Shown: positions 1 through 64,000 of the stretch, in pieces
How positions within the stretch are numbered: position 1 is the first letter of the stretch
Layout: each line of letters starts with the position of its first letter
Source: a virus
Strand: one strand, 5' to 3'
DNA: 64,000 nucleotides
IMG/VR virus record: IMGVR_UViG_3300010354_000057
Coordinates: 1-64,000 of that record
Position numbers and translations under genes: made by a program
Notes under the pieces: generated by a model
What the model saw: the letters and a program-made list of their open reading frames with translations, nothing else
The model's database searches: none
What the model was told of the DNA's origin: nothing

Positions 1-330
1 TATTCAATGGTTACAGCGAATAGGTTCTGGTCTCAAATTTTTGGTATCGCTTTTAGTAATAAGCGTTGGCTCCATTTCTTTATGTTGTTTGTACCTGTTA
101 TGGGTCTTTGGACATCTAGTATTGGAATTATTGGACTGGCTCTTAACCTTAGAGCATACGATTTCGTTTCACAGGAAATTCGTGCAGCAGAAGATCCAGA
201 GTTTGAGACTTTCTACACAAAAAACATCCTTCTAAATGAAGGACTTCGTGCTTGGATGGCTCCAGTTGATCAACCTCACGAGAACTTTGTATTCCCTGAG
301 GAAGTCTTGCCTAGAGGTAACGCTCTATGA
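1..330 (+). CDS. psbD: Photosystem II D2 protein, C-terminal part (cut by window edge)
   Basis: The frame is open from the first base and ends in [12 protein letters not shown], the canonical D2 C-terminus. [16 protein letters not shown] and [20 protein letters not shown] are near-invariant D2 segments. D2 pairs with D1 in the photosystem II reaction centre in the thylakoid membrane, and cyanophage copies are known to help sustain host photosynthesis during infection. About 110 codons of an expected ~350 are visible, including the last transmembrane helix and the lumenal tail. A strong hairpin terminator follows directly, so this is the 3' end of its transcript. The identification is essentially certain; the start lies outside the window. 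Confidence 0.97.
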
Positions 331-336
331 TACAGT

Positions 337-361
337 GGGAGGGGAAACCCTCCTTTTTTTA
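337..361 (+). terminator. Rho-independent terminator after psbD
   Basis: A six-base-pair stem GGAGGG/CCCTCC with a GAAA tetraloop is followed by a run of seven or more T. It begins seven bases after the psbD stop codon and separates psbD from the carbamoyltransferase gene. Confidence 0.9.
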
Positions 362-384
362 TACATATAAAAAATAGTTTGTGT

Positions 385-1965
385 ATGAATATTTTAAGTA
401 TAAGAGATCATTCTTCTTTATCTACTTCTCAATTCGATTGGGATGGGCATGATTCCTCAATATCTTTAATTTCTGATGGAAAAATAAAATATTTTTTAAA
501 AGAAGAAAGATATTCTAAAATAAAAAGAGATGGGTGTTTAAAAAGTAGTTTTAGTAAGTTTATTGAAAATGTTGATGATCATATAGATTATTATTTTATG
601 ATTTGCAAAGAAAATCCAAAAAAATATCAAGATATAATTAAAAGAAAATATAGTAATGCAAAATTAATTGCACCTAAAATTGATGAGCATCATTTATATC
701 ATGCTTCAGTAGCATTTTATAATAGTGGATTTGAAAAATCTTTAGTGATTGTTATAGATTCTAGTAGTCCAGTTAGTGAGACTGTGTATATATGTGAGTA
801 TCCATCAACATTTAAAGAAGTTTATATAGCTGTAAATGATAATCCAATAATACCTGAATCTCAGAGTTTATGTCGCATATATGATAGTACAACAAGATTG
901 ATAGGATTGCCTTCTTTGGAGAATGGAAAGACTATGGGACTATCTTCTTATGGAAATAGAATTCCACGTTCTCCAAATTTATTTGAAAATCATACTTTTC
1001 CTACTACTGCAACTGAGGGTGTATGGGAAATCGGTGGTGCTAGATATCATAGGGAATTAGTATCACAAATATCAAAAGAACTACCAGATAAAGTTGAAAT
1101 AACTAAAAAAAATTATAAATTTTATGCAGATTACTGCAAAGAAATTCAAGTGCAGACACAAGATGCCGTTTCTAAATTAGTAAAAAAGCAAGTTCAAGAT
1201 ACTGGCATAAAAAATATTTGTATCAGTGGTGGGTATGGTATGAATGTTGTATCTAACTACAACTTGGTAAAAACTTTTCCTGATTTAAATTTTTATTTTG
1301 AACCATTATGTGATGATGGTGGAATATCTATCGGTTCTGGAATGTATTATTATCGAAAAATTACTGGTGATAAGACTATACATAAAATAAAAACCACTTC
1401 AATTCATGGATTTAAACATGATCTCAGTAATTACAAAGGTATGAGTGTAAATATATCTGATATAGCAAAATTATTATATGGAAATAAATCTATTGCAATT
1501 TATTCTGGTCTTGCTGAGAGTGGGCAACGTGCTTTAGGTAATAGATCTATATTATTCAATGCATTGAATAAAGATGCTAAGGATATCGTTAACGCTATAA
1601 AAAAAAGAGAGTGGTATAGACCATTTGCTGCAGTTGTATTAGAGGAAGATGCTAATTTTTATTTTGATATGATTGGTTTGAAAGAAAGTCCTTATATGAC
1701 AGTTTGTTTTCCTGTCAAATCTGATTTAATTCCAGGAGTTACTCATGTTGATAATACCTGTAGAGTTCAAACTGTTTCTTCTGGATATCTGTATGAACTT
1801 CTTTTAGAATTTAAAAAGTTAAGTGGACATGGAATTTTACTTAATACCAGCTTTAACCTTGCTGGAGAACCATTAGTGGAAACACCAGAAGACGCATTTA
1901 AAACATTAAAAAATTCTTCATTAGATTACCTTTGGTTTGAGGAGACCAAACAGTTGTTTTTATAA
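385..1965 (+). CDS. Carbamoyltransferase, NodU/CmcH type, full length
   Basis: The N-terminal half has the family's sugar-kinase-like fold signatures: DGHDSSISLI, an EERYSKIKRDG stretch, EHHLYHASVAFY, the LENGKTMGLSSYG loop and PLCDDGGISIGS. The C-terminal half has the YrdC-like features GQRALGNRSIL, REWYRPFA, CRVQTV and LNTSFNLAGEP. Both domains are in one chain of about 526 residues, close to the family norm of 550-600. The family transfers a carbamoyl group from carbamoyl phosphate to a hydroxyl of a sugar or antibiotic. The ATG giving MNILSIRDHSS is preferred over a TTG two codons upstream because it matches the family N-terminus. The second carbamoyltransferase in this window is split into two genes. 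The substrate is unknown. Confidence 0.88.
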   Translation: MNILSIRDHSSLSTSQFDWDGHDSSISLISDGKIKYFLKEERYSKIKRDGCLKSSFSKFIENVDDHIDYYFMICKENPKKYQDIIKRKYSNAKLIAPKIDEHHLYHASVAFYNSGFEKSLVIVIDSSSPVSETVYICEYPSTFKEVYIAVNDNPIIPESQSLCRIYDSTTRLIGLPSLENGKTMGLSSYGNRIPRSPNLFENHTFPTTATEGVWEIGGARYHRELVSQISKELPDKVEITKKNYKFYADYCKEIQVQTQDAVSKLVKKQVQDTGIKNICISGGYGMNVVSNYNLVKTFPDLNFYFEPLCDDGGISIGSGMYYYRKITGDKTIHKIKTTSIHGFKHDLSNYKGMSVNISDIAKLLYGNKSIAIYSGLAESGQRALGNRSILFNALNKDAKDIVNAIKKREWYRPFAAVVLEEDANFYFDMIGLKESPYMTVCFPVKSDLIPGVTHVDNTCRVQTVSSGYLYELLLEFKKLSGHGILLNTSFNLAGEPLVETPEDAFKTLKNSSLDYLWFEETKQLFL

Positions 1966-1970
1966 TTAAT

Positions 1971-2687
1971 ATGGAAGAAAATAATATAGTCATATTAGAG
2001 AATGTTTTTGGTGAAGAATTGGTAGAACTTTTATATATTAGTTGTAAAAAACAATTTACTTATAATGTTCTTCATAATGATGATATACTTGTAACTAATT
2101 GTATTTTAGATTGTCACGGACTAGCACTGTCATCTAATGTAGTATTTCCATATTATGAAAATCATTGGAATATATTTTGTATGACTTTGAAAAAAATAAT
2201 GTATGATTATTGTGATAAAGTTGGATTTGATAAAAAACATCTAGTTCCACATTCTTGTTGGGGGGAGAGGTCTAATCAAACGATTAAAAAATATAAAAGA
2301 ATGCATAAAGAAGAATTGAAAAAAAATTGTGATGAATGGTTAGAAGATTACTTACAAATTAATAATTTGAATAAAATGAGAATGATTTATTATTTAAAAA
2401 ATCCAGATCCAAAATATGGAACGACTTTATTAATAAAAGATAAATTCGTTTCTATTCCTGGAAAAGAAAATTCTTTATGTATAGTTACCTGTGGAGATAA
2501 TAAATTTTCTAATAAATTTCCAGTAGATACTGATAATAAATATAATTTAATTTTTGATTGGTATATTCACCCACCAGAGTCTAAAAATATGCCTACCTGG
2601 TTTTTACCAACTTTAGATTATAAAAATAATTACAGGGAACAAATATCAAATTGGTGGTATAAAAAAACAACAACGACATATGATTAA
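1971..2687 (+). CDS. Degenerate 2OG-oxygenase-like protein
   Basis: The segment MIYYLKNPDPKYGTTL followed by a PGKENSL turn matches the core of two proteins encoded later in the window (near 46.3 and 48.8 kb), which carry IYYLQNPSRIYGT and PGDxNS. Those two have metal-ligand candidates (HxHxNLD and INHEAVLP). The equivalent positions here read INNLNK and DNKFSNKFP, so the histidines appear lost. This suggests a non-catalytic or repurposed jelly-roll protein. It starts five bases after the carbamoyltransferase stop and probably shares its transcript. The fold assignment is an inference from within-window similarity only. Confidence 0.5.
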   Translation: MEENNIVILENVFGEELVELLYISCKKQFTYNVLHNDDILVTNCILDCHGLALSSNVVFPYYENHWNIFCMTLKKIMYDYCDKVGFDKKHLVPHSCWGERSNQTIKKYKRMHKEELKKNCDEWLEDYLQINNLNKMRMIYYLKNPDPKYGTTLLIKDKFVSIPGKENSLCIVTCGDNKFSNKFPVDTDNKYNLIFDWYIHPPESKNMPTWFLPTLDYKNNYREQISNWWYKKTTTTYD

Positions 2688-2814
2688 CACTGAAACTCCT
2701 TATAAATTGGCGGAAATTATTAGAGATACATGGCCTCAACTTTACAGACCAATTAAACTGTCGTATAATAAATCAGACACTGATAAAATAAATGGCAAAA
2801 GAAACTTACGGTAA
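2680..2814 (+). CDS. Possible 44-aa small protein
   Basis: An open frame starts at an ATG overlapping the preceding stop codon (TATGATTAA) and runs through the otherwise empty gap, overlapping the start of the next gene by 23 bases. The product would begin MINTETPYKLAEIIRD. The overlapping start suits phage translational coupling. There is no recognisable domain and the overlap with the next gene is a warning sign, so this is only a possibility. Confidence 0.3.
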   Translation: MINTETPYKLAEIIRDTWPQLYRPIKLSYNKSDTDKINGKRNLR

Positions 2815-3088
2815 CCAGTTCCGTTCTGGTGAAAAAAATATCGATGATCTGCATAAATCTTTAATTAACGATCTTGCTAGTAAATCTAGAGAAGAATATA
2901 AATTTAATTATGTTATGAGAGATGTTTTTGAAATGATGCGAAGTTTGGGATGGACTGGTGATGATACTTTTGAAATTCAAGTTGCTGGAACTTTACCTAA
3001 AGATAAGTTTATTGTAATTAAAAATACTAATCTCATTCCTAAACAAAAATCATTACCTCAAAGTGATTTAAAGGAAATTAAAATTTAA
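2792..3088 (+). CDS. Conserved cyanophage hypothetical protein, 98 aa
   Basis: This is a short soluble protein with no family I recognise. The first ~50 residues are charged and helix-forming (IDDLHKSLINDLASKSREEY), followed by the more ordered MRDVFEMMRSLGWTGDD and a strand-rich tail. It lies directly upstream of glutaredoxin in a run of small same-strand genes, a typical position for conserved cyanophage genes of unknown function. Confidence 0.65.
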   Translation: MAKETYGNQFRSGEKNIDDLHKSLINDLASKSREEYKFNYVMRDVFEMMRSLGWTGDDTFEIQVAGTLPKDKFIVIKNTNLIPKQKSLPQSDLKEIKI

Positions 3089-3123
3089 AATATATAATAT
3101 AAAGTAATATAACGTAAAGTAAA

Positions 3124-3360
3124 ATGAAGTTTACAGTTTATTCTAAAAATGGGTGTCCATATTGCGAAAAGATCAAAGATGTGCTAAGGTTATCCAACCT
3201 AGATCATGTCGTTTATGTTCTTGATGAGCACTTTACAAGAGAGCAATTTTATCAAGAATTTGGAATTGGATCTACATTTCCTCAAGTAATTATGGACGAT
3301 AAACATTTAGGTGGATGCATTGATACTGTTAAGTATTTAAAGGAGAACAACGTTATTTAA
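3124..3360 (+). CDS. Glutaredoxin
   Basis: A 78-residue protein with the CPYC redox centre at residues 11-14 (NGCPYCEK), the cis-proline loop TFPQVIMD and the glutathione-binding GGCID turn. These are all standard dithiol glutaredoxin features and the length is typical (T4 NrdC is 87 residues). It should use glutathione to reduce protein disulphides such as that of ribonucleotide reductase. Its stop codon overlaps the ATG of the next gene by one base, indicating coupled translation. Confidence 0.93.
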   Translation: MKFTVYSKNGCPYCEKIKDVLRLSNLDHVVYVLDEHFTREQFYQEFGIGSTFPQVIMDDKHLGGCIDTVKYLKENNVI

Positions 3361-3719
3361 TGGAAGACGCACTTTTTGACATCTATTCTGATATTGAACT
3401 TGCAATAGATCTTGCTTTTGAAGGAAGATTTGTTTTAAAGTTTTATGATTATTTGAAAGTAAAAAGTGTTAGGAGGAGGGAAGTTGAACTTTTTATTGAG
3501 AGTGCAACTGCTAGTAATATTAATAGTGTTGTTATAGATTTGGATGACTACCTTGAAGGTGGATCTGATGAAATGCATAAACAACTTCGTGAAGCTTATG
3601 GGCACATTCCCAAACCTCAAGCAAGAAAAATTAGAAATTACCTTTACGGTATTTTAGAAGACGCTTGGAGATATAGTCATGATAAGAGACCAGGAAGGAG
3701 GAAAAAGGAAACTAAATAA
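3360..3719 (+). CDS. Conserved cyanophage hypothetical protein, 119 aa
   Basis: It begins at the ATG overlapping the glutaredoxin stop codon. Residues 1-40 look helical, a middle section (SVVIDLDDYLEGGSDEMH) is acidic, and the C-terminus (YSHDKRPGRRKKETK) is strongly basic, which could suit nucleic-acid contact. I do not recognise a family. The stop codon is embedded in a CTAAATA late-type motif that may serve the next gene. Confidence 0.7.
   Translation: MEDALFDIYSDIELAIDLAFEGRFVLKFYDYLKVKSVRRREVELFIESATASNINSVVIDLDDYLEGGSDEMHKQLREAYGHIPKPQARKIRNYLYGILEDAWRYSHDKRPGRRKKETK
3712..3718 (+). promoter_or_regulatory. T4-type late promoter motif CTAAATA
   Basis: CTAAATA lies about 42 bases before the next ATG and resembles the T4 late -10 element TATAAATA. 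A 6-bp hairpin (AACCCA/TGGGTT) sits between motif and start codon. The spacing is a little longer than for the other late motifs here, so support is moderate. Confidence 0.4.
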
Positions 3720-3753
3720 TCAAGAACCCAACATTAATCGTGGGTTTGAATTG

Positions 3754-3891
3754 ATGTTACGACAACATAATAGGAGGGAGAAAAAACCACAACCAAAGAC
3801 ATTTCAAATAATGTTTGGTAAAATGGTTTCTCTCTTCAAACGAGAGTTCCATTTTTATTTTGAGATAGGTCTTGATATAAAGAAAAAGTAA
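3754..3891 (+). CDS. Small basic hypothetical protein, 45 aa
   Basis: The ATG giving MLRQHNRREKKPQPKTFQI is preferred over an upstream in-frame start inside the preceding gene, because it lies after the late-type motif and hairpin. The product is rich in Lys/Arg with an aromatic tail (FKREFHFYFEIGLDIKKK). Function is unknown; small proteins of this kind are common between conserved cyanophage genes. Confidence 0.5.
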   Translation: MLRQHNRREKKPQPKTFQIMFGKMVSLFKREFHFYFEIGLDIKKK

Positions 3892-3908
3892 CTCTCGGGA
3901 GAAAAACG

Positions 3909-4136
3909 ATGTTAGCAGTAGCACTCACCTTAGGAACATTAATTTCTATCATGTTCTTTTTTGTAGGTGGCATTGTTGGGTGGATGGCAAAACAATATGT
4001 AATTGAAAAAAATTACGTTGCATATACACATCCAGAAATGTTTGACGAAAATGGAAATGTAATTCCCGACGAAATTTTAGCAGTGAGATTTGAAAATGAC
4101 TACGACTACGACAACGAAGAAGACGACGAAGAGTAA
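3909..4136 (+). CDS. Small membrane protein with acidic tail, 75 aa
   Basis: One hydrophobic helix spans residues 2-27 (TLGTLISIMFFFVGGIVGW). A soluble part follows and the C-terminus is very acidic (DYDYDNEEDDEE). A single-pass inner-membrane protein with the acidic tail in the cytoplasm is the simplest reading. The preceding GGGAGAAA is a good ribosome-binding site. The gene overlaps the next by about 40 bases. No family is recognised. Confidence 0.7.
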   Translation: MLAVALTLGTLISIMFFFVGGIVGWMAKQYVIEKNYVAYTHPEMFDENGNVIPDEILAVRFENDYDYDNEEDDEE

Positions 4137-4677
4137 GACCAATACTCAACAACAAATTCCAGAACTTCAAGCAAATCCATTTCAATATGAAATTTTGGAT
4201 TTGGTTAATAAGCAAAGATCTAATGCTGGAAAAGTTGAAGTTCTAAAGAAATACAGAAATGATGCACTTGTAGCAATTTTAATCTGGAACTTTGATGAGT
4301 CTATTATTTCATTACTTCCACCTGGAGAAGTTCCATATGCTCGTGTAGACGAACAATCTTCTTTTAACGATACTCTTTCTGGATCTATTGATAAGGGTAA
4401 TAAAGTTATGGGAAGAACTGACGAATTTATCAGAGATAGGCATACTTCCATTCGTAAAGAGTGGGAAAATTTCTATAACTATTTGCAAGGTGGTAATCCT
4501 TCTTTAACTTCTCTTCGTAGAGAAACTATGTTTATTCAAATGCTTGAAGGACTGCATCCTCTTGAAGCAGAGATTATGGTTCTTGTAAAAGATAAATTAT
4601 TATCCACAAAATATAAATTAACGCAACAAATTGTTGCTGATGCTTACCCCGATATTCAGTGGGGAGGTAGATCTTGA
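4096..4677 (+). CDS. Conserved cyanophage protein, 193 aa (possibly DUF6433 type)
   Basis: A threonine/lysine-rich leader (MTTTTTTKKTTKSKTN) precedes a mostly helical domain with LQANPFQYEILDLVNKQRS, VLKKYRNDALVAILIWNFD and LEGLHPLEAEIMVLVKDK. From memory this resembles a family conserved across T4-like cyanophages with no known role; the DUF number is uncertain. The ATG is chosen over a TTG two codons upstream. The 3' end overlaps the TTG start of the next gene. Confidence 0.7.
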   Translation: MTTTTTTKKTTKSKTNTQQQIPELQANPFQYEILDLVNKQRSNAGKVEVLKKYRNDALVAILIWNFDESIISLLPPGEVPYARVDEQSSFNDTLSGSIDKGNKVMGRTDEFIRDRHTSIRKEWENFYNYLQGGNPSLTSLRRETMFIQMLEGLHPLEAEIMVLVKDKLLSTKYKLTQQIVADAYPDIQWGGRS

Positions 4678-4934
4678 CACTTCAGTTTATTCACCAAAAT
4701 TGTAATCCAGAGTTAGCAAAAGATAGAAGTTTACCTTATAGTGCTTATTTGGTGGAGTATGAAAATGAAGGTGAAATTTCATATGATATAGTTAATAGTC
4801 AAAAAAAGGTAGAAATTTTTGATTATTATTGGGACAAATATCGTGAAGGATTAAAATCATTCAAACAAACTGAGGGAAGAGTTAATCCTAAGTTGTGGGG
4901 AGAAAAACCTAAGGAGGCGAAAAAGAAGAAATGA
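4674..4934 (+). CDS. Conserved cyanophage hypothetical protein, 86 aa, TTG start
   Basis: The only plausible start is TTG in the overlap TTGA with the previous stop codon; there is no internal methionine to use instead. GGGGAGG a few bases upstream is a strong Shine-Dalgarno sequence. The product begins MTLQFIHQNCNPELAKDRSL and ends in a lysine-rich tail (EKPKEAKKKK). Function is unknown. Its last codons overlap the next ATG, continuing a coupled operon. Confidence 0.7.
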   Translation: MTLQFIHQNCNPELAKDRSLPYSAYLVEYENEGEISYDIVNSQKKVEIFDYYWDKYREGLKSFKQTEGRVNPKLWGEKPKEAKKKK

Positions 4935-5143
4935 GTGCAGGATTTGGGGCAGAAAAAATTAAAAATGGTAAAGCAGTTGTTTTAATTGATGATGATGAAG
5001 TGAAAAAACTTCTTAAGCAATATAAGAAGATTAAAAAATATATGAAATCTCCTTTATATACTGTAAAGACAATAGATGGAACTGAGAAATTAGTTTCTGA
5101 ATTACTAGAAGAATACTCTGATGAGGAAAATAAATTAGATTAA
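4931..5143 (+). CDS. Small charged hypothetical protein, 70 aa
   Basis: It begins in an ATGA overlap with the previous gene, with AGGAGG upstream. The protein is dominated by a lysine-rich helix (VKKLLKQYKKIKKYMK) and a short acidic tail. No domain is recognised. It belongs to the operon running into speD. Confidence 0.65.
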   Translation: MSAGFGAEKIKNGKAVVLIDDDEVKKLLKQYKKIKKYMKSPLYTVKTIDGTEKLVSELLEEYSDEENKLD

Positions 5144-5154
5144 ATTAAAGATAA

Positions 5155-5481
5155 ATGGGAAAGCATTATTTACTAAATTTGTACGGATGCTCGTTTGTCC
5201 TTTTGGATAACGAGCGTTGTCTTATTGACTTATTAGAGTGTGCAGCAATAGCAAGCGGTGCAACAGTGGTTCAGACTATTTCAAAAAAGTTTGATCCACA
5301 AGGAGTTACTGTGATTTGTTTGCTTTCTGAAAGTCATATTAGCATCCATACTTGGCCAGAGGAAGGTAAGGCAGCAGTGGATGTATATACCTGTGGAGAT
5401 TGTAATCCAAAGATTGGGTGTGATATGATTATCCATCAACTCTTTGCTACTAATCACACCTTAAGTTATATTGAGCGTTAA
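5155..5481 (+). CDS. speD: S-adenosylmethionine decarboxylase proenzyme
   Basis: The 108-residue length and the motif LSESHISIHTWPE fit the bacterial-type pyruvoyl AdoMet decarboxylase. The E59-S60 bond is the expected self-cleavage site that generates the pyruvoyl group, H65 is the processing histidine, and C80 in YTCGD is the catalytic cysteine. The enzyme makes decarboxylated AdoMet for spermidine synthesis. speD is a known auxiliary gene in cyanophages, where polyamines may neutralise packaged DNA or support photosystems. Confidence 0.93.
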   Translation: MGKHYLLNLYGCSFVLLDNERCLIDLLECAAIASGATVVQTISKKFDPQGVTVICLLSESHISIHTWPEEGKAAVDVYTCGDCNPKIGCDMIIHQLFATNHTLSYIER

Positions 5482-5488
5482 CTAAATA
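5482..5488 (+). promoter_or_regulatory. T4-type late promoter motif CTAAATA
   Basis: CTAAATA directly follows the speD stop codon and lies 27 bases before the next ATG, the same spacing as other late motifs in the window. Confidence 0.5.
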
Positions 5489-5508
5489 CACTATATCTGG
5501 AGAAATAT

Positions 5509-5826
5509 ATGCTCTCTACTCAATACCGTCTTCGCCTTGAAGCAATCTGTGAACGAATTGTACAAGGAGAATCTGTAGAGTTAAGTGATATGATTTGGGC
5601 AGAGAAACTTGCTAAGTCAAATAGATCTGCTGCGACTATTTTAAGACAAGCACGTAGACGTGCTGCTAATCCTGATATGAAAGAAGATAGTCTAGATGCT
5701 TTCATGAATGCGTTGGATCTTGGTGATCCAGATCCTTCTAATCATAGGACTAGATTTAATGGTGCGGATGATATCATCGATTTTTTTACAGGAGATAAGC
5801 CAGAAGATTGGCGACAGAGAGATTAA
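5509..5826 (+). CDS. Conserved cyanophage hypothetical protein, 105 aa
   Basis: The N-terminal half is helical and Arg-rich (YRLRLEAICERIVQGE and RSAATILRQARRRAANPD); the C-terminal half is acidic and ends PEDWRQRD. GGAGAAAT precedes the ATG and a late-type motif lies 27 bases upstream. The pattern resembles proteins conserved in many T4-like cyanophages without assigned function. The basic helices may contact nucleic acid, but this is a guess. Confidence 0.7.
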   Translation: MLSTQYRLRLEAICERIVQGESVELSDMIWAEKLAKSNRSAATILRQARRRAANPDMKEDSLDAFMNALDLGDPDPSNHRTRFNGADDIIDFFTGDKPEDWRQRD

Positions 5827-5853
5827 TAATTGTATTATATTTTACAAAAATAG

Positions 5854-5882
5854 TTGACTATATATCGTAATGGATTTAAAAT
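5854..5882 (+). promoter_or_regulatory. Sigma70-type promoter TTGACT-N17-TAAAAT
   Basis: TTGACT and TAAAAT are separated by exactly 17 bases in an otherwise empty AT-rich gap. A transcript would start about 5889, at the head of the repeat-bearing leader before the 51-aa gene. Confidence 0.6.
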
Positions 5883-5887
5883 GATCC

Positions 5888-5944
5888 AACGTTCATCTGG
5901 TCAACCAGACGGAAGTAAGCCGACTCGGAACGGAACGTTCATCT
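5888..5944 (+). repeat. Structured leader with 11-bp direct repeat
   Basis: AACGTTCATCT occurs twice, 46 bases apart, the second copy ending at the ATG of the next gene. Between them lies a short hairpin TCTGGT-CA-ACCAGA and the string AAGCCGACTCGGAACGG. A related string (AAGCCGACTGAAGGAACGCTC) recurs just after the 51-aa gene, so related elements flank it. A regulatory RNA role is possible. Confidence 0.4.
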
Positions 5945-6100
5945 ATGGAAGCACTATTTCTAACGTGTTTACAAGCAAATTTTCTTATTGCGAGAGTTAA
6001 TTTGCATCAGGCATTAACCATTCAGCAAAAGAATGATATTGTCTGGGAGATTAAACAAGTTACGAAAAAAGGATGTTTCATAGACGCAAAAGCCGACTGA
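5945..6100 (+). CDS. Small hypothetical protein, 51 aa
   Basis: An open frame beginning MEALFLTCLQANFLIARVNL with a hydrophobic first half and a charged second half (NDIVWEIKQVTKKGCF). It follows a sigma70-like promoter and a repeat-bearing leader and is flanked by related sequence elements. It fits the size class of conserved small cyanophage proteins. The function, and whether the N-terminus inserts into membrane, are unknown. Confidence 0.5.
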   Translation: MEALFLTCLQANFLIARVNLHQALTIQQKNDIVWEIKQVTKKGCFIDAKAD

Positions 6101-6140
6101 AGGAACGCTCTTTAACTTAAAAAACTAAGGAGAAAACCTA

Positions 6141-6302
6141 ATGTCTAAAGTTGTATATCGTGGTGTCGAATATGACACTACAGATCGTCCCAATCAAACA
6201 TTTAAAATTGAACCACATGTAGAAATCTATCGTGGATCAATGTTTTATGTTGATGAAAATGGAAATAAACTGTCTATGGAAAAAACCAGGAGGCAGAAAT
6301 GA
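6141..6302 (+). CDS. DUF4278-like small protein, 53 aa
   Basis: The product starts MSKVVYRGVEYDTTDRP and contains EIYRGSMFYVDENG. The YRGVxY opening matches the DUF4278 family of short proteins frequent in cyanobacteria and their phages, whose role is unknown. AAGGAGAAAACC gives a strong ribosome-binding site. The stop codon overlaps the ATG of the 33-aa gene (AATGA), and AGGAGG for that gene lies inside this one. Confidence 0.65.
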   Translation: MSKVVYRGVEYDTTDRPNQTFKIEPHVEIYRGSMFYVDENGNKLSMEKTRRQK

Positions 6303-6400
6303 ATACATATTTTGTTCGCTATTTAAAGAAAAAAGCAAAGAAAGAAAATCTTCTTAAAATTGCACAACTGAATATGGCAAAGCAACCTCAAGTTGCTTGA
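6299..6400 (+). CDS. Very small basic protein, 33 aa
   Basis: It starts in an ATGA overlap after a perfect AGGAGG and is followed within six bases by a strong terminator, so it is very likely translated. The product is basic (MNTYFVRYLKKKAKKENLLK) and probably a single amphipathic helix. Function is unknown. Confidence 0.6.
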   Translation: MNTYFVRYLKKKAKKENLLKIAQLNMAKQPQVA

Positions 6401-6405
6401 TCAAC

Positions 6406-6432
6406 GGGGGGATTGACTTCCCCCCTTTTTTT
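6406..6432 (+). terminator. Rho-independent terminator
   Basis: A perfect six-base-pair G6/C6 stem with an eight-base loop is followed by seven T. It ends the operon of small genes begun by the sigma70-type promoter. Confidence 0.95.
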
Positions 6433-6462
6433 GTGTAAAATTAAAGGGTGAACATAATTTTT

Positions 6463-6630
6463 ATGGATAGAGAAAGAATAAAATTGATTGTAGAAAATCT
6501 TGAAATTTTATTGGATCAATTGAAAGAAGAAATCTATTCCGATGGAGAAGAAACTTATCATATTGAAAGTTTTTCTTCTCCAGATATTGATTATGATGAA
6601 GTTTTTGATGAAGATGGATACTCTGATTGA
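6463..6630 (+). CDS. Small acidic hypothetical protein, 55 aa
   Basis: The ATG giving MDRERIKLIVENLEILLDQL is chosen; an in-frame GTG five codons upstream is an alternative. A leucine-heptad helix (residues 5-25) is followed by a highly acidic tail (DYDEVFDEDGYSD). It may act as a small partner protein or DNA mimic, but nothing specific is recognised. It lies ten bases before thyX. Confidence 0.55.
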   Translation: MDRERIKLIVENLEILLDQLKEEIYSDGEETYHIESFSSPDIDYDEVFDEDGYSD

Positions 6631-6640
6631 GGAATAAAAA

Positions 6641-7357
6641 ATGAAACCTATTGTTAAACTAATTTCTGTTACTCAAGGTGCAGGAGAACTGGCAGGAAAA
6701 TCTGCACAAGAAGTGATTACTTATACTGCGCGTGTAAGTAATCCTAATAACCAACTAAAGTTTGAAACTGCTGCAGGACTTCTTCGGTATTGTATTAAAC
6801 AAAACCATTGGTCTATCTTTGAACAAGCAGATATGACCCTTGAAATTAATACAACTAGAGGACTGGCAGCTCAAGTGCTTCGTCACAGGTCCTTCGTATT
6901 TCAAGAATTTTCACAACGATATGCGGATACAAAACTTTTGACCGAACTTCCTGAAGTTCCTGAACTTCGCAGGCAGGATGAGAAGAACCGTCAGAACTCA
7001 ACTAATGATCTTGATGATCATACCCGAGAAAAGTTTGAGGGAATGATTGAGCAGCACTTTGAGGAAGCACAACGTCTGTATGACAAGATGCTTGAGAAGG
7101 GTGTGGCAAAGGAATGTGCAAGATTTGTACTTCCCTTGGCAACCCCAACAAGAATTTATATGAAAGGCTCTGTAAGGTCATGGATTCATTACATCGATCT
7201 TAGGTCTGCTCACGGCACTCAGAAAGAGCATATGGACATTGCAGAGGCAGCACGATGCGTCTTTATTTGTCAGTTCCCTGATATTGCTAAAGCACTTGGA
7301 TGGGAACCAGAGAATTGTCCAGAATGTTCTGATGCACCTTCTATTACTATCGAATAA
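6641..7357 (+). CDS. thyX: Flavin-dependent thymidylate synthase
   Basis: The ThyX signature RHRxxxxxxxSxR is present as RHRSFVFQEFSQRY at residues 81-94, and the downstream RFVLPLATPTRIYMKGS stretch is also characteristic. The length of 238 residues is normal. ThyX converts dUMP to dTMP using methylene-tetrahydrofolate, FAD and NADPH, supplying thymidine for phage DNA. ThyX replaces the T4-type thymidylate synthase in most cyanophages. Confidence 0.96.
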   Translation: MKPIVKLISVTQGAGELAGKSAQEVITYTARVSNPNNQLKFETAAGLLRYCIKQNHWSIFEQADMTLEINTTRGLAAQVLRHRSFVFQEFSQRYADTKLLTELPEVPELRRQDEKNRQNSTNDLDDHTREKFEGMIEQHFEEAQRLYDKMLEKGVAKECARFVLPLATPTRIYMKGSVRSWIHYIDLRSAHGTQKEHMDIAEAARCVFICQFPDIAKALGWEPENCPECSDAPSITIE

Positions 7358-7360
7358 ATA
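7354..7360 (+). promoter_or_regulatory. T4-type late promoter motif ATAAATA
   Basis: ATAAATA overlaps the thyX stop codon and lies 30 bases before the next ATG, in the spacing shared by the other late motifs. Confidence 0.5.
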
Positions 7361-7383
7361 TTTTTAAAATTAAAGTGTGATCT

Positions 7384-7626
7384 ATGGCAATTTATCCTAT
7401 TATTCATGTTGAGACTGGAGAAAAGAAAGTTATTGAAATGAGTGTCAACGACATTATGCAATGGTATAAAGACAATCCAGAATGGAAAAGAGATTGGTCT
7501 GAAGGATGTGCCTCTGCTGGTGAAGTTGGTGAATGGAAAGATCAATTGATTAAAAAACACCCTGGTTGGAATGAGGTATTGGAAAAAGCATCTAAGGCAC
7601 CAAAGTCACTAGTTAAAAAAATTTAA
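7384..7626 (+). CDS. Conserved cyanophage hypothetical protein, 80 aa
   Basis: Begins MAIYPIIHVETGEKKVIEMS, with a tryptophan-rich middle (WYKDNPEWKRDW) and a C-terminal GWNEVLEKASKAPKSLVKK. The opening strand followed by a small helical unit resembles the scaffold of FmdB-type zinc-ribbon proteins, but the cysteines are absent. It is a familiar cyanophage gene without known function. Its stop codon is immediately followed by the split carbamoyltransferase genes. Confidence 0.65.
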   Translation: MAIYPIIHVETGEKKVIEMSVNDIMQWYKDNPEWKRDWSEGCASAGEVGEWKDQLIKKHPGWNEVLEKASKAPKSLVKKI

Positions 7627-7627
7627 T

Positions 7628-8191
7628 ATGCATGAACTCGTTAAGGTTGGGTATGATGATGTAATTACATTAATTTTAAAACAAAATATTGTAGCATTAT
7701 TTCAAGGAAAGTCTGAAGGTGGACCTAGAGCTTTGGGTAATAGGTCCATATTATTTGATCCAAGAAATTCTGAGGCAAAAAATATTGTTAATACAGTAAA
7801 ACAGAGGGAGTGGTATAGACCTTTTGCTGGAACAATTTTGTTTGAGTATGTTCATGAATGGTTTGATCTACGTGGATTAAAAGAAACTCCTTTTATGATG
7901 TATGCGGTAAATGTTTTAGAAGATAAAAAAGATCTTATTCCTGGAATTATACACGTAGATGGAACGTGCAGAATTCAAACTGTAACTGAAGAACAAAACT
8001 ATCACTATTATAATTTGATAAAATGTTTCTATGAAAAAACTGGAGTTCCAATTTTATTCAACACATCATTCAATCTTGGTGGAGAGACATTAGTTTATAC
8101 TGAAACTGATGGTATTGAAACGTTGCAAAATTCTATGATAGAGTATATGTATCTTCCTGAAAAGAAAAAAATTATAATGGTGAGAAATTAA
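7628..8191 (+). CDS. Carbamoyltransferase C-terminal domain as a separate protein
   Basis: The 187 residues align with the C-terminal third of the full carbamoyltransferase at the left of the window: GGPRALGNRSILFDPR, REWYRPFAG, LIPGIIHVDGTCRIQTV and LFNTSFNLGGETLV. This is the YrdC-like domain that in this family handles carbamoyl-phosphate and forms the carbamoyl-adenylate. It is complete, with its own start one base after the previous stop. Its stop codon abuts the ATG of the gene for the N-terminal domain, so the two parts are encoded in reverse order relative to the usual fusion and presumably assemble as a heterodimer. Confidence 0.85.
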   Translation: MHELVKVGYDDVITLILKQNIVALFQGKSEGGPRALGNRSILFDPRNSEAKNIVNTVKQREWYRPFAGTILFEYVHEWFDLRGLKETPFMMYAVNVLEDKKDLIPGIIHVDGTCRIQTVTEEQNYHYYNLIKCFYEKTGVPILFNTSFNLGGETLVYTETDGIETLQNSMIEYMYLPEKKKIIMVRN

Positions 8192-9277
8192 ATGTATATT
8201 TTGGGAATTAATCTATCACATCACGCTTCTATATGCCTCTTAAAGGATGGTGAAATTGTTTTTTATTTGGAAAATGATCGTTTAAGTAAATTAAAAGAAA
8301 GACAATTTTCTTTAGAAGATGAAATCCTTTGCTTAGAAAAAATATTACCTTATACGAATTATATTGACCATATTGTTTTTGCTTCATTTGGAAAGAATAG
8401 ATATTGTGCTATTCCAGATGAATTGATTATTAATCATATTATACGACACATGAATGTTTATCGTATAGAATATGGTAAAATACATTTTGAATTGGAACAT
8501 CATTTATATCATGCAACTAATGCGTTTTATTCATCTAATTTTGAAGAATCTGCAGCATTAGTTCTTGATGGTGGTGGTGTTACATATAATGATTATATCG
8601 ATCTTCGTGAATCTGAAAGTATGTATTATTTTTCAGGAAGCACATATACTACAATAAAAAAACATTATACTTCCAGAGACATTTATTTTAATGATCTCCC
8701 TGAAAAACATAATGAACAAACTGTGTTTTCTTCTTCATTAAGTTGTGGATGGATTTTTAATACATTATGTCATTTAAATGCTGTAGGTGAACCAGGAAAA
8801 GTGATGGGAATGTCATCATATGGAAATTCTACTGACATTAATTCTGGTGATTGGTTTTCTTATGATGAAGTAACTGATACTTGGTATACAAATAACGAAG
8901 AAATTTTAAAGTGTTATAGAAAGTACTCCATAGATCCTAATGTAGATCCAATGGTTGATGACAGGAAGAATAAATTTGAGTTTGAAAACGCTGCAAATGT
9001 TGCTAAGAAAGCACAAGAAGAAACTAAAGACCACACAATAAGGTTGATAAAACAATTGTTGGGAATGTGTAATACTAAAAATATTGTTTTATCTGGGGGA
9101 TATTTTTTAAATTGTGTTAATAACTATGAGTATTTGAAAGAATTTCCAGATGTAAATTTTTATGTGGATCCCATTTCTCATGATGGGGGAATTGCAATAG
9201 GAGCAGCAAAACATTTGTGGCATTGTGTGATGGGTAATCGTGAACGATACTCACTTAAAACATTATACCTTGGTTAA
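8192..9277 (+). CDS. Carbamoyltransferase N-terminal domain as a separate protein
   Basis: The 361 residues match the N-terminal, ASKHA-fold half of NodU/CmcH enzymes: MYILGINLSHHASICLLKDG, LEHHLYHATNAFYSS, GEPGKVMGMSSYGN and ISHDGGIAIGAAKH. It stops just where the C-terminal domain would begin in a fused enzyme; that domain is encoded immediately upstream. The ATG directly follows the upstream stop codon, giving tight co-translation. Together the two genes should make one active carbamoyltransferase of unknown substrate. A late-type motif for phoH follows the stop codon. Confidence 0.85.
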   Translation: MYILGINLSHHASICLLKDGEIVFYLENDRLSKLKERQFSLEDEILCLEKILPYTNYIDHIVFASFGKNRYCAIPDELIINHIIRHMNVYRIEYGKIHFELEHHLYHATNAFYSSNFEESAALVLDGGGVTYNDYIDLRESESMYYFSGSTYTTIKKHYTSRDIYFNDLPEKHNEQTVFSSSLSCGWIFNTLCHLNAVGEPGKVMGMSSYGNSTDINSGDWFSYDEVTDTWYTNNEEILKCYRKYSIDPNVDPMVDDRKNKFEFENAANVAKKAQEETKDHTIRLIKQLLGMCNTKNIVLSGGYFLNCVNNYEYLKEFPDVNFYVDPISHDGGIAIGAAKHLWHCVMGNRERYSLKTLYLG

Positions 9278-9283
9278 TAAATA
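9277..9283 (+). promoter_or_regulatory. T4-type late promoter motif ATAAATA
   Basis: ATAAATA lies 27 bases before the phoH ATG and overlaps the stop codon of the preceding gene. Confidence 0.5.
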
Positions 9284-9303
9284 CCTTTACTTAGCATAAC
9301 TTT

Positions 9304-10059
9304 ATGGCAAGAAAAAGAAGAAATCCAGATCAACCAATTGGTGTTGGTATGACTACTAAGCAAATGAAAAGGAAAAAACCAATCAATTGGGATTTACTTT
9401 TAGACATTGATCCCCTTACTGATAATCAAAAGAAATTATTTGAATCATATGATGAAGGCAAAAATTTAGTTGCTTATGGTGCTGCGGGAACTGGAAAAAC
9501 TTTTATTACTTTATATAATGCTTTAAGAGATGTTTTAGATGAAAACTCTCCTTATGAAAAAATTTATATTGTAAGGTCTCTCGTTGCAACGAGAGAGATT
9601 GGGTTCCTTCCTGGAGATCATGAAGATAAGTCTTCTCTTTATCAAATTCCTTATAAGAACATGGTTAAGTACATGTTCCAAATGCCAACGGATGCAGACT
9701 TTGAAATGCTTTACGGTAATTTGAAAACTCAAGGTACAGTTAGTTTTTGGTCTACGTCATTTATTCGTGGTACAACTTTAGATAAAGCAATTATTATCGT
9801 TGATGAATTTCAAAACTTGAATTTTCATGAACTTGATAGTATAATTACTCGTGTGGGTGAAGATACCAAAATTTGTTTCTGTGGTGATGCTACTCAGTCT
9901 GATCTTGTAAAAACAAATGAAAGAAATGGAATTATTGACTTCTTAAAAATTTTAAGAGTTATGCCTTCTTTTGATCTTATTGAATTTGGTGTCGAGGATA
10001 TCGTCCGTTCTGGTCTCTGTAAAGAGTATATTATTGCTAAAACACAATTGGGACTTTAA
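9304..10059 (+). CDS. phoH: PhoH-like ATPase
   Basis: A Walker A motif GAAGTGKT lies at residues 59-66 and a Walker B/DEFQN motif (IIIVDEFQNL) near residue 165, followed by CGDATQSDL. This order and the 251-residue length fit phage PhoH proteins, which are related to the helicase-like P-loop ATPases. The gene is almost universal in marine phages; its biochemical role is unsettled, with links to phosphate stress and RNA metabolism proposed. The stop codon abuts the ATG of the next gene. Confidence 0.93.
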   Translation: MARKRRNPDQPIGVGMTTKQMKRKKPINWDLLLDIDPLTDNQKKLFESYDEGKNLVAYGAAGTGKTFITLYNALRDVLDENSPYEKIYIVRSLVATREIGFLPGDHEDKSSLYQIPYKNMVKYMFQMPTDADFEMLYGNLKTQGTVSFWSTSFIRGTTLDKAIIIVDEFQNLNFHELDSIITRVGEDTKICFCGDATQSDLVKTNERNGIIDFLKILRVMPSFDLIEFGVEDIVRSGLCKEYIIAKTQLGL

Positions 10060-10533
10060 ATGACTGATGATGAGTTTAAAAATTTATCACAATTATACGC
10101 AAAGAAAAAATTAGCAGAAGAGGAAATCGTTGTTTTCAATGCTTTTAAAGAGCAAGTTCCAATGCTTTCCTTTGATGAATATGTTGAGTGGGTAAAACAA
10201 TTTGAAGATTTTTATACCGTCATATGTCTCAGTTCTGGTGGTGAAGATGAACATATTCAATATCATTTAGAAAACGATTATCTGGATCTAGTTAAAATTT
10301 ATCAAGAGTATCATAACTCTGATAAAAACACTTTAAGAGAAGAACTGTCAGAAATTATATCTGCTGCTACTTCTTTTTACGAATACAGAGCAAATCAATT
10401 GTTTTTAGATAAAATAAGAAACAGATTAAATGGTATGAGTGAAAAAACTATTGATGAAGCAATGTCTCATTATCTTAATAAGAGAGTTAAGTGGTTTGAT
10501 CTAAGAGACAAATTATTAAATAAATTGAATTAA
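10060..10533 (+). CDS. Hypothetical helical protein, 157 aa, with a paralog in the window
   Basis: The first ~70 residues (LSQLYAKKKLAEEE, FNAFKEQ, LSFDEYVEWVKQFEDFYTVICL) align well with a 165-residue protein encoded near 55.3 kb, with conserved spacing through the helical C-terminus. No known domain is recognised. It is co-transcribed with phoH and the nuclease gene here, whereas the paralog follows a radical SAM gene, so the pair probably arose by gene duplication within the phage lineage. Confidence 0.65.
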   Translation: MTDDEFKNLSQLYAKKKLAEEEIVVFNAFKEQVPMLSFDEYVEWVKQFEDFYTVICLSSGGEDEHIQYHLENDYLDLVKIYQEYHNSDKNTLREELSEIISAATSFYEYRANQLFLDKIRNRLNGMSEKTIDEAMSHYLNKRVKWFDLRDKLLNKLN

Positions 10534-10539
10534 TTTTTT

Positions 10540-11220
10540 ATGTTTACACACGTTGATTTAAATCTCCCTAATCTTCAAAGAGAAACAATCGATGGAGTTA
10601 GGTATTATAAAGTTCCAGATAATGGTGAAATTTTAAAACTCTTTTCTATTACTTCAGTTACTAGTCATAAAAATCGTCAGTTTTTTGCTGATTGGCGTAA
10701 AAAAATTGGTGAAGAAAAGGCAGATAAAATTACAAGACAAGCAACTAGTCGTGGTACTGATATGCACAGTCTTGTTGAAAATTATCTTTATAACATTCCA
10801 GAACTTCCTCAAGTTCAACCTTTGTCAGAATTCTTATTTAAAATTGCACGTCCAGAATTAGATAAGATAAATAATATTCATGCACTAGAAAGTTCTCTAT
10901 ACAGTAAAGTTTTAGGCATTGCTGGAACAGTAGATTGTATTGCTGAATATAATGGAGAACTTGCAATCATAGATTTTAAAACGTCTAAAAAACCAAAACC
11001 AGTAGAATGGATTGAACATTATTTTGTTCAGTGTATGGCATATGGATGTATGCTCTACGAACTAACTGGTATTAGTATTAAAAAACTTGTAATTATTATG
11101 TCTTGCGAAAATGGAGAATGTGTTGTTTATGAAGAATATGACAAATCAAAGTACATTAAACTTCTCACCGAGTATATTAGAGAGTTTGTTCAATTCAAAC
11201 TTGGGGAATATGGAGACTAG
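10540..11220 (+). CDS. PD-(D/E)XK exonuclease, RecB-like
   Basis: The catalytic core is visible in order: GTDMHSLVENYL with the upstream acidic/histidine element, GIAGTVDCIAEYNGEL with the metal-binding Asp, then IIDFKTSKKPK (the D-x-K signature) and a helix with HYFVQCMAYGCML (the QxxxY element). This is the arrangement of single-domain RecB/MGME1-type nucleases. About 226 residues is normal. Cyanophages carry such a gene next to gp33 and gp59, pointing to a role in replication or recombination, or host DNA degradation. Its end overlaps gp33 by 11 bases. Confidence 0.85.
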   Translation: MFTHVDLNLPNLQRETIDGVRYYKVPDNGEILKLFSITSVTSHKNRQFFADWRKKIGEEKADKITRQATSRGTDMHSLVENYLYNIPELPQVQPLSEFLFKIARPELDKINNIHALESSLYSKVLGIAGTVDCIAEYNGELAIIDFKTSKKPKPVEWIEHYFVQCMAYGCMLYELTGISIKKLVIIMSCENGECVVYEEYDKSKYIKLLTEYIREFVQFKLGEYGD

Positions 11221-11479
11221 AATAGAAAACGAATTTGAAAAGGTATTAGAAACTAAGTTTTTTTGTCCGTCTAAATTCGCACAAGAAATCGAAAAAATAG
11301 TTCAGACAAATCTTGATATGAACTATATTGATGCTATAATTTATTTTTGTGAAAAGAATAATATTGATCTTGAATCAGTACCTAAATTAATTTCAAAACC
11401 TTTAAAGGAAAAAATTAAGTATGATGCTATTGAATTAAATTTTTTGAAGCGTACCTCTAGAGCAAAATTAATATTTTAA
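11210..11479 (+). CDS. 33: Late promoter transcription accessory protein gp33
   Basis: The ATG overlapping the nuclease stop codon gives METRIENEFEKVLETKF and an 89-residue protein. MNYIDAIIYFCEKNNIDLES followed by ISKPLKEKIKYDAIELNFL matches the core of cyanophage and T4 gp33, the co-activator that binds the RNA polymerase beta flap and links the gp45 clamp to late transcription. A longer frame from further upstream lies inside the nuclease gene and is not credible. Its position between nuclease and gp59 supports the call. Confidence 0.85.
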   Translation: METRIENEFEKVLETKFFCPSKFAQEIEKIVQTNLDMNYIDAIIYFCEKNNIDLESVPKLISKPLKEKIKYDAIELNFLKRTSRAKLIF

Positions 11480-11482
11480 ACC

Positions 11483-11520
11483 ATTTTTCCCCGAAAAAAT
11501 TTCGCGGGGAAAATTTATTT
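11483..11520 (+). terminator. Stem-loop terminator after gp33
   Basis: ATTTTCCCCG and CGGGGAAAAT form a ten-base stem around an AT-rich loop, followed by TTATTTT. The A/T-rich base of the stem would work in either direction. It separates gp33 from gp59. Confidence 0.75.
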
Positions 11521-11532
11521 TGTAGGGTTTTT

Positions 11533-12123
11533 ATGACACCATTTGACGTTTATAAGACATATCTATCACTGAAAAATCATTTTACAAAGGATAAGTATGA
11601 TTATCATAAGTATTGTGGTAAAGTAAAAGCACAATTGCAGTCTTTTTATAAAAGAAAAGACCGATATTGGTTTGAAAGATTGTCAAGACAAAAAGGTGAT
11701 AAAGAAATAATAGATTTTTTTGTTTCAAATTTTGTTTTGTGTGATGATCCACAGACTCTTTGGATTGGTGATATGATTAAAGATGGTGAAGATAGATATC
11801 TTAAATGGATAAAAAAGCAACAGTCATTGAGTTATTTTTTTCGGCAAGAGGTAGAAAGTATTTTTAATAAAAATAATTTTGATGATATGTTTGAAATAAA
11901 AAATAATTCACACCCACAATTGATTAAAGAATATTTTCAGGGTAATCTATCATTAGAAACTGTAGTAATATTAAATAAAATATTTAATTTTTTGAATACA
12001 TTTGATAGAAAAATGAAAGATCCTGTATGGGAATTTGTTTCTATGAGAATAAAAAAATATGATTGCTTTCTAAATATTGATATATTTAAGTATAAAAAAA
12101 TTTTAAAGGAGTGTGTATTATGA
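11533..12123 (+). CDS. 59: Helicase loader gp59
   Basis: Opening FDVYKTYLSLKNHFTKDKYD with KYCGKV and a central RKDRYWFERLS and WIGDM match the T4 gp59 pattern (YKLYLMIKQH.., YDVIKYNW, RRDKYFFQKLS, WIGDI). The length of 196 is near the T4 value of 217. gp59 loads the replicative helicase gp41 on gp32-coated DNA at recombination forks. It lies beside gp32 as in other T4-like phages, and its stop codon overlaps the next ATG. Confidence 0.9.
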   Translation: MTPFDVYKTYLSLKNHFTKDKYDYHKYCGKVKAQLQSFYKRKDRYWFERLSRQKGDKEIIDFFVSNFVLCDDPQTLWIGDMIKDGEDRYLKWIKKQQSLSYFFRQEVESIFNKNNFDDMFEIKNNSHPQLIKEYFQGNLSLETVVILNKIFNFLNTFDRKMKDPVWEFVSMRIKKYDCFLNIDIFKYKKILKECVL

Positions 12124-12455
12124 GTTTTTTTGAATCTGAAGTAGTTCGTTCTGAGATGGCAGAAATAACAGAACTACAGGAAGAACTTTATAACAGTGTA
12201 TTTAAATTTTACCAAATGGATGATAATGGTAAAATGGGTCATGTTAATCTCCTGCAAAGACTTTTAGATAAGCAAAAAATATTGTATACTCGCCTCTCTT
12301 TGTCTGATGATCCAGAGGCAAAAAAGATGAAAGAGAATATTTCAAAATCTGCTACAATGATGGGTCTTCCACCCAATGTTGATATGAATGTCATTTTTTC
12401 TAACATGCAGCAACTTATCGAAAAAATGAAAGAGCATATCAGCAATAACACTTGA
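12120..12455 (+). CDS. DUF1825-like cyanobacterial-type protein, 111 aa
   Basis: The ATG in the ATGA overlap with gp59 gives MSFFESEVVRSEMAEITELQ, which resembles the N-terminus of the cyanobacterial DUF1825 family (MSFFDSEIV...). The rest is helical, with KMGHVNLLQRLLDKQKILY. The family is known from cyanobacteria and their phages, with unknown function. The gene sits between gp59 and gp32, so a replication-related role is plausible but unproven. Confidence 0.7.
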   Translation: MSFFESEVVRSEMAEITELQEELYNSVFKFYQMDDNGKMGHVNLLQRLLDKQKILYTRLSLSDDPEAKKMKENISKSATMMGLPPNVDMNVIFSNMQQLIEKMKEHISNNT

Positions 12456-12480
12456 CGAACCAGGGCATCTGCATTACACT
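12452..12480 (+). promoter_or_regulatory. Sigma70-type promoter TTGACG-N17-TACACT before gp32
   Basis: TTGACG and TACACT are separated by 17 bases at the end of the preceding gene. It could drive gp32 on its own. The spacer also contains the 5' arm of the inverted repeat described next, so only read-through transcripts would carry the full structure. Confidence 0.45.
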
Positions 12481-12515
12481 AGGTAAGTGCCCACCGCAGA
12501 TGCCCTTAAGGGCAC
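12463..12515 (+). promoter_or_regulatory. Possible pseudoknot/operator in the gp32 leader
   Basis: GGGCATCTGC pairs perfectly with GCAGATGCCC (10 bp), and GTGCCC inside that loop pairs with GGGCAC just downstream (6 bp), the order expected for an H-type pseudoknot. It ends 36 bases before the gp32 ATG. In T4, gp32 represses its own mRNA by nucleating at a leader pseudoknot, so a functional analogue is plausible. The four-base loop across a 10-bp stem is tight, so partial melting or a competing GCCCTTAAGGGC hairpin is possible. Confidence 0.6.
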
Positions 12516-12551
12516 CCAAAGGCCAAATCTAACGTAATACGAGGTAATCTA

Positions 12552-13499
12552 ATGTCTTTCTCAGATCTTAAAAAGCAATCTTCTCTTGGTTCTCTGACAC
12601 AAAAACTTGTGAAAGAGATGGAGAAGATGAACACTTCTTCTGGTGGTGCTGATGAGCGTCTCTGGAAACCTGAAATGGATAAAACTGGTAACGGTTATGC
12701 AGTTATCCGTTTCCTTCCTGCTCCAGAAGGAGAAGATCTTCCTTGGGTAAAAATGTATGCTCATGGGTTCCAAGGTCCTGGTGGTTGGTATATTGAAAAC
12801 TCACTAACTACTATTGGACAAAAGGATCCAGTGTCCGAATATAATCGTGGATTGTGGAATAGTGGCAACGAAAAGGACAAAGAAACTGTTCGTAAGCAAA
12901 AGCGTAAACTGTCTTACTATTCTAACATTTATATTGTAAAGGATCCTGCTAATCCTTCTAATGAAGGTAAAGTATTCCTCTTCAAATATGGTGCAAAAAT
13001 CTTTGATAAAGTTATGGCAGCAATGCAACCTGAATTTGAAGATGAAACTCCTATCAATCCCTTTGATTTCTGGCAAGGTGCAAACTTTAAATTGAAGATC
13101 CGCAAGGTTGATGGATACTGGAATTATGATAAGTCAGAATTCGATCGTCAAGCACCTCTTCTTGAAGATGATGATGCAATGGAAGCAATTTGGAAAAAGG
13201 AATATTCTTTAACTCAATTGATTTCTCCTTCCGAATTCAAAACATACGAAGAACTTGAAAATCGTCTTAAGTATGTTCTTGGGCAGAAAGGAACTCCTCG
13301 TTATCAAGATCCAGATGAACATGCTGTAGAAGAGGATAACGATCGTGGTTCTTATACTCCTAACTTTGAAAACCGTCGCCAAACTTCAGAACTTCCTGAA
13401 AGTCTTAGTAAAGAATTGAATTCTCTTAATACTAGTTCTTATGATGAGGAAGAAGAAGATGATGCTATGAGTTACTTCCAGCGACTTGCTGAAAGTTGA
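12552..13499 (+). CDS. 32: Single-stranded DNA-binding protein gp32
   Basis: Strong colinear similarity to T4 gp32: basic N-terminus, GNGYAVIRFLPAPEGEDLPW, HGFQGPGGWYIEN, KRKLSYYSNIYIVKDPANP, NEGKVFLFKYGAKIFDK, and FWQGANFKLKIRKVDGYWNY, with an acidic C-terminal tail (SSYDEEEEDDAMSYF). At 315 residues it matches the T4 length of about 300. The region holding the zinc ligands in T4 (C-x-x-C and partners) reads NSLTTIGQKDPVSEYN here and has no cysteine, so the zinc site is absent. A candidate pseudoknot precedes the gene. Confidence 0.95.
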   Translation: MSFSDLKKQSSLGSLTQKLVKEMEKMNTSSGGADERLWKPEMDKTGNGYAVIRFLPAPEGEDLPWVKMYAHGFQGPGGWYIENSLTTIGQKDPVSEYNRGLWNSGNEKDKETVRKQKRKLSYYSNIYIVKDPANPSNEGKVFLFKYGAKIFDKVMAAMQPEFEDETPINPFDFWQGANFKLKIRKVDGYWNYDKSEFDRQAPLLEDDDAMEAIWKKEYSLTQLISPSEFKTYEELENRLKYVLGQKGTPRYQDPDEHAVEEDNDRGSYTPNFENRRQTSELPESLSKELNSLNTSSYDEEEEDDAMSYFQRLAES

Positions 13500-15842
13500 T
13501 TATTCATAAAATCTAGGGTTATCACCTTTCTTTAAGGTTCTGGACACGTATTGTTCAGAACCTTCTTTGTATGACATTAATTTTTCTATGTCATCAAATA
13601 TAATATTTAAGTACCTTGGTTTGAGTAAATAAATTTGTCTTTTTTTATTTTCTATCTTCAATTCATATTCATAGTTTGTTATTGGAATAGAACAATCGTA
13701 ACCTGGTATTTCTACATCTATACCTAATCCATTATCTCTGTATATTATTCCCTTTGTTACTTTTTTGTACCAATTAAATCCATTAAATCTCCATTTTGTC
13801 CCTTTACTTTCATAGATTTCTCCAACTTGAGGTTCGTAAATATTCCCAGGGGGGCCTATTGATACTGATGGTTGAGATGTGTATCCACTTCCTTTTTCAG
13901 TAATAACAATTTGTTCTATTCCTCCTTGGAAAATCTTTGCATATCCTTCTGCTTTAATTGGAGTTGGTGGACTTGAAAATACAATAATTGGATTAGATCT
14001 GTAGTTATAACCAGGATCTGTAACTACAACTTCAGATACCTCTCCATTGTTTACTACTGCATATCCAACTGCTGTTCTTGCTGGGATTGGTGGTTGTATT
14101 GTGACTGTCGGTGGGGATGCATATCCCCCTCCAGGATTTGTAACTACTATTTGTACAATTCTTTCAGATCCTATGACAGCATATCCTCTTGCAGTTAAAT
14201 CGATGTTATAATTATATACTTTTCTATTTTGTGCTCCAGAAATAAACAGTCTTGTTTTATCCGAATTTATATAAAGATCTGTTATTGCATTATCTTGTGT
14301 TGAAGCATTTAATTGTGTTACTAGAGTAGCACTACTTACTGTCCATGGAGATGTCAAATTAAAAACATATGCTTTGTCAGTTGTGTTACCTGCTGCATAT
14401 AATTGAGTTCCATCATCACTAAATGAAAATCCTAGAAACCAATCTTCTCCAGTTAAACTGAATAAGTTTACAACATCAACTTCTACGGCAGATTTGGTTG
14501 CAATGTTCCATGCAGTACTCAACGAATACTTTCTTATAGAATCTGGATTATTTGCATCCAAGATAAACATAAATTTTCCATTGTCCTGAAGTCTTATTCC
14601 TGATGGTGCAGGAACAGAAACACTAGTTACAAAAGTTGCTGTACTAATATTCCATGCAGTTGATAAATTGTATGATGCTACTCTATATCCAGATGCGGTT
14701 AATCCAGAAACATACATTACTCTACCATCTGGTTTAAATTCAACACCAGTAGCATATGTAAAGTTTATTCCTGTAGTTAATGTGTACGATCTTACAAAAG
14801 TTCCTGATGTAATATCCCATGGAGTAGACAAACTATACTGTTCTATTTTTCCTTGAGTATATCCTAGATCTCCATGTGCGGTGAATAAGTAAGAACCATC
14901 AGCGGAAACGTACATTCCTTCTAAACCCTCGCCAGTTGTGAATGATGATTGATTTAAGAATGCTGCATTCCCTACAATATTTTCTGGTGTTGAAAATGTA
15001 ACTGTTGGTACAAACGTATATCCTGCTCCACCACTTTGGATACCAACACTGGTGACTGATCCACCTATTCCTATAACAGCATTTACAACTGGTGGAACTG
15101 TTGGTGGTGGATTTGAAAATGTAACCGTTGGTTGTGCAGTATATCCTTTGCCTTTATTTGTAATTGTAATTATTCCTACTTCTCTTTCTCCTGGAATTAT
15201 AGATAAGTTTGCTATTGCTGTAGCAGTAACTACTTGATCTGGATTTGAGAAATTAACTCCTGGTGCAATTGTGTAACCAGTTCCAACTTCATTTATTGTT
15301 ACTGATAGGATTTGTGTATTTGAAACTGTAACAGTTCCCGTTGCATTTTTTCCAGGTATTGGTTTTGGTAGGACCACATTGGTATTAGGTTCTACCAAAT
15401 ATTGTGGGGCATTATAAAAAAGTTCATCAACTATTAGTCCAGGTTTTACAATAGTTACTTTATCTGTTGACTTATATTCTATTGTTTCGTAGTGATGTAT
15501 TCCATTATATAAGTTATCATATGATCCATATTTTGAAAGTAAATATTTGTCTAGTTGATCCTGTGATTTCGGCCATTCATCATACACATTCATGATATTA
15601 TTTGACATTAAAACAACCCAATCTAAATTTTCATCTCCATAAAATTCGTAAGCAACATTATCAGGTCTATCGTCACCAACAATATTGTATTTTTCAAAGA
15701 ACGATATATTATTAAAAATGTCCTCTCTTACCTTTGCTCTCAAAAATAAGTTTTTTACTTCAATGTAATCATTAGTAGAACGATTATCTTTTAATCTACT
15801 TACGTAGTCTAAATTTGGAACTTTTGAAAAATAGTTTGACAT
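13500..15842 (-). CDS. 53: Baseplate wedge protein gp53 with large inserted domains
   Basis: Residues 1-150 (SNYFSKVPNLDYVSRL, NISFFEKYNIVGDDRPDNVA, YGDENLDWVVLMSNNI) and the last ~100 residues (ISxxYEYELKIENKKRQIYL, then ILRTLKKGDNPRF-like end) follow T4 gp53. T4 gp53 has 196 residues; this protein has 780. The extra ~530 residues consist of several GxGYxxxPxVxFSxP beta repeats, then a beta-propeller-like stretch of about five blades ending LSTAWNI or similar (residues ~295-545), then more GxGY repeats. The inserted parts are probably exposed on the baseplate. It is the last gene of the minus-strand operon starting at gp4. Confidence 0.85.
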   Translation of the reverse strand: MSNYFSKVPNLDYVSRLKDNRSTNDYIEVKNLFLRAKVREDIFNNISFFEKYNIVGDDRPDNVAYEFYGDENLDWVVLMSNNIMNVYDEWPKSQDQLDKYLLSKYGSYDNLYNGIHHYETIEYKSTDKVTIVKPGLIVDELFYNAPQYLVEPNTNVVLPKPIPGKNATGTVTVSNTQILSVTINEVGTGYTIAPGVNFSNPDQVVTATAIANLSIIPGEREVGIITITNKGKGYTAQPTVTFSNPPPTVPPVVNAVIGIGGSVTSVGIQSGGAGYTFVPTVTFSTPENIVGNAAFLNQSSFTTGEGLEGMYVSADGSYLFTAHGDLGYTQGKIEQYSLSTPWDITSGTFVRSYTLTTGINFTYATGVEFKPDGRVMYVSGLTASGYRVASYNLSTAWNISTATFVTSVSVPAPSGIRLQDNGKFMFILDANNPDSIRKYSLSTAWNIATKSAVEVDVVNLFSLTGEDWFLGFSFSDDGTQLYAAGNTTDKAYVFNLTSPWTVSSATLVTQLNASTQDNAITDLYINSDKTRLFISGAQNRKVYNYNIDLTARGYAVIGSERIVQIVVTNPGGGYASPPTVTIQPPIPARTAVGYAVVNNGEVSEVVVTDPGYNYRSNPIIVFSSPPTPIKAEGYAKIFQGGIEQIVITEKGSGYTSQPSVSIGPPGNIYEPQVGEIYESKGTKWRFNGFNWYKKVTKGIIYRDNGLGIDVEIPGYDCSIPITNYEYELKIENKKRQIYLLKPRYLNIIFDDIEKLMSYKEGSEQYVSRTLKKGDNPRFYE

Positions 15843-15844
15843 TT

Positions 15845-17203
15845 TTAGTAACCTATTGATTTAGTATCTGATGGATATTCGTCTTCATATACTGGCTCAA
15901 GTTCCATAAATTGCATTTGAAGACCATATGAAACCATAGTTCCGTCTTCATCAAATGCCATATAACTTCCTTCTGGAGTGTAATCTACATTAAAAGATTG
16001 TAAAGCGCATTTTTTAATTAAGTTTAGTCCAGGGTGAGGTGTTGACCCATTATCACCATTCCCTTTAAAAACATATTCAATTTGAAATACATGTGGTGCT
16101 TTTAGAAATAAATTTGCTTCACTTCTTTGGACTGCCATTCCTTGTTTAAAAAATCTTATTATTGCTTTAATTTCTTCTGCTTCATCTTTATTTCGTGCTG
16201 ATAATTTAAACGCAAAATTAAAAGGTCTTAATGAGGGACCTTCAAAAAGTAATTCAGTATTTGGGTTTAAAATTGCACCATATAATCTTGATTGTAAATT
16301 GCTAGTGCCAGTGGCTTGTTCAGTAAAGTATGTTGCTATTACGGATTTAATTGAATCATTTACTTGTTGATTTTGTGTAATACCTTGTGCAGTATTAAAT
16401 GCCTGATTAAATGCTTCTTGAACTCCTCCAGTAATTCCTTCCAAAGCAATTCCAGCAGTCATTAATTGAAATGCGTTCATGGTATCTTCATTCCATTTCA
16501 CTGCATTGCTATCTGAAATTTGTGATTGAATTGGTAATTTTACTGTCCCTAAAGTGCTTTTTGAAAATGATCTATCTTCAAATCCAATGCCTGTGGATTT
16601 TATTGCTCTAGTACCATATTCTAGTATTGAAAATTTCACATAATCGTGTTTTTGTTGACCAACTGATTTTGGATACACCCAGTTTCCATAGTCTCCTCTT
16701 TTACCTGCTTTTCCAGCAACACTGAATGAATTTATTTGATTTGGGTTTAATCCAGAAAATCCGCCTCCTCCACCAGTAGATCCATTTTCACCATCACCAG
16801 TATTAGTAGATCCACCAGAAGATTGTTCTGGTTGTGCTGGCGCTTGATTTCCTACCCAAGTATTATATGGTTTAAAACTATTTGAACTTAAAAACCCTTG
16901 TTTTTGATCTTGTGGTAATTTATTAATTATTGCTGTTGTATTCTTAGTAAACGTTTCTGAATTTTGATTTAGAAATGCTCCTATCGAAGTATTATCAGAT
17001 CCAACAGTTGTCGTAGCGTCTAAAGGAGACCAAGAATTATTTGTAGCATTCCAAGTAGCAACAACACTTCCATTTTGATCTACTATATTTGGTGCTGAAT
17101 TTGGGTTTTGTGGATTTATTTGTACACCAAATCTACCCGTTCCAGTTCCAGTTTTAACTGGGAACAGTGTAGTTTGACTGGTAGGTGTATTTTGTATGGG
17201 CAC
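15845..17203 (-). CDS. 48: Baseplate tail-tube cap gp48
   Basis: The C-terminal two thirds carry the pattern of T4-like tail-tube junction proteins: SILEYGTRAIKSTGIGFEDR, NTELLFEGPSLRPFNFAFKL, EEIKAIIRFFKQGMAVQRS and YTPEGSYMAFDEDGTMVSYG. The first ~170 residues are low-complexity, Gly/Ser/Asn rich (GSTGGGGGFSG), and are unlike T4. The protein is longer than T4 gp48 (364). gp48 with gp54 initiates tail tube assembly on the baseplate. A minus-strand CTAAATA lies 34 bases upstream. A gp54 identity is the main alternative. Confidence 0.75.
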   Translation of the reverse strand: MPIQNTPTSQTTLFPVKTGTGTGRFGVQINPQNPNSAPNIVDQNGSVVATWNATNNSWSPLDATTTVGSDNTSIGAFLNQNSETFTKNTTAIINKLPQDQKQGFLSSNSFKPYNTWVGNQAPAQPEQSSGGSTNTGDGENGSTGGGGGFSGLNPNQINSFSVAGKAGKRGDYGNWVYPKSVGQQKHDYVKFSILEYGTRAIKSTGIGFEDRSFSKSTLGTVKLPIQSQISDSNAVKWNEDTMNAFQLMTAGIALEGITGGVQEAFNQAFNTAQGITQNQQVNDSIKSVIATYFTEQATGTSNLQSRLYGAILNPNTELLFEGPSLRPFNFAFKLSARNKDEAEEIKAIIRFFKQGMAVQRSEANLFLKAPHVFQIEYVFKGNGDNGSTPHPGLNLIKKCALQSFNVDYTPEGSYMAFDEDGTMVSYGLQMQFMELEPVYEDEYPSDTKSIGY

Positions 17204-17236
17204 TATTAGTCTTCCTTTTTCAAGAAGAGGTTGTAT

Positions 17237-17593
17237 TTATTTAGTAATGAATTTGGCGTATTGAATATTTTGTAAATCGTTTAATTCATTATTTCTTACA
17301 TGGTGTAATTGTCCAACAACTTCTATCCAAGTATAGTTTCTTTGCTCTCTCCAATGATAATTATATCCTTTAAATCCCCATCGTTGAACTTCTAAACATG
17401 TAATTAATGGGTGTTGGTCATATGTTATATCTGGAGTTTTTGGTCTATAAACAAAAGTATAATGCTTTCCTGGAGTTGGAATTAAATCAATTTCTTTTAA
17501 TGCATCCATGATGTAAATCATCAAGTCTTCTGGATCAGTTACTCTTTTGATTTTTGATTTTAATAATTTAATTCTGTTTATTTGTTTTGCCAT
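17237..17593 (-). CDS. Conserved hypothetical protein in the gp4-gp48 operon, 118 aa
   Basis: The protein has a basic start (MAKQINRIKLLKSKIKRVTD), then DALKEIDLIPTPGKHYTFVY and a tryptophan-rich middle (GYNYHWREQRNYTWIEVVGQ). Its ATG overlaps the gp4 stop codon. Its place among head-completion and baseplate genes suggests a virion or assembly role, but I recognise no T4 counterpart. Confidence 0.65.
   Translation of the reverse strand: MAKQINRIKLLKSKIKRVTDPEDLMIYIMDALKEIDLIPTPGKHYTFVYRPKTPDITYDQHPLITCLEVQRWGFKGYNYHWREQRNYTWIEVVGQLHHVRNNELNDLQNIQYAKFITK
17238..17244 (-). promoter_or_regulatory. T4-type late promoter motif CTAAATA (minus strand)
   Basis: On the minus strand CTAAATAAATA lies 34-35 bases before the gp48 start, overlapping the end of the preceding gene. 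It should allow separate late expression of gp48-gp53. Confidence 0.5.
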
Positions 17594-18036
17594 TAATTAA
17601 TACCTAGATCGTCTTCGGTAATAATTTTGAATTCTAATAATCTATCCTCACACCATTCTTTTGCTGCTTTCCATTTTGCTTTATTGACTTCATATGTTTT
17701 TGCTTCGTAAATAAAACTTTTTGTCACTCTTGATTTTTTTATTGGAGGTAATGTTTGTCTTTTGGGTTTAACTTCTATGACATAAGTTTTTATTGAACCA
17801 GATTTATCCTTCATTTTGACTATAAAATCTGGGTAATATCTATGAATTCTTTTATCTATTGGTGATATGTATGGAATGAAAAATTCTTCACTTGCCCATT
17901 CAAGAATGTTTTCATTTACATCACACCACTTACAAAATTTTCTTTCCCAACTACTTCTACAAATTATATTGTTGGGATTTCCCTTATATTTGTCTGGATT
18001 TGATGGGTGATATTTACTTTTTATACTTTCTCCCAT
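17593..18036 (-). CDS. 4: Head completion protein gp4
   Basis: From the chosen ATG (MGESIKSKYHPSNPDKYKGN) the 147 residues match T4 gp4/50 in length (150) and motif: ICRSSWERKFCKWCDVNENI, EWASEEFFIPYISPIDKR, and the nuclease-like RYYPDFIVKMKD...YVIEVKPKRQT (D-x(n)-ExK). gp4 completes packaged heads before tail joining. A longer upstream frame overlaps the divergent gene and is rejected. TATAAATA on this strand lies 33 bases upstream, and GGGAGAAAG precedes the ATG. It is the first gene of the minus-strand operon. Confidence 0.9.
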   Translation of the reverse strand: MGESIKSKYHPSNPDKYKGNPNNIICRSSWERKFCKWCDVNENILEWASEEFFIPYISPIDKRIHRYYPDFIVKMKDKSGSIKTYVIEVKPKRQTLPPIKKSRVTKSFIYEAKTYEVNKAKWKAAKEWCEDRLLEFKIITEDDLGIN

Positions 18037-18068
18037 TATCTTGACTACATATAATATAATAGTAATCT

Positions 18069-18076
18069 TATTTATA
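18069..18076 (-). promoter_or_regulatory. Perfect T4 late promoter TATAAATA (minus strand)
   Basis: The complement reads TATAAATA, identical to the T4 late consensus, 33 bases before the gp4 start. It sits immediately before the start codon of the divergent plus-strand gene. Confidence 0.7.
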
Positions 18077-18077
18077 G

Positions 18078-18869
18078 ATGGTCGCTCCAAAGACAGTAGC
18101 ACAATTAAAAACAAACATCTTACGACCAGCACTAACTTCTCATTACTCTGTAAAATTTGATGTTCCTAGGGCAGCGAGTAGTTTTATAACTGAAAATTCT
18201 GGTGTATCTTTAGATGTCGATTTTTTTGAAGTTTCTTGTTGTGAAGCATCTTTGCCTGGATCATCTCTTGCAACTTTAGATATAATGAATGATTATACTG
18301 GCATTAATGAAAAACATGCTTATAGAAGACTGTATGATGATAGAGCAGATTTTACTTTTTATGTAAATTATAATTATGTTCCCATAAGATTTTTTGAATC
18401 GTGGATGAAATATATTATAGGTGAAAGATTTTCCGATGGAGTTGATAAGAGAACATTTACTTCCAGACCAACTTGGCCAGATAATTATTGTACCGACCAA
18501 ATACAAATAATTAAATATGAAAGAGACTATGGTGCTCAATTGAGATATACTTTTATGAAAGCATTTCCTGTTAGTATAAATTCTATACCAGTTTCTTACG
18601 AAGCTTCTAACCTACTAAAAGTTACAGTATCATTTGTTTATAGTAGATATTATGTAAATCGTTTTAGTGATGTTCCAGAGCAAAGTACCATAGAACAACC
18701 AGCACCAGTAACTACACAACCATTAACTGCAAATACACCATTCACCACTCAGAATATATTGACTAACGAGTATTATAATAATTTTGGGCAAAACTCTCAG
18801 AACGCTACTAATTTTGCTGACTTTACAAATGGAACAGTTGGCGGTCCATTTGGTCAAGCAATAGGTTAA
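18078..18869 (+). CDS. 54: gp54-like baseplate/tail-tube initiator
   Basis: A 263-residue protein with the tail-tube fold pattern seen in gp54/gp19 relatives: HYSVKFDVPRAAS near the N-terminus, CCEASLPGSSLATLDI, a long strand pair DDRADFTFYVNYNYVPIRFF, and MKAFPVSINSIPVSYEASNL. T4 gp54 caps the baseplate hub and starts tube polymerisation. The position opposite gp4 and next to gp48 supports it, but gp19-type tube protein is an alternative reading. The C-terminal 60 residues are Thr/Asn/Gln rich. Confidence 0.65.
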   Translation: MVAPKTVAQLKTNILRPALTSHYSVKFDVPRAASSFITENSGVSLDVDFFEVSCCEASLPGSSLATLDIMNDYTGINEKHAYRRLYDDRADFTFYVNYNYVPIRFFESWMKYIIGERFSDGVDKRTFTSRPTWPDNYCTDQIQIIKYERDYGAQLRYTFMKAFPVSINSIPVSYEASNLLKVTVSFVYSRYYVNRFSDVPEQSTIEQPAPVTTQPLTANTPFTTQNILTNEYYNNFGQNSQNATNFADFTNGTVGGPFGQAIG

Positions 18870-18875
18870 TAAATA
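18869..18875 (+). promoter_or_regulatory. T4-type late promoter motif ATAAATA
   Basis: TTAATAAATAAA overlaps the preceding stop codon and lies 35 bases before the gp26 ATG. Confidence 0.5.
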
Positions 18876-18903
18876 AAACGACATCTGAATTGTATAGCAG
18901 ATT

Positions 18904-19623
18904 ATGCCTTTACCAAAAATATCTACTCCAACATATGAACTAGAATTACCATCAACTGGTCAAACAATTGAGTATAGACCTTTTCTTGTAAGAGAAGAAA
19001 AACTGTTAGTTATTGCTTTAGAGACTGAAGATTCTAAACAAATAACTAATGCTATAAAAAATGTAATTAAAAATTGTATTTTAACTAAAAATATAAAAGT
19101 TGAAACTCTTCCAACATTTGATATTGAATATTTGTTTTTAAATATTCGTGGTAAATCCGTTGGGGAAGAAGTTGATGTTAATATTATTTGTCCAGATGAT
19201 GAACAAACTACTGTTCAAGTAAAGATTAATATTGATGATATTAAAGTTCAAAAAAATCCTGATCATAGTAAACAAATTAAAGTTGACGATACTCTTGCTA
19301 TTGAAATGAAGTATCCATCATTGGATCAATTTATTAAGAGTAATTTTGATTTTACTAATGATAATAATATGGAACAGTCTTTTGATTTGGTTGCTTCATG
19401 TGTGGAAAAAATTTATACTGAAGAAGAAATATGGACATCTGCAGATGTTACTAAAAAAGAGATTGTAGATTTTCTTGAGCAAATGAACTCTTCTCAATTT
19501 AAAAATATTGAGAAATTTTTTGAAACTATGCCAAAACTTTCACATGAAATTAAAGTTAAAAATCCAAATACTAAAGTTGAAAGCACTGTAATTTTAGAAG
19601 GGTTATCAAGTTTTTTCGTGTAG
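18904..19623 (+). CDS. 26: Baseplate hub assembly protein gp26 (T4_baseplate family)
   Basis: The opening MPLPKISTPTYELELPSTGQ followed by IEYRPFLVREEKLLVIALET and VETLPTFDIEYLFLNIRGKS is typical of the T4 gp26-type baseplate assembly family; length 239 versus 208 in T4. It is likely a tail assembly chaperone rather than a final structural part. The last codons contain a T TTT TTC heptamer, and a -1 slip there would join this protein to the downstream gp51-like frame, making a product of about 301 residues. Confidence 0.85.
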   Translation: MPLPKISTPTYELELPSTGQTIEYRPFLVREEKLLVIALETEDSKQITNAIKNVIKNCILTKNIKVETLPTFDIEYLFLNIRGKSVGEEVDVNIICPDDEQTTVQVKINIDDIKVQKNPDHSKQIKVDDTLAIEMKYPSLDQFIKSNFDFTNDNNMEQSFDLVASCVEKIYTEEEIWTSADVTKKEIVDFLEQMNSSQFKNIEKFFETMPKLSHEIKVKNPNTKVESTVILEGLSSFFV

Positions 19624-19641
19624 CAATGGTCCATATGGACC
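19611..19641 (+). promoter_or_regulatory. Candidate -1 programmed frameshift site with downstream hairpin
   Basis: TTTTTTC is read in the gp26 frame as T TTT TTC, a classic X XXY YYZ slippery heptamer, two codons before the gp26 stop. Ten bases after it begins GGTCCATATGGACC, a perfect 14-base palindrome able to form a 5-bp stem. The -1 frame runs open into the gp51-like gene (next residues R-V-A-M-V-H). Tail assembly chaperone genes commonly use such frameshifts. Confidence 0.65.
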
Positions 19642-19808
19642 TTGAAAACTATTTTAAGTTAAACTTCGCCTTAATGCAGTACCATAAATACTCATTGATG
19701 GAGATTGAAAGTATGTTGCCTTGGGAAAGAGACATTTATGTTGCTCTACTCCAAAATCATTTAGAAGAAGAAAAACTTAAGCAACAACAACAAAATGGCG
19801 TCAAATAA
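19626..19808 (+). CDS. 51: gp51-like hub assembly catalyst / chaperone extension
   Basis: The 60-residue frame (DLENYFKLNFALMQYHKYSL, MEIESMLPWERDIYVALLQN) has the Y-x-x-S-xx-EIExM-PWER pattern seen in the second frame of tail assembly chaperones. In T4 the product is called gp51. It lies in the -1 frame relative to gp26 and overlaps the next gene by 14 bases. It may be made mainly as a frameshift extension of gp26, although its own ATG exists within the hairpin. The ending KQQQQNGVK is polar. Confidence 0.7.
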   Translation: MVHMDLENYFKLNFALMQYHKYSLMEIESMLPWERDIYVALLQNHLEEEKLKQQQQNGVK

Positions 19809-22254
19809 ACCAAAGTTTATCGATAAATTTTGGCCAGTATCTACGATCGTATCAAGTAGAACTGGGCAATATAAAAGAATACTTGCTCAACGAATGGAGA
19901 GGAACAAGTATTTAATCGAGAATACTTATGGTGTAAAGGCAGATAGAGTTGTAGATACTTTCATTAAAGCATATTTGGCATCGGATAAAGATTATCCTGC
20001 ACCAATTGAAGTTGTTCAAAATCCACAATCACAAAAAGATTTTGATTTATATAATCAATATATTTTGTTTTTGTGGGAATATTATGTAAAAGATAAAAGT
20101 AAAAAACCAAAACCAGGTAGAGAAAAACCACCACCAAATACTCCAGGTTCGGGTACTGATCAAACACCTTCAAACGATCCTACATCATTAACTTTATATG
20201 AAGGTAAAAAAGAACAAGATTTAGTTGATGAAGAGATAGATGAGAGGATATTAAAACTTCTTGGACTTCAAGATGTATTTGACATTGATTATGGCACTTA
20301 TCTTACTCTTTTAAAAGAGAAGATGATGGCTGCTAGAATGACATCTACTAGCATTCCAACAGAGGAAATTGAGTTATTAACTAATGAATATAAGAGAGTA
20401 AAGGGTAAGGTTGGTAGATTTAAAGTAAAATCTAGAAAGTTAAATGCTGACAATATAAGAGCAACTGGACCAATAAGAATTTCAAAAGATCAATTTTTTC
20501 TTGCTGGAAAGGTATCAGTACCTGATGTAAAGGGAACTGACGAAAAACAACCAGCAGAAATTAGTGACTTCAAAAAAGATATACAAATAATTAGATCTAG
20601 TCTTGAAAATATTTCTGCACTTTTGACTGATCAAAATAAAATACTTCAAAAAAATTATGAGACGCAGAGACTTCAAAGAGAAAATAGGAAAAGAAAAGAT
20701 AAAGAAGATAAATTAGAAGGTGTTAAATCTGCGTTAAAAAATGTAGCACAAAAAATAGTTGCACCATTTCAAAGCATCTTAGATAAAATTATTAATTTTA
20801 TTGCTAATGTTTTACTGGGTAGATTTTTTATAAAATTAATGGATTGGTTAGCAAATCCAGAAAACTTTGCTAAAGTAAAAAATATTTTTAGATTTCTTAA
20901 AGACTGGTGGCCTGCTTTACTAGGTGCATATTTGTTATTTGGGAATGGTATTGGTAGATTTGCTGTAAAGATAACTGCATCACTAATAAAGTTTGGATTT
21001 AAATTAACTAAAAAAGTTCTTCCACAATTATTAAAGTTCTTAAAAAGTCCTTTGGGGATAGGACTTGGTTTATTTACTGCTGGTGCTACAATTCCGATGA
21101 TGTTCCCTGAAACTGTAGATGAACAGGAAAGAAAAACTGCAGTTAAACCAGGTGGTAATAAAGAAAAACTTGAACAACTGAAACAACAAAAACAGAATTT
21201 GAATTTGTTTGAAAAAATGCAGGGGAAAGGATCTGAAATTGATGAACAAATTTATTTTCTAGAGACTGGAAAAACTAAGTCTTATGCTAGTGGTGGTTTA
21301 ATAACTAGACAAAAAAATGATGGATTTTATACACAACCAATTAACGTTAAAGATATAGGTTTTGCTGGTGGCGGTGCAATTGATCGTGGTACTGGTGTCC
21401 AAGTAACTGGTGCTGGAAAAGATACTCAATTAATTGCTGCACAACCAGGTGAAGTGGTTATGAATAAACCAACTGTTGATGCTTTAGGAAAGGACTTTTT
21501 CTTAAATTTAAATTCTAGATTTGGTGGTGCTAGAGCAAACATGCCAAGAATGTATAATAATGTTCAATTGGCTGCTGATGGAGGTGTTGTTGGTGCCGAT
21601 AAAAAATCAAATCCATCTTATAGAAAAAATGAATCTCTGCTAAAAAAGCAGAAGGCAAAAGAAACAATGTTACCATTTACTATGAAAAATTCTTTAGTGA
21701 ATTTTAATGGCAATAACACTAGTAAAGGTGGTGGAACTACAATTTTTAATCAAGAATATAATAATAAAACAACTACTCCCAAAAAATTAACTCCAATGCA
21801 GCAGTGGGCTAAAAACTTCCCACAACTAGCGAAGAAAGTAAAACCTGGTCAATCTGGATATGATGAAATTCAGGCAGTTATAAATCCAAAACTTGATGTA
21901 ACGAATGCTTTCTCTCCTTTGTTTATGCCATTATTTAAAAATGTTATACAAAATTCTTTTGGAAGCACTATAAATGGTTTAAACTTTGGAGATCAGCAAA
22001 CTAATATTACTCTTGAAGAGAATAAAAAACATAATTTTATACCAGCAAAACAAAATGTTTATATACCACCATCACCATCAACTAATAGATCACCGAATGT
22101 TATCAGTCTTCCTCCACTAAAGAAGGGGTCTGGTGGTAATAATTCTGGATCTGCTAAAAGTGGTGGTAGAGATATTCCTCCATTCTCTGCCTTCCAAAAT
22201 ACTGCTAGTAGAAAAATTAATATCCAAATTTATGGAATAATAGGAGTAGAGTAA
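19795..22254 (+). CDS. Tape-measure-like tail hub protein A (819 aa)
   Basis: The N-terminus is soluble and charged, with an extended Pro-rich linker (KPKPGREKPPPNTPGSGTDQ) and a coiled-coil-like stretch near residues 270-320. Hydrophobic segments follow around residues 330-440 (LLGAYLLFGNGIGRFA and GIGLGLFTAGATIPMMF). The C-terminal third contains YASGGLI and AAQPGEVVMNKPTVDALG, the motif type found near the ends of tape-measure proteins. The gene follows the gp26/gp51 chaperone genes, the usual place for a tape-measure gene. In T4 the comparable role is gp29, but direct similarity is not visible. Confidence 0.65.
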   Translation: MASNKPKFIDKFWPVSTIVSSRTGQYKRILAQRMERNKYLIENTYGVKADRVVDTFIKAYLASDKDYPAPIEVVQNPQSQKDFDLYNQYILFLWEYYVKDKSKKPKPGREKPPPNTPGSGTDQTPSNDPTSLTLYEGKKEQDLVDEEIDERILKLLGLQDVFDIDYGTYLTLLKEKMMAARMTSTSIPTEEIELLTNEYKRVKGKVGRFKVKSRKLNADNIRATGPIRISKDQFFLAGKVSVPDVKGTDEKQPAEISDFKKDIQIIRSSLENISALLTDQNKILQKNYETQRLQRENRKRKDKEDKLEGVKSALKNVAQKIVAPFQSILDKIINFIANVLLGRFFIKLMDWLANPENFAKVKNIFRFLKDWWPALLGAYLLFGNGIGRFAVKITASLIKFGFKLTKKVLPQLLKFLKSPLGIGLGLFTAGATIPMMFPETVDEQERKTAVKPGGNKEKLEQLKQQKQNLNLFEKMQGKGSEIDEQIYFLETGKTKSYASGGLITRQKNDGFYTQPINVKDIGFAGGGAIDRGTGVQVTGAGKDTQLIAAQPGEVVMNKPTVDALGKDFFLNLNSRFGGARANMPRMYNNVQLAADGGVVGADKKSNPSYRKNESLLKKQKAKETMLPFTMKNSLVNFNGNNTSKGGGTTIFNQEYNNKTTTPKKLTPMQQWAKNFPQLAKKVKPGQSGYDEIQAVINPKLDVTNAFSPLFMPLFKNVIQNSFGSTINGLNFGDQQTNITLEENKKHNFIPAKQNVYIPPSPSTNRSPNVISLPPLKKGSGGNNSGSAKSGGRDIPPFSAFQNTASRKINIQIYGIIGVE

Positions 22255-22255
22255 G

Positions 22256-25200
22256 ATGAACATAAATTCTAAAAAACTTCTACCTCCATCTAAGAATAGT
22301 GATAGTCAGAGAATAAGTGCTGATAAATTTTTAGTACCAGTTAAAAATATACAATATAAAAATATTGTAAAATTATCTGAAAATAAAGAAGATCAAAAAC
22401 AAAAAATTGGTAAAGGTGGATTAAAAGATGATTTACTTTCTATAAAAGAATCTGTTCTTTCTATAGAGAAAGTATTATCTAAAACGATACAATTACAAAA
22501 AGATCAAGCAATAAAAGATAGAATACAAAAAGAAAATCAGAGAAGAACTGAAAAGGAAGAAAAATCTGAGAAGAAAAAAGATTATGGATTTAAGATATTA
22601 AAAAATATACCAAAACCAAAACTTGGCATTATTGATTGGATAAAGAGATTTGTTTTGAACATGTTTTTGGGTTATCTTGCTGTAAGAATAATAGATTATT
22701 TGCCAACTTTAATATCAATAGCAAGTAAAATAACACCAGTAATAAATTTTATTGGTTGGATGGGTAAAAATTTAATAAAAGGTTTGATAGATTTTATTGA
22801 TTGGGGATATAAAGCATATGATGCTACCCGAGGATTTGTAAAACAATTAGGTGGTGCTGGAGCAGAAAAAGTATTTGATGATTTCTCTAAAAATTTAAAT
22901 GAAGTTCTCAATTATACAATAGTTGCTGCTCTTGGTATTGCCGCTCTTGCTAATAAAGTGCAAGACAAACATCCAAATGGTAAAGGAACTAATAGGCAGC
23001 AATCTAGAGATCCTCGTACTAACAAACCAATACCAGTAAACAAAAAAGGAAGATATTCTTTCTATAAGAGTGGTGGTGCTTATCATCAAGAGGTTTTCAA
23101 AAAAACTGATTGGTCTGATGCCCAATATAATGCAAACCAAAATAAAATAATGCGAAGATACGCCGAAAGATATGGGCGTGATGCAGCAGTTGATAAATTT
23201 GGTAAAGAAAGTGTTAAAGATCTTGGTGGAAAATATGGAAGATCTAAACTATCAAACGTTGCAAGAGCGGGTGCTGTTAAATTAGTTGGTAAATCTGGTG
23301 CAAAAACAGTATTAAAATTTGTCAGACCTCTTTTAAAAAGACTTCCATTTATTGGAGCACTTATTGATTTTGGAATTTCAGTTGCTCTTGGTGAACCTTT
23401 GGGTAGGGCAGCATTCTCTGCAATAGGTGCTGCTCTTTTAGGTACAATTGGTACTGGATTTGGTGGTCCTGTTGGTGCAGTTCTTGGTGGACTTGCTGGA
23501 GATTGGGCAGGTGGTAAACTTTATGATATTTTATTTAAAGGTAAAAAAGATCAAGGAAAACAAAAAGTTAAAGGTAAAGCACAAGGCGGTGCGGTTACTC
23601 CTACCAGAGGTGGGACTGCTGTTGGTGGATCTGTTGGTAGGACATTAAAAGTAACAAGGAACACACCAAAACCACCCAAATTACAAGCACCTAAATCTGA
23701 TCCTGGTAAAAATATTGGTGGTGAAAGAGTAATTGATAAGGTATTTCCTAAAGAAAATCCAAATGCAATGGATCAAATTAGTCCTCTTAGATCTTTAAAA
23801 ACCACATCAAGTATGTTGAAAAGTGGGCAATCTACATTGTTAAGTCAAACTATGGCCGTTGGTGTTGATCTTGCTATGGGTCAAAAACCAACTAAAGCAT
23901 TTTATTCTAAGTATGGTAAAGCATTTGGTGCTTTCATACAAGAATTAGTTGATACTAATATGGAAGTGACAACCCAAGATACAGCAAGATCTATTCTTGC
24001 TATGGCTAGTGGTGGTGTTGTTCCTTCTAATTTACCTTCTAGAGGACCAAACTTCGGAGCAAAAGTTGGTGAAATATTATCAAATACATTTTCTAATTTA
24101 GTTGACAAACAATCAGCATCTATTCTTAATGCTTTGAGGGAAGAATCTAATAAGAAACCTATTTCGGGTCCAGATAAAAGTGATCCTACATTAGAAGATG
24201 ATGAAGATGGTGGTGGTGGCGGTATGACCGAAGGTACATGGGGACCTTTGCTAGATCTTATTGCTGGAAAAGAATCTGGTGGTAATTATGAGGCAATGTA
24301 TCCAAGCACCAAACTTCCTGGTGCTACCAAAATGACAATTGCTGAAGTTGCCAGAAGAGCAACAGGTGCTGTTGGTAAGTATCAACAACTTCCACAATAT
24401 CTTGTTAACAGGGCTAGGGCAGCTGGACTGGATCCAAATAAAGATCTCTATAGTCCAGAAAATCAAGAAAAGATTATTATTAATGTTAATATTAAGGGAA
24501 GAGGTGGTCAAAAATGGTTGGATAATAAAATAAGTGATGAAGAATTTATGCAAGGATTGTCACAAGAGTTTGCATCTTTACCAAACGCACAAGGTAAATT
24601 TTATTATCCTGGACAAAGAAGTTCAATGACTGCTGCAAAAGTAAAAGCTGCTCTTGCTAAAGTTAAGAAAGGTGGATATTCTCAAGCAGAACTAGCATCT
24701 GGTAAAGGTGGTGGTACTGATACTGGAAGTTACACGCAACTTTCAAATAACCCAGATGCTAAAAGAGGGTCAAAACTTGCTGGAGAACTTGGTAGATTTT
24801 TGGATAAAAAAGGTTTAGGTAATTGGGGATCTGGTGTGCATCAACACCCAGAACACCCTCCATGGCCAAGAGAAAGTGGTCATAGTCCTGGATCTTTACA
24901 TTATGCATCTAAAGGAGCAAGAGCAATTGATATTGGTGGATATGGAAGAAGTCGTGGTTACTCTGATCAAGAGCAAATTCTTGCAGGGATTGCTCAATTT
25001 AATAAGATGAAGGGTGTAAAACCAGTTCAACTACTTAAGGATGGATATCCTGGTCATGATAATCATGTTCACGTTGCTTATAAGCATGGTGGATTGGTAA
25101 CAAAACCAACACATGCTTTAATTGGTGAAACTGGAAAACCTGAAATGGTATTAGATCCAGATACAACTAAAACAATGAATAAAGAATATCCTGGAATGTT

Positions 25201-25417
25201 AGCAAAATTAAATGCTGCAAAAAATAAAAAACAAATATCTGATGTTTTAAATTCATACGCTTCTTATGAAAATAATGATAATAATGTTACTTTAGTTTTA
25301 GTTCCAATAGAAAAAGTTGTAAATAATACTATAACTAAACAATCTCCACCAGGACCACCAAGATTTGGTAGTACCTTTTCTTCTGATGCATTAAACATCG
25401 AAACTTTACTAGCATGA
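22256..25417 (+). CDS. Tape-measure-like tail hub protein B with muralytic domains (1053 aa)
   Basis: Layout resembles the preceding protein: charged N-terminus, coiled coil (~70-115), hydrophobic segments at ~125-160 and a Gly/Ala-rich one at ~370-425, and a late GETGKPEMVLDP motif. Two enzymatic-looking domains are added. Residues ~660-790 (LLDLIAGKESGGNYEAM, GAVGKYQQLP) look like a lysozyme/transglycosylase fold with a catalytic-type Glu in GKESGG. Residues ~830-945 (GARAIDIGGYG, DNHVHVAYKHGG) resemble an M15/VanY-type or related peptidase with a D-x-G...HxH pattern. It may open the peptidoglycan during DNA injection. Confidence 0.7.
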   Translation: MNINSKKLLPPSKNSDSQRISADKFLVPVKNIQYKNIVKLSENKEDQKQKIGKGGLKDDLLSIKESVLSIEKVLSKTIQLQKDQAIKDRIQKENQRRTEKEEKSEKKKDYGFKILKNIPKPKLGIIDWIKRFVLNMFLGYLAVRIIDYLPTLISIASKITPVINFIGWMGKNLIKGLIDFIDWGYKAYDATRGFVKQLGGAGAEKVFDDFSKNLNEVLNYTIVAALGIAALANKVQDKHPNGKGTNRQQSRDPRTNKPIPVNKKGRYSFYKSGGAYHQEVFKKTDWSDAQYNANQNKIMRRYAERYGRDAAVDKFGKESVKDLGGKYGRSKLSNVARAGAVKLVGKSGAKTVLKFVRPLLKRLPFIGALIDFGISVALGEPLGRAAFSAIGAALLGTIGTGFGGPVGAVLGGLAGDWAGGKLYDILFKGKKDQGKQKVKGKAQGGAVTPTRGGTAVGGSVGRTLKVTRNTPKPPKLQAPKSDPGKNIGGERVIDKVFPKENPNAMDQISPLRSLKTTSSMLKSGQSTLLSQTMAVGVDLAMGQKPTKAFYSKYGKAFGAFIQELVDTNMEVTTQDTARSILAMASGGVVPSNLPSRGPNFGAKVGEILSNTFSNLVDKQSASILNALREESNKKPISGPDKSDPTLEDDEDGGGGGMTEGTWGPLLDLIAGKESGGNYEAMYPSTKLPGATKMTIAEVARRATGAVGKYQQLPQYLVNRARAAGLDPNKDLYSPENQEKIIINVNIKGRGGQKWLDNKISDEEFMQGLSQEFASLPNAQGKFYYPGQRSSMTAAKVKAALAKVKKGGYSQAELASGKGGGTDTGSYTQLSNNPDAKRGSKLAGELGRFLDKKGLGNWGSGVHQHPEHPPWPRESGHSPGSLHYASKGARAIDIGGYGRSRGYSDQEQILAGIAQFNKMKGVKPVQLLKDGYPGHDNHVHVAYKHGGLVTKPTHALIGETGKPEMVLDPDTTKTMNKEYPGMLAKLNAAKNKKQISDVLNSYASYENNDNNVTLVLVPIEKVVNNTITKQSPPGPPRFGSTFSSDALNIETLLA

Positions 25418-26718
25418 GCACTCCAAATATTGCTGCAAATCCAGCAAACATTTCAATATTTAAAATATACTCTAATATAAATGGTAATTCTTCTGATGTA
25501 AAAGGTGGAGTTGTAAATTTATCTTATTATGAAAGCGTACTTGAAAATACTGTTAGAGTTACCGCTACAATCGTAGATACTGGGAACTCTGGTGAAGGAT
25601 CTAATACATCTAATGTATTACAATTATTACAATTATCTGGTTTTGAAAGAGTTGAACTTGAATTTATTGATAATCAACCAGAAGAAAATAAAATTAGATT
25701 TACTGGGGATAAATCTCTTTACATATCGAAGATAAGAAATATATTTTCCCACACACAGAAGACTGCTTTTACTATAGATCTCGTTACAAAAGAGTTTTTA
25801 ATCAACGAGCAAGAAAGCAGTCTTGTATATAAAAGATACGATGGAGAAATATCTAGTTCGGTCAAGAAAATAGTAAAAGATTATTTAAAAAGCAGTAAAA
25901 CAGTTTTTACTGATACTACTATTAACAAATATAATTTTATTGGTGATGCAAAAAAACCAATGAGATTATGTACTGAAATGGCAAGATTTTGTATACCAGA
26001 TGGTGTCCCTAATGCAAAAGGAAAGGTTGCTGGATATTTATTTTTTGAAACATATGATGGATATAATTTTAAGTCGATTGATAAGTTATTTGATTCTAAA
26101 AGAGGATATAAATCATACATTTATAATATGAATACTGGTCTTCCTTCTGGATACACTGGGAAGATATTGGAATATTATGCTGATAAAACGATAGATGTTC
26201 AAAAAAGAATGGTTGTTGGTGGATATGGAACTAAACTTGAAGGTTTTGATCCTTACACAGACAGATTTGGATATGCATTAGTTGATTCTGAAAAACAACC
26301 ACAATTAGGTGGAAAAACAATGCCAAAATTGGCATCTGGTTTTAGTGGACCATCTAGAAAATCTATAAGAAGATTGGATGTTGGACAATTGCCAGATGGA
26401 TCATCAAGTCAAGAACAATTAAAAGGTGCATTTGTTCAAAATTTAGACGCTGGTAATGTCATTGCACAATCTGCAATGAGATATAATCAATTATTTACTT
26501 TAGTGATGACAATAACTATTGCTGGTGATATTTCAATCAGAGCTGGAGATTTAATATACTGTGATTTCCCTGGAACTACACCAAAGGATAATCCTCAACC
26601 AGATAAGGAAATAAGTGGTATATATATGATATCCGATGTTTGCCATTTTATAGAACCAAAAAGAACATTTACAAAGATGAATCTGGTTCGCGGATCATTT
26701 GGAAGAACACCAAAATAA
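25414..26718 (+). CDS. 27: Baseplate hub protein, gp27-like
   Basis: The pattern of a gp27/phage late-control-D type protein is visible: an N-terminal beta domain (YYESVLENTVRVTATIVDTG), the Glu-rich central FERVELEFIDNQPEENKIRF, TMxAGDISIRAGDLIYCDF-like segment and the final SGIYMISDVCHFIEPKRTF. Position before the OB-fold gp5 gene matches the gp27-gp5 pairing of T4, in which gp27 trimers hold the gp5 needle. The ATG overlaps the upstream stop codon. Length (434) is close to T4 gp27 (391). Confidence 0.8.
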   Translation: MSTPNIAANPANISIFKIYSNINGNSSDVKGGVVNLSYYESVLENTVRVTATIVDTGNSGEGSNTSNVLQLLQLSGFERVELEFIDNQPEENKIRFTGDKSLYISKIRNIFSHTQKTAFTIDLVTKEFLINEQESSLVYKRYDGEISSSVKKIVKDYLKSSKTVFTDTTINKYNFIGDAKKPMRLCTEMARFCIPDGVPNAKGKVAGYLFFETYDGYNFKSIDKLFDSKRGYKSYIYNMNTGLPSGYTGKILEYYADKTIDVQKRMVVGGYGTKLEGFDPYTDRFGYALVDSEKQPQLGGKTMPKLASGFSGPSRKSIRRLDVGQLPDGSSSQEQLKGAFVQNLDAGNVIAQSAMRYNQLFTLVMTITIAGDISIRAGDLIYCDFPGTTPKDNPQPDKEISGIYMISDVCHFIEPKRTFTKMNLVRGSFGRTPK

Positions 26719-26730
26719 AGGTTTAATCCT

Positions 26731-26943
26731 ATGGATAATATTAACAATCACATAGAACACGATAAAAAATTGCTTGATGATCCAACTATTTCTTCACAAG
26801 CAAGAAGACATACACAGGAGGAATTAACCTCTTTAGAAAAATATAAGGAACGTCATCCAGAAGATGACCACGATCCAACTGCTCTAGAACTTTATTGTGA
26901 TGAAAATCCAGAAGCTCTTGAATGTAGGATTTACGAAAACTGA
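26731..26943 (+). CDS. CP12-like small protein in the baseplate cluster, 70 aa
   Basis: The C-terminus LELYCDENPEALECRIYEN contains the CP12 C-x8-C signature (C56, C65) and its surrounding NPEAxECRxYE residues. Host CP12 uses this disulphide loop to bind GAPDH and, with PRK, shut down the Calvin cycle in the dark; cyanophage CP12 proteins are known. Here the N-terminal cysteine pair and the PRK-binding AWD motif are missing, being replaced by a charged helical stretch (HDKKLLDDPTISSQARRH). It sits between gp27 and gp5 and overlaps gp5 by one base, so a virion-related role is also possible. Confidence 0.65.
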   Translation: MDNINNHIEHDKKLLDDPTISSQARRHTQEELTSLEKYKERHPEDDHDPTALELYCDENPEALECRIYEN

Positions 26944-29303
26944 TGGAATTTACTGGATCTCTTTTTGATACTAATGCCCATGTTAATTACTGGGAAGGTA
27001 TTGTAGTTGATAGAAATGAATGGCCAAGAACAGATAACCCAATAAAAGATGCTAAAGAACTTAATAATTGGGGTTATCGTGTCAAGGTAAGAATACAAGG
27101 AATTCATCCTGCAGATAAAAATATATTACCAGATTCTAAATTACCATGGATAGAACTTCCTGGAAGTTTTTTTGGTAGTGGGCATAGAGGAACTGGATTA
27201 ACACCAGGCGTTACTCAGGGATCAATTGTCTGGGGAATTTGGGCAGTACCTTCACTTAAAAAAACTCCAATCATTCTTGGAGTAAAACAAAATAATGAGC
27301 AGACTAATTTAAAGAGGAAGCAAGAGGGTGGATTTGATCCTTTCAGTGGATTTAGTGATACTGATACTGTTCCAGGTTATTCTGTTCCATTAGTTGAAGG
27401 AAATCCATTAGAGGGAATTGCTTTTGGTAATTACTGGAACCAGTCTGATGCTGGTAAAATGGAGGAATATACTTTTGGTATAGATTCTCCCAAACCATGT
27501 ACAACAACTCCTTTGTCAGAAATACAACTTACCATACAATCTTTGATACAAAAAATTGAAAAGGTGCAGAGGCAGTTATCTACATGGAAAAACGCTGCAC
27601 AAAGTTGGATTTCCGACAAGCAAGCCTATATTAATAACTTAATTGAACAAGCAGCAAAAAAAGTTGCTGAAGGTATTAGGTGGTTAATGGAAACCATCAG
27701 AAAATATGTGATGGAATATGTGCAAGATAAGATTAAAAAGTTATACTTTTTAATTAACCCTTCTGATAGAGATAAGGCAAAAACTGCTCAAGATAAAGTA
27801 GTTGAATTAATAACATGTCTATTCAATAAGATTATTAATGGTTTATTGGGAATAGTATTGGGTTTATTGAAAAATGCTGTAGGTAAATTTATTAATGTTC
27901 CTCAATGTGTTGTTGAAAATATTATGTCTTCACTGTTAGGAAATCTTTTTGGATTTTTAGGTGGAGCAATAGACAATATATTAAGTTCTATATCATCTTT
28001 AGTTGGTAGTGCTATTAGTGTTGCTGAGGGTATTCTTGGATTAATCAAATCTATTCTTGGATTTTTCTCATGCGATGATCAGAATGAATGCCCAGAAACA
28101 ACACAATGGAATTTATGGGATGGTGGAAAACCCGCTACAACTTTTGATTTAGAATCTATATTTAATGAGGCAAAAAATATTGCTTCTAGTGTTCAAAATA
28201 TTGTAGATCCAGATAATTTTACTTTTGATTTTAGTGGTTTATTCTCTCAACTTTCAAGTGGAGTTAATAGTTGCTTTACTGGACCTGTTTTGTGTGGTCC
28301 ACCCAGAGTAGAATTTTTTGGTGGTGGTGGAAAAGGTGCTACTGCAAATGCAATAGTGAGTGCTGCTGGTGAGATATTAGGTGTTGATGTTATCACTCCT
28401 GGATCTGGATACACTAAAGCACCTTTTGTGAATATTGTTGATGACTGTGGTAAAGGAAAAGGTGCTGTTGTAAAAGCTGTTATTGGAACTCCTGCTGGAG
28501 GTTCTGGTGATGGGACTGGTGATGGTGGTGGAACTGGAGGAAATGGTACTGGTACGGGTACTGGAACTGGTACTGGAACTGGAGGAACTGGTGCTGGTAC
28601 TGGTACTGGAACTGATGGGACGGGAACTGGGGTAGGGGCAACTACCACAACAGATGGAACATTTGGTGTTATTGCTGTAATTGTTGAAGAACCTGGTTTC
28701 GATTATATTAGTTCTCCTGATGGAGACTTGGGTGGTGATGGTAGAATATGGGCTACATCGGACCAAACAATAGTTAGAAGAAGTGATGGTACTTATGACG
28801 AACCATATAATACTGCTGATGAAATATTATATTTAACTGACGGTGATTTAGTGAGCACCCCAGAAGATAGAAGTGGAATTAATTTATTAACTGGCGGTAG
28901 AGGGGGTGTTGGTGATGAAGGTGATTTTGTTATTCGCAAATTTCCTAGTAGTACTATAGGGGAATATCCAGTTTTTCTTTATCTTTGTGGTGTTGATGTA
29001 GTTAGGTCTGGTATTAATTATTCACCAACAGATAAAATTATAATTGAACCTAATATTAATGGTGCTATTCTTCAACCTGTTTGGGGTCCTTTTGGGGTAT
29101 TAGAAAAAGTAAATGTCCTATCTCCTGGAATAGGATTTACAGAGAGACCACAAATATATGTTGAAAGTGATACTGGATATAATGCTCAACTTAATCCAGT
29201 ATTCTGTGTAAATAGAGTAGGTGATGATACTGTTGGATCTTTACCACCAGATCTTACTCCAGATAAAATAGTAAAAGTTGTAGACTGTGTTGGAATAGTT
29301 TAA
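26943..29303 (+). CDS. 5: Baseplate hub/needle protein gp5 with OB-fold, no lysozyme domain seen
   Basis: Residues 1-120 show the gp5 OB-fold: YWEGIVVDRNEWPRTDNP, GYRVKVRIQGIHPADKNIL, LPWIELPGSFFGSGHRGTG and GSIVWGIWAVPSLKKTP. No T4-type lysozyme domain is visible. Residues ~185-380 are helical with long hydrophobic segments (LGNLFGFLGGAIDNILSSIS). A GxGY repeat (VITPGSGYTKAPFVNI) precedes a Gly/Thr-repeat linker, and the rest is beta-rich. In T4, gp5 forms the cell-puncturing needle on gp27. At 786 residues it is larger than T4 gp5 (575). Confidence 0.8.
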   Translation: MEFTGSLFDTNAHVNYWEGIVVDRNEWPRTDNPIKDAKELNNWGYRVKVRIQGIHPADKNILPDSKLPWIELPGSFFGSGHRGTGLTPGVTQGSIVWGIWAVPSLKKTPIILGVKQNNEQTNLKRKQEGGFDPFSGFSDTDTVPGYSVPLVEGNPLEGIAFGNYWNQSDAGKMEEYTFGIDSPKPCTTTPLSEIQLTIQSLIQKIEKVQRQLSTWKNAAQSWISDKQAYINNLIEQAAKKVAEGIRWLMETIRKYVMEYVQDKIKKLYFLINPSDRDKAKTAQDKVVELITCLFNKIINGLLGIVLGLLKNAVGKFINVPQCVVENIMSSLLGNLFGFLGGAIDNILSSISSLVGSAISVAEGILGLIKSILGFFSCDDQNECPETTQWNLWDGGKPATTFDLESIFNEAKNIASSVQNIVDPDNFTFDFSGLFSQLSSGVNSCFTGPVLCGPPRVEFFGGGGKGATANAIVSAAGEILGVDVITPGSGYTKAPFVNIVDDCGKGKGAVVKAVIGTPAGGSGDGTGDGGGTGGNGTGTGTGTGTGTGGTGAGTGTGTDGTGTGVGATTTTDGTFGVIAVIVEEPGFDYISSPDGDLGGDGRIWATSDQTIVRRSDGTYDEPYNTADEILYLTDGDLVSTPEDRSGINLLTGGRGGVGDEGDFVIRKFPSSTIGEYPVFLYLCGVDVVRSGINYSPTDKIIIEPNINGAILQPVWGPFGVLEKVNVLSPGIGFTERPQIYVESDTGYNAQLNPVFCVNRVGDDTVGSLPPDLTPDKIVKVVDCVGIV
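28503..28640 (+). repeat. Gly-Thr coding repeat inside gp5
   Basis: Tandem GGTACTGGAACT-like units code for an alternating Gly-Thr tract of about 40 residues. The coding tract is imperfect at DNA level and would form a flexible linker. It produces long but meaningless Pro-Val and Ser-Thr frames on the other strand. Confidence 0.9.
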
Positions 29304-29881
29304 TGGCAAAACCTAAAACAGAAGCAAGAAGATTTGGCACACATGAAGGTGAAATAAAATTTGGTCATGTTGACATGAATGGTTCAATGTCTGGGGTTCA
29401 ATTAAGAAATGGACCACCAGGACCAGAAGCAGAACATTTTATGCAGTTTTGTTCTACTGGTAAGATGAAAGGTGGAACAATTAATCGTTGCCCAACAGTA
29501 TATCAAATACATTGTGCTGAAAAATCTGTTGATGGGATAGGATTTATATTAAACGTTGCTGATGGTGACATTGTTTTACGTGCTGCCAACGGAAGAATAA
29601 GATTAATAGCAGATAATATTGATCTAAAAGCAAGAGGAAAGAATGGTAAAAATGGTTTTATAAACTTTGATGCCGATGAAAAAGTTGTAATGAGAGCAAA
29701 AAATATAGAAGTAAATGGAACATCAGTTGTTAAATTCTTTTCTTCTGGATTGTGTGAAATCGTTGGTAAAAATACTTTAAATTTTTACGGTGGATTAGTT
29801 GACTGTGCTGATGGTGCAACAACTGGATTAAATTCTAAACATACTTCTGGCTTAGAACTTCAAGAAATGCTTACCTTATAA
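29303..29881 (+). CDS. Beta-helix spike protein (gp5 C-terminal-like)
   Basis: The protein begins in an ATGG overlap with gp5. Its middle is a run of short alternating strands (GDIVLRAANGRIRLIADNID, then EKVVMRAKNIEVNGTS) typical of the intertwined beta-helix of gp5C and VgrG spikes. T4 gp5 carries its needle on the same chain; here the needle seems to be encoded separately. Four Cys in the later part (FSSGLCEIVG, GLVDCADG and others) could suit metal or disulphide. Trimerisation is an inference from the family. Confidence 0.65.
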   Translation: MAKPKTEARRFGTHEGEIKFGHVDMNGSMSGVQLRNGPPGPEAEHFMQFCSTGKMKGGTINRCPTVYQIHCAEKSVDGIGFILNVADGDIVLRAANGRIRLIADNIDLKARGKNGKNGFINFDADEKVVMRAKNIEVNGTSVVKFFSSGLCEIVGKNTLNFYGGLVDCADGATTGLNSKHTSGLELQEMLTL

Positions 29882-29885
29882 AAAT

Positions 29886-30569
29886 ATGAAACTACCAGAC
29901 ATAGAAATAGGAAAAAGATTATTCCTCGGTAAAGGTAATCCAACTCAAGTTTTAGGTGTTGGACCAACTGAGGTAAGAGGATCTGGATATTTGGAGGGTC
30001 CGACTGTAACTGGAGACCCATCACTATTTAAACCACTACCGCAAGAAATGGCCACTGTTATGTGTGGTCCAACTAAGAACCCAGACGTTGTGAAAGTTGG
30101 GACAATACCATTTCTTTCTCTTTTTGTTCAAACTTATGCCAGAATAAAATCGTTTTTAAAAGTTGATTTATTGTTATCAGTGAAATTAATCAAAGCTGAT
30201 ATAATTTATACTAATGTTTTGATGGCAAATACTAAAAATTTTGTAATAGATCATCCATTAAAAGAAGGTAAGAAATTAGTTCATGGATGTCTTGAAGGTC
30301 CAGAACATTCGGTATATGTGAGAGGTAGATTAATTGATAAAAACGTGATAGAATTGCCAGATTATTGGGTTGGTTTAGTTGATGAGAGTACAATAACTGT
30401 ATCATTAACACCAATTTCTGCTGAGCAATCCTTATTTGTTAAAAATATACAAAACAATACTATTACAATTGGTGGATATGATACTGAATTTGGTCCGCTA
30501 CCAATCAATTGTTTTTATCATGTATTTGCTGAAAGAAAAGATGTAAATAAATTAGAAACTGAGATATAA
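29886..30569 (+). CDS. Virion structural protein with fibre-type C-terminal domain (A)
   Basis: The C-terminal half KNFVIDHPLKEGKKLVHGCL, CLEGPEHSVYVRGRLIDKN, IELPDYWVGLVDESTITVSL is shared with the next gene's product (KSFDIPHPSKDDHRLRYVCL etc.), so the two are paralogs. This domain is common at the C-termini of cyanophage tail and baseplate proteins. The N-terminal half is unrelated between the two, so the domain is probably a portable trimerisation or assembly unit. Confidence 0.7.
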   Translation: MKLPDIEIGKRLFLGKGNPTQVLGVGPTEVRGSGYLEGPTVTGDPSLFKPLPQEMATVMCGPTKNPDVVKVGTIPFLSLFVQTYARIKSFLKVDLLLSVKLIKADIIYTNVLMANTKNFVIDHPLKEGKKLVHGCLEGPEHSVYVRGRLIDKNVIELPDYWVGLVDESTITVSLTPISAEQSLFVKNIQNNTITIGGYDTEFGPLPINCFYHVFAERKDVNKLETEI

Positions 30570-30571
30570 TT

Positions 30572-31372
30572 ATGCCAGGATTTCCATTTAAAAATTATGG
30601 TACTTTCACAGGACCAGCAAAAAATTATGTTTTTAATGATAGTGATGCTACTTGGTGGAGTGACATTCCCATTGACACTTCTTTTAAATTAACTGATATT
30701 GGAGTTTTATTTTTTAATAACCAGGCGGATTATGCGTATTTTCACCTCTATGGTGTGTCAACAGCGTTAGTTACATTTGAAAAGAATAGTGGAGACTTAC
30801 CCAATTTACTTGCAAATATTCAAAATACAATATTTAATGGGAATATAATTATCAATGGAACAACAGTAGCGAATGATAATATCGTATGTAATGCTAACGT
30901 TGCCTGTAATGGAGTTTTAAATCTATCTGGAGTTGGAAATGCTGCTTCATACATGACAACTACCAGAACAATTGCACAATCTAAAAAATCTTTTGACATT
31001 CCTCATCCATCAAAAGATGATCATAGACTTAGGTATGTTTGTTTAGAAGGTCCAGCAGCAGAAGTTTATATTAGAGGTAAATTGGAGAATGAGAATGTTA
31101 TATCTTTACCAGAATATTGGACCGACTTAATTGATCAGGAAACAATAGGTGTGTCACTAACACCTATTGGGTATCATCAAGAATTGTTTGTAGAAAAAAT
31201 AGAATGGGGATCTAGAATTATTATTAAAAACAATTCTGGTGGATCTGTAAACTGTTATTATACTGTTACTGCAGAAAGAAAAGATACTCCAAAAAATATT
31301 CCAGAATACAAGGGGTTGACACCTAATGATTATCCAGGAGATAATAGTACATATAATGTAAATGGTTTATAG
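30572..31372 (+). CDS. Virion structural protein with fibre-type C-terminal domain (B)
   Basis: The C-terminal domain (residues ~135-245) is paralogous to that of the preceding gene. The first ~130 residues form a beta-rich section including repeated short units (NANVACNGVLNLSGVGNAAS). It probably forms part of a short fibre or tail spike. The stop codon overlaps the GTG start of the following oxygenase gene. Confidence 0.7.
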   Translation: MPGFPFKNYGTFTGPAKNYVFNDSDATWWSDIPIDTSFKLTDIGVLFFNNQADYAYFHLYGVSTALVTFEKNSGDLPNLLANIQNTIFNGNIIINGTTVANDNIVCNANVACNGVLNLSGVGNAASYMTTTRTIAQSKKSFDIPHPSKDDHRLRYVCLEGPAAEVYIRGKLENENVISLPEYWTDLIDQETIGVSLTPIGYHQELFVEKIEWGSRIIIKNNSGGSVNCYYTVTAERKDTPKNIPEYKGLTPNDYPGDNSTYNVNGL

Positions 31373-32049
31373 TGAATAAAGTTCATGAATTGTTTCCCTT
31401 GGTTGTTTATCAGGGGACTATAGATTGTCATAATGAATTTAAAGAGAAACATATAAATTCATTACGTGATTATTGGTTTAATGGATATCAAAATGAAAGT
31501 CCAGAATATTCTGGACGTATATTTGTTCATCATAAAAAAGAATATAAAATGTTTTTTGATGATCTTAAAAAAAATTTAGATCAATATATGGAACATTTGA
31601 ATGTTGACTATAATAAATTGAGTTATCATATAATTAAAGCGTGGGTTGGGTATCACAAAGATGATGAAACACCATCTATTCAACCACATTATCATAATGA
31701 ATCTAACATTAGTTTTGTATATTATTTAAAAACTGATGATACCTCAGATAAACTCTGTATTCAACAGCAAACAAATCGTAATGAAGTTGCTGGTGGATTA
31801 TTTGAAGTTGCCCAACAAAGAAATACTTTGTTGGGATATAACAAATATAATTGCAATTACTACACGATCACACCAACTGAGGGAACGGTTGTAATGTTTC
31901 CGAGTGATGTGTATCATTTCACTCAAAAAACAACCGAAAGAAAAGGTGAAAGAATTGTTATTCCTGGCGACATTAGGATAACTTTAAAAGAAGATAATCC
32001 AGATTATCATCAAGGATCTACACACCCATCTCAGTGGTTGGAACTTTAA
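31372..32049 (+). CDS. 2OG-Fe(II) oxygenase-like protein, GTG start
   Basis: Metal-binding and substrate motifs of the 2OG superfamily are visible: IQPHYHNESNISFVYYL gives the first His cluster, and VVMFPSDVYHFTQKTTERKG gives the distal His and the downstream Arg/Lys for 2-oxoglutarate. These enzymes hydroxylate proteins, sugars or small molecules with Fe(II), O2 and 2-oxoglutarate. The GTG start overlaps the upstream stop codon (ATAGTG). Its end overlaps by 32 bases the end of the convergent glycosyltransferase gene. It is an unusual cargo gene inside the structural block. Confidence 0.75.
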   Translation: MNKVHELFPLVVYQGTIDCHNEFKEKHINSLRDYWFNGYQNESPEYSGRIFVHHKKEYKMFFDDLKKNLDQYMEHLNVDYNKLSYHIIKAWVGYHKDDETPSIQPHYHNESNISFVYYLKTDDTSDKLCIQQQTNRNEVAGGLFEVAQQRNTLLGYNKYNCNYYTITPTEGTVVMFPSDVYHFTQKTTERKGERIVIPGDIRITLKEDNPDYHQGSTHPSQWLEL

Positions 32050-32767
32050 CTAAAGTTTCTGGGCAAATTTTTTCATATAACTTTCTTTGTTCAGAAGCCC
32101 ACATCTCGTTTCTTAACATCCAGTCTATTTCATAATCAAATGAAATATGTTCTTTACCAATGTAACGATCTAAATATGATTTGATTAAAGTTTCTCCAAG
32201 AGAAACATCACACCAATCATTATCATGCATTTCTTTTATATGTTCATATAGTTTCATATATTTTTTCATCCAATAACCATTACCATAAGCAAAATAATCA
32301 ACATAAGAATCTCCTGGTTCACATGGACCTGGATGTACTTTCCATGCTGGAATTACCAAATCTTTGTTTTGTTTTATATTGAAATTTTTTGTAGAAAAAT
32401 CGCTTCTACATTTAATAACAATATCATAATCCATTGGATTAAAAAGTCTTAGTCCCAAATAAATGCAATACCATTGTCTCAAAATTCTATAAGACCAATC
32501 TCTTCCATTTATTTCAAGACCATTTAGTTTAAAATCAAATTCTGGTAATGTTTCTTTTTCTCTAAAAATATAATTTTCTGGTTTATACAAATCTATTAAT
32601 TTATTAGTGTCAATGTTTATTGTCCCAGAACCCATGTAAAGTTCTGAATATGTGTATGAACTAATAAAAACATCTGTAGAATATTTTTCAATAATATTTT
32701 TTTTTGTGTTTGGATAGTGTTCTTCCCAATTTCTCATGTAACCAGTTAAAATCAAAGCAACTTTCAT
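32018..32767 (-). CDS. Glycosyltransferase-like protein, reversed in the structural block
   Basis: The opening MKVALILTGYMRNWEEHYPN and TDVFISSYTYSELYMGSG, with DYDIVIKCRSDFSTKNF (an R-x-D element) and a later YFAYGNGYWMKKYMKLY, resembles polysaccharide-cluster glycosyltransferase-like proteins of the type containing LxGxxRx5-ΦxNxxxNIx. It is a single gene on the opposite strand amid plus-strand structural genes, overlapping the end of the oxygenase gene. This fits an insertion that modifies host or virion glycans. The sugar donor is unknown; an actual glycosyltransferase activity is inferred. Confidence 0.6.
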   Translation of the reverse strand: MKVALILTGYMRNWEEHYPNTKKNIIEKYSTDVFISSYTYSELYMGSGTINIDTNKLIDLYKPENYIFREKETLPEFDFKLNGLEINGRDWSYRILRQWYCIYLGLRLFNPMDYDIVIKCRSDFSTKNFNIKQNKDLVIPAWKVHPGPCEPGDSYVDYFAYGNGYWMKKYMKLYEHIKEMHDNDWCDVSLGETLIKSYLDRYIGKEHISFDYEIDWMLRNEMWASEQRKLYEKICPETLVKVPTTEMGV

Positions 32768-32775
32768 ATTAAAAA

Positions 32776-32782
32776 ATAAATA
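32776..32782 (+). promoter_or_regulatory. T4-type late promoter motif ATAAATA
   Basis: AAAAATAAATAAC lies 28 bases before the next plus-strand ATG, within a 36-bp divergent gap. Confidence 0.5.
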
Positions 32783-32803
32783 ACTTAACAGTACAATATA
32801 GTT

Positions 32804-34003
32804 ATGACCACATTATCAACAGTTGGACAAACAGTTGTTTCTGGATTAACTTCAGAATCTTCAAATAGAACGGAAAGTAATTCTACATTTTCTGTTCCAT
32901 TGGGGATTGCTGGTACTTCTATTAGTCAATATCAATTGCCTGCTAGAGAATTAGATCTTGAAATACTTGAAAATGTTCAACCAATATTAGATCAGATAAA
33001 TTCTAAAAAATCACAAATAGTTGCTATATGTAATCAGGTAATGTCCTCTTACATTCCAGGAATAGCACCTCCATTGTGTGCAGTTGAACCAGATAAATCA
33101 AATTTGGATTCGCCTGTCACATCTGATAAGGGTGAATATCCTGCGGTAATAGGTGGATTTAGTGGTGCTGGAACTCCTAATCCAGGAACACCTCAGATTG
33201 CATATGCTAATGTTAGACCAGATAATATAAGAATATTAAGATATCCTAATCTAGAAAATAGAGTTGCTCCTAATGATAATGCTTTAGAAAACTATAAATT
33301 TCCTGTATTGACATCTCAGAATGCTGGACAAGGAAAGATAGATTCTTTTTTCAAAAATTCAAAGTATAATGATGGCGTTCTTACTTATTACGTCACTAGT
33401 GATTCTGGTAATTGGAGTAGTGAAGATTGGAACAGTAATAGTAATGTAATAGGTCAATATGTAAAAGTTACTGGACCAGGAATTGGTACTGTTGGTGTTC
33501 CTGGTGCCTATGATCATCCATCCAAAACATTTACGCCAGAACCAGAGTATTCTGCTATAGTATCTGGTTTAACTGGTATTACTACTGGAACATTTAATGG
33601 CACTAGCGTTAATTTTAATCCAACAACATTAAAAATGGAATCGACTGGGATATTTCCACTGTTTATTTCTACTCCTGGAACTCTTGTAATTGCTGCTGGT
33701 GCTAACGCTACAACAATAATCAACAATATTAGTACTTTAGAGTCTGAAATTGAAGCATTACGAGTTGGAATTAGTACATGGTTTAGTGAAGTAAATAGTT
33801 TAAAAGAAAGAAGGCATGGGCAACAATTAAGAGTATGGAGTTATAAGAGAGTACAAACTAGAAATAGTAGTGAAAATGTTAATATTGGATTGGGTGTTTC
33901 ATCAGTTGAAAGAGTTGATCCTAGGTTGCCAACAACAATTTACAAATTTGATAGTGAAGATTATAGATTTGATGATACAAGTATAAAATTCGATGCTAAT
34001 TGA
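32804..34003 (+). CDS. Virion structural protein, 399 aa
   Basis: Features of an extended tail or neck structural protein: Thr/Ser/Gly-rich start, a coiled-coil-like segment near residues 40-80 (LEILENVQPILDQINSKKSQ), a central repetitive beta section, and a second coiled coil near residues 310-335 (ISTLESEIEALRVGISTWFSEVNSL). It ends with an aromatic/acidic strand (KFDSEDYRFDDTSIKFD). No T4 counterpart is recognised. A late-type motif lies upstream. Similar length proteins occur in cyanophage fibre clusters. Confidence 0.65.
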   Translation: MTTLSTVGQTVVSGLTSESSNRTESNSTFSVPLGIAGTSISQYQLPARELDLEILENVQPILDQINSKKSQIVAICNQVMSSYIPGIAPPLCAVEPDKSNLDSPVTSDKGEYPAVIGGFSGAGTPNPGTPQIAYANVRPDNIRILRYPNLENRVAPNDNALENYKFPVLTSQNAGQGKIDSFFKNSKYNDGVLTYYVTSDSGNWSSEDWNSNSNVIGQYVKVTGPGIGTVGVPGAYDHPSKTFTPEPEYSAIVSGLTGITTGTFNGTSVNFNPTTLKMESTGIFPLFISTPGTLVIAAGANATTIINNISTLESEIEALRVGISTWFSEVNSLKERRHGQQLRVWSYKRVQTRNSSENVNIGLGVSSVERVDPRLPTTIYKFDSEDYRFDDTSIKFDAN

Positions 34004-34005
34004 TA

Positions 34006-34012
34006 ATAAATA
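34006..34012 (+). promoter_or_regulatory. T4-type late promoter motif ATAAATA
   Basis: GATAATAAATAATAAG lies 29 bases before the next ATG. Confidence 0.5.
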
Positions 34013-34034
34013 ATAAGAAAATTATTTTATAATA

Positions 34035-34631
34035 ATGGCAAAATCACTTATTAGCATTGGATCGACATCTAATGATGGAACTGGAGATACACTAAGAGCA
34101 GGGGCGGAAAAAATCAATGCCAATTTTGATGAAATCTACAGTACATTTGGAAATGGAACAACTTTAAGTACGACAGTTGCAAACGCATCATCTTCTTCTT
34201 ATGCGTCTGTTGCTGGAATTGCAACTATTGCACAGGGATTGAGTGGTGTTCCTAATATTACCGCTGGTATTGTAACTACGTCTGGTAATTTGAATGTAGT
34301 TGGAATTATCACTTCATCTGGGGCAACAATTTATAACACAACTACTTTGAGTAATGTAGTTATTAGTGGTGTAAATACTCACAGTGGTGTTTCTAATTTT
34401 ACCACTACTGTTAATTTTAGTGGAACTGCTAATAGTATTAATCAATCAGCAGGAACTGCTGCTATTAATAGATTGGTTGTATCTGGTGTTACTACCTCTG
34501 GTGTTGGTAATACTGCAACACTTGGTACTAACAGCACTATGCAATTCTTCCTTCAAAATGATACAACCCTTAGGGTTGCAGTCAGAGGTAGTGATGGTGT
34601 AACTAGATATGGAACAATCGCACTAGCATAA
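34035..34631 (+). CDS. Small fibre-type structural protein, 198 aa
   Basis: The opening MAKSLISIGSTSNDGTGDTL and AGAEKINANFDEIYSTFG are the conserved attachment segment found at the start of many T4-like tail fibre proteins. The rest is a repetitive Gly/Ser/Thr/Val beta structure (VVGIITSSGAT, VNFSGTANS). It probably encodes a short fibre or a fibre base. It is the last gene before a sigma70 promoter and tRNA. Confidence 0.75.
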   Translation: MAKSLISIGSTSNDGTGDTLRAGAEKINANFDEIYSTFGNGTTLSTTVANASSSSYASVAGIATIAQGLSGVPNITAGIVTTSGNLNVVGIITSSGATIYNTTTLSNVVISGVNTHSGVSNFTTTVNFSGTANSINQSAGTAAINRLVVSGVTTSGVGNTATLGTNSTMQFFLQNDTTLRVAVRGSDGVTRYGTIALA

Positions 34632-34635
34632 AGAC

Positions 34636-34664
34636 TTGACAGACGGTTTTTGACCATGTATAAT
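34636..34664 (+). promoter_or_regulatory. Consensus sigma70 promoter TTGACA-N17-TATAAT
   Basis: A perfect match to both hexamers and spacing begins five bases after the preceding stop codon. Transcription would start about 34671, so any ATG before this (including one at 34656) would be excluded from the transcript. It drives the 66-aa gene and probably the downstream tRNA. Confidence 0.85.
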
Positions 34665-34688
34665 GATGAGGTAAACAAAGGTGATGCC

Positions 34689-34889
34689 ATGATTGATTAT
34701 GAAGATGAGTATCTCACACGTTGTGTCGTGGATCCCAGCACTCGTACTTTTTTCATTTACTCCAATTTAGGTACTGAAAAAGTAATTGATTGTGCTAATA
34801 GTAATGAATTCCTGAATGTTCTCAGTTTTGTTCGGAGTATTCTTGGATCAGATACTTTAGTTTACGCCGATCCCCTTGTGAAAGGGTGA
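34689..34889 (+). CDS. Small acidic hypothetical protein, 66 aa
   Basis: The ATG giving MIDYEDEYLTRCVVDPSTRT is preferred because upstream in-frame starts lie within or before the -10 element, and AAAGGTG gives a ribosome-binding site. The pattern of an alternating beta protein with FIYSNLGTEKVIDCANSNEF is familiar from conserved small cyanophage genes. Function unknown. Confidence 0.65.
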   Translation: MIDYEDEYLTRCVVDPSTRTFFIYSNLGTEKVIDCANSNEFLNVLSFVRSILGSDTLVYADPLVKG

Positions 34890-34894
34890 TCTTT

Positions 34895-34965
34895 GCGGGC
34901 ATGGTGTAGCGGTAACATACCATCCTTCCAAGTTGTAGTCACGGGTTCGATCCCCGTTGCCCGCT
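34895..34965 (+). tRNA. tRNA-Gly (anticodon TCC), imperfect anticodon stem
   Basis: A 7-bp acceptor stem (GCGGGCA/TGCCCGC), a D arm with GTGT/ACAT, a perfect 5-bp T stem (ACGGG/CCCGT) with loop TTCGATC, and anticodon loop CTTCCAA are seen. The anticodon stem CCATC/GTTGT has two mismatches (positions 27-43 C·U and 30-40 U·U). 3' CCA is not encoded directly. Function is plausible but may be reduced. Confidence 0.85.
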
Positions 34966-34966
34966 T

Positions 34967-34997
34967 ACCAAAATTGGACTTTAATTCCATTTTTGGT
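34967..34997 (+). other. Stem-loop after tRNA-Gly
   Basis: ACCAAAATTGGA and TCCATTTTTGGT form a 12-bp stem with one mismatch and a 7-base loop immediately after the tRNA. No T-run follows, so a tRNA 3'-processing or RNA stability element is more likely than a terminator. Confidence 0.5.
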
Positions 34998-35038
34998 CGA
35001 AAAAATTTCCCGCCAAAAATTTGCTAAAAACCCTTTTT

Positions 35039-35248
35039 ATGAATCCTTATCAAATTTCGTATAAAAAACTGAAAGAGGAAACTATTAAAACTACACCTGA
35101 AAATGTGAAAGAAGCAAATGAGGGATTATTTAATTGTACAATGACACTTCCCACTGCTGCTAAGCATTGTGGAATGTCCCAAAAAGAAATGAAATTGACA
35201 TTTTACGAATATCTTAAATATAATCCAAAAACATATGTGGGGGAATAA
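35039..35248 (+). CDS. Hypothetical protein, 69 aa
   Basis: The ATG giving MNPYQISYKKLKEETIKTTP is favoured over an in-frame start 18 bases upstream that lies in the stem-loop flank. The C-terminal part (FNCTMTLPTAAKHCGMSQKE, LTFYEYLKYNP) resembles a short helix-turn-helix and may bind DNA; the C-terminus is ordered. It is of the type conserved in cyanophages next to the tRNA. Confidence 0.6.
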   Translation: MNPYQISYKKLKEETIKTTPENVKEANEGLFNCTMTLPTAAKHCGMSQKEMKLTFYEYLKYNPKTYVGE

Positions 35249-35303
35249 CTAAAGGGATTGAGGATAACTCTCCGCCCCCACCTATATAAAAAAAGAGATT
35301 CTT

Positions 35304-35579
35304 ATGGCGTATAGAATCGATACCACTTATTGTTGGTATACTATTGAGGGTCAGGATACTATTGTTAAAATGTATTTTATCAATGGAGTTCCTTTTACAT
35401 TTGATGAACTCCCATCAATTGCAATTAATGATCCAGAGATACTTTCTATAGCCGATAAAAACACTTCTTTTCAACCAGAAGATTTGTATAGAACATCTTT
35501 TTATTTGATAGATGAGCAAGTGCATCCTTTTTTATTTCCAGTAGATCTAGAAAACCCAGAGGAATTACCAGATGATTGA
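35304..35579 (+). CDS. Hypothetical protein next to cpeT, 91 aa
   Basis: It begins MAYRIDTTYCWYTIEGQDTI and ends with an acidic stretch (PEELPDD). Its last eight bases overlap the cpeT start, so both are probably translated together. No known domain is visible. A stem from GTGGGGG (end of the previous gene) and CCCCCAC lies just upstream. Confidence 0.6.
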   Translation: MAYRIDTTYCWYTIEGQDTIVKMYFINGVPFTFDELPSIAINDPEILSIADKNTSFQPEDLYRTSFYLIDEQVHPFLFPVDLENPEELPDD

Positions 35580-36060
35580 AGAATTTTGTAGATACTTTGA
35601 AGGTTATTTTAATAACCAAAAACAAGCATTTGCAAATCCAAGTGAATTTGCTCTTATAGAGATTGAACATCATCAAATTTCTAGTAATAAATTTAAAGCA
35701 TCTCAAAAATATAATACTGATCCAAATCCATATAGAAAAACAATTATTGAAGTAATTGAAAAAAAAGATCATCTTCTTTTAAAAAATTATAAAGATAATG
35801 AAGAAATGAATTATCTTTCTGGTTGTGATGTTATCATGAAATATAAAGATGGTAAGTTTTTTGGTAAAAATTCCTGTAAAGAATGTATTGTACCTTGGGG
35901 AGACAAGACTACATATTTAATGACTGAAAGTATTCTTGGTGAAAACCTCTATGAAGTCATTGATCAAGGATTTAATGTAGAAAGTGATGGGCAAATCTGG
36001 GGATCTTTTAATGGATTTTTTAGATTTGATAAAATTAAATCGCTTAAAACTGGGGAGTAA
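35572..36060 (+). CDS. cpeT: CpeT-type phycobiliprotein lyase
   Basis: A 162-residue protein with features of CpeT/CpcT: MIEEFCRYFEGYFNNQKQAF at the N-terminus, FALIEIEHHQI, a beta-barrel pattern (IIEVIEKKDHLLLKNYKDNE), CKECIVPWGDKTTYLMTESI and WGSFNGFFRFDKI at the end. CpeT family lyases attach phycoerythrobilin to phycoerythrin beta subunits. cpeT is a known auxiliary gene in Synechococcus cyanomyoviruses, so it indicates a phycobilisome-containing host. Confidence 0.88.
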   Translation: MIEEFCRYFEGYFNNQKQAFANPSEFALIEIEHHQISSNKFKASQKYNTDPNPYRKTIIEVIEKKDHLLLKNYKDNEEMNYLSGCDVIMKYKDGKFFGKNSCKECIVPWGDKTTYLMTESILGENLYEVIDQGFNVESDGQIWGSFNGFFRFDKIKSLKTGE

Positions 36061-36072
36061 TCCTCTATTTTC

Positions 36073-36146
36073 GCCTTCGTAGCTCAGTTGGATAGAGCAG
36101 GGCTTTTGTAAAGCTCAGGTCGCAAGTTCAAGTCTTGTCGGGGGCT
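36073..36146 (+). tRNA. tRNA-Thr (anticodon TGT)
   Basis: Acceptor stem GCCTTCG/CGGGGGC (two G-U pairs), D arm with GCTCAGTTGGATAGAGC, anticodon stem GGGCT/AGCTC with loop TTTGTAA giving TGT, and T arm GCAAG-TTCAAGT-CTTGT all fit. 74 bases without encoded CCA. It would read ACA codons, which are frequent in this AT-rich genome. Confidence 0.9.
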
Positions 36147-36166
36147 TTGAGTTTATAACTCTAATA

Positions 36167-37303
36167 ATGAAAAACGAAGTAAATTTTAAATATATTGATG
36201 TATTTGATAATAAAGATGTAACTTATGATTTGGAAAAATATCCAATGAATAAGATTATTCTTAGAGAAGTACAAAAATATTATCCAGATGTTCAAGATTT
36301 AAGTCTTCTTCATGAGCATGTTGAAGGGGGAAAAGTATCTGATTTGATGTCTAAAGTTAGTAAAGATCTAACTAAGACTGAATTTTATGAATATTTTGAT
36401 GATATCGTTAAGCAATATGTGGTATCTCAAATTGATCGTGATGTTTTAATTCAGAAGTTTGGTAACGTTAGGGCAGTTATCCCAAATCAAGATAAAATTG
36501 GTGCTCTTCTTCATTTTCACCAAGGAAGATGGGTTGGTAACGGTCTTGGATTGAGAACTGTCTGGATGGCATTTACTGATTGTTATGAAAGCAATAGTTT
36601 ACAAATTCTTCCCTTAGAGGAGAGTAGAAGAATTACAATCGATGCTGTTAAAGATAATTGGTCGTATGAAAAACTCCAGGAAGAGTGTACAAAATACGCA
36701 TTTCCAGTAACAATTAAACCAGGACAATTCCATCTGTTCACTCAAGAGCATATTCATGGTAATTTTCCCAATCTTACTAATAAAACTAGAATTAGTATTG
36801 ATGTAAGAATTTTGTTGAAAGATGGTCAACCTCATCGTAAATGGCCTGGTGCATATTTCAGGAGACTTGGGGATCTTGATATTAATTCAACACCAGTAGA
36901 AATTAAACCTGGAGAATCTACAGCAACTTATGCTGAGTATGAAGGATTTAAAACAAAAGGAATTGATCTCCATTTCCAAACTCTTACCGTAAGAAACTAT
37001 TGTTCTAGAATGGGATATGTATTCCCTTATCAACATGCTGATAATGAAGGGACGCATCATGCACATTTAGAGCATTTGATTGAACATGGAAATATTGATC
37101 ATCTATTCTTGTTTAGTATTTTTTCACTACCAGATGATCCTCAAAGAAGAAAATATTTGATGGACTTGGCATTAAAAAATAATTGTAAACTTCATTTTGC
37201 AAATGAAGAGTTTGTACTTGACAATGAGAAAATGTTGAGTAAAATAGAGTACTTAAGATCATTTACGAATGATTGGACAAATCCTGTTGATCAAGTTTTA
37301 TGA
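36167..37303 (+). CDS. Fusion of 2OG-Fe(II) oxygenase and 'sporadic carbohydrate cluster' protein
   Basis: Residues ~1-225 contain LLHFHQGRWVGNGLGLRTVW, SNSLQILPLEESRRI, FHLFTQEHIHGNF and the RISIDVRI strand, the pattern of the sporadic carbohydrate cluster 2OG-Fe(II) oxygenase family. Residues ~265-378 (LTVRNYCSRMGYVFPYQHAD, EHLIEHGNIDHLFLFSIFSL, KLHFANEEFVLDNEKML) match the companion LIC12192-type protein of the same clusters. In bacteria these are, as I recall, normally separate neighbouring genes in surface-polysaccharide loci. Here one chain combines them. Confidence 0.65.
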   Translation: MKNEVNFKYIDVFDNKDVTYDLEKYPMNKIILREVQKYYPDVQDLSLLHEHVEGGKVSDLMSKVSKDLTKTEFYEYFDDIVKQYVVSQIDRDVLIQKFGNVRAVIPNQDKIGALLHFHQGRWVGNGLGLRTVWMAFTDCYESNSLQILPLEESRRITIDAVKDNWSYEKLQEECTKYAFPVTIKPGQFHLFTQEHIHGNFPNLTNKTRISIDVRILLKDGQPHRKWPGAYFRRLGDLDINSTPVEIKPGESTATYAEYEGFKTKGIDLHFQTLTVRNYCSRMGYVFPYQHADNEGTHHAHLEHLIEHGNIDHLFLFSIFSLPDDPQRRKYLMDLALKNNCKLHFANEEFVLDNEKMLSKIEYLRSFTNDWTNPVDQVL

Positions 37304-37482
37304 AAATTAATTTGTGGTATTGTAATGATATGAAACAATGGCGTTGGACATTATGTGATGATTCTCGTCCAATTTTAAAACAAGAATCTGGACAAAGACC
37401 AGATCTTAGAGATGCTATGAATGATGTTGCTAATACTGTTGAATACATACTTGACAATAAGGTAAAAACTGTTATAATTTAA
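37300..37482 (+). CDS. Small conserved hypothetical protein, 60 aa
   Basis: It overlaps the preceding gene by four bases. The protein MKINLWYCNDMKQWRWTLCD, followed by ESGQRPDLRDAMNDVANTVE, is typical of a small cyanophage protein with an N-terminal Trp-rich beta hairpin and a C-terminal helix. Function is unknown. A sigma70 promoter lies inside its last third. Confidence 0.65.
   Translation: MKINLWYCNDMKQWRWTLCDDSRPILKQESGQRPDLRDAMNDVANTVEYILDNKVKTVII
37451..37478 (+). promoter_or_regulatory. Consensus sigma70 promoter TTGACA-N16-TATAAT
   Basis: Both hexamers are perfect with a 16-base spacer, at the end of the 60-aa gene. The transcript would start about 37485 and meet a strong terminator within 65 bases. 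Confidence 0.8.
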
Positions 37483-37484
37483 AT

Positions 37485-37550
37485 GCGATACTAATTCGCG
37501 CAGTGACCCAAAAAGTGTGACTTCAAAACCCTCTTTTAGAGGGTTTTGTT
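37485..37550 (+). ncRNA. Candidate small RNA of about 65 nt
   Basis: A consensus promoter is followed by only ~40 bases (including GTGACCCAAAAAGTGTGAC) and then by a perfect 10-bp terminator hairpin. No useful open frame fits. Either a short stable RNA is made, or the hairpin attenuates transcription into the long fibre gene. Confidence 0.35.
37525..37550 (+). terminator. Rho-independent terminator, possibly bidirectional
   Basis: AAAACCCTCT/AGAGGGTTTT forms a perfect 10-bp stem with a 3-base loop, followed by GTTGT. The A and T runs are symmetrical, so it could stop transcription on either strand. Confidence 0.85.
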
Positions 37551-37577
37551 GTATGGAAATCATGGTTTTTTATCCGA

Positions 37578-37584
37578 ATAAATA
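37578..37584 (+). promoter_or_regulatory. T4-type late promoter motif ATAAATA
   Basis: CCGAATAAATAAAAC lies 36 bases before the ATG of the long fibre gene and after the terminator, giving it an independent late start. Confidence 0.55.
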
Positions 37585-37613
37585 AAACATAGTAGAAACC
37601 TAAGAGTAATAAA

Positions 37614-40600
37614 ATGGGTCTTAGCCGCTTAGATAATTTCCTGAAAAATAGTAGAGGAAATACCCTTTATGTTGATCCATCGAGTATAGATGCTACTGAT
37701 AGTATCGAAAATCAAGGCAATTCTCTTGCCCGTCCTTTTAAATCAATCCAAAGAGCACTGATAGAAGCCGCAAGATTTTCCTATCAAAGAGGATTTGATA
37801 ATGATAGATTTGGTAGGACGACTATTATAGTTTATCCAGGTGATCATATTATTGATAATAGACCTGGATGGATACCCATACATGAAGCGCCTGTTAGTGG
37901 CAGTAATTGGAGGCAAAGAAGTGGGGCATTATCTAATAATTTTACTGCTTTTAATTTAGATTCAAATTTTGATGTATTTGATGATGAAAATGATTTATAT
38001 AAGTTCAATAGTGTTTATGGTGGAGTAATTATTCCTCGTGGAACTTCTTTAGTTGGACTAGATCTTAGAAAAACAAAAATAAGACCTAGATTTGTTCCAG
38101 ATCCAACAAATGATAACATTTCTTCAACAGCAATTTTTAGAGTAACTGGATCTTGTTATTTTTATCAATTTACTCTTTTTGATGCTGATCCAGCGGGAAC
38201 GGTTTATAATTCATATAATACTACAAAATTTGTTCCAAACTATTCTCACCATAAAGTTACTGCTTTTGAATATGCTGATGGTGCAAATCCAGTAAAATTT
38301 AATGATACATTTTTAACATATTCTACTGATAGAACGGACTTAGATTTATATTATCAGAAAATTGGATTGGCATATGGTCCATCTAGTGGTAGAGATATTC
38401 AAAATGATTATCCAAGCACTCTCATTGATGTACAAGCAAAGGTTGATGAATTTAGAATTGTTGGATCTAAAGGACAGGATGTTGGAATTACTAGCATTAA
38501 ATCTGGTAATGGTGTTACTGCTACTACGACTATTACCGTAGATCTTGAAGAGGTAATTCCAGGAATAGACGTAGATACTCCCATTAGAATTGAAGGAGTT
38601 CCAGTTTCTGGATATAATGGACAATATGTAATATCTACTGTTGAATCTCCCACTAGAATTACATATAAAACTTCTGTTGCTCCTGTAAATCCTCTTCCAA
38701 CTATTGTTAGTGGATCCCCAACTCTTAATATTGTAGTAGATACAGTTACTTCATCATCACCTTATATCTTTAACTGTTCACTAAGATCAGTTTTTGGTAT
38801 GTGTGGATTACATGCTGATGGAAGCAAAGCAGATGGATTTAAATCCATGGTTGTTGCTCAATTTACTGGTATTGGATTGCAGAAAGATGACAATGCCTTT
38901 GTGAAGTATAATTCTTCTACGGGTGTTTATGAAGATAGTACTGCTGTAACTAATATTCATACTAATTCATCTGCTTTATACAAACCAACATACGAAAGTT
39001 TTCATATTAAAGCATCTAATGATGCTTTCTTACAGTTAGTATCAATTTTTGCTATTGGTTATGCTAATCACTTCTTAGTAGAAAGTGGTGGTGATCATTC
39101 TATTACTAATTCAAACTCTAACTTTGGTGCAAAAGCATTAGTTGCTAGAGGATTTAAGAGAGAATCATTCCCAAGAGATGATACTGGATTTATAACTCAT
39201 ATTATCCCACCAAAAGAAATTGAAAATTCCGATGTAACAATTGAATTTGATGCTATTGATGTTGGAAGGACAGTTGGAATTGCTTCTACGTCTAGATTAT
39301 ATCTTTATAATAGAACTAATCCTAATGATCCCCCAAACCATATTTTAGAGGGATATAGAATAGGTGCTAAAAAAGGTGATAGTCTTCATGTATTAATTAA
39401 TGATGGTAACGGGACTACTCAATCCTTATCTGCTAGAATAGTAATGCCAAATACCCAAAACACGGGTATTTATGAATCAACTTATAGGAAAATAGTTCAT
39501 GTCGGTAGAACTAATGCTGGTATTAATAGTATTGCTGCAGATACATTAACTTTTACCACACCTCACAAATTCATAAATGGTGAAACGATTAGAATTTTTA
39601 GTAGTACTGGTGAACTTCCAGATGGATTGAATCACAATCAAGTTTATTATGCAATTACTAGTGGAGTTAATGCCGATCAAATTCAAATAGCACAAACTTT
39701 TAATGATACTGTTACTGCTGATGCTATTTCTATTAATAATAAAGGTGGAATACTATTAGTAGAGAGTAGAGTATCAGATAAAGTTTCTGGTGATCCTGGA
39801 CACCCAATTCAATTTGATACTAATGTTGGTCAATGGTATTTGACTGTAAGTGGGATATCAACCTTTAATAATTTAACACCAGCAATCGTTGGATTGGGAA
39901 CTACATCACTGGGGAATGCTACATCTAGATCATTTATAAAAAGAAAACCAGATACTAGATCTTTAAGTGATAAAATTTATAAAGCTAGATATGTTATTCC
40001 AAGAGATGCTGTAGTTGTTGCAAGACCACCTCAAGAAGGATTTGTAATTCAAGAATCTAATGATACTATTGGTGGAACATCTGCGGAAATTTTGAAGTAT
40101 AATAGTGTAGATTCTGTATCTTTATCCAATAGTTCTGAATTAAGAAACTATAGATTAATATCTAATGCTATTTGGGATAGTTTAGTAGGTATTGCGACTT
40201 ATACCACAGAAGTTCCCCATGAATTATCTGTTGGATCTTTAGTTGAAATTAAAAATATTAAAACCACGACAAACACTGCTGGAATTGGTAACAGTGGGTT
40301 TAATGGATATTATGAGGTAACTTCTAAACCAACCAGACGATCTTTTACAGTAGGATTAACTACTAATCCTGGAACTTTTATTAGCAATACCTCTTTAAGA
40401 AATCAAAATTTACCTTATTATCGTAGAGCAAGATTTAATAATACTTTTGTAGTCTATAAGACTAAAGAAATTCAAGAATATGTTCCAAATGATAAAGATG
40501 GAATTTATCATTTAACCCTTCTAAGTGTTTCTAATTCACCTAATGTTGTACCTTTTGATGGATTAAAATTTTCTCAACCAATCAAAAATCTTTACCCACA

Positions 40601-43499
40601 ATTAGATAGAGATAACTCAGATTCTGATCCACCAAAAGCAACTTCGTTTGCTCTACCAAATCCTATTGGATTAGTTGAAATTAACAACCCAGAATATAGC
40701 ATTACTAGAGAAACACTAGTAAATCAGTTACATGATTTTGCTGTTGGATTTGGATTAACCGATATTAGATCTTCGTCTGGTGTAGCGCATACTCTGTATA
40801 CAAAATTAGATCATGGACTAAACAGAATTACCACTGTTGGTATTGTTAGTACTGGTGTAAATTATGGTACTGGATCTGGAACAGACCAAACTTTATATAA
40901 TGCTCGTTTAGTTGGATTCGCTGGATCAACTACTGGAAAATTTGCTACCGCTAATGTAAAGATTAATGCTACTGGTAGAATTACTGCTGTTAATATTGTT
41001 GATGGTGGTAGTGCATATGGAATTGGCAATACTTTAGCCGTTGTTGGTATTGCAACAACTACTGGGCATATTGTTGGTGTTGTATCTGTAACTGGAATAT
41101 ACAATAATATTGGAGATTGTATTGCCATAGAAGGTGTACAAGGGGATACATTTAAAACTTATAATAATCTGTATAGAATTACAAGTATAAATGTAGGGCA
41201 AGAAAAACAAATACAGGTTTCTTCATCATCAACAGTTACTGCTGATTATGAATTTGTTGGATCATTCCCGATAACTGGTGTTAATACTAATGGATTAATT
41301 AATGTTAATAGTGATGCTTTGCTTTATACTGCTGCATATGTTTCTGGTAAAACTTTAGGAATTTCATCGATAACATATACCAAAACAACTGGTATTGCTA
41401 GTGTTACTTTTTCTGAACCTCATGGTTATTATGTTGACAATAAAATAAGAATTAGTGGATTTAATGAAGGATTTTATAATGATGATTTTATTGTAAAGAA
41501 AATTCATAGTGTAACGTCTATAGATGTTTTTGTTGGTGTATCTACTATTTCTTTAGGAACGACTTCAACTTCTGGTGCTTATGCTTTTAAACCAGGATTT
41601 GGTGCTCAAGGTGGATTTTTATCGGATAATAATGAAAGAACATCTGGAAGAATAACTCCATATTATGCTGGCATTACAACTACTTTATCTGTAGCATTAA
41701 CTAACCCAAGCACAAATGTCCTTACTGTTGGCAATGCTTTAAGACTTAATCTACAAGTTGGAGATTATTTGATAGTTAATAATGAAATTATGAGGGTGTC
41801 CTCTACTGTTACATCTTCAACACAAATTAATGTTTTCCGTGGTTTATTTGGTAGTTCTAAAGAAAGTCACTCTGTAAATTCTGTTATAAGAAGAATTAAA
41901 TTCTTACCAATTGAATTTAGAAGAAATTCAATTCTTCGTGCATCTGGACATACATTTGAATACCTTGGATTTGGTCCTGGTAACTATTCCACAGCGTTAC
42001 CAGAAAGACAGGATAGAAAATTCACCGATACTGAAAGAATACTTTCTCAGGCAGTTAGTGATGACGGTGGTGCTCCAATCTACACAGGAATGGATGATCG
42101 TGGTAATAATTATACTGTTAATGCCGTTACTAATTCGTCAACAGGTCAAGAACTTCTAGTAAATACTCCAATTCCTTCTGTAAGAGGTGAAGATCTAACT
42201 TCTGATACAACTTCTATTGGATTTGATGTTCAATCTACTTCAGAATTGACGATTGAAAGATCTTTAAAGGTTGAAGGTGGAACTTCTGGGACAATAATTT
42301 CCGAATTTAATGGACCTGTTATATTCAATAATAAATTATCGTCTAATTCTGATGAAGGAATTGAGGCAAACTCTTTATTCCTTCAGGGTGATGCTACTAT
42401 TTCTAGAAGATATACTGTGGGTGTATCTCAACCATCTCTTGCAGGTATCCCAGGAGATATTGTATTCTATTCTGATCCACATCCAGGTGGCACCATTGGA
42501 TGGGTATATACTGTAGAAAATGATTGGAAAGAATTTGCACCAATTAAGAATAATAATGGTCATTTTGTAGGTATCTTTAGTGGAACATTTATTGGTGATG
42601 GATCTAATCTTAGTAGTGTTTCTGATATTTGGGTATTTGATGGGGTTGGTATTTCAACCACTGCAAATGTTGGTATTGAAACTACCTCAGCAAAACCAGG
42701 ATATTCTTTATATGCTTCTGGTCCAGTATTATTTGAAAATAACGTAGAGTTTAGATCGCAATCACTTCTCTGGAATATCACTAATGGTTTCTTAGTTAAT
42801 ACTGGTATTACCACATTTAATCAACAATTAAATGCTAATACATTCAGAACAGTAGGTGTTGCTACGTTCCAAAATGATGTTATTGTAACTACAAACCCAG
42901 CGACAACTGGTGATACCGCAGGAAATTATTTAAAATTTGTACAAACTGATACTAATATAAACGCTTCTTATTTCTACGGTGGTATTCTTTGGGATGGTAA
43001 TGATTCTGGGAATAATGGGACCAGGGGATATATTAGAGGTGAATCTGAGGGAACATCTGGACAATTTGCTATAACTTTTGCCACGCAAGGATCTGGTGCA
43101 AGTAATCCTCAAGAGAGATTAAGACTTGATAGTGCTGGTGATGTAAATGTTATTAATAACTTAAACGTTGGTGTTAATATTGTTGCTGCAGGTGAAATAA
43201 CCGCTAATTCTGATGAAAGAATAAAAACCAATATTAAGACAATTGACAATGCACTCGACAAAGTTCTACAACTTCGTGGAGTTGAGTATGATCGTACAGA
43301 TATTGACAAGCATCAAATTGGTGTTATTGCACAAGAAGTTGAAAAAGTCTTCCCAGATCTAGTCCTAGATGGTGAGAAAAAGTCTGTTGCTTATGGTAAC
43401 ATGGTGGCAGTTCTTATTGAGGCAATCAAAGAGCAACAAAAGCAAATTGATGCTCAATCCAAGCAAATTGAAGAACTGATCAAAAGACTTGACGGTTAA
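37614..43499 (+). CDS. Large tail fibre/baseplate fibre protein with S74 chaperone domain (1961 aa)
   Basis: The N-terminus (LYVDPSSIDATDSIENQGNS, ARPFKSIQRALIEAARFSYQ, TIIVYPGDHIIDNRPGW) is a pectate-lyase-type beta-helix opening. The middle is repetitive beta structure, with several Gly-rich GxxY elements. The final ~97 residues carry the S74 intramolecular chaperone: NSDERIKTNIKTIDNALDKV, VEYDRTDIDKHQIGVIAQEV and LVLDGEKKSVAYGNM. Self-cleavage is expected just before Ser of NSDER, after which a coiled coil (EAIKEQQKQIDAQSKQIEEL) is released. It probably makes a trimeric fibre for host recognition. Confidence 0.88.
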   Translation: MGLSRLDNFLKNSRGNTLYVDPSSIDATDSIENQGNSLARPFKSIQRALIEAARFSYQRGFDNDRFGRTTIIVYPGDHIIDNRPGWIPIHEAPVSGSNWRQRSGALSNNFTAFNLDSNFDVFDDENDLYKFNSVYGGVIIPRGTSLVGLDLRKTKIRPRFVPDPTNDNISSTAIFRVTGSCYFYQFTLFDADPAGTVYNSYNTTKFVPNYSHHKVTAFEYADGANPVKFNDTFLTYSTDRTDLDLYYQKIGLAYGPSSGRDIQNDYPSTLIDVQAKVDEFRIVGSKGQDVGITSIKSGNGVTATTTITVDLEEVIPGIDVDTPIRIEGVPVSGYNGQYVISTVESPTRITYKTSVAPVNPLPTIVSGSPTLNIVVDTVTSSSPYIFNCSLRSVFGMCGLHADGSKADGFKSMVVAQFTGIGLQKDDNAFVKYNSSTGVYEDSTAVTNIHTNSSALYKPTYESFHIKASNDAFLQLVSIFAIGYANHFLVESGGDHSITNSNSNFGAKALVARGFKRESFPRDDTGFITHIIPPKEIENSDVTIEFDAIDVGRTVGIASTSRLYLYNRTNPNDPPNHILEGYRIGAKKGDSLHVLINDGNGTTQSLSARIVMPNTQNTGIYESTYRKIVHVGRTNAGINSIAADTLTFTTPHKFINGETIRIFSSTGELPDGLNHNQVYYAITSGVNADQIQIAQTFNDTVTADAISINNKGGILLVESRVSDKVSGDPGHPIQFDTNVGQWYLTVSGISTFNNLTPAIVGLGTTSLGNATSRSFIKRKPDTRSLSDKIYKARYVIPRDAVVVARPPQEGFVIQESNDTIGGTSAEILKYNSVDSVSLSNSSELRNYRLISNAIWDSLVGIATYTTEVPHELSVGSLVEIKNIKTTTNTAGIGNSGFNGYYEVTSKPTRRSFTVGLTTNPGTFISNTSLRNQNLPYYRRARFNNTFVVYKTKEIQEYVPNDKDGIYHLTLLSVSNSPNVVPFDGLKFSQPIKNLYPQLDRDNSDSDPPKATSFALPNPIGLVEINNPEYSITRETLVNQLHDFAVGFGLTDIRSSSGVAHTLYTKLDHGLNRITTVGIVSTGVNYGTGSGTDQTLYNARLVGFAGSTTGKFATANVKINATGRITAVNIVDGGSAYGIGNTLAVVGIATTTGHIVGVVSVTGIYNNIGDCIAIEGVQGDTFKTYNNLYRITSINVGQEKQIQVSSSSTVTADYEFVGSFPITGVNTNGLINVNSDALLYTAAYVSGKTLGISSITYTKTTGIASVTFSEPHGYYVDNKIRISGFNEGFYNDDFIVKKIHSVTSIDVFVGVSTISLGTTSTSGAYAFKPGFGAQGGFLSDNNERTSGRITPYYAGITTTLSVALTNPSTNVLTVGNALRLNLQVGDYLIVNNEIMRVSSTVTSSTQINVFRGLFGSSKESHSVNSVIRRIKFLPIEFRRNSILRASGHTFEYLGFGPGNYSTALPERQDRKFTDTERILSQAVSDDGGAPIYTGMDDRGNNYTVNAVTNSSTGQELLVNTPIPSVRGEDLTSDTTSIGFDVQSTSELTIERSLKVEGGTSGTIISEFNGPVIFNNKLSSNSDEGIEANSLFLQGDATISRRYTVGVSQPSLAGIPGDIVFYSDPHPGGTIGWVYTVENDWKEFAPIKNNNGHFVGIFSGTFIGDGSNLSSVSDIWVFDGVGISTTANVGIETTSAKPGYSLYASGPVLFENNVEFRSQSLLWNITNGFLVNTGITTFNQQLNANTFRTVGVATFQNDVIVTTNPATTGDTAGNYLKFVQTDTNINASYFYGGILWDGNDSGNNGTRGYIRGESEGTSGQFAITFATQGSGASNPQERLRLDSAGDVNVINNLNVGVNIVAAGEITANSDERIKTNIKTIDNALDKVLQLRGVEYDRTDIDKHQIGVIAQEVEKVFPDLVLDGEKKSVAYGNMVAVLIEAIKEQQKQIDAQSKQIEELIKRLDG

Positions 43500-43522
43500 T
43501 TGACCAGTTGATAAACTGTCAC

Positions 43523-43550
43523 AAGGGGTCCCCCAGGACCCCTTCTTTTT
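43523..43550 (+). terminator. Rho-independent terminator after the long fibre gene
   Basis: AAGGGGTCC/GGACCCCTT is a perfect 9-bp stem with a CCCA loop, followed by CTTTTT. A nearby TATAAT (43555-43560) lacks a clear -35 box. Confidence 0.92.
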
Positions 43551-43573
43551 GCTGTATAATAATTCTATCGTCA

Positions 43574-44815
43574 ATGAGTTCCATGTTCCAACTTCGCCCC
43601 CATCAGAAATCTGCTCTTGAGGCGATGCTGCTTCATGCCAAAGGAATTGTCGTTGCTCCGACTGGTGCAGGCAAGAGTATCATTGCTATCTATGATACCA
43701 TCCGTCAGTTTGCTCTAGGCAATCAGACTGTGGTAGTCGTTGCTCCTAGGTTGCTGCTTGCTCAGCAGTTGTGCTCTGAGTTTATGGAGCACATCACTGA
43801 CGCCTCTGTGATGCATGTTCACTCTGCTAAGGATTGTCATTACTTTGCTACAACTAAACCTTCTGAGATTGGTGACTGGTGTGAAAATACTCAGGGTAAC
43901 AAACTGATCTTCACTACCTATAACTCTCTTCAGCGTGTCGTTGATGCAGGTATTCATGTTAATGCTATCTATTTTGACGAAGCACACAATTCTGTTAAAA
44001 AGTCATTTTTTGATGGCACACGCATTCTATCTAAGTATGCTGATCGTTGCTATTTCTTTACTGCAACTCCGAAGTATTCTGCTACTCCGAAGAAACCAGG
44101 AATGAATGATCAGGAAGTATATGGTAAGATCATTTTCAATGTTCCTGCCCCTGAACTGATTGCTAACGGTTCTATTCTCCCTCCTAAGATTAATGCTATG
44201 AACATTGGTTTTGTCCGTGATAAGGATCAGAACCCTGCTGAAAGGGATTGTATGACCCTTCTGGACACGATCCTCAATGAGGATCATATGGACAAAGTTC
44301 TTGTCGCTGCACCCAACACTCAGGTTTTGATCCGTATGATTGCTGAGACTGACTTTATGACAGAAGTTCAGTCTTATGGATATGATGTTCTCTGGATTAC
44401 CGCTAAGTATGGTGCGTTCATCAACAACACTAAAATCAGTCGTGAAGAGTTCTTTAACAAAATTTCTGATTTTGGCAAAGATCCCAACAAAAAGTTCATT
44501 GTCCTTCATTACTCCATCCTTAGCGAAGGTATTTCTGTGCCTGGTCTTACTTCTCTTGTTATGATGCGTCAGATGAATGTGATTGAAATGTGTCAGTCTA
44601 TTGGTCGTGTCATCCGTCTCCATCTGGATGATATTAAAGGCATTCAGAATGGACAAATCAAAGCAGGTGATCTGGATGCCTATACCAAGTCTTTTGGTTT
44701 GATCCATGTCCCTGTTTACAGCAACACTGGCATCTCTACTGTGCGTCGCCTGCAATCTGTGGTTGACACCGTGTTTGTTGAAGGTCAACCTGCTATCTCG
44801 GTAATCAAAAAATGA
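43574..44815 (+). CDS. SF2 DNA/RNA helicase, UvsW-like
   Basis: Superfamily 2 motifs are in order: Walker A APTGAGKS (residues 28-35), DEAH box in YFDEAHNS (~134), FTATP (~160), and QSIGRVIR (~341) as motif VI. At 413 residues it is shorter than T4 UvsW (587), so it may be a smaller relative of the UvsW/RecG-type annealing helicases. Third positions are noticeably richer in C and G (CTG, GTC, CGT) than in neighbours, suggesting recent acquisition or translational tuning. The ATG giving MSSMFQLRPHQKSALEAM is chosen; upstream frame is junk. The stop codon overlaps the next ATG. Confidence 0.85.
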   Translation: MSSMFQLRPHQKSALEAMLLHAKGIVVAPTGAGKSIIAIYDTIRQFALGNQTVVVVAPRLLLAQQLCSEFMEHITDASVMHVHSAKDCHYFATTKPSEIGDWCENTQGNKLIFTTYNSLQRVVDAGIHVNAIYFDEAHNSVKKSFFDGTRILSKYADRCYFFTATPKYSATPKKPGMNDQEVYGKIIFNVPAPELIANGSILPPKINAMNIGFVRDKDQNPAERDCMTLLDTILNEDHMDKVLVAAPNTQVLIRMIAETDFMTEVQSYGYDVLWITAKYGAFINNTKISREEFFNKISDFGKDPNKKFIVLHYSILSEGISVPGLTSLVMMRQMNVIEMCQSIGRVIRLHLDDIKGIQNGQIKAGDLDAYTKSFGLIHVPVYSNTGISTVRRLQSVVDTVFVEGQPAISVIKK

Positions 44816-45255
44816 GATATGAGTTTATAAAGCAGGGTTTCCTGGAATGTGTTGGATTGACCTGGGAAGACATTGATCTACAGATACAAAATGAAGTTCA
44901 AAGGAGAAAATGTAGAGTTATTGGTGAGAGTTATGAAGATGTGACATATCTTCTTTTAGATAATCAAAGATTTCAACCCAATATTACAAAAGTTCATCGA
45001 GAGATGATTGAAAAATATAATCTCAATGTTTTACACATATATGCATCGAAAAATTATAAAGGGAAAACCTTTGGTAGGCACTGCGATAATCAGAATGTTT
45101 TGATAGTTCAATCTATTGGTAAAATGGAATATAAATTTGATGATGATCAAATTATTTGTTTGCAACCTGGAGATGGTTTGTATATTCCTAAAGGTATGTA
45201 TCATGACCCTATATCAAGTGAACCTAGGGTCACATTAAGTTTTTCTTGGAGTTAA
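44812..45255 (+). CDS. Cupin/JmjC-like protein, 147 aa
   Basis: A double-stranded beta-helix pattern is visible in the second half: FGRHCDNQNVLIVQSIGKME, then DDDQIICLQPGDGLYIPKGM and YHDPISSEPRVTLSFSW. The HxD (H-C-D) element, LxPGDxLYIPxGxxH and terminal strand match JmjC/cupin-8-like oxygenases, with H and D as metal ligands. The first half is alpha-helical. Its start overlaps the helicase stop codon. It could hydroxylate a protein or ribosomal target, but the substrate is unknown. Confidence 0.65.
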   Translation: MRYEFIKQGFLECVGLTWEDIDLQIQNEVQRRKCRVIGESYEDVTYLLLDNQRFQPNITKVHREMIEKYNLNVLHIYASKNYKGKTFGRHCDNQNVLIVQSIGKMEYKFDDDQIICLQPGDGLYIPKGMYHDPISSEPRVTLSFSWS

Positions 45256-45257
45256 TT

Positions 45258-45431
45258 ATGATTGAAGGATTTGTCACTAAAGATGGGTATGCTGCTGTTC
45301 CTTTCGGAAAACAACTTATGGTTATTTACGATGGACAGCAGTTGAAAGTATGTAGAACTGAAAGTTCTGCTCGTAAATTCATTAAACAACACTCATCTCA
45401 ACCAAAATCAGGCACTGTTTTCGTTAAATGA
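45258..45431 (+). CDS. Small hypothetical protein, 57 aa
   Basis: The ATG giving MIEGFVTKDGYAAVPFGKQL lies just after the cupin stop codon. The protein looks like a small beta hairpin plus helix (ESSARKFIKQHSSQPKSGTV). It overlaps the next start codon by four bases. Function unknown. Confidence 0.55.
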   Translation: MIEGFVTKDGYAAVPFGKQLMVIYDGQQLKVCRTESSARKFIKQHSSQPKSGTVFVK

Positions 45432-45637
45432 TTATGAAGAAAGAAAAGACCAAGTTTATCTGTGTTTCTCCCCTTACAAACAAAGCAAAAATTCATTTTC
45501 ATCTTGACATGGATAATCTTCATTCTTGTCGCGTAAAAGATGAAAAAGATGGTAGAATGTATCTTGAATCTTTGAATAAAAAACATTATTTTTGGATGGA
45601 TAAGAAAAATGATTCAAATTGGAGGATTGAAAAATGA
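45428..45637 (+). CDS. Small basic hypothetical protein, 69 aa
   Basis: Lysine-rich at the start (MIMKKEKTKFICVSPLTNKA) with a central LDMDNLHSCRVKDEKDG and an aromatic end (KHYFWMDKKNDSNWRIEK). It overlaps its neighbours at both ends, in an operon of small genes. No family recognised. Confidence 0.55.
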   Translation: MIMKKEKTKFICVSPLTNKAKIHFHLDMDNLHSCRVKDEKDGRMYLESLNKKHYFWMDKKNDSNWRIEK

Positions 45638-45843
45638 AAATTAGAGCTACCCCAGACACATTAGTTACAATTACCGTAGATAAAGAAGGATTGGAAACTA
45701 TGATTAATGCTGCATCTGCAGCGATTACATCTATTAATGAATGGAATATGGGTGATGAGTATGATACTGATGTAACCCCATATCATGAACTTTTAGAAGC
45801 ACTTAGGGAAAAATATAAAAATGTTTATGGAGAACTTTCATAA
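45634..45843 (+). CDS. Small hypothetical protein, 69 aa
   Basis: Begins MKIRATPDTLVTITVDKEGL and is mostly helical later (MINAASAAITSINEWNMGDE, YHELLEALREKYKNVYG). It overlaps the previous stop codon and the next start. It may be a small regulatory or inhibitor-like protein, but there is no specific evidence. Confidence 0.55.
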   Translation: MKIRATPDTLVTITVDKEGLETMINAASAAITSINEWNMGDEYDTDVTPYHELLEALREKYKNVYGELS

Positions 45844-46321
45844 AAACTTTTTTATCCACAATGATGAAGTATTAATTTATTTCTGTGCTTTGGTGGATAC
45901 TCTTCAAAAAGCATCAAAAAAATATCGTGATGTAACTAATCATTGTTTGTCTCCTAATTGCTTTGCCTCAAATAATCTTATAGAATTACTCAAAGATTAT
46001 TTGTTTGTAGACAATATCAACTTGATTTTGGAAGAATGTCAAAATCACCTTCCAGATCAAGTTGATTATTTCTATATGCATATGATAGACTATAAAAATG
46101 GTGGTGATATGCTTATCCATAAACATGATCATAATGAAGACTATTCTTTCATTTTATATCTTAACGATTGTGATGATGGGCATACTATTTTATACCTAGA
46201 TAGACCTATTAGAATTAAACCAGAACGGGGAAAAATATTAATTTTTTCTTCAGATGTTTATCATTCGGCAACATTTTCAAAGAATAAAAAGATATTAGTC
46301 GGGGGTTTAAAAATAAAATGA
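45821..46321 (+). CDS. 2OG-Fe(II) oxygenase-like protein, 166 aa
   Basis: The core motif MLIHKHDHNEDYSFILYLND supplies an HxHDH cluster consistent with Fe binding, followed by FSSDVYHSATFSKNKKILVG as the distal His and 2OG-binding element. The fold resembles prolyl-4-hydroxylase-type enzymes. Two adjacent ATG codons (giving MFMENFHKN or MENFHKN) are possible starts. It overlaps the 3' end of the preceding gene and its stop codon overlaps the next ATG, so it is part of a coupled operon of oxygenases. Confidence 0.7.
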   Translation: MFMENFHKNFFIHNDEVLIYFCALVDTLQKASKKYRDVTNHCLSPNCFASNNLIELLKDYLFVDNINLILEECQNHLPDQVDYFYMHMIDYKNGGDMLIHKHDHNEDYSFILYLNDCDDGHTILYLDRPIRIKPERGKILIFSSDVYHSATFSKNKKILVGGLKIK

Positions 46322-46941
46322 AAAGAAAGTATCCCCCAGACAATAGAAAATATACTACGATGAGTTATTTTGGTAAAACATTGTATCATGCATATAATGT
46401 TTTGTCCGAAGAAGATAGGATTGGATTGTTGGAAGAAATAAATGATGAAATAGATAAAAATTCATCTGGAGAGTACAATATTGTTGAGGCAACTAGCACT
46501 TTATCAACAAGGAAAATTAAAAATCACAAATGCTGGTTTAATTTTTTCCGAATGGTTAAAGAGCATCTAGTACAATACTCTAAGATAACTAATAACCCAA
46601 ATGTACAGACTTTAAAAGTTGCTGAATATTGGGCTAAAAGAATGAAAGATAATATCAGTGATGAAGATTATCATAATGAAATGTACATATATTATGGTAA
46701 TCTTCATTCACATAATAATCTTGATCTTGGATTAATATATTATCTACAAAATCCATCTAGAATTTATGGAACTATTATAGAAGAAGATGGGGTTGAATTT
46801 ATAGTTCCTGGAGATCAAAATTCTTTGATTATTCATCATCCAGATATTAATCATGAGGCAGTTCTTCCACACCCATCATTTCTTAAAGATACTTGTAGGT
46901 GTGTTTTAATTGTTGATTTTAAATATCCCAAGAATATCTAA
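46318..46941 (+). CDS. 2OG-Fe(II) oxygenase-like protein, paralog A
   Basis: A 207-residue protein with paired metal-binding segments: GNLHSHNNLDLGLIYYLQNP and VPGDQNSLIIHHPDINHEAV, and a final RCVLIVDFKY strand. The sequence is strongly similar throughout to the gene product near 48.8 kb (both begin with YPPDxRxxTTMxYFGxTLYHAYNVLS). A third distant relative without metal ligands lies near 2 kb. It is probably an Fe(II)/2OG dioxygenase with unknown target. A CTAAATA late motif overlaps its stop codon. Confidence 0.65.
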   Translation: MKRKYPPDNRKYTTMSYFGKTLYHAYNVLSEEDRIGLLEEINDEIDKNSSGEYNIVEATSTLSTRKIKNHKCWFNFFRMVKEHLVQYSKITNNPNVQTLKVAEYWAKRMKDNISDEDYHNEMYIYYGNLHSHNNLDLGLIYYLQNPSRIYGTIIEEDGVEFIVPGDQNSLIIHHPDINHEAVLPHPSFLKDTCRCVLIVDFKYPKNI

Positions 46942-46944
46942 ATA
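46938..46944 (+). promoter_or_regulatory. T4-type late promoter motif CTAAATA
   Basis: CTAAATAAATT overlaps the preceding stop codon and lies 28 bases before the 54-aa gene. Confidence 0.5.
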
Positions 46945-46965
46945 AATTTAATTACGAGAATTTTT

Positions 46966-47130
46966 ATGGGTGATACTGATAAGTGGAACAGAGGATTAGA
47001 TTTGTTTATTGAAAGTGTTCATAAACCAGACCATGAACTTAGGCAATGTGCCCACAATCAAAAGTGTTATAATGAACTCATGGCAGTTCGTGAGAATGTG
47101 CTAGAATATTTAAAAACTCTGAGACGGTAA
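46966..47130 (+). CDS. Small hypothetical protein, 54 aa
   Basis: The frame begins MGDTDKWNRGLDLFIESVHK and ends in TLRR. A late-type motif lies 28 bases upstream, a good ATG context is present, and the gene fills an otherwise empty gap exactly. The protein is helical with a Cys/His pair (LRQCAHNQKCYN). It is below the usual ORF size limit but looks genuine. Function unknown. Confidence 0.6.
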   Translation: MGDTDKWNRGLDLFIESVHKPDHELRQCAHNQKCYNELMAVRENVLEYLKTLRR

Positions 47131-47132
47131 AT

Positions 47133-47669
47133 ATGAAAAATTATTTTGAATCATTTACTATTCCATATTGGCAATCTAAAATAACTAATTGGGAAGAAAA
47201 GAAAAAATCTTTATTATCATTATATTATAATAACAAACACAATATGCATGGAGGCGAAGAACAATATACTGATTACAATCATAAAAACAATTATCAATCT
47301 CAGGTTCAAGCAATTTTATTAGATGATCTTTATTCGGCACGTAAAGCATTGAATTTAGAACAACACCCACTTAGAGTGACTACGGCATGGTTTCAATTGT
47401 ATGAACAATATCATCATCACCCTATTCACAATCATGGTGTGAATGGATTCAGTTCAGTTTGTTATATAGAGTATGATAAAAATGAACATGAACCAACAAG
47501 GTTTGTGTGTCCTTTTAATAGTTACATTAATAATGATATGATTGAATTTATTCCAAGTGATATTGAAGAAGGATCTATAGTATTTTTCCCTAGTAATGTT
47601 CCACATTATGTTGCTCCCAATAAGTCTTTAAAACCTAGATTAATTCTATCATTCAACATATCATATTAA
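47133..47669 (+). CDS. 2OG-Fe(II) oxygenase-like protein, 178 aa
   Basis: The segment HHHPIHNHGVNGFSSVCYIE contains the HxH element, and IVFFPSNVPHYVAPNKSLKP holds the distal His with PRLILSFN providing the basic residue for 2-oxoglutarate. This spacing is like other phage TIGR02466/TehB-type 2OG oxygenases. It starts right after the 54-aa gene and is followed by a membrane protein gene and a radical SAM gene, probably a single transcript. Confidence 0.75.
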   Translation: MKNYFESFTIPYWQSKITNWEEKKKSLLSLYYNNKHNMHGGEEQYTDYNHKNNYQSQVQAILLDDLYSARKALNLEQHPLRVTTAWFQLYEQYHHHPIHNHGVNGFSSVCYIEYDKNEHEPTRFVCPFNSYINNDMIEFIPSDIEEGSIVFFPSNVPHYVAPNKSLKPRLILSFNISY

Positions 47670-47670
47670 A

Positions 47671-47922
47671 ATGTATCAAGAACAATACTTATTTTACTTG
47701 CTTATATTTTCATTTGTTGCATATTTAATTGTAACAGATGAAAGTGTTGCAAGATTTTTTTTATTATATCTTAAAATAATAAGAGTTAATATAGAAAGAC
47801 TTTTTTGGATGATTAGATTTCATCCACTGGTAACAACAAATAAAATTACCCAGTGGTTTATGATGCGTAAATATATGAAGGAGGTCGAAAAAATGCAAAA
47901 AGATTTATTTAAAAATGATTAG
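47671..47922 (+). CDS. Small membrane protein, 83 aa
   Basis: A hydrophobic N-terminal helix (YLFYLLIFSFVAYLIV) and a less hydrophobic middle (FFLLYLKIIRVNIERLFWM) are followed by a basic, amphipathic tail (ITQWFMMRKYMKEVEKMQKD). It is likely a one- or two-pass inner-membrane protein. It overlaps the start of the radical SAM gene by eight bases. No family recognised. Confidence 0.6.
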   Translation: MYQEQYLFYLLIFSFVAYLIVTDESVARFFLLYLKIIRVNIERLFWMIRFHPLVTTNKITQWFMMRKYMKEVEKMQKDLFKND

Positions 47923-48736
47923 AATACCTCACGAAGTTCAATTACACATAACACATTCTTGCAATCTAACTTGTGAAGGGTGTACGCATTATAGTAATCA
48001 TGGTCATTCTGGAATGCTTTCTTTAGAGGAAGGTTCTAAATGGATGGATCTTTGGAATAAAAGAATAATTCCAGAAAGATTTACTATTCTTGGTGGAGAA
48101 CCAGCTTTAAATAAAGATCTTACTAAGTTTATATACCTTGCTAAAGAAAAATGGCCTAATTCCTATTTGGAATTAATTTCTAATGGATTTCATTTGCATC
48201 GTCATCCAGATTTACCTAAAGCATTGATTGATACTCAAACCGTTATAGGTATATCCGTTCACACTAGAGAACATCCAGAGTATATTGAAAAATTCAAACC
48301 TGTTTATAAATTAGCTAAAAAATGGTTATTGATGGGTGTTAAAGTTGAAATGAGGCATTCTTCACTAGATTGGTTGAGGCAGTATCAGGGATATGGCGAT
48401 AAAATGTTACCATATGAAGATAATAATCCAGAGTCTAGTTGGAAGAATTGTGTTTCTAGGGCATGTATTCAATTACATGAAGGTAAAATTTGGAAATGTC
48501 CTGCTCTAGCATATTTACCAATGCAAGCAGAGAAGTTTAATCTTTCCGAAAAGTGGGATCCATATCTAAAATATAAACCTTTATTACCAGAGTGTTCTGA
48601 TGAAGAATTAATAGAGTTTTTTAATCGCAAATCGGAAAGTTACTGTAGTATGTGTCCAGCAGAAAAGGAACATTTTAAACCATCTGCTGATCCTTTATTA
48701 CCCGTTAGTTATTGGAAAAAACAATACGATACTTGA
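47915..48736 (+). CDS. Radical SAM protein, paralog A
   Basis: The canonical CxxxCxxC is C16-NLT-C20-EG-C23. An FTILGGEPALNKDL segment gives the GGE SAM-binding element. The C-terminus carries additional cysteines (CVSRACIQLHEGKIWKC, CSDEE, YCSMC), consistent with an auxiliary cluster. A 282-residue minus-strand gene near 53.2 kb is a clear paralog, with almost the same motifs. These enzymes may act on peptides or sugars; the substrate is unknown. A sigma70 promoter overlapping its stop codon serves the next gene. Confidence 0.85.
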   Translation: MIRIPHEVQLHITHSCNLTCEGCTHYSNHGHSGMLSLEEGSKWMDLWNKRIIPERFTILGGEPALNKDLTKFIYLAKEKWPNSYLELISNGFHLHRHPDLPKALIDTQTVIGISVHTREHPEYIEKFKPVYKLAKKWLLMGVKVEMRHSSLDWLRQYQGYGDKMLPYEDNNPESSWKNCVSRACIQLHEGKIWKCPALAYLPMQAEKFNLSEKWDPYLKYKPLLPECSDEELIEFFNRKSESYCSMCPAEKEHFKPSADPLLPVSYWKKQYDT

Positions 48737-48761
48737 TAAATAGGTCGTAAAATATTATAAT
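48733..48761 (+). promoter_or_regulatory. Sigma70 promoter TTGATA-N17-TATAAT with embedded ATAAATA
   Basis: TTGATA and TATAAT are separated by 17 bases. ATAAATA (48736-48742), a late-type motif, lies across the -35 element and spacer. It precedes the second oxygenase-like paralog by about 24 bases after the -10 box. Confidence 0.65.
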
Positions 48762-48784
48762 CATTGAATATAGGATTTTAAAAA

Positions 48785-49423
48785 ATGGCGAAAAAAAAGC
48801 AAAAGAGAATATATCCACCAGATCCAAGAACTATTACTACAATGAATTACTTTGGTAGAACATTGTATCATGCGTATAATGTTCTTTCCGAAGAAGATGT
48901 TAAAGGATTAATTGAAGAGATAAATGATGAATTAACTATTAATCCAGATAATAAAGATGGATATATAGAAGCCACTAACGGATTAGCTAAAAGAAAAATA
49001 AAAAATAAACAATGTTGGTATAATTTTTTTAAAATGGTTAAATCACATTTAAACAATTATGCTGAAATTACAAATAATCCTAGTATAAAAACATTAAAAG
49101 TAGCTTCTTATTGGGCAAAAAGAATGTATAAAGATGTGACAGATGATCAATATGAAGAGCAAATGTATATTAATTACGGTAATTTACATGCTCATACTAA
49201 TTTAGACTTGGGTATAATTTATTATTTACAAAATCCATCAAGAATATATGGAACACTAATTGAAGATAAGGGCAGAGAATTTATTGTTCCAGGAGATGAA
49301 AATTCTATGATTATTCATCATTCTGATATGAATCACGCTGCAGTCTTGCCACCACCTGTTATTACAAAAGATTCTCCTAGAGTTACAATAATTGTAGATT
49401 TTAAATATGCACATAAATTTTAA
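48785..49423 (+). CDS. 2OG-Fe(II) oxygenase-like protein, paralog B
   Basis: This 212-residue protein resembles paralog A at 46.3 kb throughout (YPPDPRTITTMNYFGRTLYH, GNLHAHTNLDLGIIYYLQNP, VPGDENSMIIHHSDMNHAAV). The metal-binding histidines are preserved (HAHTNLD and MNHAAV). The presence of two close paralogs separated by radical SAM and membrane genes suggests duplication of the cassette. It is preceded by a sigma70-type promoter and followed directly by a gene pair of unknown function. Confidence 0.65.
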   Translation: MAKKKQKRIYPPDPRTITTMNYFGRTLYHAYNVLSEEDVKGLIEEINDELTINPDNKDGYIEATNGLAKRKIKNKQCWYNFFKMVKSHLNNYAEITNNPSIKTLKVASYWAKRMYKDVTDDQYEEQMYINYGNLHAHTNLDLGIIYYLQNPSRIYGTLIEDKGREFIVPGDENSMIIHHSDMNHAAVLPPPVITKDSPRVTIIVDFKYAHKF

Positions 49424-49426
49424 AAA

Positions 49427-49837
49427 ATGATAGATAAAAAAAAATTAGAAACTATTATTACTAAAATTAATAATAGATGTAATCCATACGAATATGAAAG
49501 TTTTGATGATTTATTGGATGAAATTGAAGAAACCTCTACTGGGCGGGCAACATTTTTTACTGAACAAGAAGTTGAATGGGTTCAATCTAATCCAAAGATA
49601 GAACTGAACATATTAAAAATGTGTCAAAAAATTTGGGATTATAAACTCAAAACAGTAAATACTGATAGTGCAACACTTTCTTCTATATTACATTCTTTAG
49701 ATTTAGTTTGTAATAATAAACAGTTTCCTCCTGCTAAAAATATTGAATTTTTAGCAAGTGAAAAATCAGTCTTAATTAGAGAAACTATAGAAGAAACTTT
49801 ATTGATGTTAGATTTAAGTATTATACCTTATAGATGA
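49427..49837 (+). CDS. Hypothetical protein, tandem pair member 1 (136 aa)
   Basis: Its start KLETIITKINNRCNPYEYES and FDDLLDEIEE, central FFTEQEVEWVQSNPKIELNI and final LLMLDLSIIPYR are repeated in the next gene's product. The protein is mostly helical and acidic. It has no recognised domain. It starts two bases after the oxygenase-like gene, so is probably co-transcribed. Confidence 0.6.
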   Translation: MIDKKKLETIITKINNRCNPYEYESFDDLLDEIEETSTGRATFFTEQEVEWVQSNPKIELNILKMCQKIWDYKLKTVNTDSATLSSILHSLDLVCNNKQFPPAKNIEFLASEKSVLIRETIEETLLMLDLSIIPYR

Positions 49838-50271
49838 TGAATAAAATAGTTTTCTATAAAAAATTAAGATCTATAATACAAAAAATTATTCATAGATGTA
49901 ATCCCTCAGACTATGATACTTTTGAGGATTTGTTACTTGATATTAATGGTAGTGTTTTTGATGAAGATCATGGATCTACTTTTTTGACTGATGATGAAAT
50001 TAATTGGATAAATTCTGATATTGAAATAAAGGAAAATATAATTGAATTGTGTTTAATTCACGCTCAAGAAAATAAAAATAATATTGATGGGACAATAGAA
50101 TCATTATTAACGGAATTGGATTTGATATATCAACCAGAAGCAAAAATTTTAAATATATCATTTGATTTTAAAAATCTTTCATACTTAAAAGAGCACACTA
50201 TGGAATTATCTGATTTAATTGAATCACAATTATTAATGAACGATTTAAGTGTATTACCTTATAAAAAATAA
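49834..50271 (+). CDS. Hypothetical protein, tandem pair member 2 (145 aa)
   Basis: Paralog of the preceding gene (KIIHRCNPSDYDTFEDLLLD, FLTDDEINWINSDIEIKENI, LLMNDLSVLPYKK) with a start codon overlapping the upstream stop. Tandem duplication is clear at the protein level. A perfect palindrome follows the stop codon. Confidence 0.6.
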   Translation: MMNKIVFYKKLRSIIQKIIHRCNPSDYDTFEDLLLDINGSVFDEDHGSTFLTDDEINWINSDIEIKENIIELCLIHAQENKNNIDGTIESLLTELDLIYQPEAKILNISFDFKNLSYLKEHTMELSDLIESQLLMNDLSVLPYKK

Positions 50272-50291
50272 GGACACTTTATAAAGTGTCC
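50272..50291 (+). terminator. Perfect 20-bp palindrome after the tandem pair
   Basis: GGACACTTTATAAAGTGTCC begins directly after the stop codon and can form an 8-bp stem with a TATA loop. There is only a weak T tract (ACTTTATATT), so it could be a terminator or a dyad operator for the RNA-ligase operon. Confidence 0.5.
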
Positions 50292-50299
50292 ACTTTATA

Positions 50300-50328
50300 T
50301 TGCAGAAAGTTCAAATCTTTGATATTAT
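50300..50328 (+). promoter_or_regulatory. Weak sigma70-like promoter TTGCAG-N17-TATTAT
   Basis: TTGCAG and TATTAT are 17 bases apart; a TATAAT lies three bases further on. It would start the RNA-repair operon about 15 bases before the RNA ligase ATG. Confidence 0.4.
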
Positions 50329-50350
50329 AATCTCATAACAATTTTTTACC

Positions 50351-51526
50351 ATGTTTCGTTATCAATTCCCACAAATTAATAGTATTGATGATGTAATTCC
50401 TTATATTGAAGGTAGGAATGAATATAAGGTATCAGTTAAAGATTGGTATACTGTCATTAACTATATGGTTGCCTTTGAAGATACATTTCAATGGGACAGT
50501 GGTGATCCAGTAGGATCTTCTATTCGTAGGGAATGTAGGGGGATGATCTTTAATTCTGAAACTGGAAAGATTATCTCTCACCCATACCATAAGTTTTTTA
50601 ATGTTGGTGAAAAGGAAGAAACTCAAATTAATAAAATTAATCTATATGAACCTCATGTAGTTTTAGAAAAACTTGATGGGTCTATGATCCGTCCAATTCC
50701 AACACCAGAAGGGTTTAGGTTAGGTACTAAAGCAGGTATCACTGATGTTGCTATGAGTGCTGAGGTTTTTATTGCTGATAAACCACAGTATTTTGATTTT
50801 ATTCATTCAATGTTTGATGGTGGAATGACACCTATTTTTGAATGGTGCTCTCGTAAGAATAGAATTGTTATTGATTATCCAGAAGATCAACTTATTCTTA
50901 CTGCAATACGCAATACTGTGATGGGTGTATATTTGACATATGAAAATATGGTAGAATTGTCTGAACACTGGAATATCCCAGTGGTAAAGGCAGTTGATGG
51001 TCTTGCTGTTCAAGACATTAATCTTTTTGTAAAGCAAGTTAGGGAGTGGGATGATGGTGAAGGGATCGTTCTCAGATTTAATGATGGTCACATGGTCAAA
51101 GTTAAAGCGGATGACTATGTTGTTCGGCACAGATCAAAAGAGGCTATTAGTCAAGAGAAGAATGTTATTCAGGCAGTTCTGGATGATGTAGTAGATGATC
51201 TTATTCCTTTGTTGGATGAAAAAGATTCAAATAGATTGAAAGAATATCAACGTGCTTTTTGGGATGGTGTTCACCATACTGTGATGGACATGAATGATCT
51301 TTATAATGGTGGAAATCTTATGTATCCAGATAAAAAAGAATTTGCTGTTAATTTTGTACAAAAGATGATCCTTCCTATTCATGCACCTATCATGTATGCT
51401 ATTAGGGGAGGCAAACCAACTATTGAAGTCATTAAAGAAATGATCCGTAAATCTCTTAGCTCACAGACTAAAATTGATGAAAATCGTTGGTTGTGGGGAA
51501 ATTTGGATTGGAATTATTATGCCTGA
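50351..51526 (+). CDS. rnl1: RNA ligase 1 (T4 RnlA type)
   Basis: Nucleotidyltransferase motifs are in order: I as EKLDGSM with lysine 107 as the AMP-accepting residue, IIIa as IFEWCSRKNRIVIDYP, IV as EGIVLRF, and V as MVKVKADDYV. With 391 residues it is about the size of T4 Rnl1 (374). Rnl1 joins cleaved tRNA with polynucleotide kinase after host anticodon nucleases act. It is followed by the split kinase/phosphatase genes, so the RNA-repair set is intact. The stop codon overlaps the kinase start. Confidence 0.93.
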   Translation: MFRYQFPQINSIDDVIPYIEGRNEYKVSVKDWYTVINYMVAFEDTFQWDSGDPVGSSIRRECRGMIFNSETGKIISHPYHKFFNVGEKEETQINKINLYEPHVVLEKLDGSMIRPIPTPEGFRLGTKAGITDVAMSAEVFIADKPQYFDFIHSMFDGGMTPIFEWCSRKNRIVIDYPEDQLILTAIRNTVMGVYLTYENMVELSEHWNIPVVKAVDGLAVQDINLFVKQVREWDDGEGIVLRFNDGHMVKVKADDYVVRHRSKEAISQEKNVIQAVLDDVVDDLIPLLDEKDSNRLKEYQRAFWDGVHHTVMDMNDLYNGGNLMYPDKKEFAVNFVQKMILPIHAPIMYAIRGGKPTIEVIKEMIRKSLSSQTKIDENRWLWGNLDWNYYA

Positions 51527-51995
51527 ACTTGTAATGCTCTGTGGAATTCCAACTTCTGGAAAATCTACATATGTTAAAAAACTCAAGAAGATTGACTACT
51601 GGAAGGATGCAGTCGTTCTCTCTACTGATAACTACATTGAAGAATATGCAAAACGTGTCGGACAAACTTATAATGAAGTCTTTGATGATGTAATTCCTGA
51701 TGCAACCAGAGAACTTGAACTTCAACTGATCATGGCGAAGGACAAGGGAAAGGACATCATTTGGGATCAGACAAACTTATCAGTCAAGACCCGAAAGAAA
51801 AAACTTTCTAAACTTCCTTCCTTTTATGCCAGAGGTGTGGTATACTTTGAAGTATCCCTAGAGGAGGCACTGGAACGAAACAAACATCGTGAAGGAAAGT
51901 TCATTCCTGAAAGTATTTTGAAACGAATGTGGCATCAATTTGAAATTCCTACTCGCAATGAGGACTTTGATTATGTTGAAAAAGTTGAAAGTTAA
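51519..51995 (+). CDS. pseT: Polynucleotide kinase, 5'-kinase domain as a separate protein
   Basis: The ATG inside the RNA-ligase end gives MPELVMLCGIPTSGKSTYVK, with the Walker A GIPTSGKST. WDQTNLSVKTRKKKLS and KRMWHQFEIPTRNEDFDYV are characteristic of the T4 Pnk kinase domain. T4 Pnk is one chain of 301 residues with kinase and 3' phosphatase; here the chain stops after 158 residues. The phosphatase is two genes downstream. It phosphorylates 5'-OH ends of RNA or DNA for ligation. Confidence 0.88.
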   Translation: MPELVMLCGIPTSGKSTYVKKLKKIDYWKDAVVLSTDNYIEEYAKRVGQTYNEVFDDVIPDATRELELQLIMAKDKGKDIIWDQTNLSVKTRKKKLSKLPSFYARGVVYFEVSLEEALERNKHREGKFIPESILKRMWHQFEIPTRNEDFDYVEKVES

Positions 51996-52203
51996 AGAAC
52001 AATACAACCATCACTTTGAATATCAAAACGACATTGATCGGATTGTGAAGATTTTTGCCGATCGTGGTTATGAGATTTCTCATACTGATGCTGTTCACGC
52101 TTGGGAGCAATACTCTGATAGCATGGCAGCAGGTTGGATGTGTTTAGGTGATGATGAAGAAGTCTTTCAAGACGCTTTTTATTATTTTGAGGAAGTTCAA
52201 TGA
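51973..52203 (+). CDS. Small protein between split kinase and phosphatase genes (76 aa)
   Basis: The chosen ATG lies inside the kinase gene's last codons and gives MLKKLKVKEQYNHHFEYQND; the stop overlaps the phosphatase ATG (ATGA). The protein (VKIFADRGYEISHTDAVHAW, QYSDSMAAGWMCLGDDEEVF) is acidic, with no known domain. Its position between two halves of Pnk suggests a linker or accessory role in RNA repair. Confidence 0.6.
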   Translation: MLKKLKVKEQYNHHFEYQNDIDRIVKIFADRGYEISHTDAVHAWEQYSDSMAAGWMCLGDDEEVFQDAFYYFEEVQ

Positions 52204-52646
52204 CTAAACCTGATTGTTACATCTTTGACTTAGATGGAACTATTTGTGATGTTCGTCATCGCCGCCAATACGTTGCAACAAAACCAAGAAATTGGGATGC
52301 CTGGAACGCTGGTCTTGTAAATGATAAACCTCACAAAAGTGTTCTTGGAATTGTTCAGTCACTTACTTATTATTATCCTGTAATTATTGTAAGTGGTCGC
52401 TCTGATGATTATCGTGAGAAAACTGAAGAATGGTTGAAAAAAAATGAAGTTGAATACAACAAACTCTACATGAGAAAATATAAAGATCATCGTGATGATT
52501 CAGTTGTGAAGGCGGAAATTGCTGATGAAATTGAAAAAGAATATAATATCCTAGGTGTCTTTGATGATCGCCAACGTGTTGTAAATATGTGGATTGAACG
52601 TGGTGTTTGGGTATTTGATGTTGGTCAAGGAAAAGGAAATTTTTAA
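52200..52646 (+). CDS. Polynucleotide 3'-phosphatase domain (HAD) as a separate protein
   Basis: HAD motif I is FDLDGTICDVRHR, motif II is IIVSGRSDD and motif III/IV lies in VFDDRQRVVNMW. These match the phosphatase half of T4 Pnk, which removes 3'-phosphates or 2',3'-cyclic phosphates. It is 148 residues and starts in an ATGA overlap with the preceding gene. The kinase half is a distinct upstream gene. Confidence 0.87.
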   Translation: MTKPDCYIFDLDGTICDVRHRRQYVATKPRNWDAWNAGLVNDKPHKSVLGIVQSLTYYYPVIIVSGRSDDYREKTEEWLKKNEVEYNKLYMRKYKDHRDDSVVKAEIADEIEKEYNILGVFDDRQRVVNMWIERGVWVFDVGQGKGNF

Positions 52647-52648
52647 TC

Positions 52649-53200
52649 ATGTCCTTTATAAAATTAAAAAATAAATTCTTTATTGGACATTATGATGTAA
52701 TTTCTGGTAAGTATCAGTATGGTTTAAATACTTCTGATGGATTTTTTGGGATAAAGTATTCATATATTGATCTTTCAAATTATGATGATCTAATTGAAGT
52801 AGTTCCAGAATGTTATAGAGATAGATGTGCTATTTCTTTGATGAATTTAAATTGTAAAGTTCCACCTCATACTGATAGTGGAATTGAGGCAATTATTAAT
52901 TTCTATGTTAAGAGTGATAATTGTAAAACTCATTTTTATGAGTTTAAAAATTCAACTCCTAAAACATTTAAATTACCAACACAAAAAGATGGATCTATAT
53001 TTGATGAAGATGATTTACATGAAACTGGTAGTTTTATATCCGAAGATGGTGATGCTTATTTACTAGATGTATCAAAACCACATTCAGTAACTCCACTTCA
53101 CTCTGGACCTGTAAATAGAAAAGCAATATGCCTTCAACTGTTATATACTACTTTTGATGAAGCAAAACAAATGTTAGAACAATCTAATCAAATTTTATGA
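52649..53200 (+). CDS. Aspartyl/prolyl-hydroxylase-like protein, 183 aa
   Basis: Metal-ligand candidates are in VPPHTDSGIEAIINFYVKSD (HxD) and GDAYLLDVSKPHSVTPLHSG (distal His), with NRKAICLQL giving the 2-oxoglutarate-binding Arg. The order HxD...H...R fits Asp/Asn beta-hydroxylases or P4H-like enzymes. It follows the phosphatase gene and overlaps by 17 bases the end of the convergent radical SAM gene. Substrate unknown. Confidence 0.65.
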   Translation: MSFIKLKNKFFIGHYDVISGKYQYGLNTSDGFFGIKYSYIDLSNYDDLIEVVPECYRDRCAISLMNLNCKVPPHTDSGIEAIINFYVKSDNCKTHFYEFKNSTPKTFKLPTQKDGSIFDEDDLHETGSFISEDGDAYLLDVSKPHSVTPLHSGPVNRKAICLQLLYTTFDEAKQMLEQSNQIL

Positions 53201-54032
53201 ATTGGTTTTTAAATAAATCTTCTGATTCTTTTACAGACATCAGAGGATTTTTTGTATTATGAATATAATTTTTATGTGCTGGACACATACTACAAACTGA
53301 TTCTGATTTTCTATTAAAGAATTCTATAATCTGATCTTGATTGCAATTAGGATCTAAAGGTTTATATTTTAAATAAGGATCCCATTTTTCTGACAACTTA
53401 TATTTCTTTGCCATTAATGGTAAATATGCGAGAGGTGGACACTTCCAAATCATTCCTTCGTGTAATTGGAAACATGTTCCTTCCATAAAACAATTATTCC
53501 AACTTGCTTCAGCATTGTTATCTTCAAATGGTAATATATTTTCACCATATCCTTTGTAAATTTGTGTCCAATACTCGTGGGTTGTATTTACAGACACATT
53601 GATTCCAAGTTCATTTTTCCATTTTAAACATAATTTTAAATTGTCTTTTATCCTATTAATATAATCTTTTGATTTGCTGTGTATAGATAGTGATAGATTT
53701 ATATTATTATCTTTCAGTGCTTCTCCTAAGTTATTATGGGTGTGTAAGAAAAAACCATTAGTGGTTAATTTTATATAAGTATCTCCCCACATTTCTCTCG
53801 ATAGATACAGGAAATCAATCAAATTTTTATGTAATGTTGGTTCTCCACCAAGTAATATAAATTGTTTTGGTTGAATTCTATTATTCCAATTTCCCATCCA
53901 CAATCTACCTTCTTCAAGACTTATCATTCTAGAGTGTCCATGATTGGTAAAGTCAGAACAACTTTCACATGTTAAGTTGCAATTATGGGTGATGTGAAAG
54001 TCTATAATTGGTACACTTACTTTTGAATGCAT
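53184..54032 (-). CDS. Radical SAM protein, paralog B (minus strand)
   Basis: The opening PIIDFHITHNCNLTCESCSD gives C-NLT-C-ES-C, and FILLGGEPTLHKNL gives GGE. C-terminal cysteines (GTCFQLHEGMIWKCP, NCNQDQ, SVCSMC) match those of paralog A at 47.9 kb. The two share the WKCPxLAYLPxxAxKxxLSEKWDPYLKYKPL segment in near-identical form, showing recent duplication. It is transcribed away from a third radical SAM gene starting 40 bases away on the plus strand. Substrate unknown. Confidence 0.85.
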   Translation of the reverse strand: MHSKVSVPIIDFHITHNCNLTCESCSDFTNHGHSRMISLEEGRLWMGNWNNRIQPKQFILLGGEPTLHKNLIDFLYLSREMWGDTYIKLTTNGFFLHTHNNLGEALKDNNINLSLSIHSKSKDYINRIKDNLKLCLKWKNELGINVSVNTTHEYWTQIYKGYGENILPFEDNNAEASWNNCFMEGTCFQLHEGMIWKCPPLAYLPLMAKKYKLSEKWDPYLKYKPLDPNCNQDQIIEFFNRKSESVCSMCPAHKNYIHNTKNPLMSVKESEDLFKNQFIKFD

Positions 54033-54072
54033 CTTTATTATGATATAATCAGTATATAGTTAGAATATTAAT

Positions 54073-55275
54073 ATGAATAAACCTCATTGTATAGTTCCTT
54101 GGGTATACTTTTTTGCTGAAGCAAATGGTGATGTTGTTCCATGCTGTGTGAATGATACATTTTTAGGAAATGTTCTAGAACAAGATTACAAAAAAATATG
54201 GAACTCTAGAAAAATGAATAGATTTAGGAGAAGTATGTTAACTCCAGGACCACTTCCAAAATCTTGTCAAATATGTATAGAGAATGAGTTATTAACTAGC
54301 GACTATAACAACACTTATAATCTTAGAGAATACTATAACAATTTTTTTAAAGACACTTTTGATGAAATTCAATATATTACTAACACTGATGGATCTATAA
54401 AGGAAGATAAGATAAAATTTAAATCTTTTGTTTTCAAAGTTAGTAATAAATGTAATTTTCAGTGTAGAATGTGTAATGCTAGTAATAGTTCTTTGATAGC
54501 TGGAGAAGTAATAGAAAATCCAAAATTTTATAGAAAATTTGTTGAGGAAAACATAGATGATTTGGAATTAATAGAATTTATTGGTGGGGAATCATTATTA
54601 ATGAATGAAACTTATGAATTATTGGAATTTTTAATTCAAAGAAATAAACCACATCCATATCTACATTTTAATACAAATATGTCTATTTTAGGTTTGGGTG
54701 GTAAAAATATTTTGGAGTATTTAAATAAATTAAATAAAGATAAGATCGAAATAGTTGCAAGTATAGATGAGATTGACGAGAGATCAGAATATATAAGAAA
54801 AAATTGCAATTGGAAAACAGTAGAAAAAAACTTACAATTAATTTCTAAACAAAGTTTTAAAACTAACACAAATATTGTTGCTAGTTGTTATAATGTGTTT
54901 AGACTTCCAAAAATAATAGAGCGTCTTGTTGAGATTGGATATATAAATCAAAGAAATAATTACCAAAACTTTATGTTTAATCCAGTTATTGGAGATTGTG
55001 ATATTTCATTGTTAAGTAAAAAATTTAGAAAAAAAATAGATGATGAAATTTATGATTTTCTTTTATATTATAATAAAAAATATAATGTTGATGTCACATA
55101 TAAATTTAAAATAATTTTTAGTAAATTAAATCGTGAAGAACCAGAAAATATAGATGATATGAGATTAGAATTTCTAAAAGAAACTTCTAAAAAGGATAAA
55201 ATAAGAGGTGAAAAATTATTAAAAGTAATTCCAGAACTTAGAGATATTATTGAATTAATGAGAAATGGAAACTGA
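54073..55275 (+). CDS. Twitch/SPASM-containing radical SAM protein (400 aa)
   Basis: The N-terminal part (CIVPWVYFFAEANGDVVPCC with KSCQIC after it) has the cysteine arrangement of a SPASM/twitch auxiliary-cluster domain, here placed before the core. The radical SAM motif is C127-NFQ-C131-RM-C134 and FIGGESLLMNETYELL gives the GGE element. Having the auxiliary domain at the N-terminus is unusual but known in twitch-type sulfatase-maturase relatives. It lies divergently from paralog B and upstream of a helical gene (overlap of 11 bases). Confidence 0.8.
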   Translation: MNKPHCIVPWVYFFAEANGDVVPCCVNDTFLGNVLEQDYKKIWNSRKMNRFRRSMLTPGPLPKSCQICIENELLTSDYNNTYNLREYYNNFFKDTFDEIQYITNTDGSIKEDKIKFKSFVFKVSNKCNFQCRMCNASNSSLIAGEVIENPKFYRKFVEENIDDLELIEFIGGESLLMNETYELLEFLIQRNKPHPYLHFNTNMSILGLGGKNILEYLNKLNKDKIEIVASIDEIDERSEYIRKNCNWKTVEKNLQLISKQSFKTNTNIVASCYNVFRLPKIIERLVEIGYINQRNNYQNFMFNPVIGDCDISLLSKKFRKKIDDEIYDFLLYYNKKYNVDVTYKFKIIFSKLNREEPENIDDMRLEFLKETSKKDKIRGEKLLKVIPELRDIIELMRNGN

Positions 55276-55762
55276 TATTTTATTGGAACTATCTGCGAAA
55301 TATGCGAGATACAATTTTCATAAAGAAGAAGAACCAGTTTTTAAAGCATTCTCTGAAACTTCTTCATTAATGTCCTTTGAAGAATATAAAAAATGGGTTA
55401 AGCAAAAGTTTGAAAATTATTATTCTATTATTTGCTTAATGTGGAAAGGTGATGAAAATAGAATTGAAACACAACTATTAGATGACTATACAAATTTGGT
55501 TGATCTTTATTCTGAAAAAAATGAAAATGTTAATCCAATAATAGGTGAAGATATGAGAAATCTTAAAGATCTATTATCATTTGCAATATATTTTTGTGAA
55601 TATAGAATACAGCATATTACATTTGATAAATTTTCTGAAGGAAAAAGTTATCAAGAAATATTATACGATACTCAGTATTTTAGGGAGAAAAAAGATTTAT
55701 GGTTAACCCAATATGATAAAGTAATGGAAAAAATTCATGCCGATCTTACCCATTCAGCATAA
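55265..55762 (+). CDS. Hypothetical helical protein (165 aa), paralog of the gene near 10.1 kb
   Basis: ELSAKYARYNFHKEEEPVFK, LMSFEEYKKWVKQKFENYYS and IICLMWKGDENRIETQLLDD match the protein encoded after phoH. Both are all-helical and of similar size. It overlaps the upstream radical SAM gene and its end converges with the methyltransferase gene by 28 bases. Function unknown. Confidence 0.6.
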   Translation: METDILLELSAKYARYNFHKEEEPVFKAFSETSSLMSFEEYKKWVKQKFENYYSIICLMWKGDENRIETQLLDDYTNLVDLYSEKNENVNPIIGEDMRNLKDLLSFAIYFCEYRIQHITFDKFSEGKSYQEILYDTQYFREKKDLWLTQYDKVMEKIHADLTHSA

Positions 55763-56256
55763 ATTCTATGGTTACTATCATATTTCAAATCTACACATGT
55801 AAATTTGAAATGTTCTGCAAACTTTAAATGTAAATCATAAGACCAAGGAAAAAAGTCTATTTTTTGACATTCTTTATTTTCATGATCTTGTCTACCTGGA
55901 TTACATCTCCAGTAAATTCTTGATGTTGGTTTTAGTAACTTTACTACAGAACTAATTTCTGATATAATTTTGTCTCCTGGTCCAAAATTAATACTACCAA
56001 GACAAAAAGCAACATCAAATCTTTGATCTGTTTTGAATTTATCTATAGTAACTTTATAATCTGCTTCATCAAATGCGGGATCTATTCCAATTAAATTTTT
56101 AATTTTACTTTTGAATGGATTTGGTCCACAACCAACATCTAAAACCCACTCATCATCCGCAATATTGTTTATTAAATTCCAACCAGAATATAAGTATTGA
56201 TCTAAATTACTGGTCCATTTTGTTGCAAAGTATTCATTCAATTGCTCTTGTTTCAT
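55735..56256 (-). CDS. SAM-dependent methyltransferase-like protein (173 aa)
   Basis: The start giving MKQEQLNEYFATKWTSNLDQ is chosen. VLDVGCGPNPFKSKIKNLIG with GIDPAFDEADYKV is the Rossmann SAM-binding motif with acidic residue after strand beta2. RFDVAFCLGSINFG is motif post I/II. It lacks an obvious DNA-methylase NPPY motif, so small molecule or glycan O-methylation is likelier. Its ATG overlaps the ATG of the divergent next gene in the string TTTCATGAAA. The upstream frame continues into that gene's antisense and is not used. Confidence 0.75.
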   Translation of the reverse strand: MKQEQLNEYFATKWTSNLDQYLYSGWNLINNIADDEWVLDVGCGPNPFKSKIKNLIGIDPAFDEADYKVTIDKFKTDQRFDVAFCLGSINFGPGDKIISEISSVVKLLKPTSRIYWRCNPGRQDHENKECQKIDFFPWSYDLHLKFAEHFKFTCVDLKYDSNHRIYAEWVRSA

Positions 56257-56833
56257 GAAATTACCTAAAAGAATATTTTTTACTGGAGTTCCTGGATCCC
56301 GTTGGAGTGGTATCGCACAGACGCTAGAAATGATGTCTGGTATGAATACCTCTGACCGCACACCTGAGCGTGAATACGTTCATCATAGTTATACTGGACA
56401 CAAAGGAGCGTATTTTGGACCTGGCATGGAGTTTGAACCAATTCTTGATCCAGATTATATTGATCAGGCATGGATTGAACCTCAGGGGTGTAAACTTGTT
56501 AAAAGTCATGAATGGTCTTATTATCTAGGTGAAATCCGTCAGAAGTTTCCAGACGACTGGATAATGATGGTTTATCGTCCTGATATGACTAGTTATGCAT
56601 GGTGGCATGAAGCTGGAGGTTTTCAAATACAATATCCTAATTATTCTCATTATAAAAATAGTAGTGTTATGCTATGTGAAATAATGCAACAAAACTCTTT
56701 TATTTTAAAATTTGGTATGGAAAATAAATGTAGTTGGGAATATTTTAATGAAGAATGGGTGCAGAAAAATTTTAATCAACAGATTATAGTGAATAATGTT
56801 CATAATGACATTTTAGTAACTTTGATAAAATAA
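56255..56833 (+). CDS. Sulfotransferase/P-loop-like protein (192 aa)
   Basis: MKLPKRIFFTGVPGSRWSGI opens with a P-loop-like GVPGSRWSG, matching proteins I associate with sulfotransferase-like genes in cyanophages. The SYTGHKGAYFGPGMEFE and IMMVYRPDMTSYAWWHEAG motifs also support this. The start codon overlaps the divergent methyltransferase start. The first ~110 codons are markedly richer in G/C than the rest. It begins a run of P-loop genes. The activity is inferred only. Confidence 0.6.
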   Translation: MKLPKRIFFTGVPGSRWSGIAQTLEMMSGMNTSDRTPEREYVHHSYTGHKGAYFGPGMEFEPILDPDYIDQAWIEPQGCKLVKSHEWSYYLGEIRQKFPDDWIMMVYRPDMTSYAWWHEAGGFQIQYPNYSHYKNSSVMLCEIMQQNSFILKFGMENKCSWEYFNEEWVQKNFNQQIIVNNVHNDILVTLIK

Positions 56834-56837
56834 GAAA

Positions 56838-57710
56838 ATGTCTTTAATAGGAATTCATAAATGGACTGACATAAATTGTCCAGAGTATAAAATATTTGAT
56901 ACGAACAAACAGGATGTAGATATTTCTTATTATAACGATCTTGGATATGAAGCATTTGATCCAAATCAAAAAAATGTAATACTTATATTTTTTAAAAGTG
57001 GATCTGGAGGTTTGTTTTTAGGAAATTGTTTATCTCTAAGTGATAATTTTTTATGCAAATACAAGAATATAGATGAGAAATTAAATTTTTTAAAAGAAAG
57101 TATTAAATCACAAGAAGTATTTTGGAATGATATTTACCTTAGTTCAATAGTAGACTATGGTGATGTTGAAAACACTGAAAAATATTCTTTAGTATATGAT
57201 CATAATCCTAAAACCATAAAGTATCATTTTAAACATTGGAAAAATTTAAATGTTATATATTTTAAAAATCCAGATCTTTTTTGTAGAGTAAGAAGAGTTT
57301 TAAAGAATTTTAATGGATATATTTCACATACTAGTTCAGAAAAAATAAAAAAAGTAGAAGTAAAAGAAATACCAAAATCAATTAAACAATATAGATCTCT
57401 TTCTAAAAAAGATCAAAATTTTTTAAAAGAGCTTTATTTTAGTGATGAAAAACTTTATACGTCTTCATTTTTAAATAACAAGAAACTATTTTACGTTTGG
57501 GACACAAATTGGTATTTTTCTGAGGAAGATACTGTAACTCATATTAAAGAACTTTATGATCTTTTTAATTTATCTGGGTTTAATGAATATGCTATAAAAG
57601 AATATTATAAAATATGGATTGAAAAGATAGATGATTTGAGAACTTTGGATTTTAATAGTATTAAACATTTATCCGAAGATCAAAATACATTTGATAGAAG
57701 TATTTTTTAA
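56838..57710 (+). CDS. Tandem P-loop sulfotransferase-like paralog 1 (290 aa)
   Basis: NVILIFFKSGSGGLFLGNCL is a P-loop-like element after a hydrophobic strand; HWKNLNVIYFKNPDLFCRVR is a middle strand and Arg-rich element; VWDTNWYFSEEDTVTHIKEL is a highly conserved C-terminal motif. Four other tandem genes (58.8, 59.7, 61.3 and 62.2 kb) share all three. The fold order (Walker-like loop, middle PAPS-like region, C-terminal helix) suggests a sulfotransferase-like enzyme, though no experimental support can be read from sequence. A 75-base exact DNA match with paralogs 2 and 3 covers the WDTNWYF motif. Confidence 0.7.
   Translation: MSLIGIHKWTDINCPEYKIFDTNKQDVDISYYNDLGYEAFDPNQKNVILIFFKSGSGGLFLGNCLSLSDNFLCKYKNIDEKLNFLKESIKSQEVFWNDIYLSSIVDYGDVENTEKYSLVYDHNPKTIKYHFKHWKNLNVIYFKNPDLFCRVRRVLKNFNGYISHTSSEKIKKVEVKEIPKSIKQYRSLSKKDQNFLKELYFSDEKLYTSSFLNNKKLFYVWDTNWYFSEEDTVTHIKELYDLFNLSGFNEYAIKEYYKIWIEKIDDLRTLDFNSIKHLSEDQNTFDRSIF
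57492..57566 (+). repeat. 75-bp identical block, copy 1
   Basis: TACGTTTGGGACACAAATTG through CTTTATGATCTTTTT is identical to copies in paralogs 2 and 3 although the genes differ elsewhere. Upstream identity with copy 2 extends further (AACAAGAAACTATTT). Confidence 0.9.
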
Positions 57711-57711
57711 T

Positions 57712-57740
57712 TTGACACTAAATAGTTTTTTGATTATAAT
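57712..57740 (+). promoter_or_regulatory. Consensus sigma70 promoter TTGACA-N17-TATAAT with embedded CTAAATA
   Basis: Both hexamers and spacing are perfect, and CTAAATA, a late-type motif, begins within the spacer (57718-57724). It drives the ferritin-like gene from an early promoter, while a late motif is nearer the gene. Confidence 0.85.
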
Positions 57741-57779
57741 AGATTTGTTATCATGATGATTTGAAATAAATCTTTATTT

Positions 57780-57787
57780 TATAAATA
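57780..57787 (+). promoter_or_regulatory. Perfect T4 late promoter TATAAATA
   Basis: TATAAATA lies 45 bases before the ferritin-like ATG and downstream of the consensus sigma70 promoter, giving a dual early/late arrangement. Confidence 0.65.
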
Positions 57788-57824
57788 ATAATAAATTAAA
57801 GTAGGTTACTACGGAGTTAAAAAA

Positions 57825-58499
57825 ATGCTTTCTGGAAAAGAATTTGTACAAAAAATCAAGAGAGAGAATGCTGAACTTTTTGAACAATCTCGCGTGAATG
57901 TTCGTCGTTTCTTTGCTTCAAACCCAAGCAAGGAGCACATGGTTGAGCATTTCCGTGGCCGCATGGTAAACGAAGCAATGAACATGAAAGCAATCGCTGC
58001 TGAGGTTGCTGCTGCTCCAGCATCTATGGATGTTACCGAACTTGAACTGCTGACTAAGCAAGCACAAGATGAGGCAAAGCACTTCCGTATGGTGAAGGAA
58101 GTTATTGAGCACATTTCTGGTGAGAAAGTAGATGTTGATGCTGCTTTCGCCGCAGAAGCTGCTGCTCCACAAGCAAAAGGTGCTACTCTACTCGATAAGT
58201 ATGGTGCATCTGAGGATCCTGCTGCTCTTGCTGCATATCAACTCGTCGCTGAGGGTCGTGCAGAGGCAGTCTGGAACGAAATGGCAGAGTGTGTAGAAGA
58301 TGAATTCATTTCTTCACGTTATGCTGCTATTGCTAAGGACGAAGGTTTCCACGCTAATATTGGTGGTTGGAAACTTGAGAAACTTGTAGAAGGTGCTGCT
58401 GACCTCCAGGAGCGCATTCTTGCAATGGTTGCTCAAATGCGTTCGGATCTTCTTGAAATCAGCAACAAGAACACCGCTGTTCCTTTTGCTGCTATCTGA
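57825..58499 (+). CDS. Ferritin-like di-iron protein (224 aa)
   Basis: The four-helix di-iron pattern is clear: Glu in VNEAMNM (E50), ExxH in DEAKHFRM (E83, H86), a Glu in VAEGRAEAVWNE (E143 or E147) and ExxH in DEGFHANIG (E173, H176). Third codon positions are richer in C/G (GCTGCT, CGT, GAG) than neighbours, typical of highly expressed or acquired genes. It has both a perfect sigma70 and a perfect late promoter upstream and a strong ribosome-binding site. It may be an oxygenase/hydroxylase or a stress protein; substrate unknown. Confidence 0.75.
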   Translation: MLSGKEFVQKIKRENAELFEQSRVNVRRFFASNPSKEHMVEHFRGRMVNEAMNMKAIAAEVAAAPASMDVTELELLTKQAQDEAKHFRMVKEVIEHISGEKVDVDAAFAAEAAAPQAKGATLLDKYGASEDPAALAAYQLVAEGRAEAVWNEMAECVEDEFISSRYAAIAKDEGFHANIGGWKLEKLVEGAADLQERILAMVAQMRSDLLEISNKNTAVPFAAI

Positions 58500-58515
58500 T
58501 AGATAAAAATATATT

Positions 58516-58770
58516 ATGAGTACTTTTGAAACAAGGCAACGTAAAGATAAAACTCGCATAATTAAGTGGGTTAGTGCCAGTACAATACTCATCGCAATGG
58601 TGTTTCATGTATTGGGGCTAACCCCTTGGAATAGCATCCTACAATTAATTGGTGCATCTGGTTGGACTTATGTTGGATTTAAATGGAAGGAACGTTCAAT
58701 CATAATGAACTTCCTTCCACAATTTTTTATTATCATACCTGGATTATTTTATTTGTTTTTTATAAAATGA
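58516..58770 (+). CDS. Small membrane protein (84 aa)
   Basis: Hydrophobic segments near residues 17-46 (VSASTILIAMVFHVLGL and NSILQLIGASGW) and a final one (NFLPQFFIIIPGLFYLFF) suggest two or three membrane passes; KWKERS lies between. It overlaps the next gene's start by four bases. No family is claimed. It lies just after the ferritin-like gene and may be coexpressed. Confidence 0.65.
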   Translation: MSTFETRQRKDKTRIIKWVSASTILIAMVFHVLGLTPWNSILQLIGASGWTYVGFKWKERSIIMNFLPQFFIIIPGLFYLFFIK

Positions 58771-59723
58771 CTAAAGAGGTTGATGAATTAAAAAATTCTT
58801 TAGATTTTAGTAAAATTAGGATAGGTTCACATCGATGGAATGTTCAGTCTGGTAGAGACCTTGAATATATTGAATGGGATAGTCTTCCAGAAGATGTAGA
58901 TGAACAGAGAGATAATCTATCAAGATATTTTTACGATCGTGATTATGAGAATGTTTTACTAATATTTTTTAAAAGTGGTGCTGGTGGATTATTTCTATCA
59001 AATTGTTTAGCATTGAGTGATAGTGTTGGTAGTATTTTTATAGACATAGAAGAAAAAATAAGATTTTTTAATAAGTACCTTGAATCTCAAAAAGTTTTTT
59101 GGAATGATTGTTATATAAACAATACTTCTCCAGAAATTCATCAAAATAACAAAGAATATTTTAGAAAAAAATATCATTTTATTTACGAACATAATCCAAA
59201 ATATATAAAAAGACATTTAAAGTTTTGGAGTAAATGTAACGTAATATACTTTACAAATCCAGATTTATTCTGTAAAATAAGGCAGTTATTAAAAAATATA
59301 GATGGTAATCTAGGATATATTAGTTATGAACATGTTAAACCTGATTTAACTGGGTATTCTGTACCAAAAAGTTTTAAAGACTTTTTTAATCTTCCCAAAG
59401 AAAGACAAGAAATTTTAAAAAATGTCTACAAGAGTGAAGAAAATATAAATTCTTTTTGTTTTTCAAAGAACAAGAAACTATTTTACGTTTGGGACACAAA
59501 TTGGTATTTTTCTGAGGAAGATACTGTAACTCATATTAAAGAACTTTATGATCTTTTTGGATTTAATGATTTTAACGCTGATGTAGTATCTCAGTTTTAT
59601 AGAAAGTGGATTTCTAAATTAGATGAACTTTCCATAAGAGAAATTCCTGATAATATACAAGAGTTACTTAAAAATGAAAAAAATTTTGATAAATCTATAA
59701 CCTCTTTTTGGGACTTATACTAA
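58767..59723 (+). CDS. Tandem P-loop sulfotransferase-like paralog 2 (318 aa)
   Basis: The start ATGACTAAAGAGG overlapping the upstream stop is chosen. NVLLIFFKSGAGGLFLSNCL, FWSKCNVIYFTNPDLFCKIR and VWDTNWYFSEEDTVTHIKEL match paralogs 1 and 3. It has in addition an N-terminal segment SHRWNVQSGRDLEYIEWD shared with paralog 3. It ends at the overlap with paralog 3. It is likely a tandem duplicate retaining catalytic elements. Confidence 0.7.
   Translation: MTKEVDELKNSLDFSKIRIGSHRWNVQSGRDLEYIEWDSLPEDVDEQRDNLSRYFYDRDYENVLLIFFKSGAGGLFLSNCLALSDSVGSIFIDIEEKIRFFNKYLESQKVFWNDCYINNTSPEIHQNNKEYFRKKYHFIYEHNPKYIKRHLKFWSKCNVIYFTNPDLFCKIRQLLKNIDGNLGYISYEHVKPDLTGYSVPKSFKDFFNLPKERQEILKNVYKSEENINSFCFSKNKKLFYVWDTNWYFSEEDTVTHIKELYDLFGFNDFNADVVSQFYRKWISKLDELSIREIPDNIQELLKNEKNFDKSITSFWDLY
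59484..59558 (+). repeat. 75-bp identical block, copy 2
   Basis: Identical to copies 1 and 3; the identity with copy 3 continues for another 17 bases (GGATTTAATGATTTTAA), giving 92 bp between those two. Confidence 0.9.
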
Positions 59724-60664
59724 TGAATAAAAAAATTAATTTAGGATCTCATAGGTGGAATCCTTTGTCAAATAGAAGTCTTGAATACATTAAATGGGAT
59801 AAAGTTCCAGAAGATGTGCAATATCAAAGAAAAAACCTCAAAAGATCTTTTTATGATCGTGATTATGAAAAAGTTATAGTTTTGTTTTTTCAAAGTGGGT
59901 CTGGTGGGTTATTTTTAGCTAATTGTCTATCATTAAGTAATTCTGTTTGTAGTTCATTTGTACACGTAAATGAAAAAATACAATTACTTAATAATTATTT
60001 GAAGAGACAGAAAGGAACTTTTTGGAATGATCTTTATATTAATAATTATTATCCAGAATTATTTCAAGAAGATGGAGAAAATAAAGAAGAGGGAATATGG
60101 CATACTACAGATGGGTACTTCTTTATTCATGAACACGAAGCTAAAAATATACCAATTCATTTAGAATTTTGGAATAATGCTAATATGATATATTTCAAAA
60201 ATCCAGATCTTTTTTGTAAGATTAGGAAACTCCTTAAGAATATTGATGGTAGACTTGGGTATATGAGTTACGAACCACTTAAACAAACTAAAGAACAATA
60301 TCCAATTCCATCGAGTTTTTCTGAATTTTTTAAATTATCTAAAAAAGAACAGGAAGAGTTAAAAGATGTATATAAAAGCGCAGACATATATACATCATCA
60401 TTTTTAAAGAATAAAAAATTATTATACGTTTGGGACACAAATTGGTATTTTTCTGAGGAAGATACTGTAACTCATATTAAAGAACTTTATGATCTTTTTG
60501 GATTTAATGATTTTAATAAAAAGGCAATAATTAACTATTACAATCAGTGGATCGAAAAATTGGATGAATTAAGTTCTAGACCAATACCTAATAATTTGCC
60601 AGAACTGATTGGAAATAAAACTAATTATGATGTTCCTATAAGTAACTTTAAAGATTTAAAATGA
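59723..60664 (+). CDS. Tandem P-loop sulfotransferase-like paralog 3 (313 aa)
   Basis: VIVLFFQSGSGGLFLANCLS, FWNNANMIYFKNPDLFCKIR and VWDTNWYFSEEDTVTHIKEL are all present. The start overlaps the preceding stop (TAATG). The N-terminal SHRWNPLSNRSLEYIKWDKV and DRDYEKVIVL resemble paralog 2 at DNA level as well. Gln replaces Lys in the P-loop-like KSG, so nucleotide binding may be altered. Confidence 0.7.
   Translation: MNKKINLGSHRWNPLSNRSLEYIKWDKVPEDVQYQRKNLKRSFYDRDYEKVIVLFFQSGSGGLFLANCLSLSNSVCSSFVHVNEKIQLLNNYLKRQKGTFWNDLYINNYYPELFQEDGENKEEGIWHTTDGYFFIHEHEAKNIPIHLEFWNNANMIYFKNPDLFCKIRKLLKNIDGRLGYMSYEPLKQTKEQYPIPSSFSEFFKLSKKEQEELKDVYKSADIYTSSFLKNKKLLYVWDTNWYFSEEDTVTHIKELYDLFGFNDFNKKAIINYYNQWIEKLDELSSRPIPNNLPELIGNKTNYDVPISNFKDLK
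60425..60499 (+). repeat. 75-bp identical block, copy 3
   Basis: Identical to copies 1 and 2. The bases before it (AAATTATTATACG) already differ from copies 1 and 2, so the block's left edge is sharp. Confidence 0.9.
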
Positions 60665-60689
60665 TTAGTAAAGTATTTTGGTGTTTCAA

Positions 60690-61316
60690 ATGAAAAAAAT
60701 GGTAATTCTTACTGGACCTCAAGGATCTGGTAATCATCTATGGTCTAAGATATTTTCACTACATCCAAATGTATTTGGATGGAAAACTTTACTTGAAAAC
60801 TACTGGGAAGCGCATAGATTTGCTGAACCATTTTGTGAATATTGGAAAGATATAACAAAACTCAAAGATTTTGATTGGTCTACACATGATTATTTTTTTA
60901 CCAGTATTAGTGTTCCTCTGGGAATTAAAGAAACAAAATGGGAACCTAATATTATGAAGTTTTCTAATGAAGTAGAAAATTTGGGCATTAAAACTCAAAT
61001 AGTTGTAGTTGGTAGAGATCAAAATATTCTGAGGCATCAGCAAAATCGCCTTAGAAAGGAGAGTACTCTTCCGCATTTCATGAAACAACTTCCAGAGTTT
61101 CCTAATCCTATATTTTTAAGTTATGAACTTCTTTATCTTTATAAGCAGGATTATTTGAAGTCTTTGGATGTTGGGATTCCAATCGCTTGGGATGATCCAA
61201 GAATTGATGATATATTAACTAATGACCCTAATGATAAGTATGTTCATCATGTGGAAGAGTATTTTTTAGATAGATGTAATAGAACGGGAATTCCATTAAA
61301 ACAGATAAATGAGTAA
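60690..61316 (+). CDS. P-loop protein, GPQGSGNH family, paralog A (208 aa)
   Basis: MKKMVILTGPQGSGNHLWSK is a typical P-loop opening, followed by LHPNVFGWKTLLENYW. The later IVVVGRDQNILRHQQNRLRK is an Arg-rich motif of the kind seen in sulfotransferases (R for 3'-phosphate binding). A clear paralog is encoded near 63.2 kb with TGPQGSGNHFFSRVFSTHPE and IIVRDPNINGQQQLRVRGE. The start is the second available; an upstream non-ATG extension is not needed. It is probably a sulfotransferase- or nucleotide kinase-like enzyme. Confidence 0.65.
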   Translation: MKKMVILTGPQGSGNHLWSKIFSLHPNVFGWKTLLENYWEAHRFAEPFCEYWKDITKLKDFDWSTHDYFFTSISVPLGIKETKWEPNIMKFSNEVENLGIKTQIVVVGRDQNILRHQQNRLRKESTLPHFMKQLPEFPNPIFLSYELLYLYKQDYLKSLDVGIPIAWDDPRIDDILTNDPNDKYVHHVEEYFLDRCNRTGIPLKQINE

Positions 61317-62157
61317 TTATGATCTAGATTTATCAAATTATATAAAATTACAACTCATAGAATCTACTGATGATGAGTATATAATTTATAAGCAAAGTGA
61401 AAATTTTTTTCCAGAAGGAAATTTTCACTTTGTTCATAAAAATTATGATAAGATTATTTTGGTTATATATCCCTTTGCTTCTGGTGGAAATTTTTTAATT
61501 AATTGTTTATCGTTGAGTAACGATATTGCATCATCTCTTAAATCTTTATCAGACAAGATTAAATTTTTGGATAGTTCTCTTTCTTCTCAAGAAAAACACT
61601 GGGAAGATTTTCTTATCAATGACAAATTTTTTACTTATAGTGATGTAAAGAGTAAAAAAAAGGAAAAATATTTTTTTATAAAAACGCATTTAGTAAATAA
61701 AATAAAAAATCAGTCTACTAATCTTTCGGATACATCAAATAATATAAATTATCACTTAAAAAATTGGAAAAACTGTAAAAAAATAATATACATAAAAAAC
61801 ACAAGACTATTTTGTAATCTTAGAAGATGTATTTTAAAAAAATCTGTGGAAAATGGATTATACGAAAAAATACCCTTACAAATTGGGGATTATTTTAAAT
61901 TATCGGATGATAAGAAAGAATTATTGAAGAAAATATACAACGATAAAATTCAAAAATATTCTTATTGTGATATTCAATCTAAAATTGAATATTATGTATG
62001 GGATGCTAATTGGTATTTGTCAGAACAAGATACTATTTTTAACATTAGACAATTTTATGATGCTATTGGACTGTCTCAATTTAATGAAAAATATTTAAAA
62101 CATTTTTATAACTCTTGGATGAATACTATCATAAGACTTAGAAAAATTGATTTGTAA
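61309..62157 (+). CDS. Tandem P-loop sulfotransferase-like paralog 4 (282 aa)
   Basis: More divergent member: IILVIYPFASGGNFLINCLS, NWKNCKKIIYIKNTRLFCNL and YVWDANWYLSEQDTIFNIRQ. The P-loop-like element has lost the basic residue. It overlaps the upstream P-loop gene by eight bases. Catalytic competence is unclear. Confidence 0.65.
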   Translation: MSNYDLDLSNYIKLQLIESTDDEYIIYKQSENFFPEGNFHFVHKNYDKIILVIYPFASGGNFLINCLSLSNDIASSLKSLSDKIKFLDSSLSSQEKHWEDFLINDKFFTYSDVKSKKKEKYFFIKTHLVNKIKNQSTNLSDTSNNINYHLKNWKNCKKIIYIKNTRLFCNLRRCILKKSVENGLYEKIPLQIGDYFKLSDDKKELLKKIYNDKIQKYSYCDIQSKIEYYVWDANWYLSEQDTIFNIRQFYDAIGLSQFNEKYLKHFYNSWMNTIIRLRKIDL

Positions 62158-62159
62158 TT

Positions 62160-62879
62160 ATGTGGCAACCATTCTTCCCTTCACTATATGATTTTAGTTA
62201 TACTAATCATAATGATAGAATAAAAAATTTTTATTCCACATTCAAATTTAAAAATAATAAAAATTCTATTATAGTTATTTTTGATGGAGGATCTGGTGGA
62301 GGATTTCTTGTCAATTGTTTATCTTTAAGTGATAAGATAGGATCTACTATTAATAATAAAATTGATTTTCTTTTAGGGAAATTAGATAATATGGGTGTTG
62401 TTTGGGAAGACTTTCATTTAAATAATATTATTGAAGATGGTAAATATTTTTTTATTTTAGATCACCCCTTTACCTCAAAAGTTCTCAAATATCACCTAAA
62501 AACGTGGAATAGTAAAATAGTAATATTATTTAAAAATACTAATTATTTTTGTAAACTTAGAAGATGTGTTTGGAATGTTAATGGTGAAATATGTTATGAT
62601 GAAGAATATAAAGATGGAATTATTAAAACTGAAAATAAATTAGAGAGATACAATGATAAAAATCAAACATATTCTTTTTGTGATTTAGATAATAAGATTA
62701 ATTTTTATATTTGGGATACTAATTGGTATTTTTCTTTTGAAGAAACTATTTTTAATTTAAATCAATTATATAATTTATTGGAATTGGGGAGTATTGACGA
62801 AAAAGCAATAAAGAAGTATTATAATGTTTGGATAAAAAAAATTAATGATCTAAAAAATATATCTGTAAAACATGGATAA
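62160..62879 (+). CDS. Tandem P-loop sulfotransferase-like paralog 5 (239 aa)
   Basis: SIIVIFDGGSGGGFLVNCLS, TWNSKIVILFKNTNYFCKLR and IWDTNWYFSFEETIFNLNQL are recognisable but the protein is shorter and the loop has changed to GGSGGG. It is the smallest of the five and may be degenerating or specialised. It overlaps the LRV-like gene by eight bases. Confidence 0.65.
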   Translation: MWQPFFPSLYDFSYTNHNDRIKNFYSTFKFKNNKNSIIVIFDGGSGGGFLVNCLSLSDKIGSTINNKIDFLLGKLDNMGVVWEDFHLNNIIEDGKYFFILDHPFTSKVLKYHLKTWNSKIVILFKNTNYFCKLRRCVWNVNGEICYDEEYKDGIIKTENKLERYNDKNQTYSFCDLDNKINFYIWDTNWYFSFEETIFNLNQLYNLLELGSIDEKAIKKYYNVWIKKINDLKNISVKHG

Positions 62880-63228
62880 TTATTCAAAATTAATAAATGT
62901 ATCTGAAAGTATAGATGCGACTGAAGAACAATTATTAAAATTGTCTAACCATAAACATTATGGAATAAGATATAGAGTTGCAAAAAATGTAAATACAACA
63001 GAAAGTATTTTGTCTAATCTTGTTGATGACAATACTATATCTGTTAGATACGAAGTTGCTAGAAATAAAAATACAAATCTCAGGGATTTGGTAAAATTAT
63101 TAAAGGATAAAAGTTCTATAGTTGTTATTGCTGCCAAAAATAATTTAGAAGAAAGAACAAAAAAAGAAATAACAACTCCAGATACTATAGGAATAAGAAA
63201 AGTTAAATTAATAACCGAACATTTTTGA
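62872..63228 (+). CDS. Leucine-rich-variant (LRV)/HEAT-like repeat protein (118 aa)
   Basis: Two or three repeats of about 24 residues are visible, such as LSNHKHYGIRYRVAKNVNTT and LVDDNTISVRYEVARNKNTN, with a consensus L..L..D..xxVRxxVAxNxNT. This matches the LRV repeat pattern (normally accompanied by a Cys cluster, absent here). It is likely a scaffold binding another protein. It sits between two P-loop gene groups. Confidence 0.65.
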   Translation: MDNYSKLINVSESIDATEEQLLKLSNHKHYGIRYRVAKNVNTTESILSNLVDDNTISVRYEVARNKNTNLRDLVKLLKDKSSIVVIAAKNNLEERTKKEITTPDTIGIRKVKLITEHF

Positions 63229-63230
63229 AA

Positions 63231-63884
63231 ATGAAAAAACTTTTAATCATCACAGGACCACAAGGATCTGGTAATCATTTCTTTAGTAGAGTATTCAGTA
63301 CACATCCAGAAGTTGGTGGATGGAAAAGTCTTCTTGAAAAGTATTGGGTTCCTAGTGATGAAGAATACTTTGCAAGATACTGGGTTTATCCTGAGGAACT
63401 TACGAAAAAAGATTTTGAAGGATATGATTATTGGTTGGCAAATGTAAGTTGCCCATTCTTTTATGATGGGGTCAGGTATGTCCCAAAGATTAAAGAAGTT
63501 GCAGAGAAAGCACAATCATTTGGAATTGATGTTCAGATTGCAATTATTGTAAGAGATCCGAATATCAATGGTCAGCAGCAACTGAGAGTTCGTGGAGAAA
63601 TTACAATTCCTATTGCACAAGATTACTACTACAATACTCTTATTCCTGCAGGATTTAAAGTTCACTTCCTAGATAATGAGGCGTTTTTCTTACACAGAGG
63701 ACATTATCTCAAATGGGTAAGTGAACTTTTAGATTTCCCTGTGGACTATAACAATCCTGATATTTTTAAGTTTATTACTGAAGATCCTAATAAAAAATAT
63801 GTGAATTATGTTGATGAATATTGGCTTGACAAAGAGGTGTGGGATGGGATAAGATCTAAGAAAGATAGGAATTTACATTCATGA
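63231..63884 (+). CDS. P-loop protein, GPQGSGNH family, paralog B (217 aa)
   Basis: MKKLLIITGPQGSGNHFFSR and VFSTHPEVGGWKSLLEKYW match paralog A near 60.7 kb. The DVQIAIIVRDPNINGQQQLR segment gives an Arg-containing motif as in sulfotransferases. The ATG chosen lies just after the upstream stop codon. It is likely functional and coregulated with the rest of the cluster. Confidence 0.65.
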   Translation: MKKLLIITGPQGSGNHFFSRVFSTHPEVGGWKSLLEKYWVPSDEEYFARYWVYPEELTKKDFEGYDYWLANVSCPFFYDGVRYVPKIKEVAEKAQSFGIDVQIAIIVRDPNINGQQQLRVRGEITIPIAQDYYYNTLIPAGFKVHFLDNEAFFLHRGHYLKWVSELLDFPVDYNNPDIFKFITEDPNKKYVNYVDEYWLDKEVWDGIRSKKDRNLHS

Positions 63885-64000
63885 ATACTAATCCTGAATT
63901 TCCATATGAAAATTTTCCTTACAAATTAGAATATAAAGATGGTAAAGAAAAAAGAGTTTGTTACTTTGAATGTAAAGAACATTTGGATAAATATCTAGTT
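63881..64000 (+). CDS. Hypothetical protein, start only (cut by window edge)
   Basis: The frame opens at an ATGA overlap with the preceding stop codon and stays open to the window end (40 codons): MNTNPEFPYENFPYKLEYKD then KRVCYFECKEHLDKYLV. The opening resembles a small conserved cyanophage protein of unknown function; no call is made. Confidence 0.6.
   Translation, partial: MNTNPEFPYENFPYKLEYKDGKEKRVCYFECKEHLDKYLV

Follow-up and report, generated by a model that had tools for sequence, protein, structure and literature searches.

A split TobZ/NodU-type carbamoyltransferase gene pair in reversed order, recurrent in ocean viruses of cyanobacteria

From the perspective of enzyme architecture, the viral DNA analyzed here carries an unusual arrangement: the two domains of a TobZ/NodU-type O-carbamoyltransferase are encoded by two separate, abutting genes, and the gene for the domain that normally ends the protein comes first. 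The reversed, tightly linked pair is shared by many marine cyanophages; it is not an isolated case, nor is it a relic. What is new is this conserved two-gene form, when TobZ-type enzymes, HypF, and TsaC/TsaD are already known. Judging from conserved residues, junctions, and copy number, we consider it likely that the two products would be the halves of one working TobZ/NodU-type O-carbamoyltransferase, acting as separate subunits. Hereafter, C and N denote the genes or domains of the YrdC-like and Kae1/ASKHA-like types, respectively, and NC the fused form in canonical order. The window, that is, the whole stretch of 64,000 nucleotides that was analyzed, is part of a virus record of 88,108 bases, whose relatives in a search of the phage collection are cyanophages. 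Its features of interest are the following:

379–1965, + strand: fused NC carbamoyltransferase in canonical order, a paralog (528 aa from the TTG, 526 aa from the ATG at 385)
6641–7357, + strand: thyX (Thy1, PF02511), left border of the conserved site (domain match and synteny)
7384–7626, + strand: small phrog_385 transcriptional-regulator-like gene, belonging to the conserved site (PHROGs and synteny)
7628–8191, + strand: C gene, ATG start, 187 aa, stop TAA at 8189–8191; stand-alone YrdC-like (Carbam_trans_C, PF16861) subunit
8189–8194, + strand: junction, the TAA of the C gene followed at once by the ATG of the N gene, in one frame
8192–9277, + strand: N gene, ATG start, 361 aa; stand-alone Kae1/ASKHA-like (Carbam_trans_N, PF02543) subunit
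9304–10059, + strand: phoH (PF02562), right border of the conserved site (domain match and synteny)

The two genes and their known relatives

In Pfam, the sole match of the C gene is PF16861 (190.3 bits for a cut-off of 27), which spans residues 15–177 and profile positions 3–164 of 170, and the sole match of the N gene above cut-off is PF02543 (67.6 bits for a cut-off of 24, residues 101–339). Among the PHROGs families, the best match of C is phrog_20469, and it also matches positions 355–525 of phrog_1601, the last third of that family, of which N matches positions 1–330. The PDB relatives of C are VtdB, NovN, GdmN, and TobZ, and N is related to TobZ with an E value of 2.4e-12. A sequence-only reading of this DNA had proposed that the C-terminal and N-terminal domains form separate genes in reversed order, with the stop codon abutting the next ATG, and the open reading frames, Pfam, and PHROGs all confirm it; the normal fused enzyme that it placed at 385–1965 is also real, starting at the ATG at 385 or at the TTG at 379. 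Because it consists of two genes, C then N, instead of one N-then-C chain, the pair is a variant of the TobZ/NodU-type O-carbamoyltransferases rather than a plain member. Its C product is predicted to be the carbamoyl-adenylate synthetase half and its N product the carbamoyl-transfer half.

Several known systems resemble the pair in part. TobZ, GdmN, VtdB, and NovN (NodU/CmcH family) have the same two domains (PF16861 and PF02543), aligned key residues, and folds, but they are single chains in which the Kae1-like domain comes first and the YrdC-like domain second, whereas the window has two genes with the YrdC-like one first. HypF likewise has its YrdC-like domain ahead of the Kae1-like one (order as given in PMC9654439); however, it is one chain that also includes acylphosphatase and zinc-finger domains, which the window genes do not have, the 187-aa C product matching PF16861 alone in Pfam at E 0.01 with no acylphosphatase or zinc-finger domain. 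The window sequences moreover belong to the TobZ family, N scoring 19.9 bits against HypF_C_2, under its cut-off of 27. In the t6A tRNA pathway, TsaC/Sua5 and TsaD/Kae1 place YrdC-like and Kae1-like activities on separate polypeptides, with an adenylate handed over from one to the other (PMC9654439). They differ from the window pair in family and in substrate. TsaC uses threonine and bicarbonate. As for phages, the 5-hydroxymethylcytosine carbamoyltransferase of Yang et al. (2021, PMC8670742) also comes from environmental phage DNA, on a contig with a thymidylate synthase homolog, but a single ORF encodes it (product of 63 kDa), and the homolog on its contig is of the ThyA type (PF00303), whereas the neighbor in the window is thyX (PF02511). 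With regard to the 5-hydroxymethylcytosine role that a thymidylate synthase neighbor suggests, no match to the ThyA-type PF00303 was found in the 88 kb record, which is possibly a fragment. Lastly, phrog_20469 and phrog_1601 are both labeled “Nol-like carbamoyltransferase”; phrog_20469 already has the length of a C domain (181 positions), but the library entries are silent on pairing, order, arrays, and two subunits.

The model of the fused window enzyme (pTM 0.81) matches TobZ with a TMq of 0.80. The C-Q-N chain that read-through of the stop would give was modeled with AlphaFold as a stand-in for the complex (25 alignment rows). The domains of this model are good (pLDDT 84.6), but its pTM of 0.68 is lower than the 0.81 of the fused enzyme, so that docking of C and N finds no support in it. 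Its N part (residues 188–547) aligns to TobZ 0–364 with a Z of 28.4 and an rmsd of 3.4 over 316 aligned residues, when the whole chain aligns to HypF with an rmsd of 22 over 442 residues; Foldseek and VIA-align work in sequence order, the N part dominated the matches of the read-through model, and the reversed order lies beyond the reach of both programs.

The virus record holds a third carbamoyltransferase just beyond the window, a fused NC at about 64130–65539 with an open frame of 481 residues, which sits on a very long branch in both the C and the N tree. Elsewhere in the window, a 238-aa protein lies directly 3′ of the fused carbamoyltransferase (1971–2687; no Pfam or PHROGs match at E 0.01), and a 780-aa protein (13500–15842, − strand) matches phrog_232 (baseplate wedge) over its first 146 residues and several virion protein families in its middle.

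Spread, site, and junctions of the reversed pair

A tblastn search of the phage collection recovered the C-before-N order in S-RIM44, S-SCSM1, Sf-FP1, Sf-CH3, and the single-cell contig AG-345-D19, and the same order is found in IMG/VR contigs. In the three annotated phage regions that were inspected, C and N are deposited as separate CDSs; for the N of S-RIM44, homology supports a start 25 codons upstream of the deposited one (L001, 5019–5093). S-SCSM1 carries a run of four genes (C N C N) plus one fused copy elsewhere in its genome, and many other cyanophages have the normal fused form only. The IMG/VR scans retained the best 80 of 555 and the best 80 of 597 confirmed relatives, and ORFs were classed as C, N, or NC with profiles built from the relatives of the window, so that the sample is close to the query and its counts are not population frequencies. 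In this query-near sample, 184 runs collapsed into 142 clusters at 95% identity, 34 of them touching contig ends and 108 having both flanks. The latter comprise 56 NC, 18 C N, 8 C N C N, 7 lone N, 7 NC N, 4 C N C N N, 4 NC NC, 3 N C, and 1 C N N C N. A fusion of C and N, in that order, within one ORF was found at none of the 179 window, phage, and viral-contig loci, a tally of the same query-near kind and without deduplication.

Outside viruses, the scan of bacterial and archaeal contigs was limited to the best 80 of 580, of which 65 loci are a single fused NC, five have a C match only, and eight are other NC mixtures; the C N pair alone occurs at no locus among these best 80 of 580. Other arrangements were met along the way. 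The bacterium Paenibacillus pinihumi has three separate carbamoyltransferase genes, N, C, and N (L194, 2793–5543), and one further locus of the bacterial and archaeal set has N then C in overlapping ORFs (L211). In another phage group (L096, L097, L098, and L100), N precedes C, as is canonical, but the two are separate genes; they occupy a different site, beside what look by eye like genes for a clamp loader and Hsp20. In S-SSM7 (L006, 3253–6628), a fused NC is followed by a 2OG-Fe(II) oxygenase gene and then by a separate N.

Among the openly available papers found in literature searches, a scope that most subscription journals fall outside, no title or abstract beginning mentions a split or two-gene TobZ-type carbamoyltransferase, and the word “carbamoyl” is absent from the main text of the S-SCSM1 paper (PMC9602691). 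A cyanophage “carbamoyltransferase” is named as an accessory gene in PMC3037559, and phage “carbamoyltransferases” are read as the pyrimidine-pathway (aspartate) enzyme in PMC9146016 (S-SZBM1) and PMC10436341 (phage MS29). In our analysis, the S-MS29 matches are of the TobZ type; the split-pair finding bears on the pyrimidine-pathway reading of these two papers, the TobZ-type matches concerning MS29.

The pair occupies one site, which reads thyX, one or more C N units, the phrog_385 gene, and phoH, or has the phrog_385 gene ahead of the pair, as in the window. With the site defined by gene clustering and a marker search over flanks of a few kb, and with loci not deduplicated, at least one site marker is present at 39 of the 42 C N loci (the exceptions being L063, L145, and L053), at all C N C N (18/18), C N C N N (8/8), and lone-N (19/19) loci, at 4 of the 10 NC N loci, and at none of the 67 loci with only a fused NC. 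The C N pair is cargo at this fixed place: in S-WAM1 and SynMITS9220M01, thyX, one or two small genes, and phoH lie together without C and N. In ACG-2014d, three hypothetical genes (705, 231, and 255 bases, in this order) separate thyX from phoH. Since the site also occurs without the pair in S-WAM1 and SynMITS9220M01, nearness to thyX is weak evidence of function. At one C N locus (L005, 5896–6687), the pair is separated from the phrog_385 gene by a radical-SAM gene. A nucleotide-sugar dehydratase-like gene adjoins 6 of 13 array loci (named as such in two) and a tryptophan halogenase lies near the C N locus L058; the window pair has neither kind of neighbor. These genes hint at sugars or small molecules as acceptors.

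The shared frame of the window genes (564 nt, or 188 codons, from C to N), with a single TAA between them, is what would be seen if stop read-through or a sequencing error masked a true, circularly permuted C–N fusion. Such a fusion is nonetheless extremely improbable. The junctions were counted as distinct by the last 100 residues of C, with start codons picked by rule, and all 68 of them, in this query-near sample, fall between −17 and +4 nt; the commonest is a 4-nt overlap (19/68), 16 others overlap by 11–17 nt, and 60 of the 68 are in another frame. Several of the eight in-frame junctions carry a double stop, TAATAA, and the sampled 179 loci hold no such fusion. Shine–Dalgarno-like motifs lie upstream of the N start in 17 of 38 cases and of the C start in 3 of 38. 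On account of the overlaps, the other frames, and the double stops, we regard the pair as two tightly linked genes, not as one gene with a stray stop. A frameshift was given low weight as a reading of the window pair; the sequence-only reading had also dismissed it in view of the own starts and stops of both genes, with which the ORFs and the conserved separate junctions of relatives agree.

Evidence for two halves of one enzyme

Catalytic residues were checked in alignments of 93 C and 114 N domains, built as smaller sets in which rows with just one domain aligned with the matching part. H103, H104, H107, D126, and D331 are kept in all 56 separate N domains aligned (48 from C-before-N loci and 8 after a fused NC) and in all six lone N, and K58, R60, T146, S147, and N149 in all 43 separate C domains aligned. 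Slight variation is seen at other conserved positions, namely H10 and K203 of N (54/56 each) and P33 of C (38/43). By alignment column, the iron ligands of N are H103, H107, D126, and D331, with H104 as a neighbor; this H, H, D, D set is as described for GdmN (PMC9633730), and the KxR…SxN and HxxH…D motifs are as in PMC9654439. The window residues align with those of TobZ, VtdB, and NovN at the H, H, D, D and at the K-R and NTSFN positions. At split loci, dN/dS is 0.05–0.13 for C (six pairs) and 0.06–0.42 for N (six pairs), the value for the window N against that of L007 being 0.14.

Copy number also indicates that the halves belong together. S-RIM44 (197,450 bases) and Sf-FP1 (199,985 bases), both deposited as complete, have exactly one C and one N match each, and family searches of these two genomes found no fused TobZ-type copy; similarly, one array record of 153.8 kb (G013) gave two C and two N matches, again without a fused one. 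With no TobZ-type copy found in S-RIM44 and Sf-FP1 besides the split pair, their enzyme, if it works at all, works as separate proteins, and the halves are most likely one two-subunit enzyme. Evolutionary distances point the same way: those of C and N correlate over 26 loci with r 0.72 (partial r 0.61), compared with 0.34 for C and thyX, 0.47 for C and phoH, 0.52 for N and thyX, and 0.64 for N and phoH, which is support, not proof, of contact, because shared history inflates such figures.

Split genes are not sole copies everywhere, given the two fused paralogs in the record of the window and the fused copy beside the S-SCSM1 array. One could therefore suppose that the pair is what is left of a fused enzyme and is decaying, its job being done by the fused paralogs, all the more so as C is absent beside N in some relatives. 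The sequence-only reading had itself named full-length cognates elsewhere as what would make the two genes relics. The record of the window does carry such copies, but for the family as a whole this does not hold, no TobZ-type copy besides the split pair having been found in two complete genomes. Since both genes are, in addition, intact, under purifying selection, and unchanged at their catalytic residues, and since 13 array loci retain two C and two or three N genes, we hold decay to be very improbable, and the reading of C and N as the halves of a working enzyme is the one that we retain.

By analogy with TobZ and GdmN, the C product would make carbamoyl-adenylate from carbamoyl phosphate and ATP, and the N product, as an iron-binding Kae1-like protein, would transfer the carbamoyl group to the hydroxyl of an acceptor. 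The abutting or overlapping genes are expected to yield both halves together, and this co-production would let C pass the labile intermediate on to N within a heterodimer or a transient complex.

Arrays, lone N genes, and the origin of the order

A different picture of the partnership is that C would be a diffusible or loosely bound carbamoyl-adenylate synthetase serving several N in one cell, much as TsaC does with TsaD, with lone N relying on the C domain of a fused paralog. N outnumbers C in five clusters of the survey (the four C N C N N and the single C N N C N, of 108 two-flank clusters), and an NC followed by a separate N accounts for 7 of the same 108. Five of the seven lone-N records searched have another C domain, in fused or edge-cut genes, and the two without one are short (8.4 and 28.2 kb). 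Lone N also keep their catalytic residues, with a dN/dS of 0.07–0.26 (four pairs), and N is less conserved than C, eight relatives having 50–71% identity to the window C and 28–49% to the window N. Against this, lone N may have taken on a different role, and both TobZ and HypF move the labile carbamoyl-adenylate within a single protein, by way of a channel that joins two of its domains (PMC9654439). The arrays do not discriminate: C1, C2, N1, and N2 of the 13 arrays co-vary about equally (r 0.92–0.94), which favors neither specific nor shared partners. We thus view a shared donor as possible but doubtful, and two halves of one enzyme as the likelier arrangement.

The sequence-only reading had spoken of an obligate heterodimer. 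That the products are most likely two halves of one enzyme is borne out by the junctions, the catalytic residues, and the sole copy in two complete genomes; “obligate,” however, goes too far, because lone N persists at the same site and arrays hold more N than C. Since lone N genes persist under purifying selection, N need not have its own C in cis. At lone-N loci among the close relatives of the window, the N start follows the phrog_385 gene at 2 nt, the position taken by C in the intact C N locus L039, and no remnant of C is left at the lone-N loci. In the N trees, L039 sits among these lone-N loci (starred support), a placement that reads as two putative losses of C, when a single origin of the lone-N state is not rejected by the AU test (p 0.09).

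Within the 13 arrays, median identity is 48% between C1 and C2 and 27% between N1 and N2, and C1, C2, N1, and N2/N3 form separate clades (supports 85, 88, 98, and 100). The grouping of N2/N3 with the N genes that follow a fused NC has a support of 80 in the first tree and 58/9 in the careful tree.

These trees also bear on how the reversed order arose. They were built from 82 hand-picked loci (30 split, 24 fused, 6 lone N, 3 canonical split, and 19 bacterial or archaeal), from which rows with a domain score of at least 40 and a length above 130 (C) or 240 (N) residues were kept, that is, 93 C and 114 N rows; the careful N tree was limited to 35 of these N rows, the fused N of the window not being among them. 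A fused NC followed by a separate N occurs at the same site in L146, L147, L172, and L175. The C of the C N locus L005, at this very site, is sister to the C of L146 (support 97), and the N of L005 is sister to the second N of L146 (support 100, and 100/100 in the careful tree), the first N of L146 being placed with weak support (87 in the first tree, 81/87 in the careful one). Because of these two sister relationships, C N corresponds to the last two modules of NC N. Loss or gain of the first N would connect the two forms, and either direction fits.

An alternative history, put forward in the sequence-only reading, is that of a fused, circularly permuted C–N gene that later split, and gene order taken alone is what such a history would leave. 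No fused C–N gene is found in the sample of 179 loci, though, when NC N exists at the same site, the C and second N of NC N in L146 are sister to a split pair, and junctions differ in frame and overlap between loci. A permuted ancestor is thus unsupported and in our estimation improbable, and an NC N that lost its first N fits better: the C-before-N order would most likely stem from tandem modules at the thyX–phoH site, by passage from NC N to C N.

On a more tentative note, the pair and its arrays may belong to a modular system, in which one or two stand-alone C would feed changeable, acceptor-specific N, any gain of N in the thyX–phoH array would bring a new specificity, and N might use the C domain of another enzyme of its genome; this is a conjecture that we ourselves rate as rather unlikely. 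If it were true, new carbamoylation specificities would arise by the addition of N genes between thyX and phoH. Overall, a natural, conserved split with reversed order is a ready system in which to ask whether the intermediate can be handed over without a covalent link between the domains, and arrays in which acceptor subunits outnumber donor subunits make it possible to follow the growth of a substrate range.

Follow-up and report, generated by a model that had tools for sequence, protein, structure and literature searches.

Sequence comparison identifies a cis-acting RNA element with the topology of a pseudoknot in the gene 32 leader of one clade of cyanophages; the evidence for this element and for its covariation is strong. 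We propose that the complete pseudoknot would be present only on mRNAs that read through from the upstream genes, and that it would serve on them as a translational operator for the single-stranded DNA-binding protein gp32. Taken together, these two propositions have, in our estimate, a probability of about 0.55.

The element was analyzed in a 64-kb stretch of DNA (the window), which is part of the 88,108-nt IMG/VR record IMGVR_UViG_3300010354_000057. This T4-like cyanophage window bears in a row on the + strand the genes for PhoH, an exonuclease, a gp59-like helicase loader, a DUF1825 protein (phrog_468; 12120–12455, with its TGA stop codon at 12453–12455) and gp32 (315 aa; 12552–13499, with its ATG at 12552). 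The identity of gp32 was confirmed by Pfam PF08804 and by PDB matches to the solved T4 and RB69 gp32 chains. All four arms of the element lie in the 96 nt between the DUF1825 stop codon and the gp32 ATG. A terminator-like hairpin was located 3′ of gp32 (13534–13564, + strand), and none was found between position 11500 and gp32. The stems themselves were ruled out as a terminator, since no T-tract follows them on the 3′ side.

On the + strand, stem 1 (10 bp) pairs GGGCATCTGC (12463–12472) with GCAGATGCCC (12496–12505), with an 11th pair, A12462–T12506, being possible, and stem 2 (6 bp) pairs GTGCCC (12487–12492) with GGGCAC (12510–12515). The arms are connected by loop 1 of 14 nt (12473–12486), loop 2 of 3 nt (ACC, 12493–12495) and loop 3 of 4 nt (TTAA, 12506–12509), which gives an element of 53 nt in total. 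The 36 nt between its 3′ end and the ATG (12516–12551) are weakly structured (unpaired probability 0.69) and A/C-rich with 17% U, lack UUAAA repeats, and contain a Shine-Dalgarno-like GAGG at 12541–12544. The first-pass annotation had described a perfect 10-bp pairing enclosing a GTGCCC that can pair with a downstream GGGCAC, the whole ending 36 bases before the gp32 ATG; both the arms and the distance were found exactly so in the sequence. In a geometric scan the element scored 46, whereas none of 2000 dinucleotide-shuffled versions of the leader reached 38, and only one other site on either strand of the 64-kb window scored at least 38 (53961–54010, score 39).

A predicted sigma70-type promoter, matching the consensus at 9 of 12 positions, overlaps the element. 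Its −35 hexamer TTGACG (12452–12457, + strand) contains the DUF1825 stop codon, 7 nt 5′ of the stem 1 5′ arm, and its −10 hexamer TACACT (12475–12480, + strand), which follows after a 17-nt spacer, lies inside loop 1. Among 281 distinct gp32 leaders, 279 have an equivalent promoter that agrees with the consensus at 9 or more of 12 positions, and its spacer almost always measures 17 nt. In the leaders that share the arrangement of the window (class I), the 5′ arm of stem 1 sits in the promoter spacer and the −10 hexamer in loop 1, and the end of the −10 hexamer is 6 nt from stem 2 in nearly all of them, and 4–5 nt in the remaining types. Judging from this spacing, the first base of stem 2 (12487) would be the expected start of transcription, and the 5′ arm of stem 1 should be missing from mRNAs made from the promoter. 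The spacing supports the earlier suggestion that short transcripts, owing to the overlap of the promoter with this arm, would escape control. The same arm nevertheless covaries among relatives, and read-through RNAs must therefore matter.

The gp32 leaders were gathered from IMG/VR by protein searches and two DNA-pattern scans. An initial round of protein searches and the first of the pattern scans gave 187 distinct leaders, of which 38 had the arrangement of the window; in the larger set, 37 of 281 carried the full element. These class I leaders have a stem 1 of 9–12 bp, a stem 2 of 6–7 bp, loops 1, 2 and 3 of 12–14, 2–3 and 1–5 nt, respectively, and 35–39 nt between the element and the ATG. 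Most of the other gp32 leaders consist of the promoter and a short A/C-rich leader only. The element is clade-specific rather than general among cyanophages and is absent from most of their gp32 leaders, which implies that gp32 control there differs or is absent. As a separate observation, the promoter spacers of element-less leaders (e.g., L294, L524, L278, L275 and L450) contain small hairpins of differing sequence, such as GGAGGA/TCCTCC, AGGGAT/ATCCCT, GACGA/TCGTC and CAGGT/ACCTG, often with the stop codon of the upstream gene in or beside the loop. Of 205 distinct spacers, 37 rank with the best 5% of their own shuffles in folding, though many are related.

The arms of the 37 class I leaders reduce to ten haplotypes, including GGGCATCTGC/GCAGATGCCC, GGGCACTTGC/GCAAGTGCCC, GGGGACTTGC/GCAAGTCCCC and CGGCAATTGC/GCAATTGCC(T) for stem 1, and GTGCCC/GGGCAC, GTACTC/GGGTAC or GAGTAC, GTGTCC/GGACAC and GTATCC/GGATAC for stem 2. 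Pairing is kept in 98.1% of cells across the ten haplotypes. Both sides have changed at 7 of 16 pairs (four in stem 1 and three in stem 2), and not one of the 16 varies on one side only. This level of covariation was equalled by 0 of 500 shuffles, a control that leaves relatedness in, yet the changes recur in distinct combinations; sliding the partners against each other abolished the pairing. Since the pattern scan had fixed part of stem 1, we repeated the count on the five haplotypes obtained by protein search alone, which showed both-side changes at six pairs, a level reached by at most 1 of 500 shuffles. Pairs were counted on concatenated arms or by script, because MAFFT alignments of the whole element misplace the short arms of stem 2. 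Read on the gp32-sense strand, every wobble is a G-U and never an A-C, and the outermost pair of stem 1 forms a series from G-C through G-U to A-U (L172, L160 and L133), which indicates selection on the sense RNA.

The specificity of the element was assessed by scanning IMG/VR with a pattern that fixed part of stem 1 and left stem 2 free. A 6-bp stem 2 accompanied all 75 hits ahead of a gp32 start, versus 2 of 31 other hits, and one of these two proved to be a gp32 leader truncated where its contig ends. The compensatory changes that the first-pass annotation had proposed to look for in related cyanophages are present in both stems. The second stem accompanies the gp32 leaders with the stem 1 pattern and is missing from most cyanophage gp32 leaders. 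Queries from three class I leaders found no cultured isolate with a class I leader.

A second, compact gp32-leader pseudoknot (class II) was found in a different gp32 clade, in isolates that include cultured Synechococcus phages, namely RN05-S (L397), RB11-B (L392), S-B43 (L551), S-B05 (L552) and S-H68, and in 45 IMG/VR contigs (L558–L602). Its stem 1 is GGGGG/CCCCC or GGGGT/ACCCC (5–6 bp), and its stem 2 is represented by TGGTTAGGT/ACCTAACCA, CCCAGA/TCTGGG, TCCTGG/CCAGGA, TCCTAG/CTAGGA and CTCAG/CTGAG; loops 1, 2 and 3 measure 0–1, 0–2 and 6–8 nt, and 30–33 nt separate it from the ATG. In each of five class II leaders tested, 0 of 300 shuffles matched the pseudoknot. Pairing in stem 2 holds in 62 of 66 cells over eleven distinct arm sets, most of the leaders having been collected with a pattern that fixed stem 1 and left stem 2 free, and when the 3′ arms were reassigned between leaders, 62 of 66 was reached once in 20,000 trials. 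As a positive control, the scanner recovered the known T4-type pseudoknot of RB7, with a stem 1 of 4 bp, a loop 1 of 1 nt, a stem 2 of 7 bp, a loop 3 of 5 nt and 38 nt to the ATG. Class II shares with the window the gene, the promoter, the arm order and the covarying stems, and differs from it in stem and loop lengths and in gp32 clade. In class II, the start is expected at the 3′ border of the 5′ arm of stem 1, and thus the promoter-splitting layout recurs. We tentatively suggest, at somewhat less than even odds, that two separate gp32 clades with unrelated pseudoknots have a common layout in which the transcription start separates the 5′ arm of stem 1 from the remainder of the element (class I) or falls at the border of that arm (class II), so that the choice of promoter would decide whether the operator is carried.

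Further structures were observed in the gp32 leaders of other isolates. The Kanaloavirus phages S-8S56 (L391), S-8S55 (L553) and S-8S53 (L554), together with S-H38 (L556), have a third leader structure about 40–90 nt before gp32, comprising an outer stem GYTGGG/CCCARC that begins at the expected start site and shows a compensatory T-A to C-G change, an inner GAGA-loop hairpin, and conserved CAGA and ACGTAAGA loops. Inverted repeats surround the promoter in S-RIM8 (L400; GGTTGAC/GTCAACC, with an inner CTATCC/GGGTAG) and in SynMITS9220M01 (L082; ACAACGGT/ACCGTTGT).

Autoregulation of gp32 is a textbook case of translational control. In T4, gp32 binds a leader pseudoknot, spreads over the unstructured leader and blocks its own translation (PMC535899, PMC3014915). 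Beyond the close relatives of T4, the gp32 operator has either been left unstudied or, in RB49, been reported missing, and further work was urged in a 2010 review (PMC3014915). The window element resembles the gene 32 leaders of T4, T2 and RB69 in gene, arm order and position (36 nt before the AUG, versus 38 in the T4-type RB7), and, as in T4, a weakly structured leader separates the structure from the start codon (PMC535899, PMC3014915). The two have no sequence similarity, and the window differs from the T4-type leader in stem 1 (10 versus 4 bp), loop 1 (14 versus 1 nt), loop 2 (3 versus 0 nt) and loop 3 (4 versus 5 nt), as well as in its G+C-rich stems, its A/C-rich rather than UUAAA-containing leader, and the promoter inside the element. 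The initial description of the element as having the topology and position of T4 is accordingly right for arm order and position, and does not extend to dimensions. T4-type compactness (about 28 nt, with a short loop 1 and coaxial stems) is found in class II and not in the 53-nt window element; what the latter has in common with a T4-type operator is its place in the leader of a gp32 homologue and its two interlocked stems, each with compensatory change in its pairing, which may form simultaneously. The STAXI motif is likewise a pseudoknot near ssb-type genes (PMC2864571), but differs from the window element in being tandemly repeated. An Rfam covariance-model search with the window element gave no family match even at an E-value of 10, and a search with the T4-type RB7 leader gave no credible family, suggesting that Rfam holds no family for the gp32 operator. 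Literature searches, in which coverage of subscription journals was limited, brought up no account of a structure in the gp32 leaders of cyanophages, and a prior description is possible.

By analogy with T4, the regulation could operate as follows. Read-through mRNAs from the upstream genes would hold all four arms and could form both stems, while mRNAs from the overlapping promoter would, by its spacing, have their 5′ end at stem 2 and be able to fold no more than the stem 2 hairpin. On the read-through mRNA, the structure would most likely provide the nucleation site of a translational operator for gp32: gp32 in excess of the available single-stranded DNA would bind it and spread over the 36-nt weakly structured leader and the ribosome-binding site, turning translation off as in T4. 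The choice of promoter would then decide whether a gp32 mRNA falls under gp32 control. Besides the covariation, the sense-strand wobbles, the restriction to gp32 leaders and the promoter spacing, this reading is favored by the position of the element, the order of its arms and the 36-nt stretch of weak structure, all of which fit the T4 model, by the second, unrelated covarying class with T4-like dimensions in another clade, and by the lack of a terminator-like site between position 11500 and gp32. It is weakened by the absence of the element from most cyanophage gp32 leaders, by the short loop 3 and by the missing UUAAA repeats of T4.

The short loop 3 bears on whether the two stems form on one molecule. 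In an A-form model, a complete 10-bp stem 1 in a coaxial pseudoknot needs a loop 3 of about 6–7 nt, more than the 1–5 nt of class I (4 in the window), whereas class II shows no such strain. By this measure, the loop 3 of class I seems unable to span a full stem 1 in a standard coaxial pseudoknot, and both stems may not fully coexist; either the base of stem 1 would fray as stem 2 forms, or stem 2 would dock beside stem 1, or the stems would belong to separate transcripts. The ordinary fold of the leader yields stem 1 (10–11 bp), and stem 2 appears once the RNA begins at 12487. A local hairpin pairing the 3′ arms of the two stems (TGCCC TTAA GGGCA) was also considered; it can form in the window and in the L172 type, is not kept in the L517 type, and was rejected as a conserved structure.

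If the stems do belong to separate transcripts, the read-through mRNA would fold the stem 1 hairpin and the promoter-started mRNA a 5′ stem 2 hairpin, and the interlock would follow incidentally from the use of one sequence in two RNAs, with a role that may lie in mRNA stability or in start-site-dependent translation. Besides the short loop, this explanation draws on the start expected at the first nucleotide of stem 2, on the predicted −5.5 to −9.5 kcal/mol of the stem 2 hairpin alone in start-site transcripts, and on S-8S56 and S-H38 of another clade, in which a stem begins at the same position but no clear pseudoknot is seen. We regard it as rather unlikely, as independent hairpins would not require the length of loop 2 to be fixed at 3–4 nt, as it is across the arm haplotypes, and the compact class combines an ideal pseudoknot geometry with covariation in both stems.

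Of the 37 class I leaders, 23 have the element 7 nt after the upstream stop codon, and operon mRNAs are often cut just after an upstream stop codon. The structure might therefore govern processing or decay of the polycistronic mRNA, as a nuclease barrier or guide, with no binding of gp32, and the T4 gene 32 mRNA is indeed cleaved at −71, adjoining its pseudoknot (PMC3014915). The restriction of the element to gp32 leaders and its near-constant 35–39 nt to the AUG fit a translational operator better, and we consider a processing role improbable. More doubtful still is a function at the DNA level, in which the inverted repeats around the promoter would be a repressor operator or extrude as a cruciform: the arms of stem 1 straddle the −10 region of a nearly universal promoter, but their sequences change with pairing alone kept, the G-U wobbles are confined to the sense strand, operators do not typically consist of two interleaved repeats whose loops have fixed lengths, and the compact class preserves pairing with unrelated sequences. 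Chance complementarity, with which the only modestly low plain folding energy of the leader (z = −2.05) would be compatible, is virtually precluded by the shuffle, covariation and context results (0/2000, 0/500 and 75/75).

A single group of 26 rows in a gp32 tree contains most class I leaders together with two element-less leaders (L017 and L544). Two class I leaders (L179 and L182) precede gp32 proteins of a different clade, and recombination between leader and gene may account for their placement. Element-less leaders resemble class I leaders minus about 26 nt between two GTAC repeats (compare L021 with L001), with median UTR lengths of 39 and 65 nt, respectively, which makes gain or loss of the element by short duplication or deletion plausible. 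We also observed that the annotated gp32 starts of P-SSM2 (L393) and S-SKS1 (L395) lie 75 nt 3′ of an ATG conserved in relatives; these genes are probably annotated too short.

Leader pseudoknots with covariation support are now given for marine cyanophages, one class of them in cultured phages with laboratory hosts. The many natural compensatory variants offer material for testing whether gp32 recognizes structure or sequence. The arrangement provides a concrete layout in which the choice of promoter could turn gp32 control on or off.
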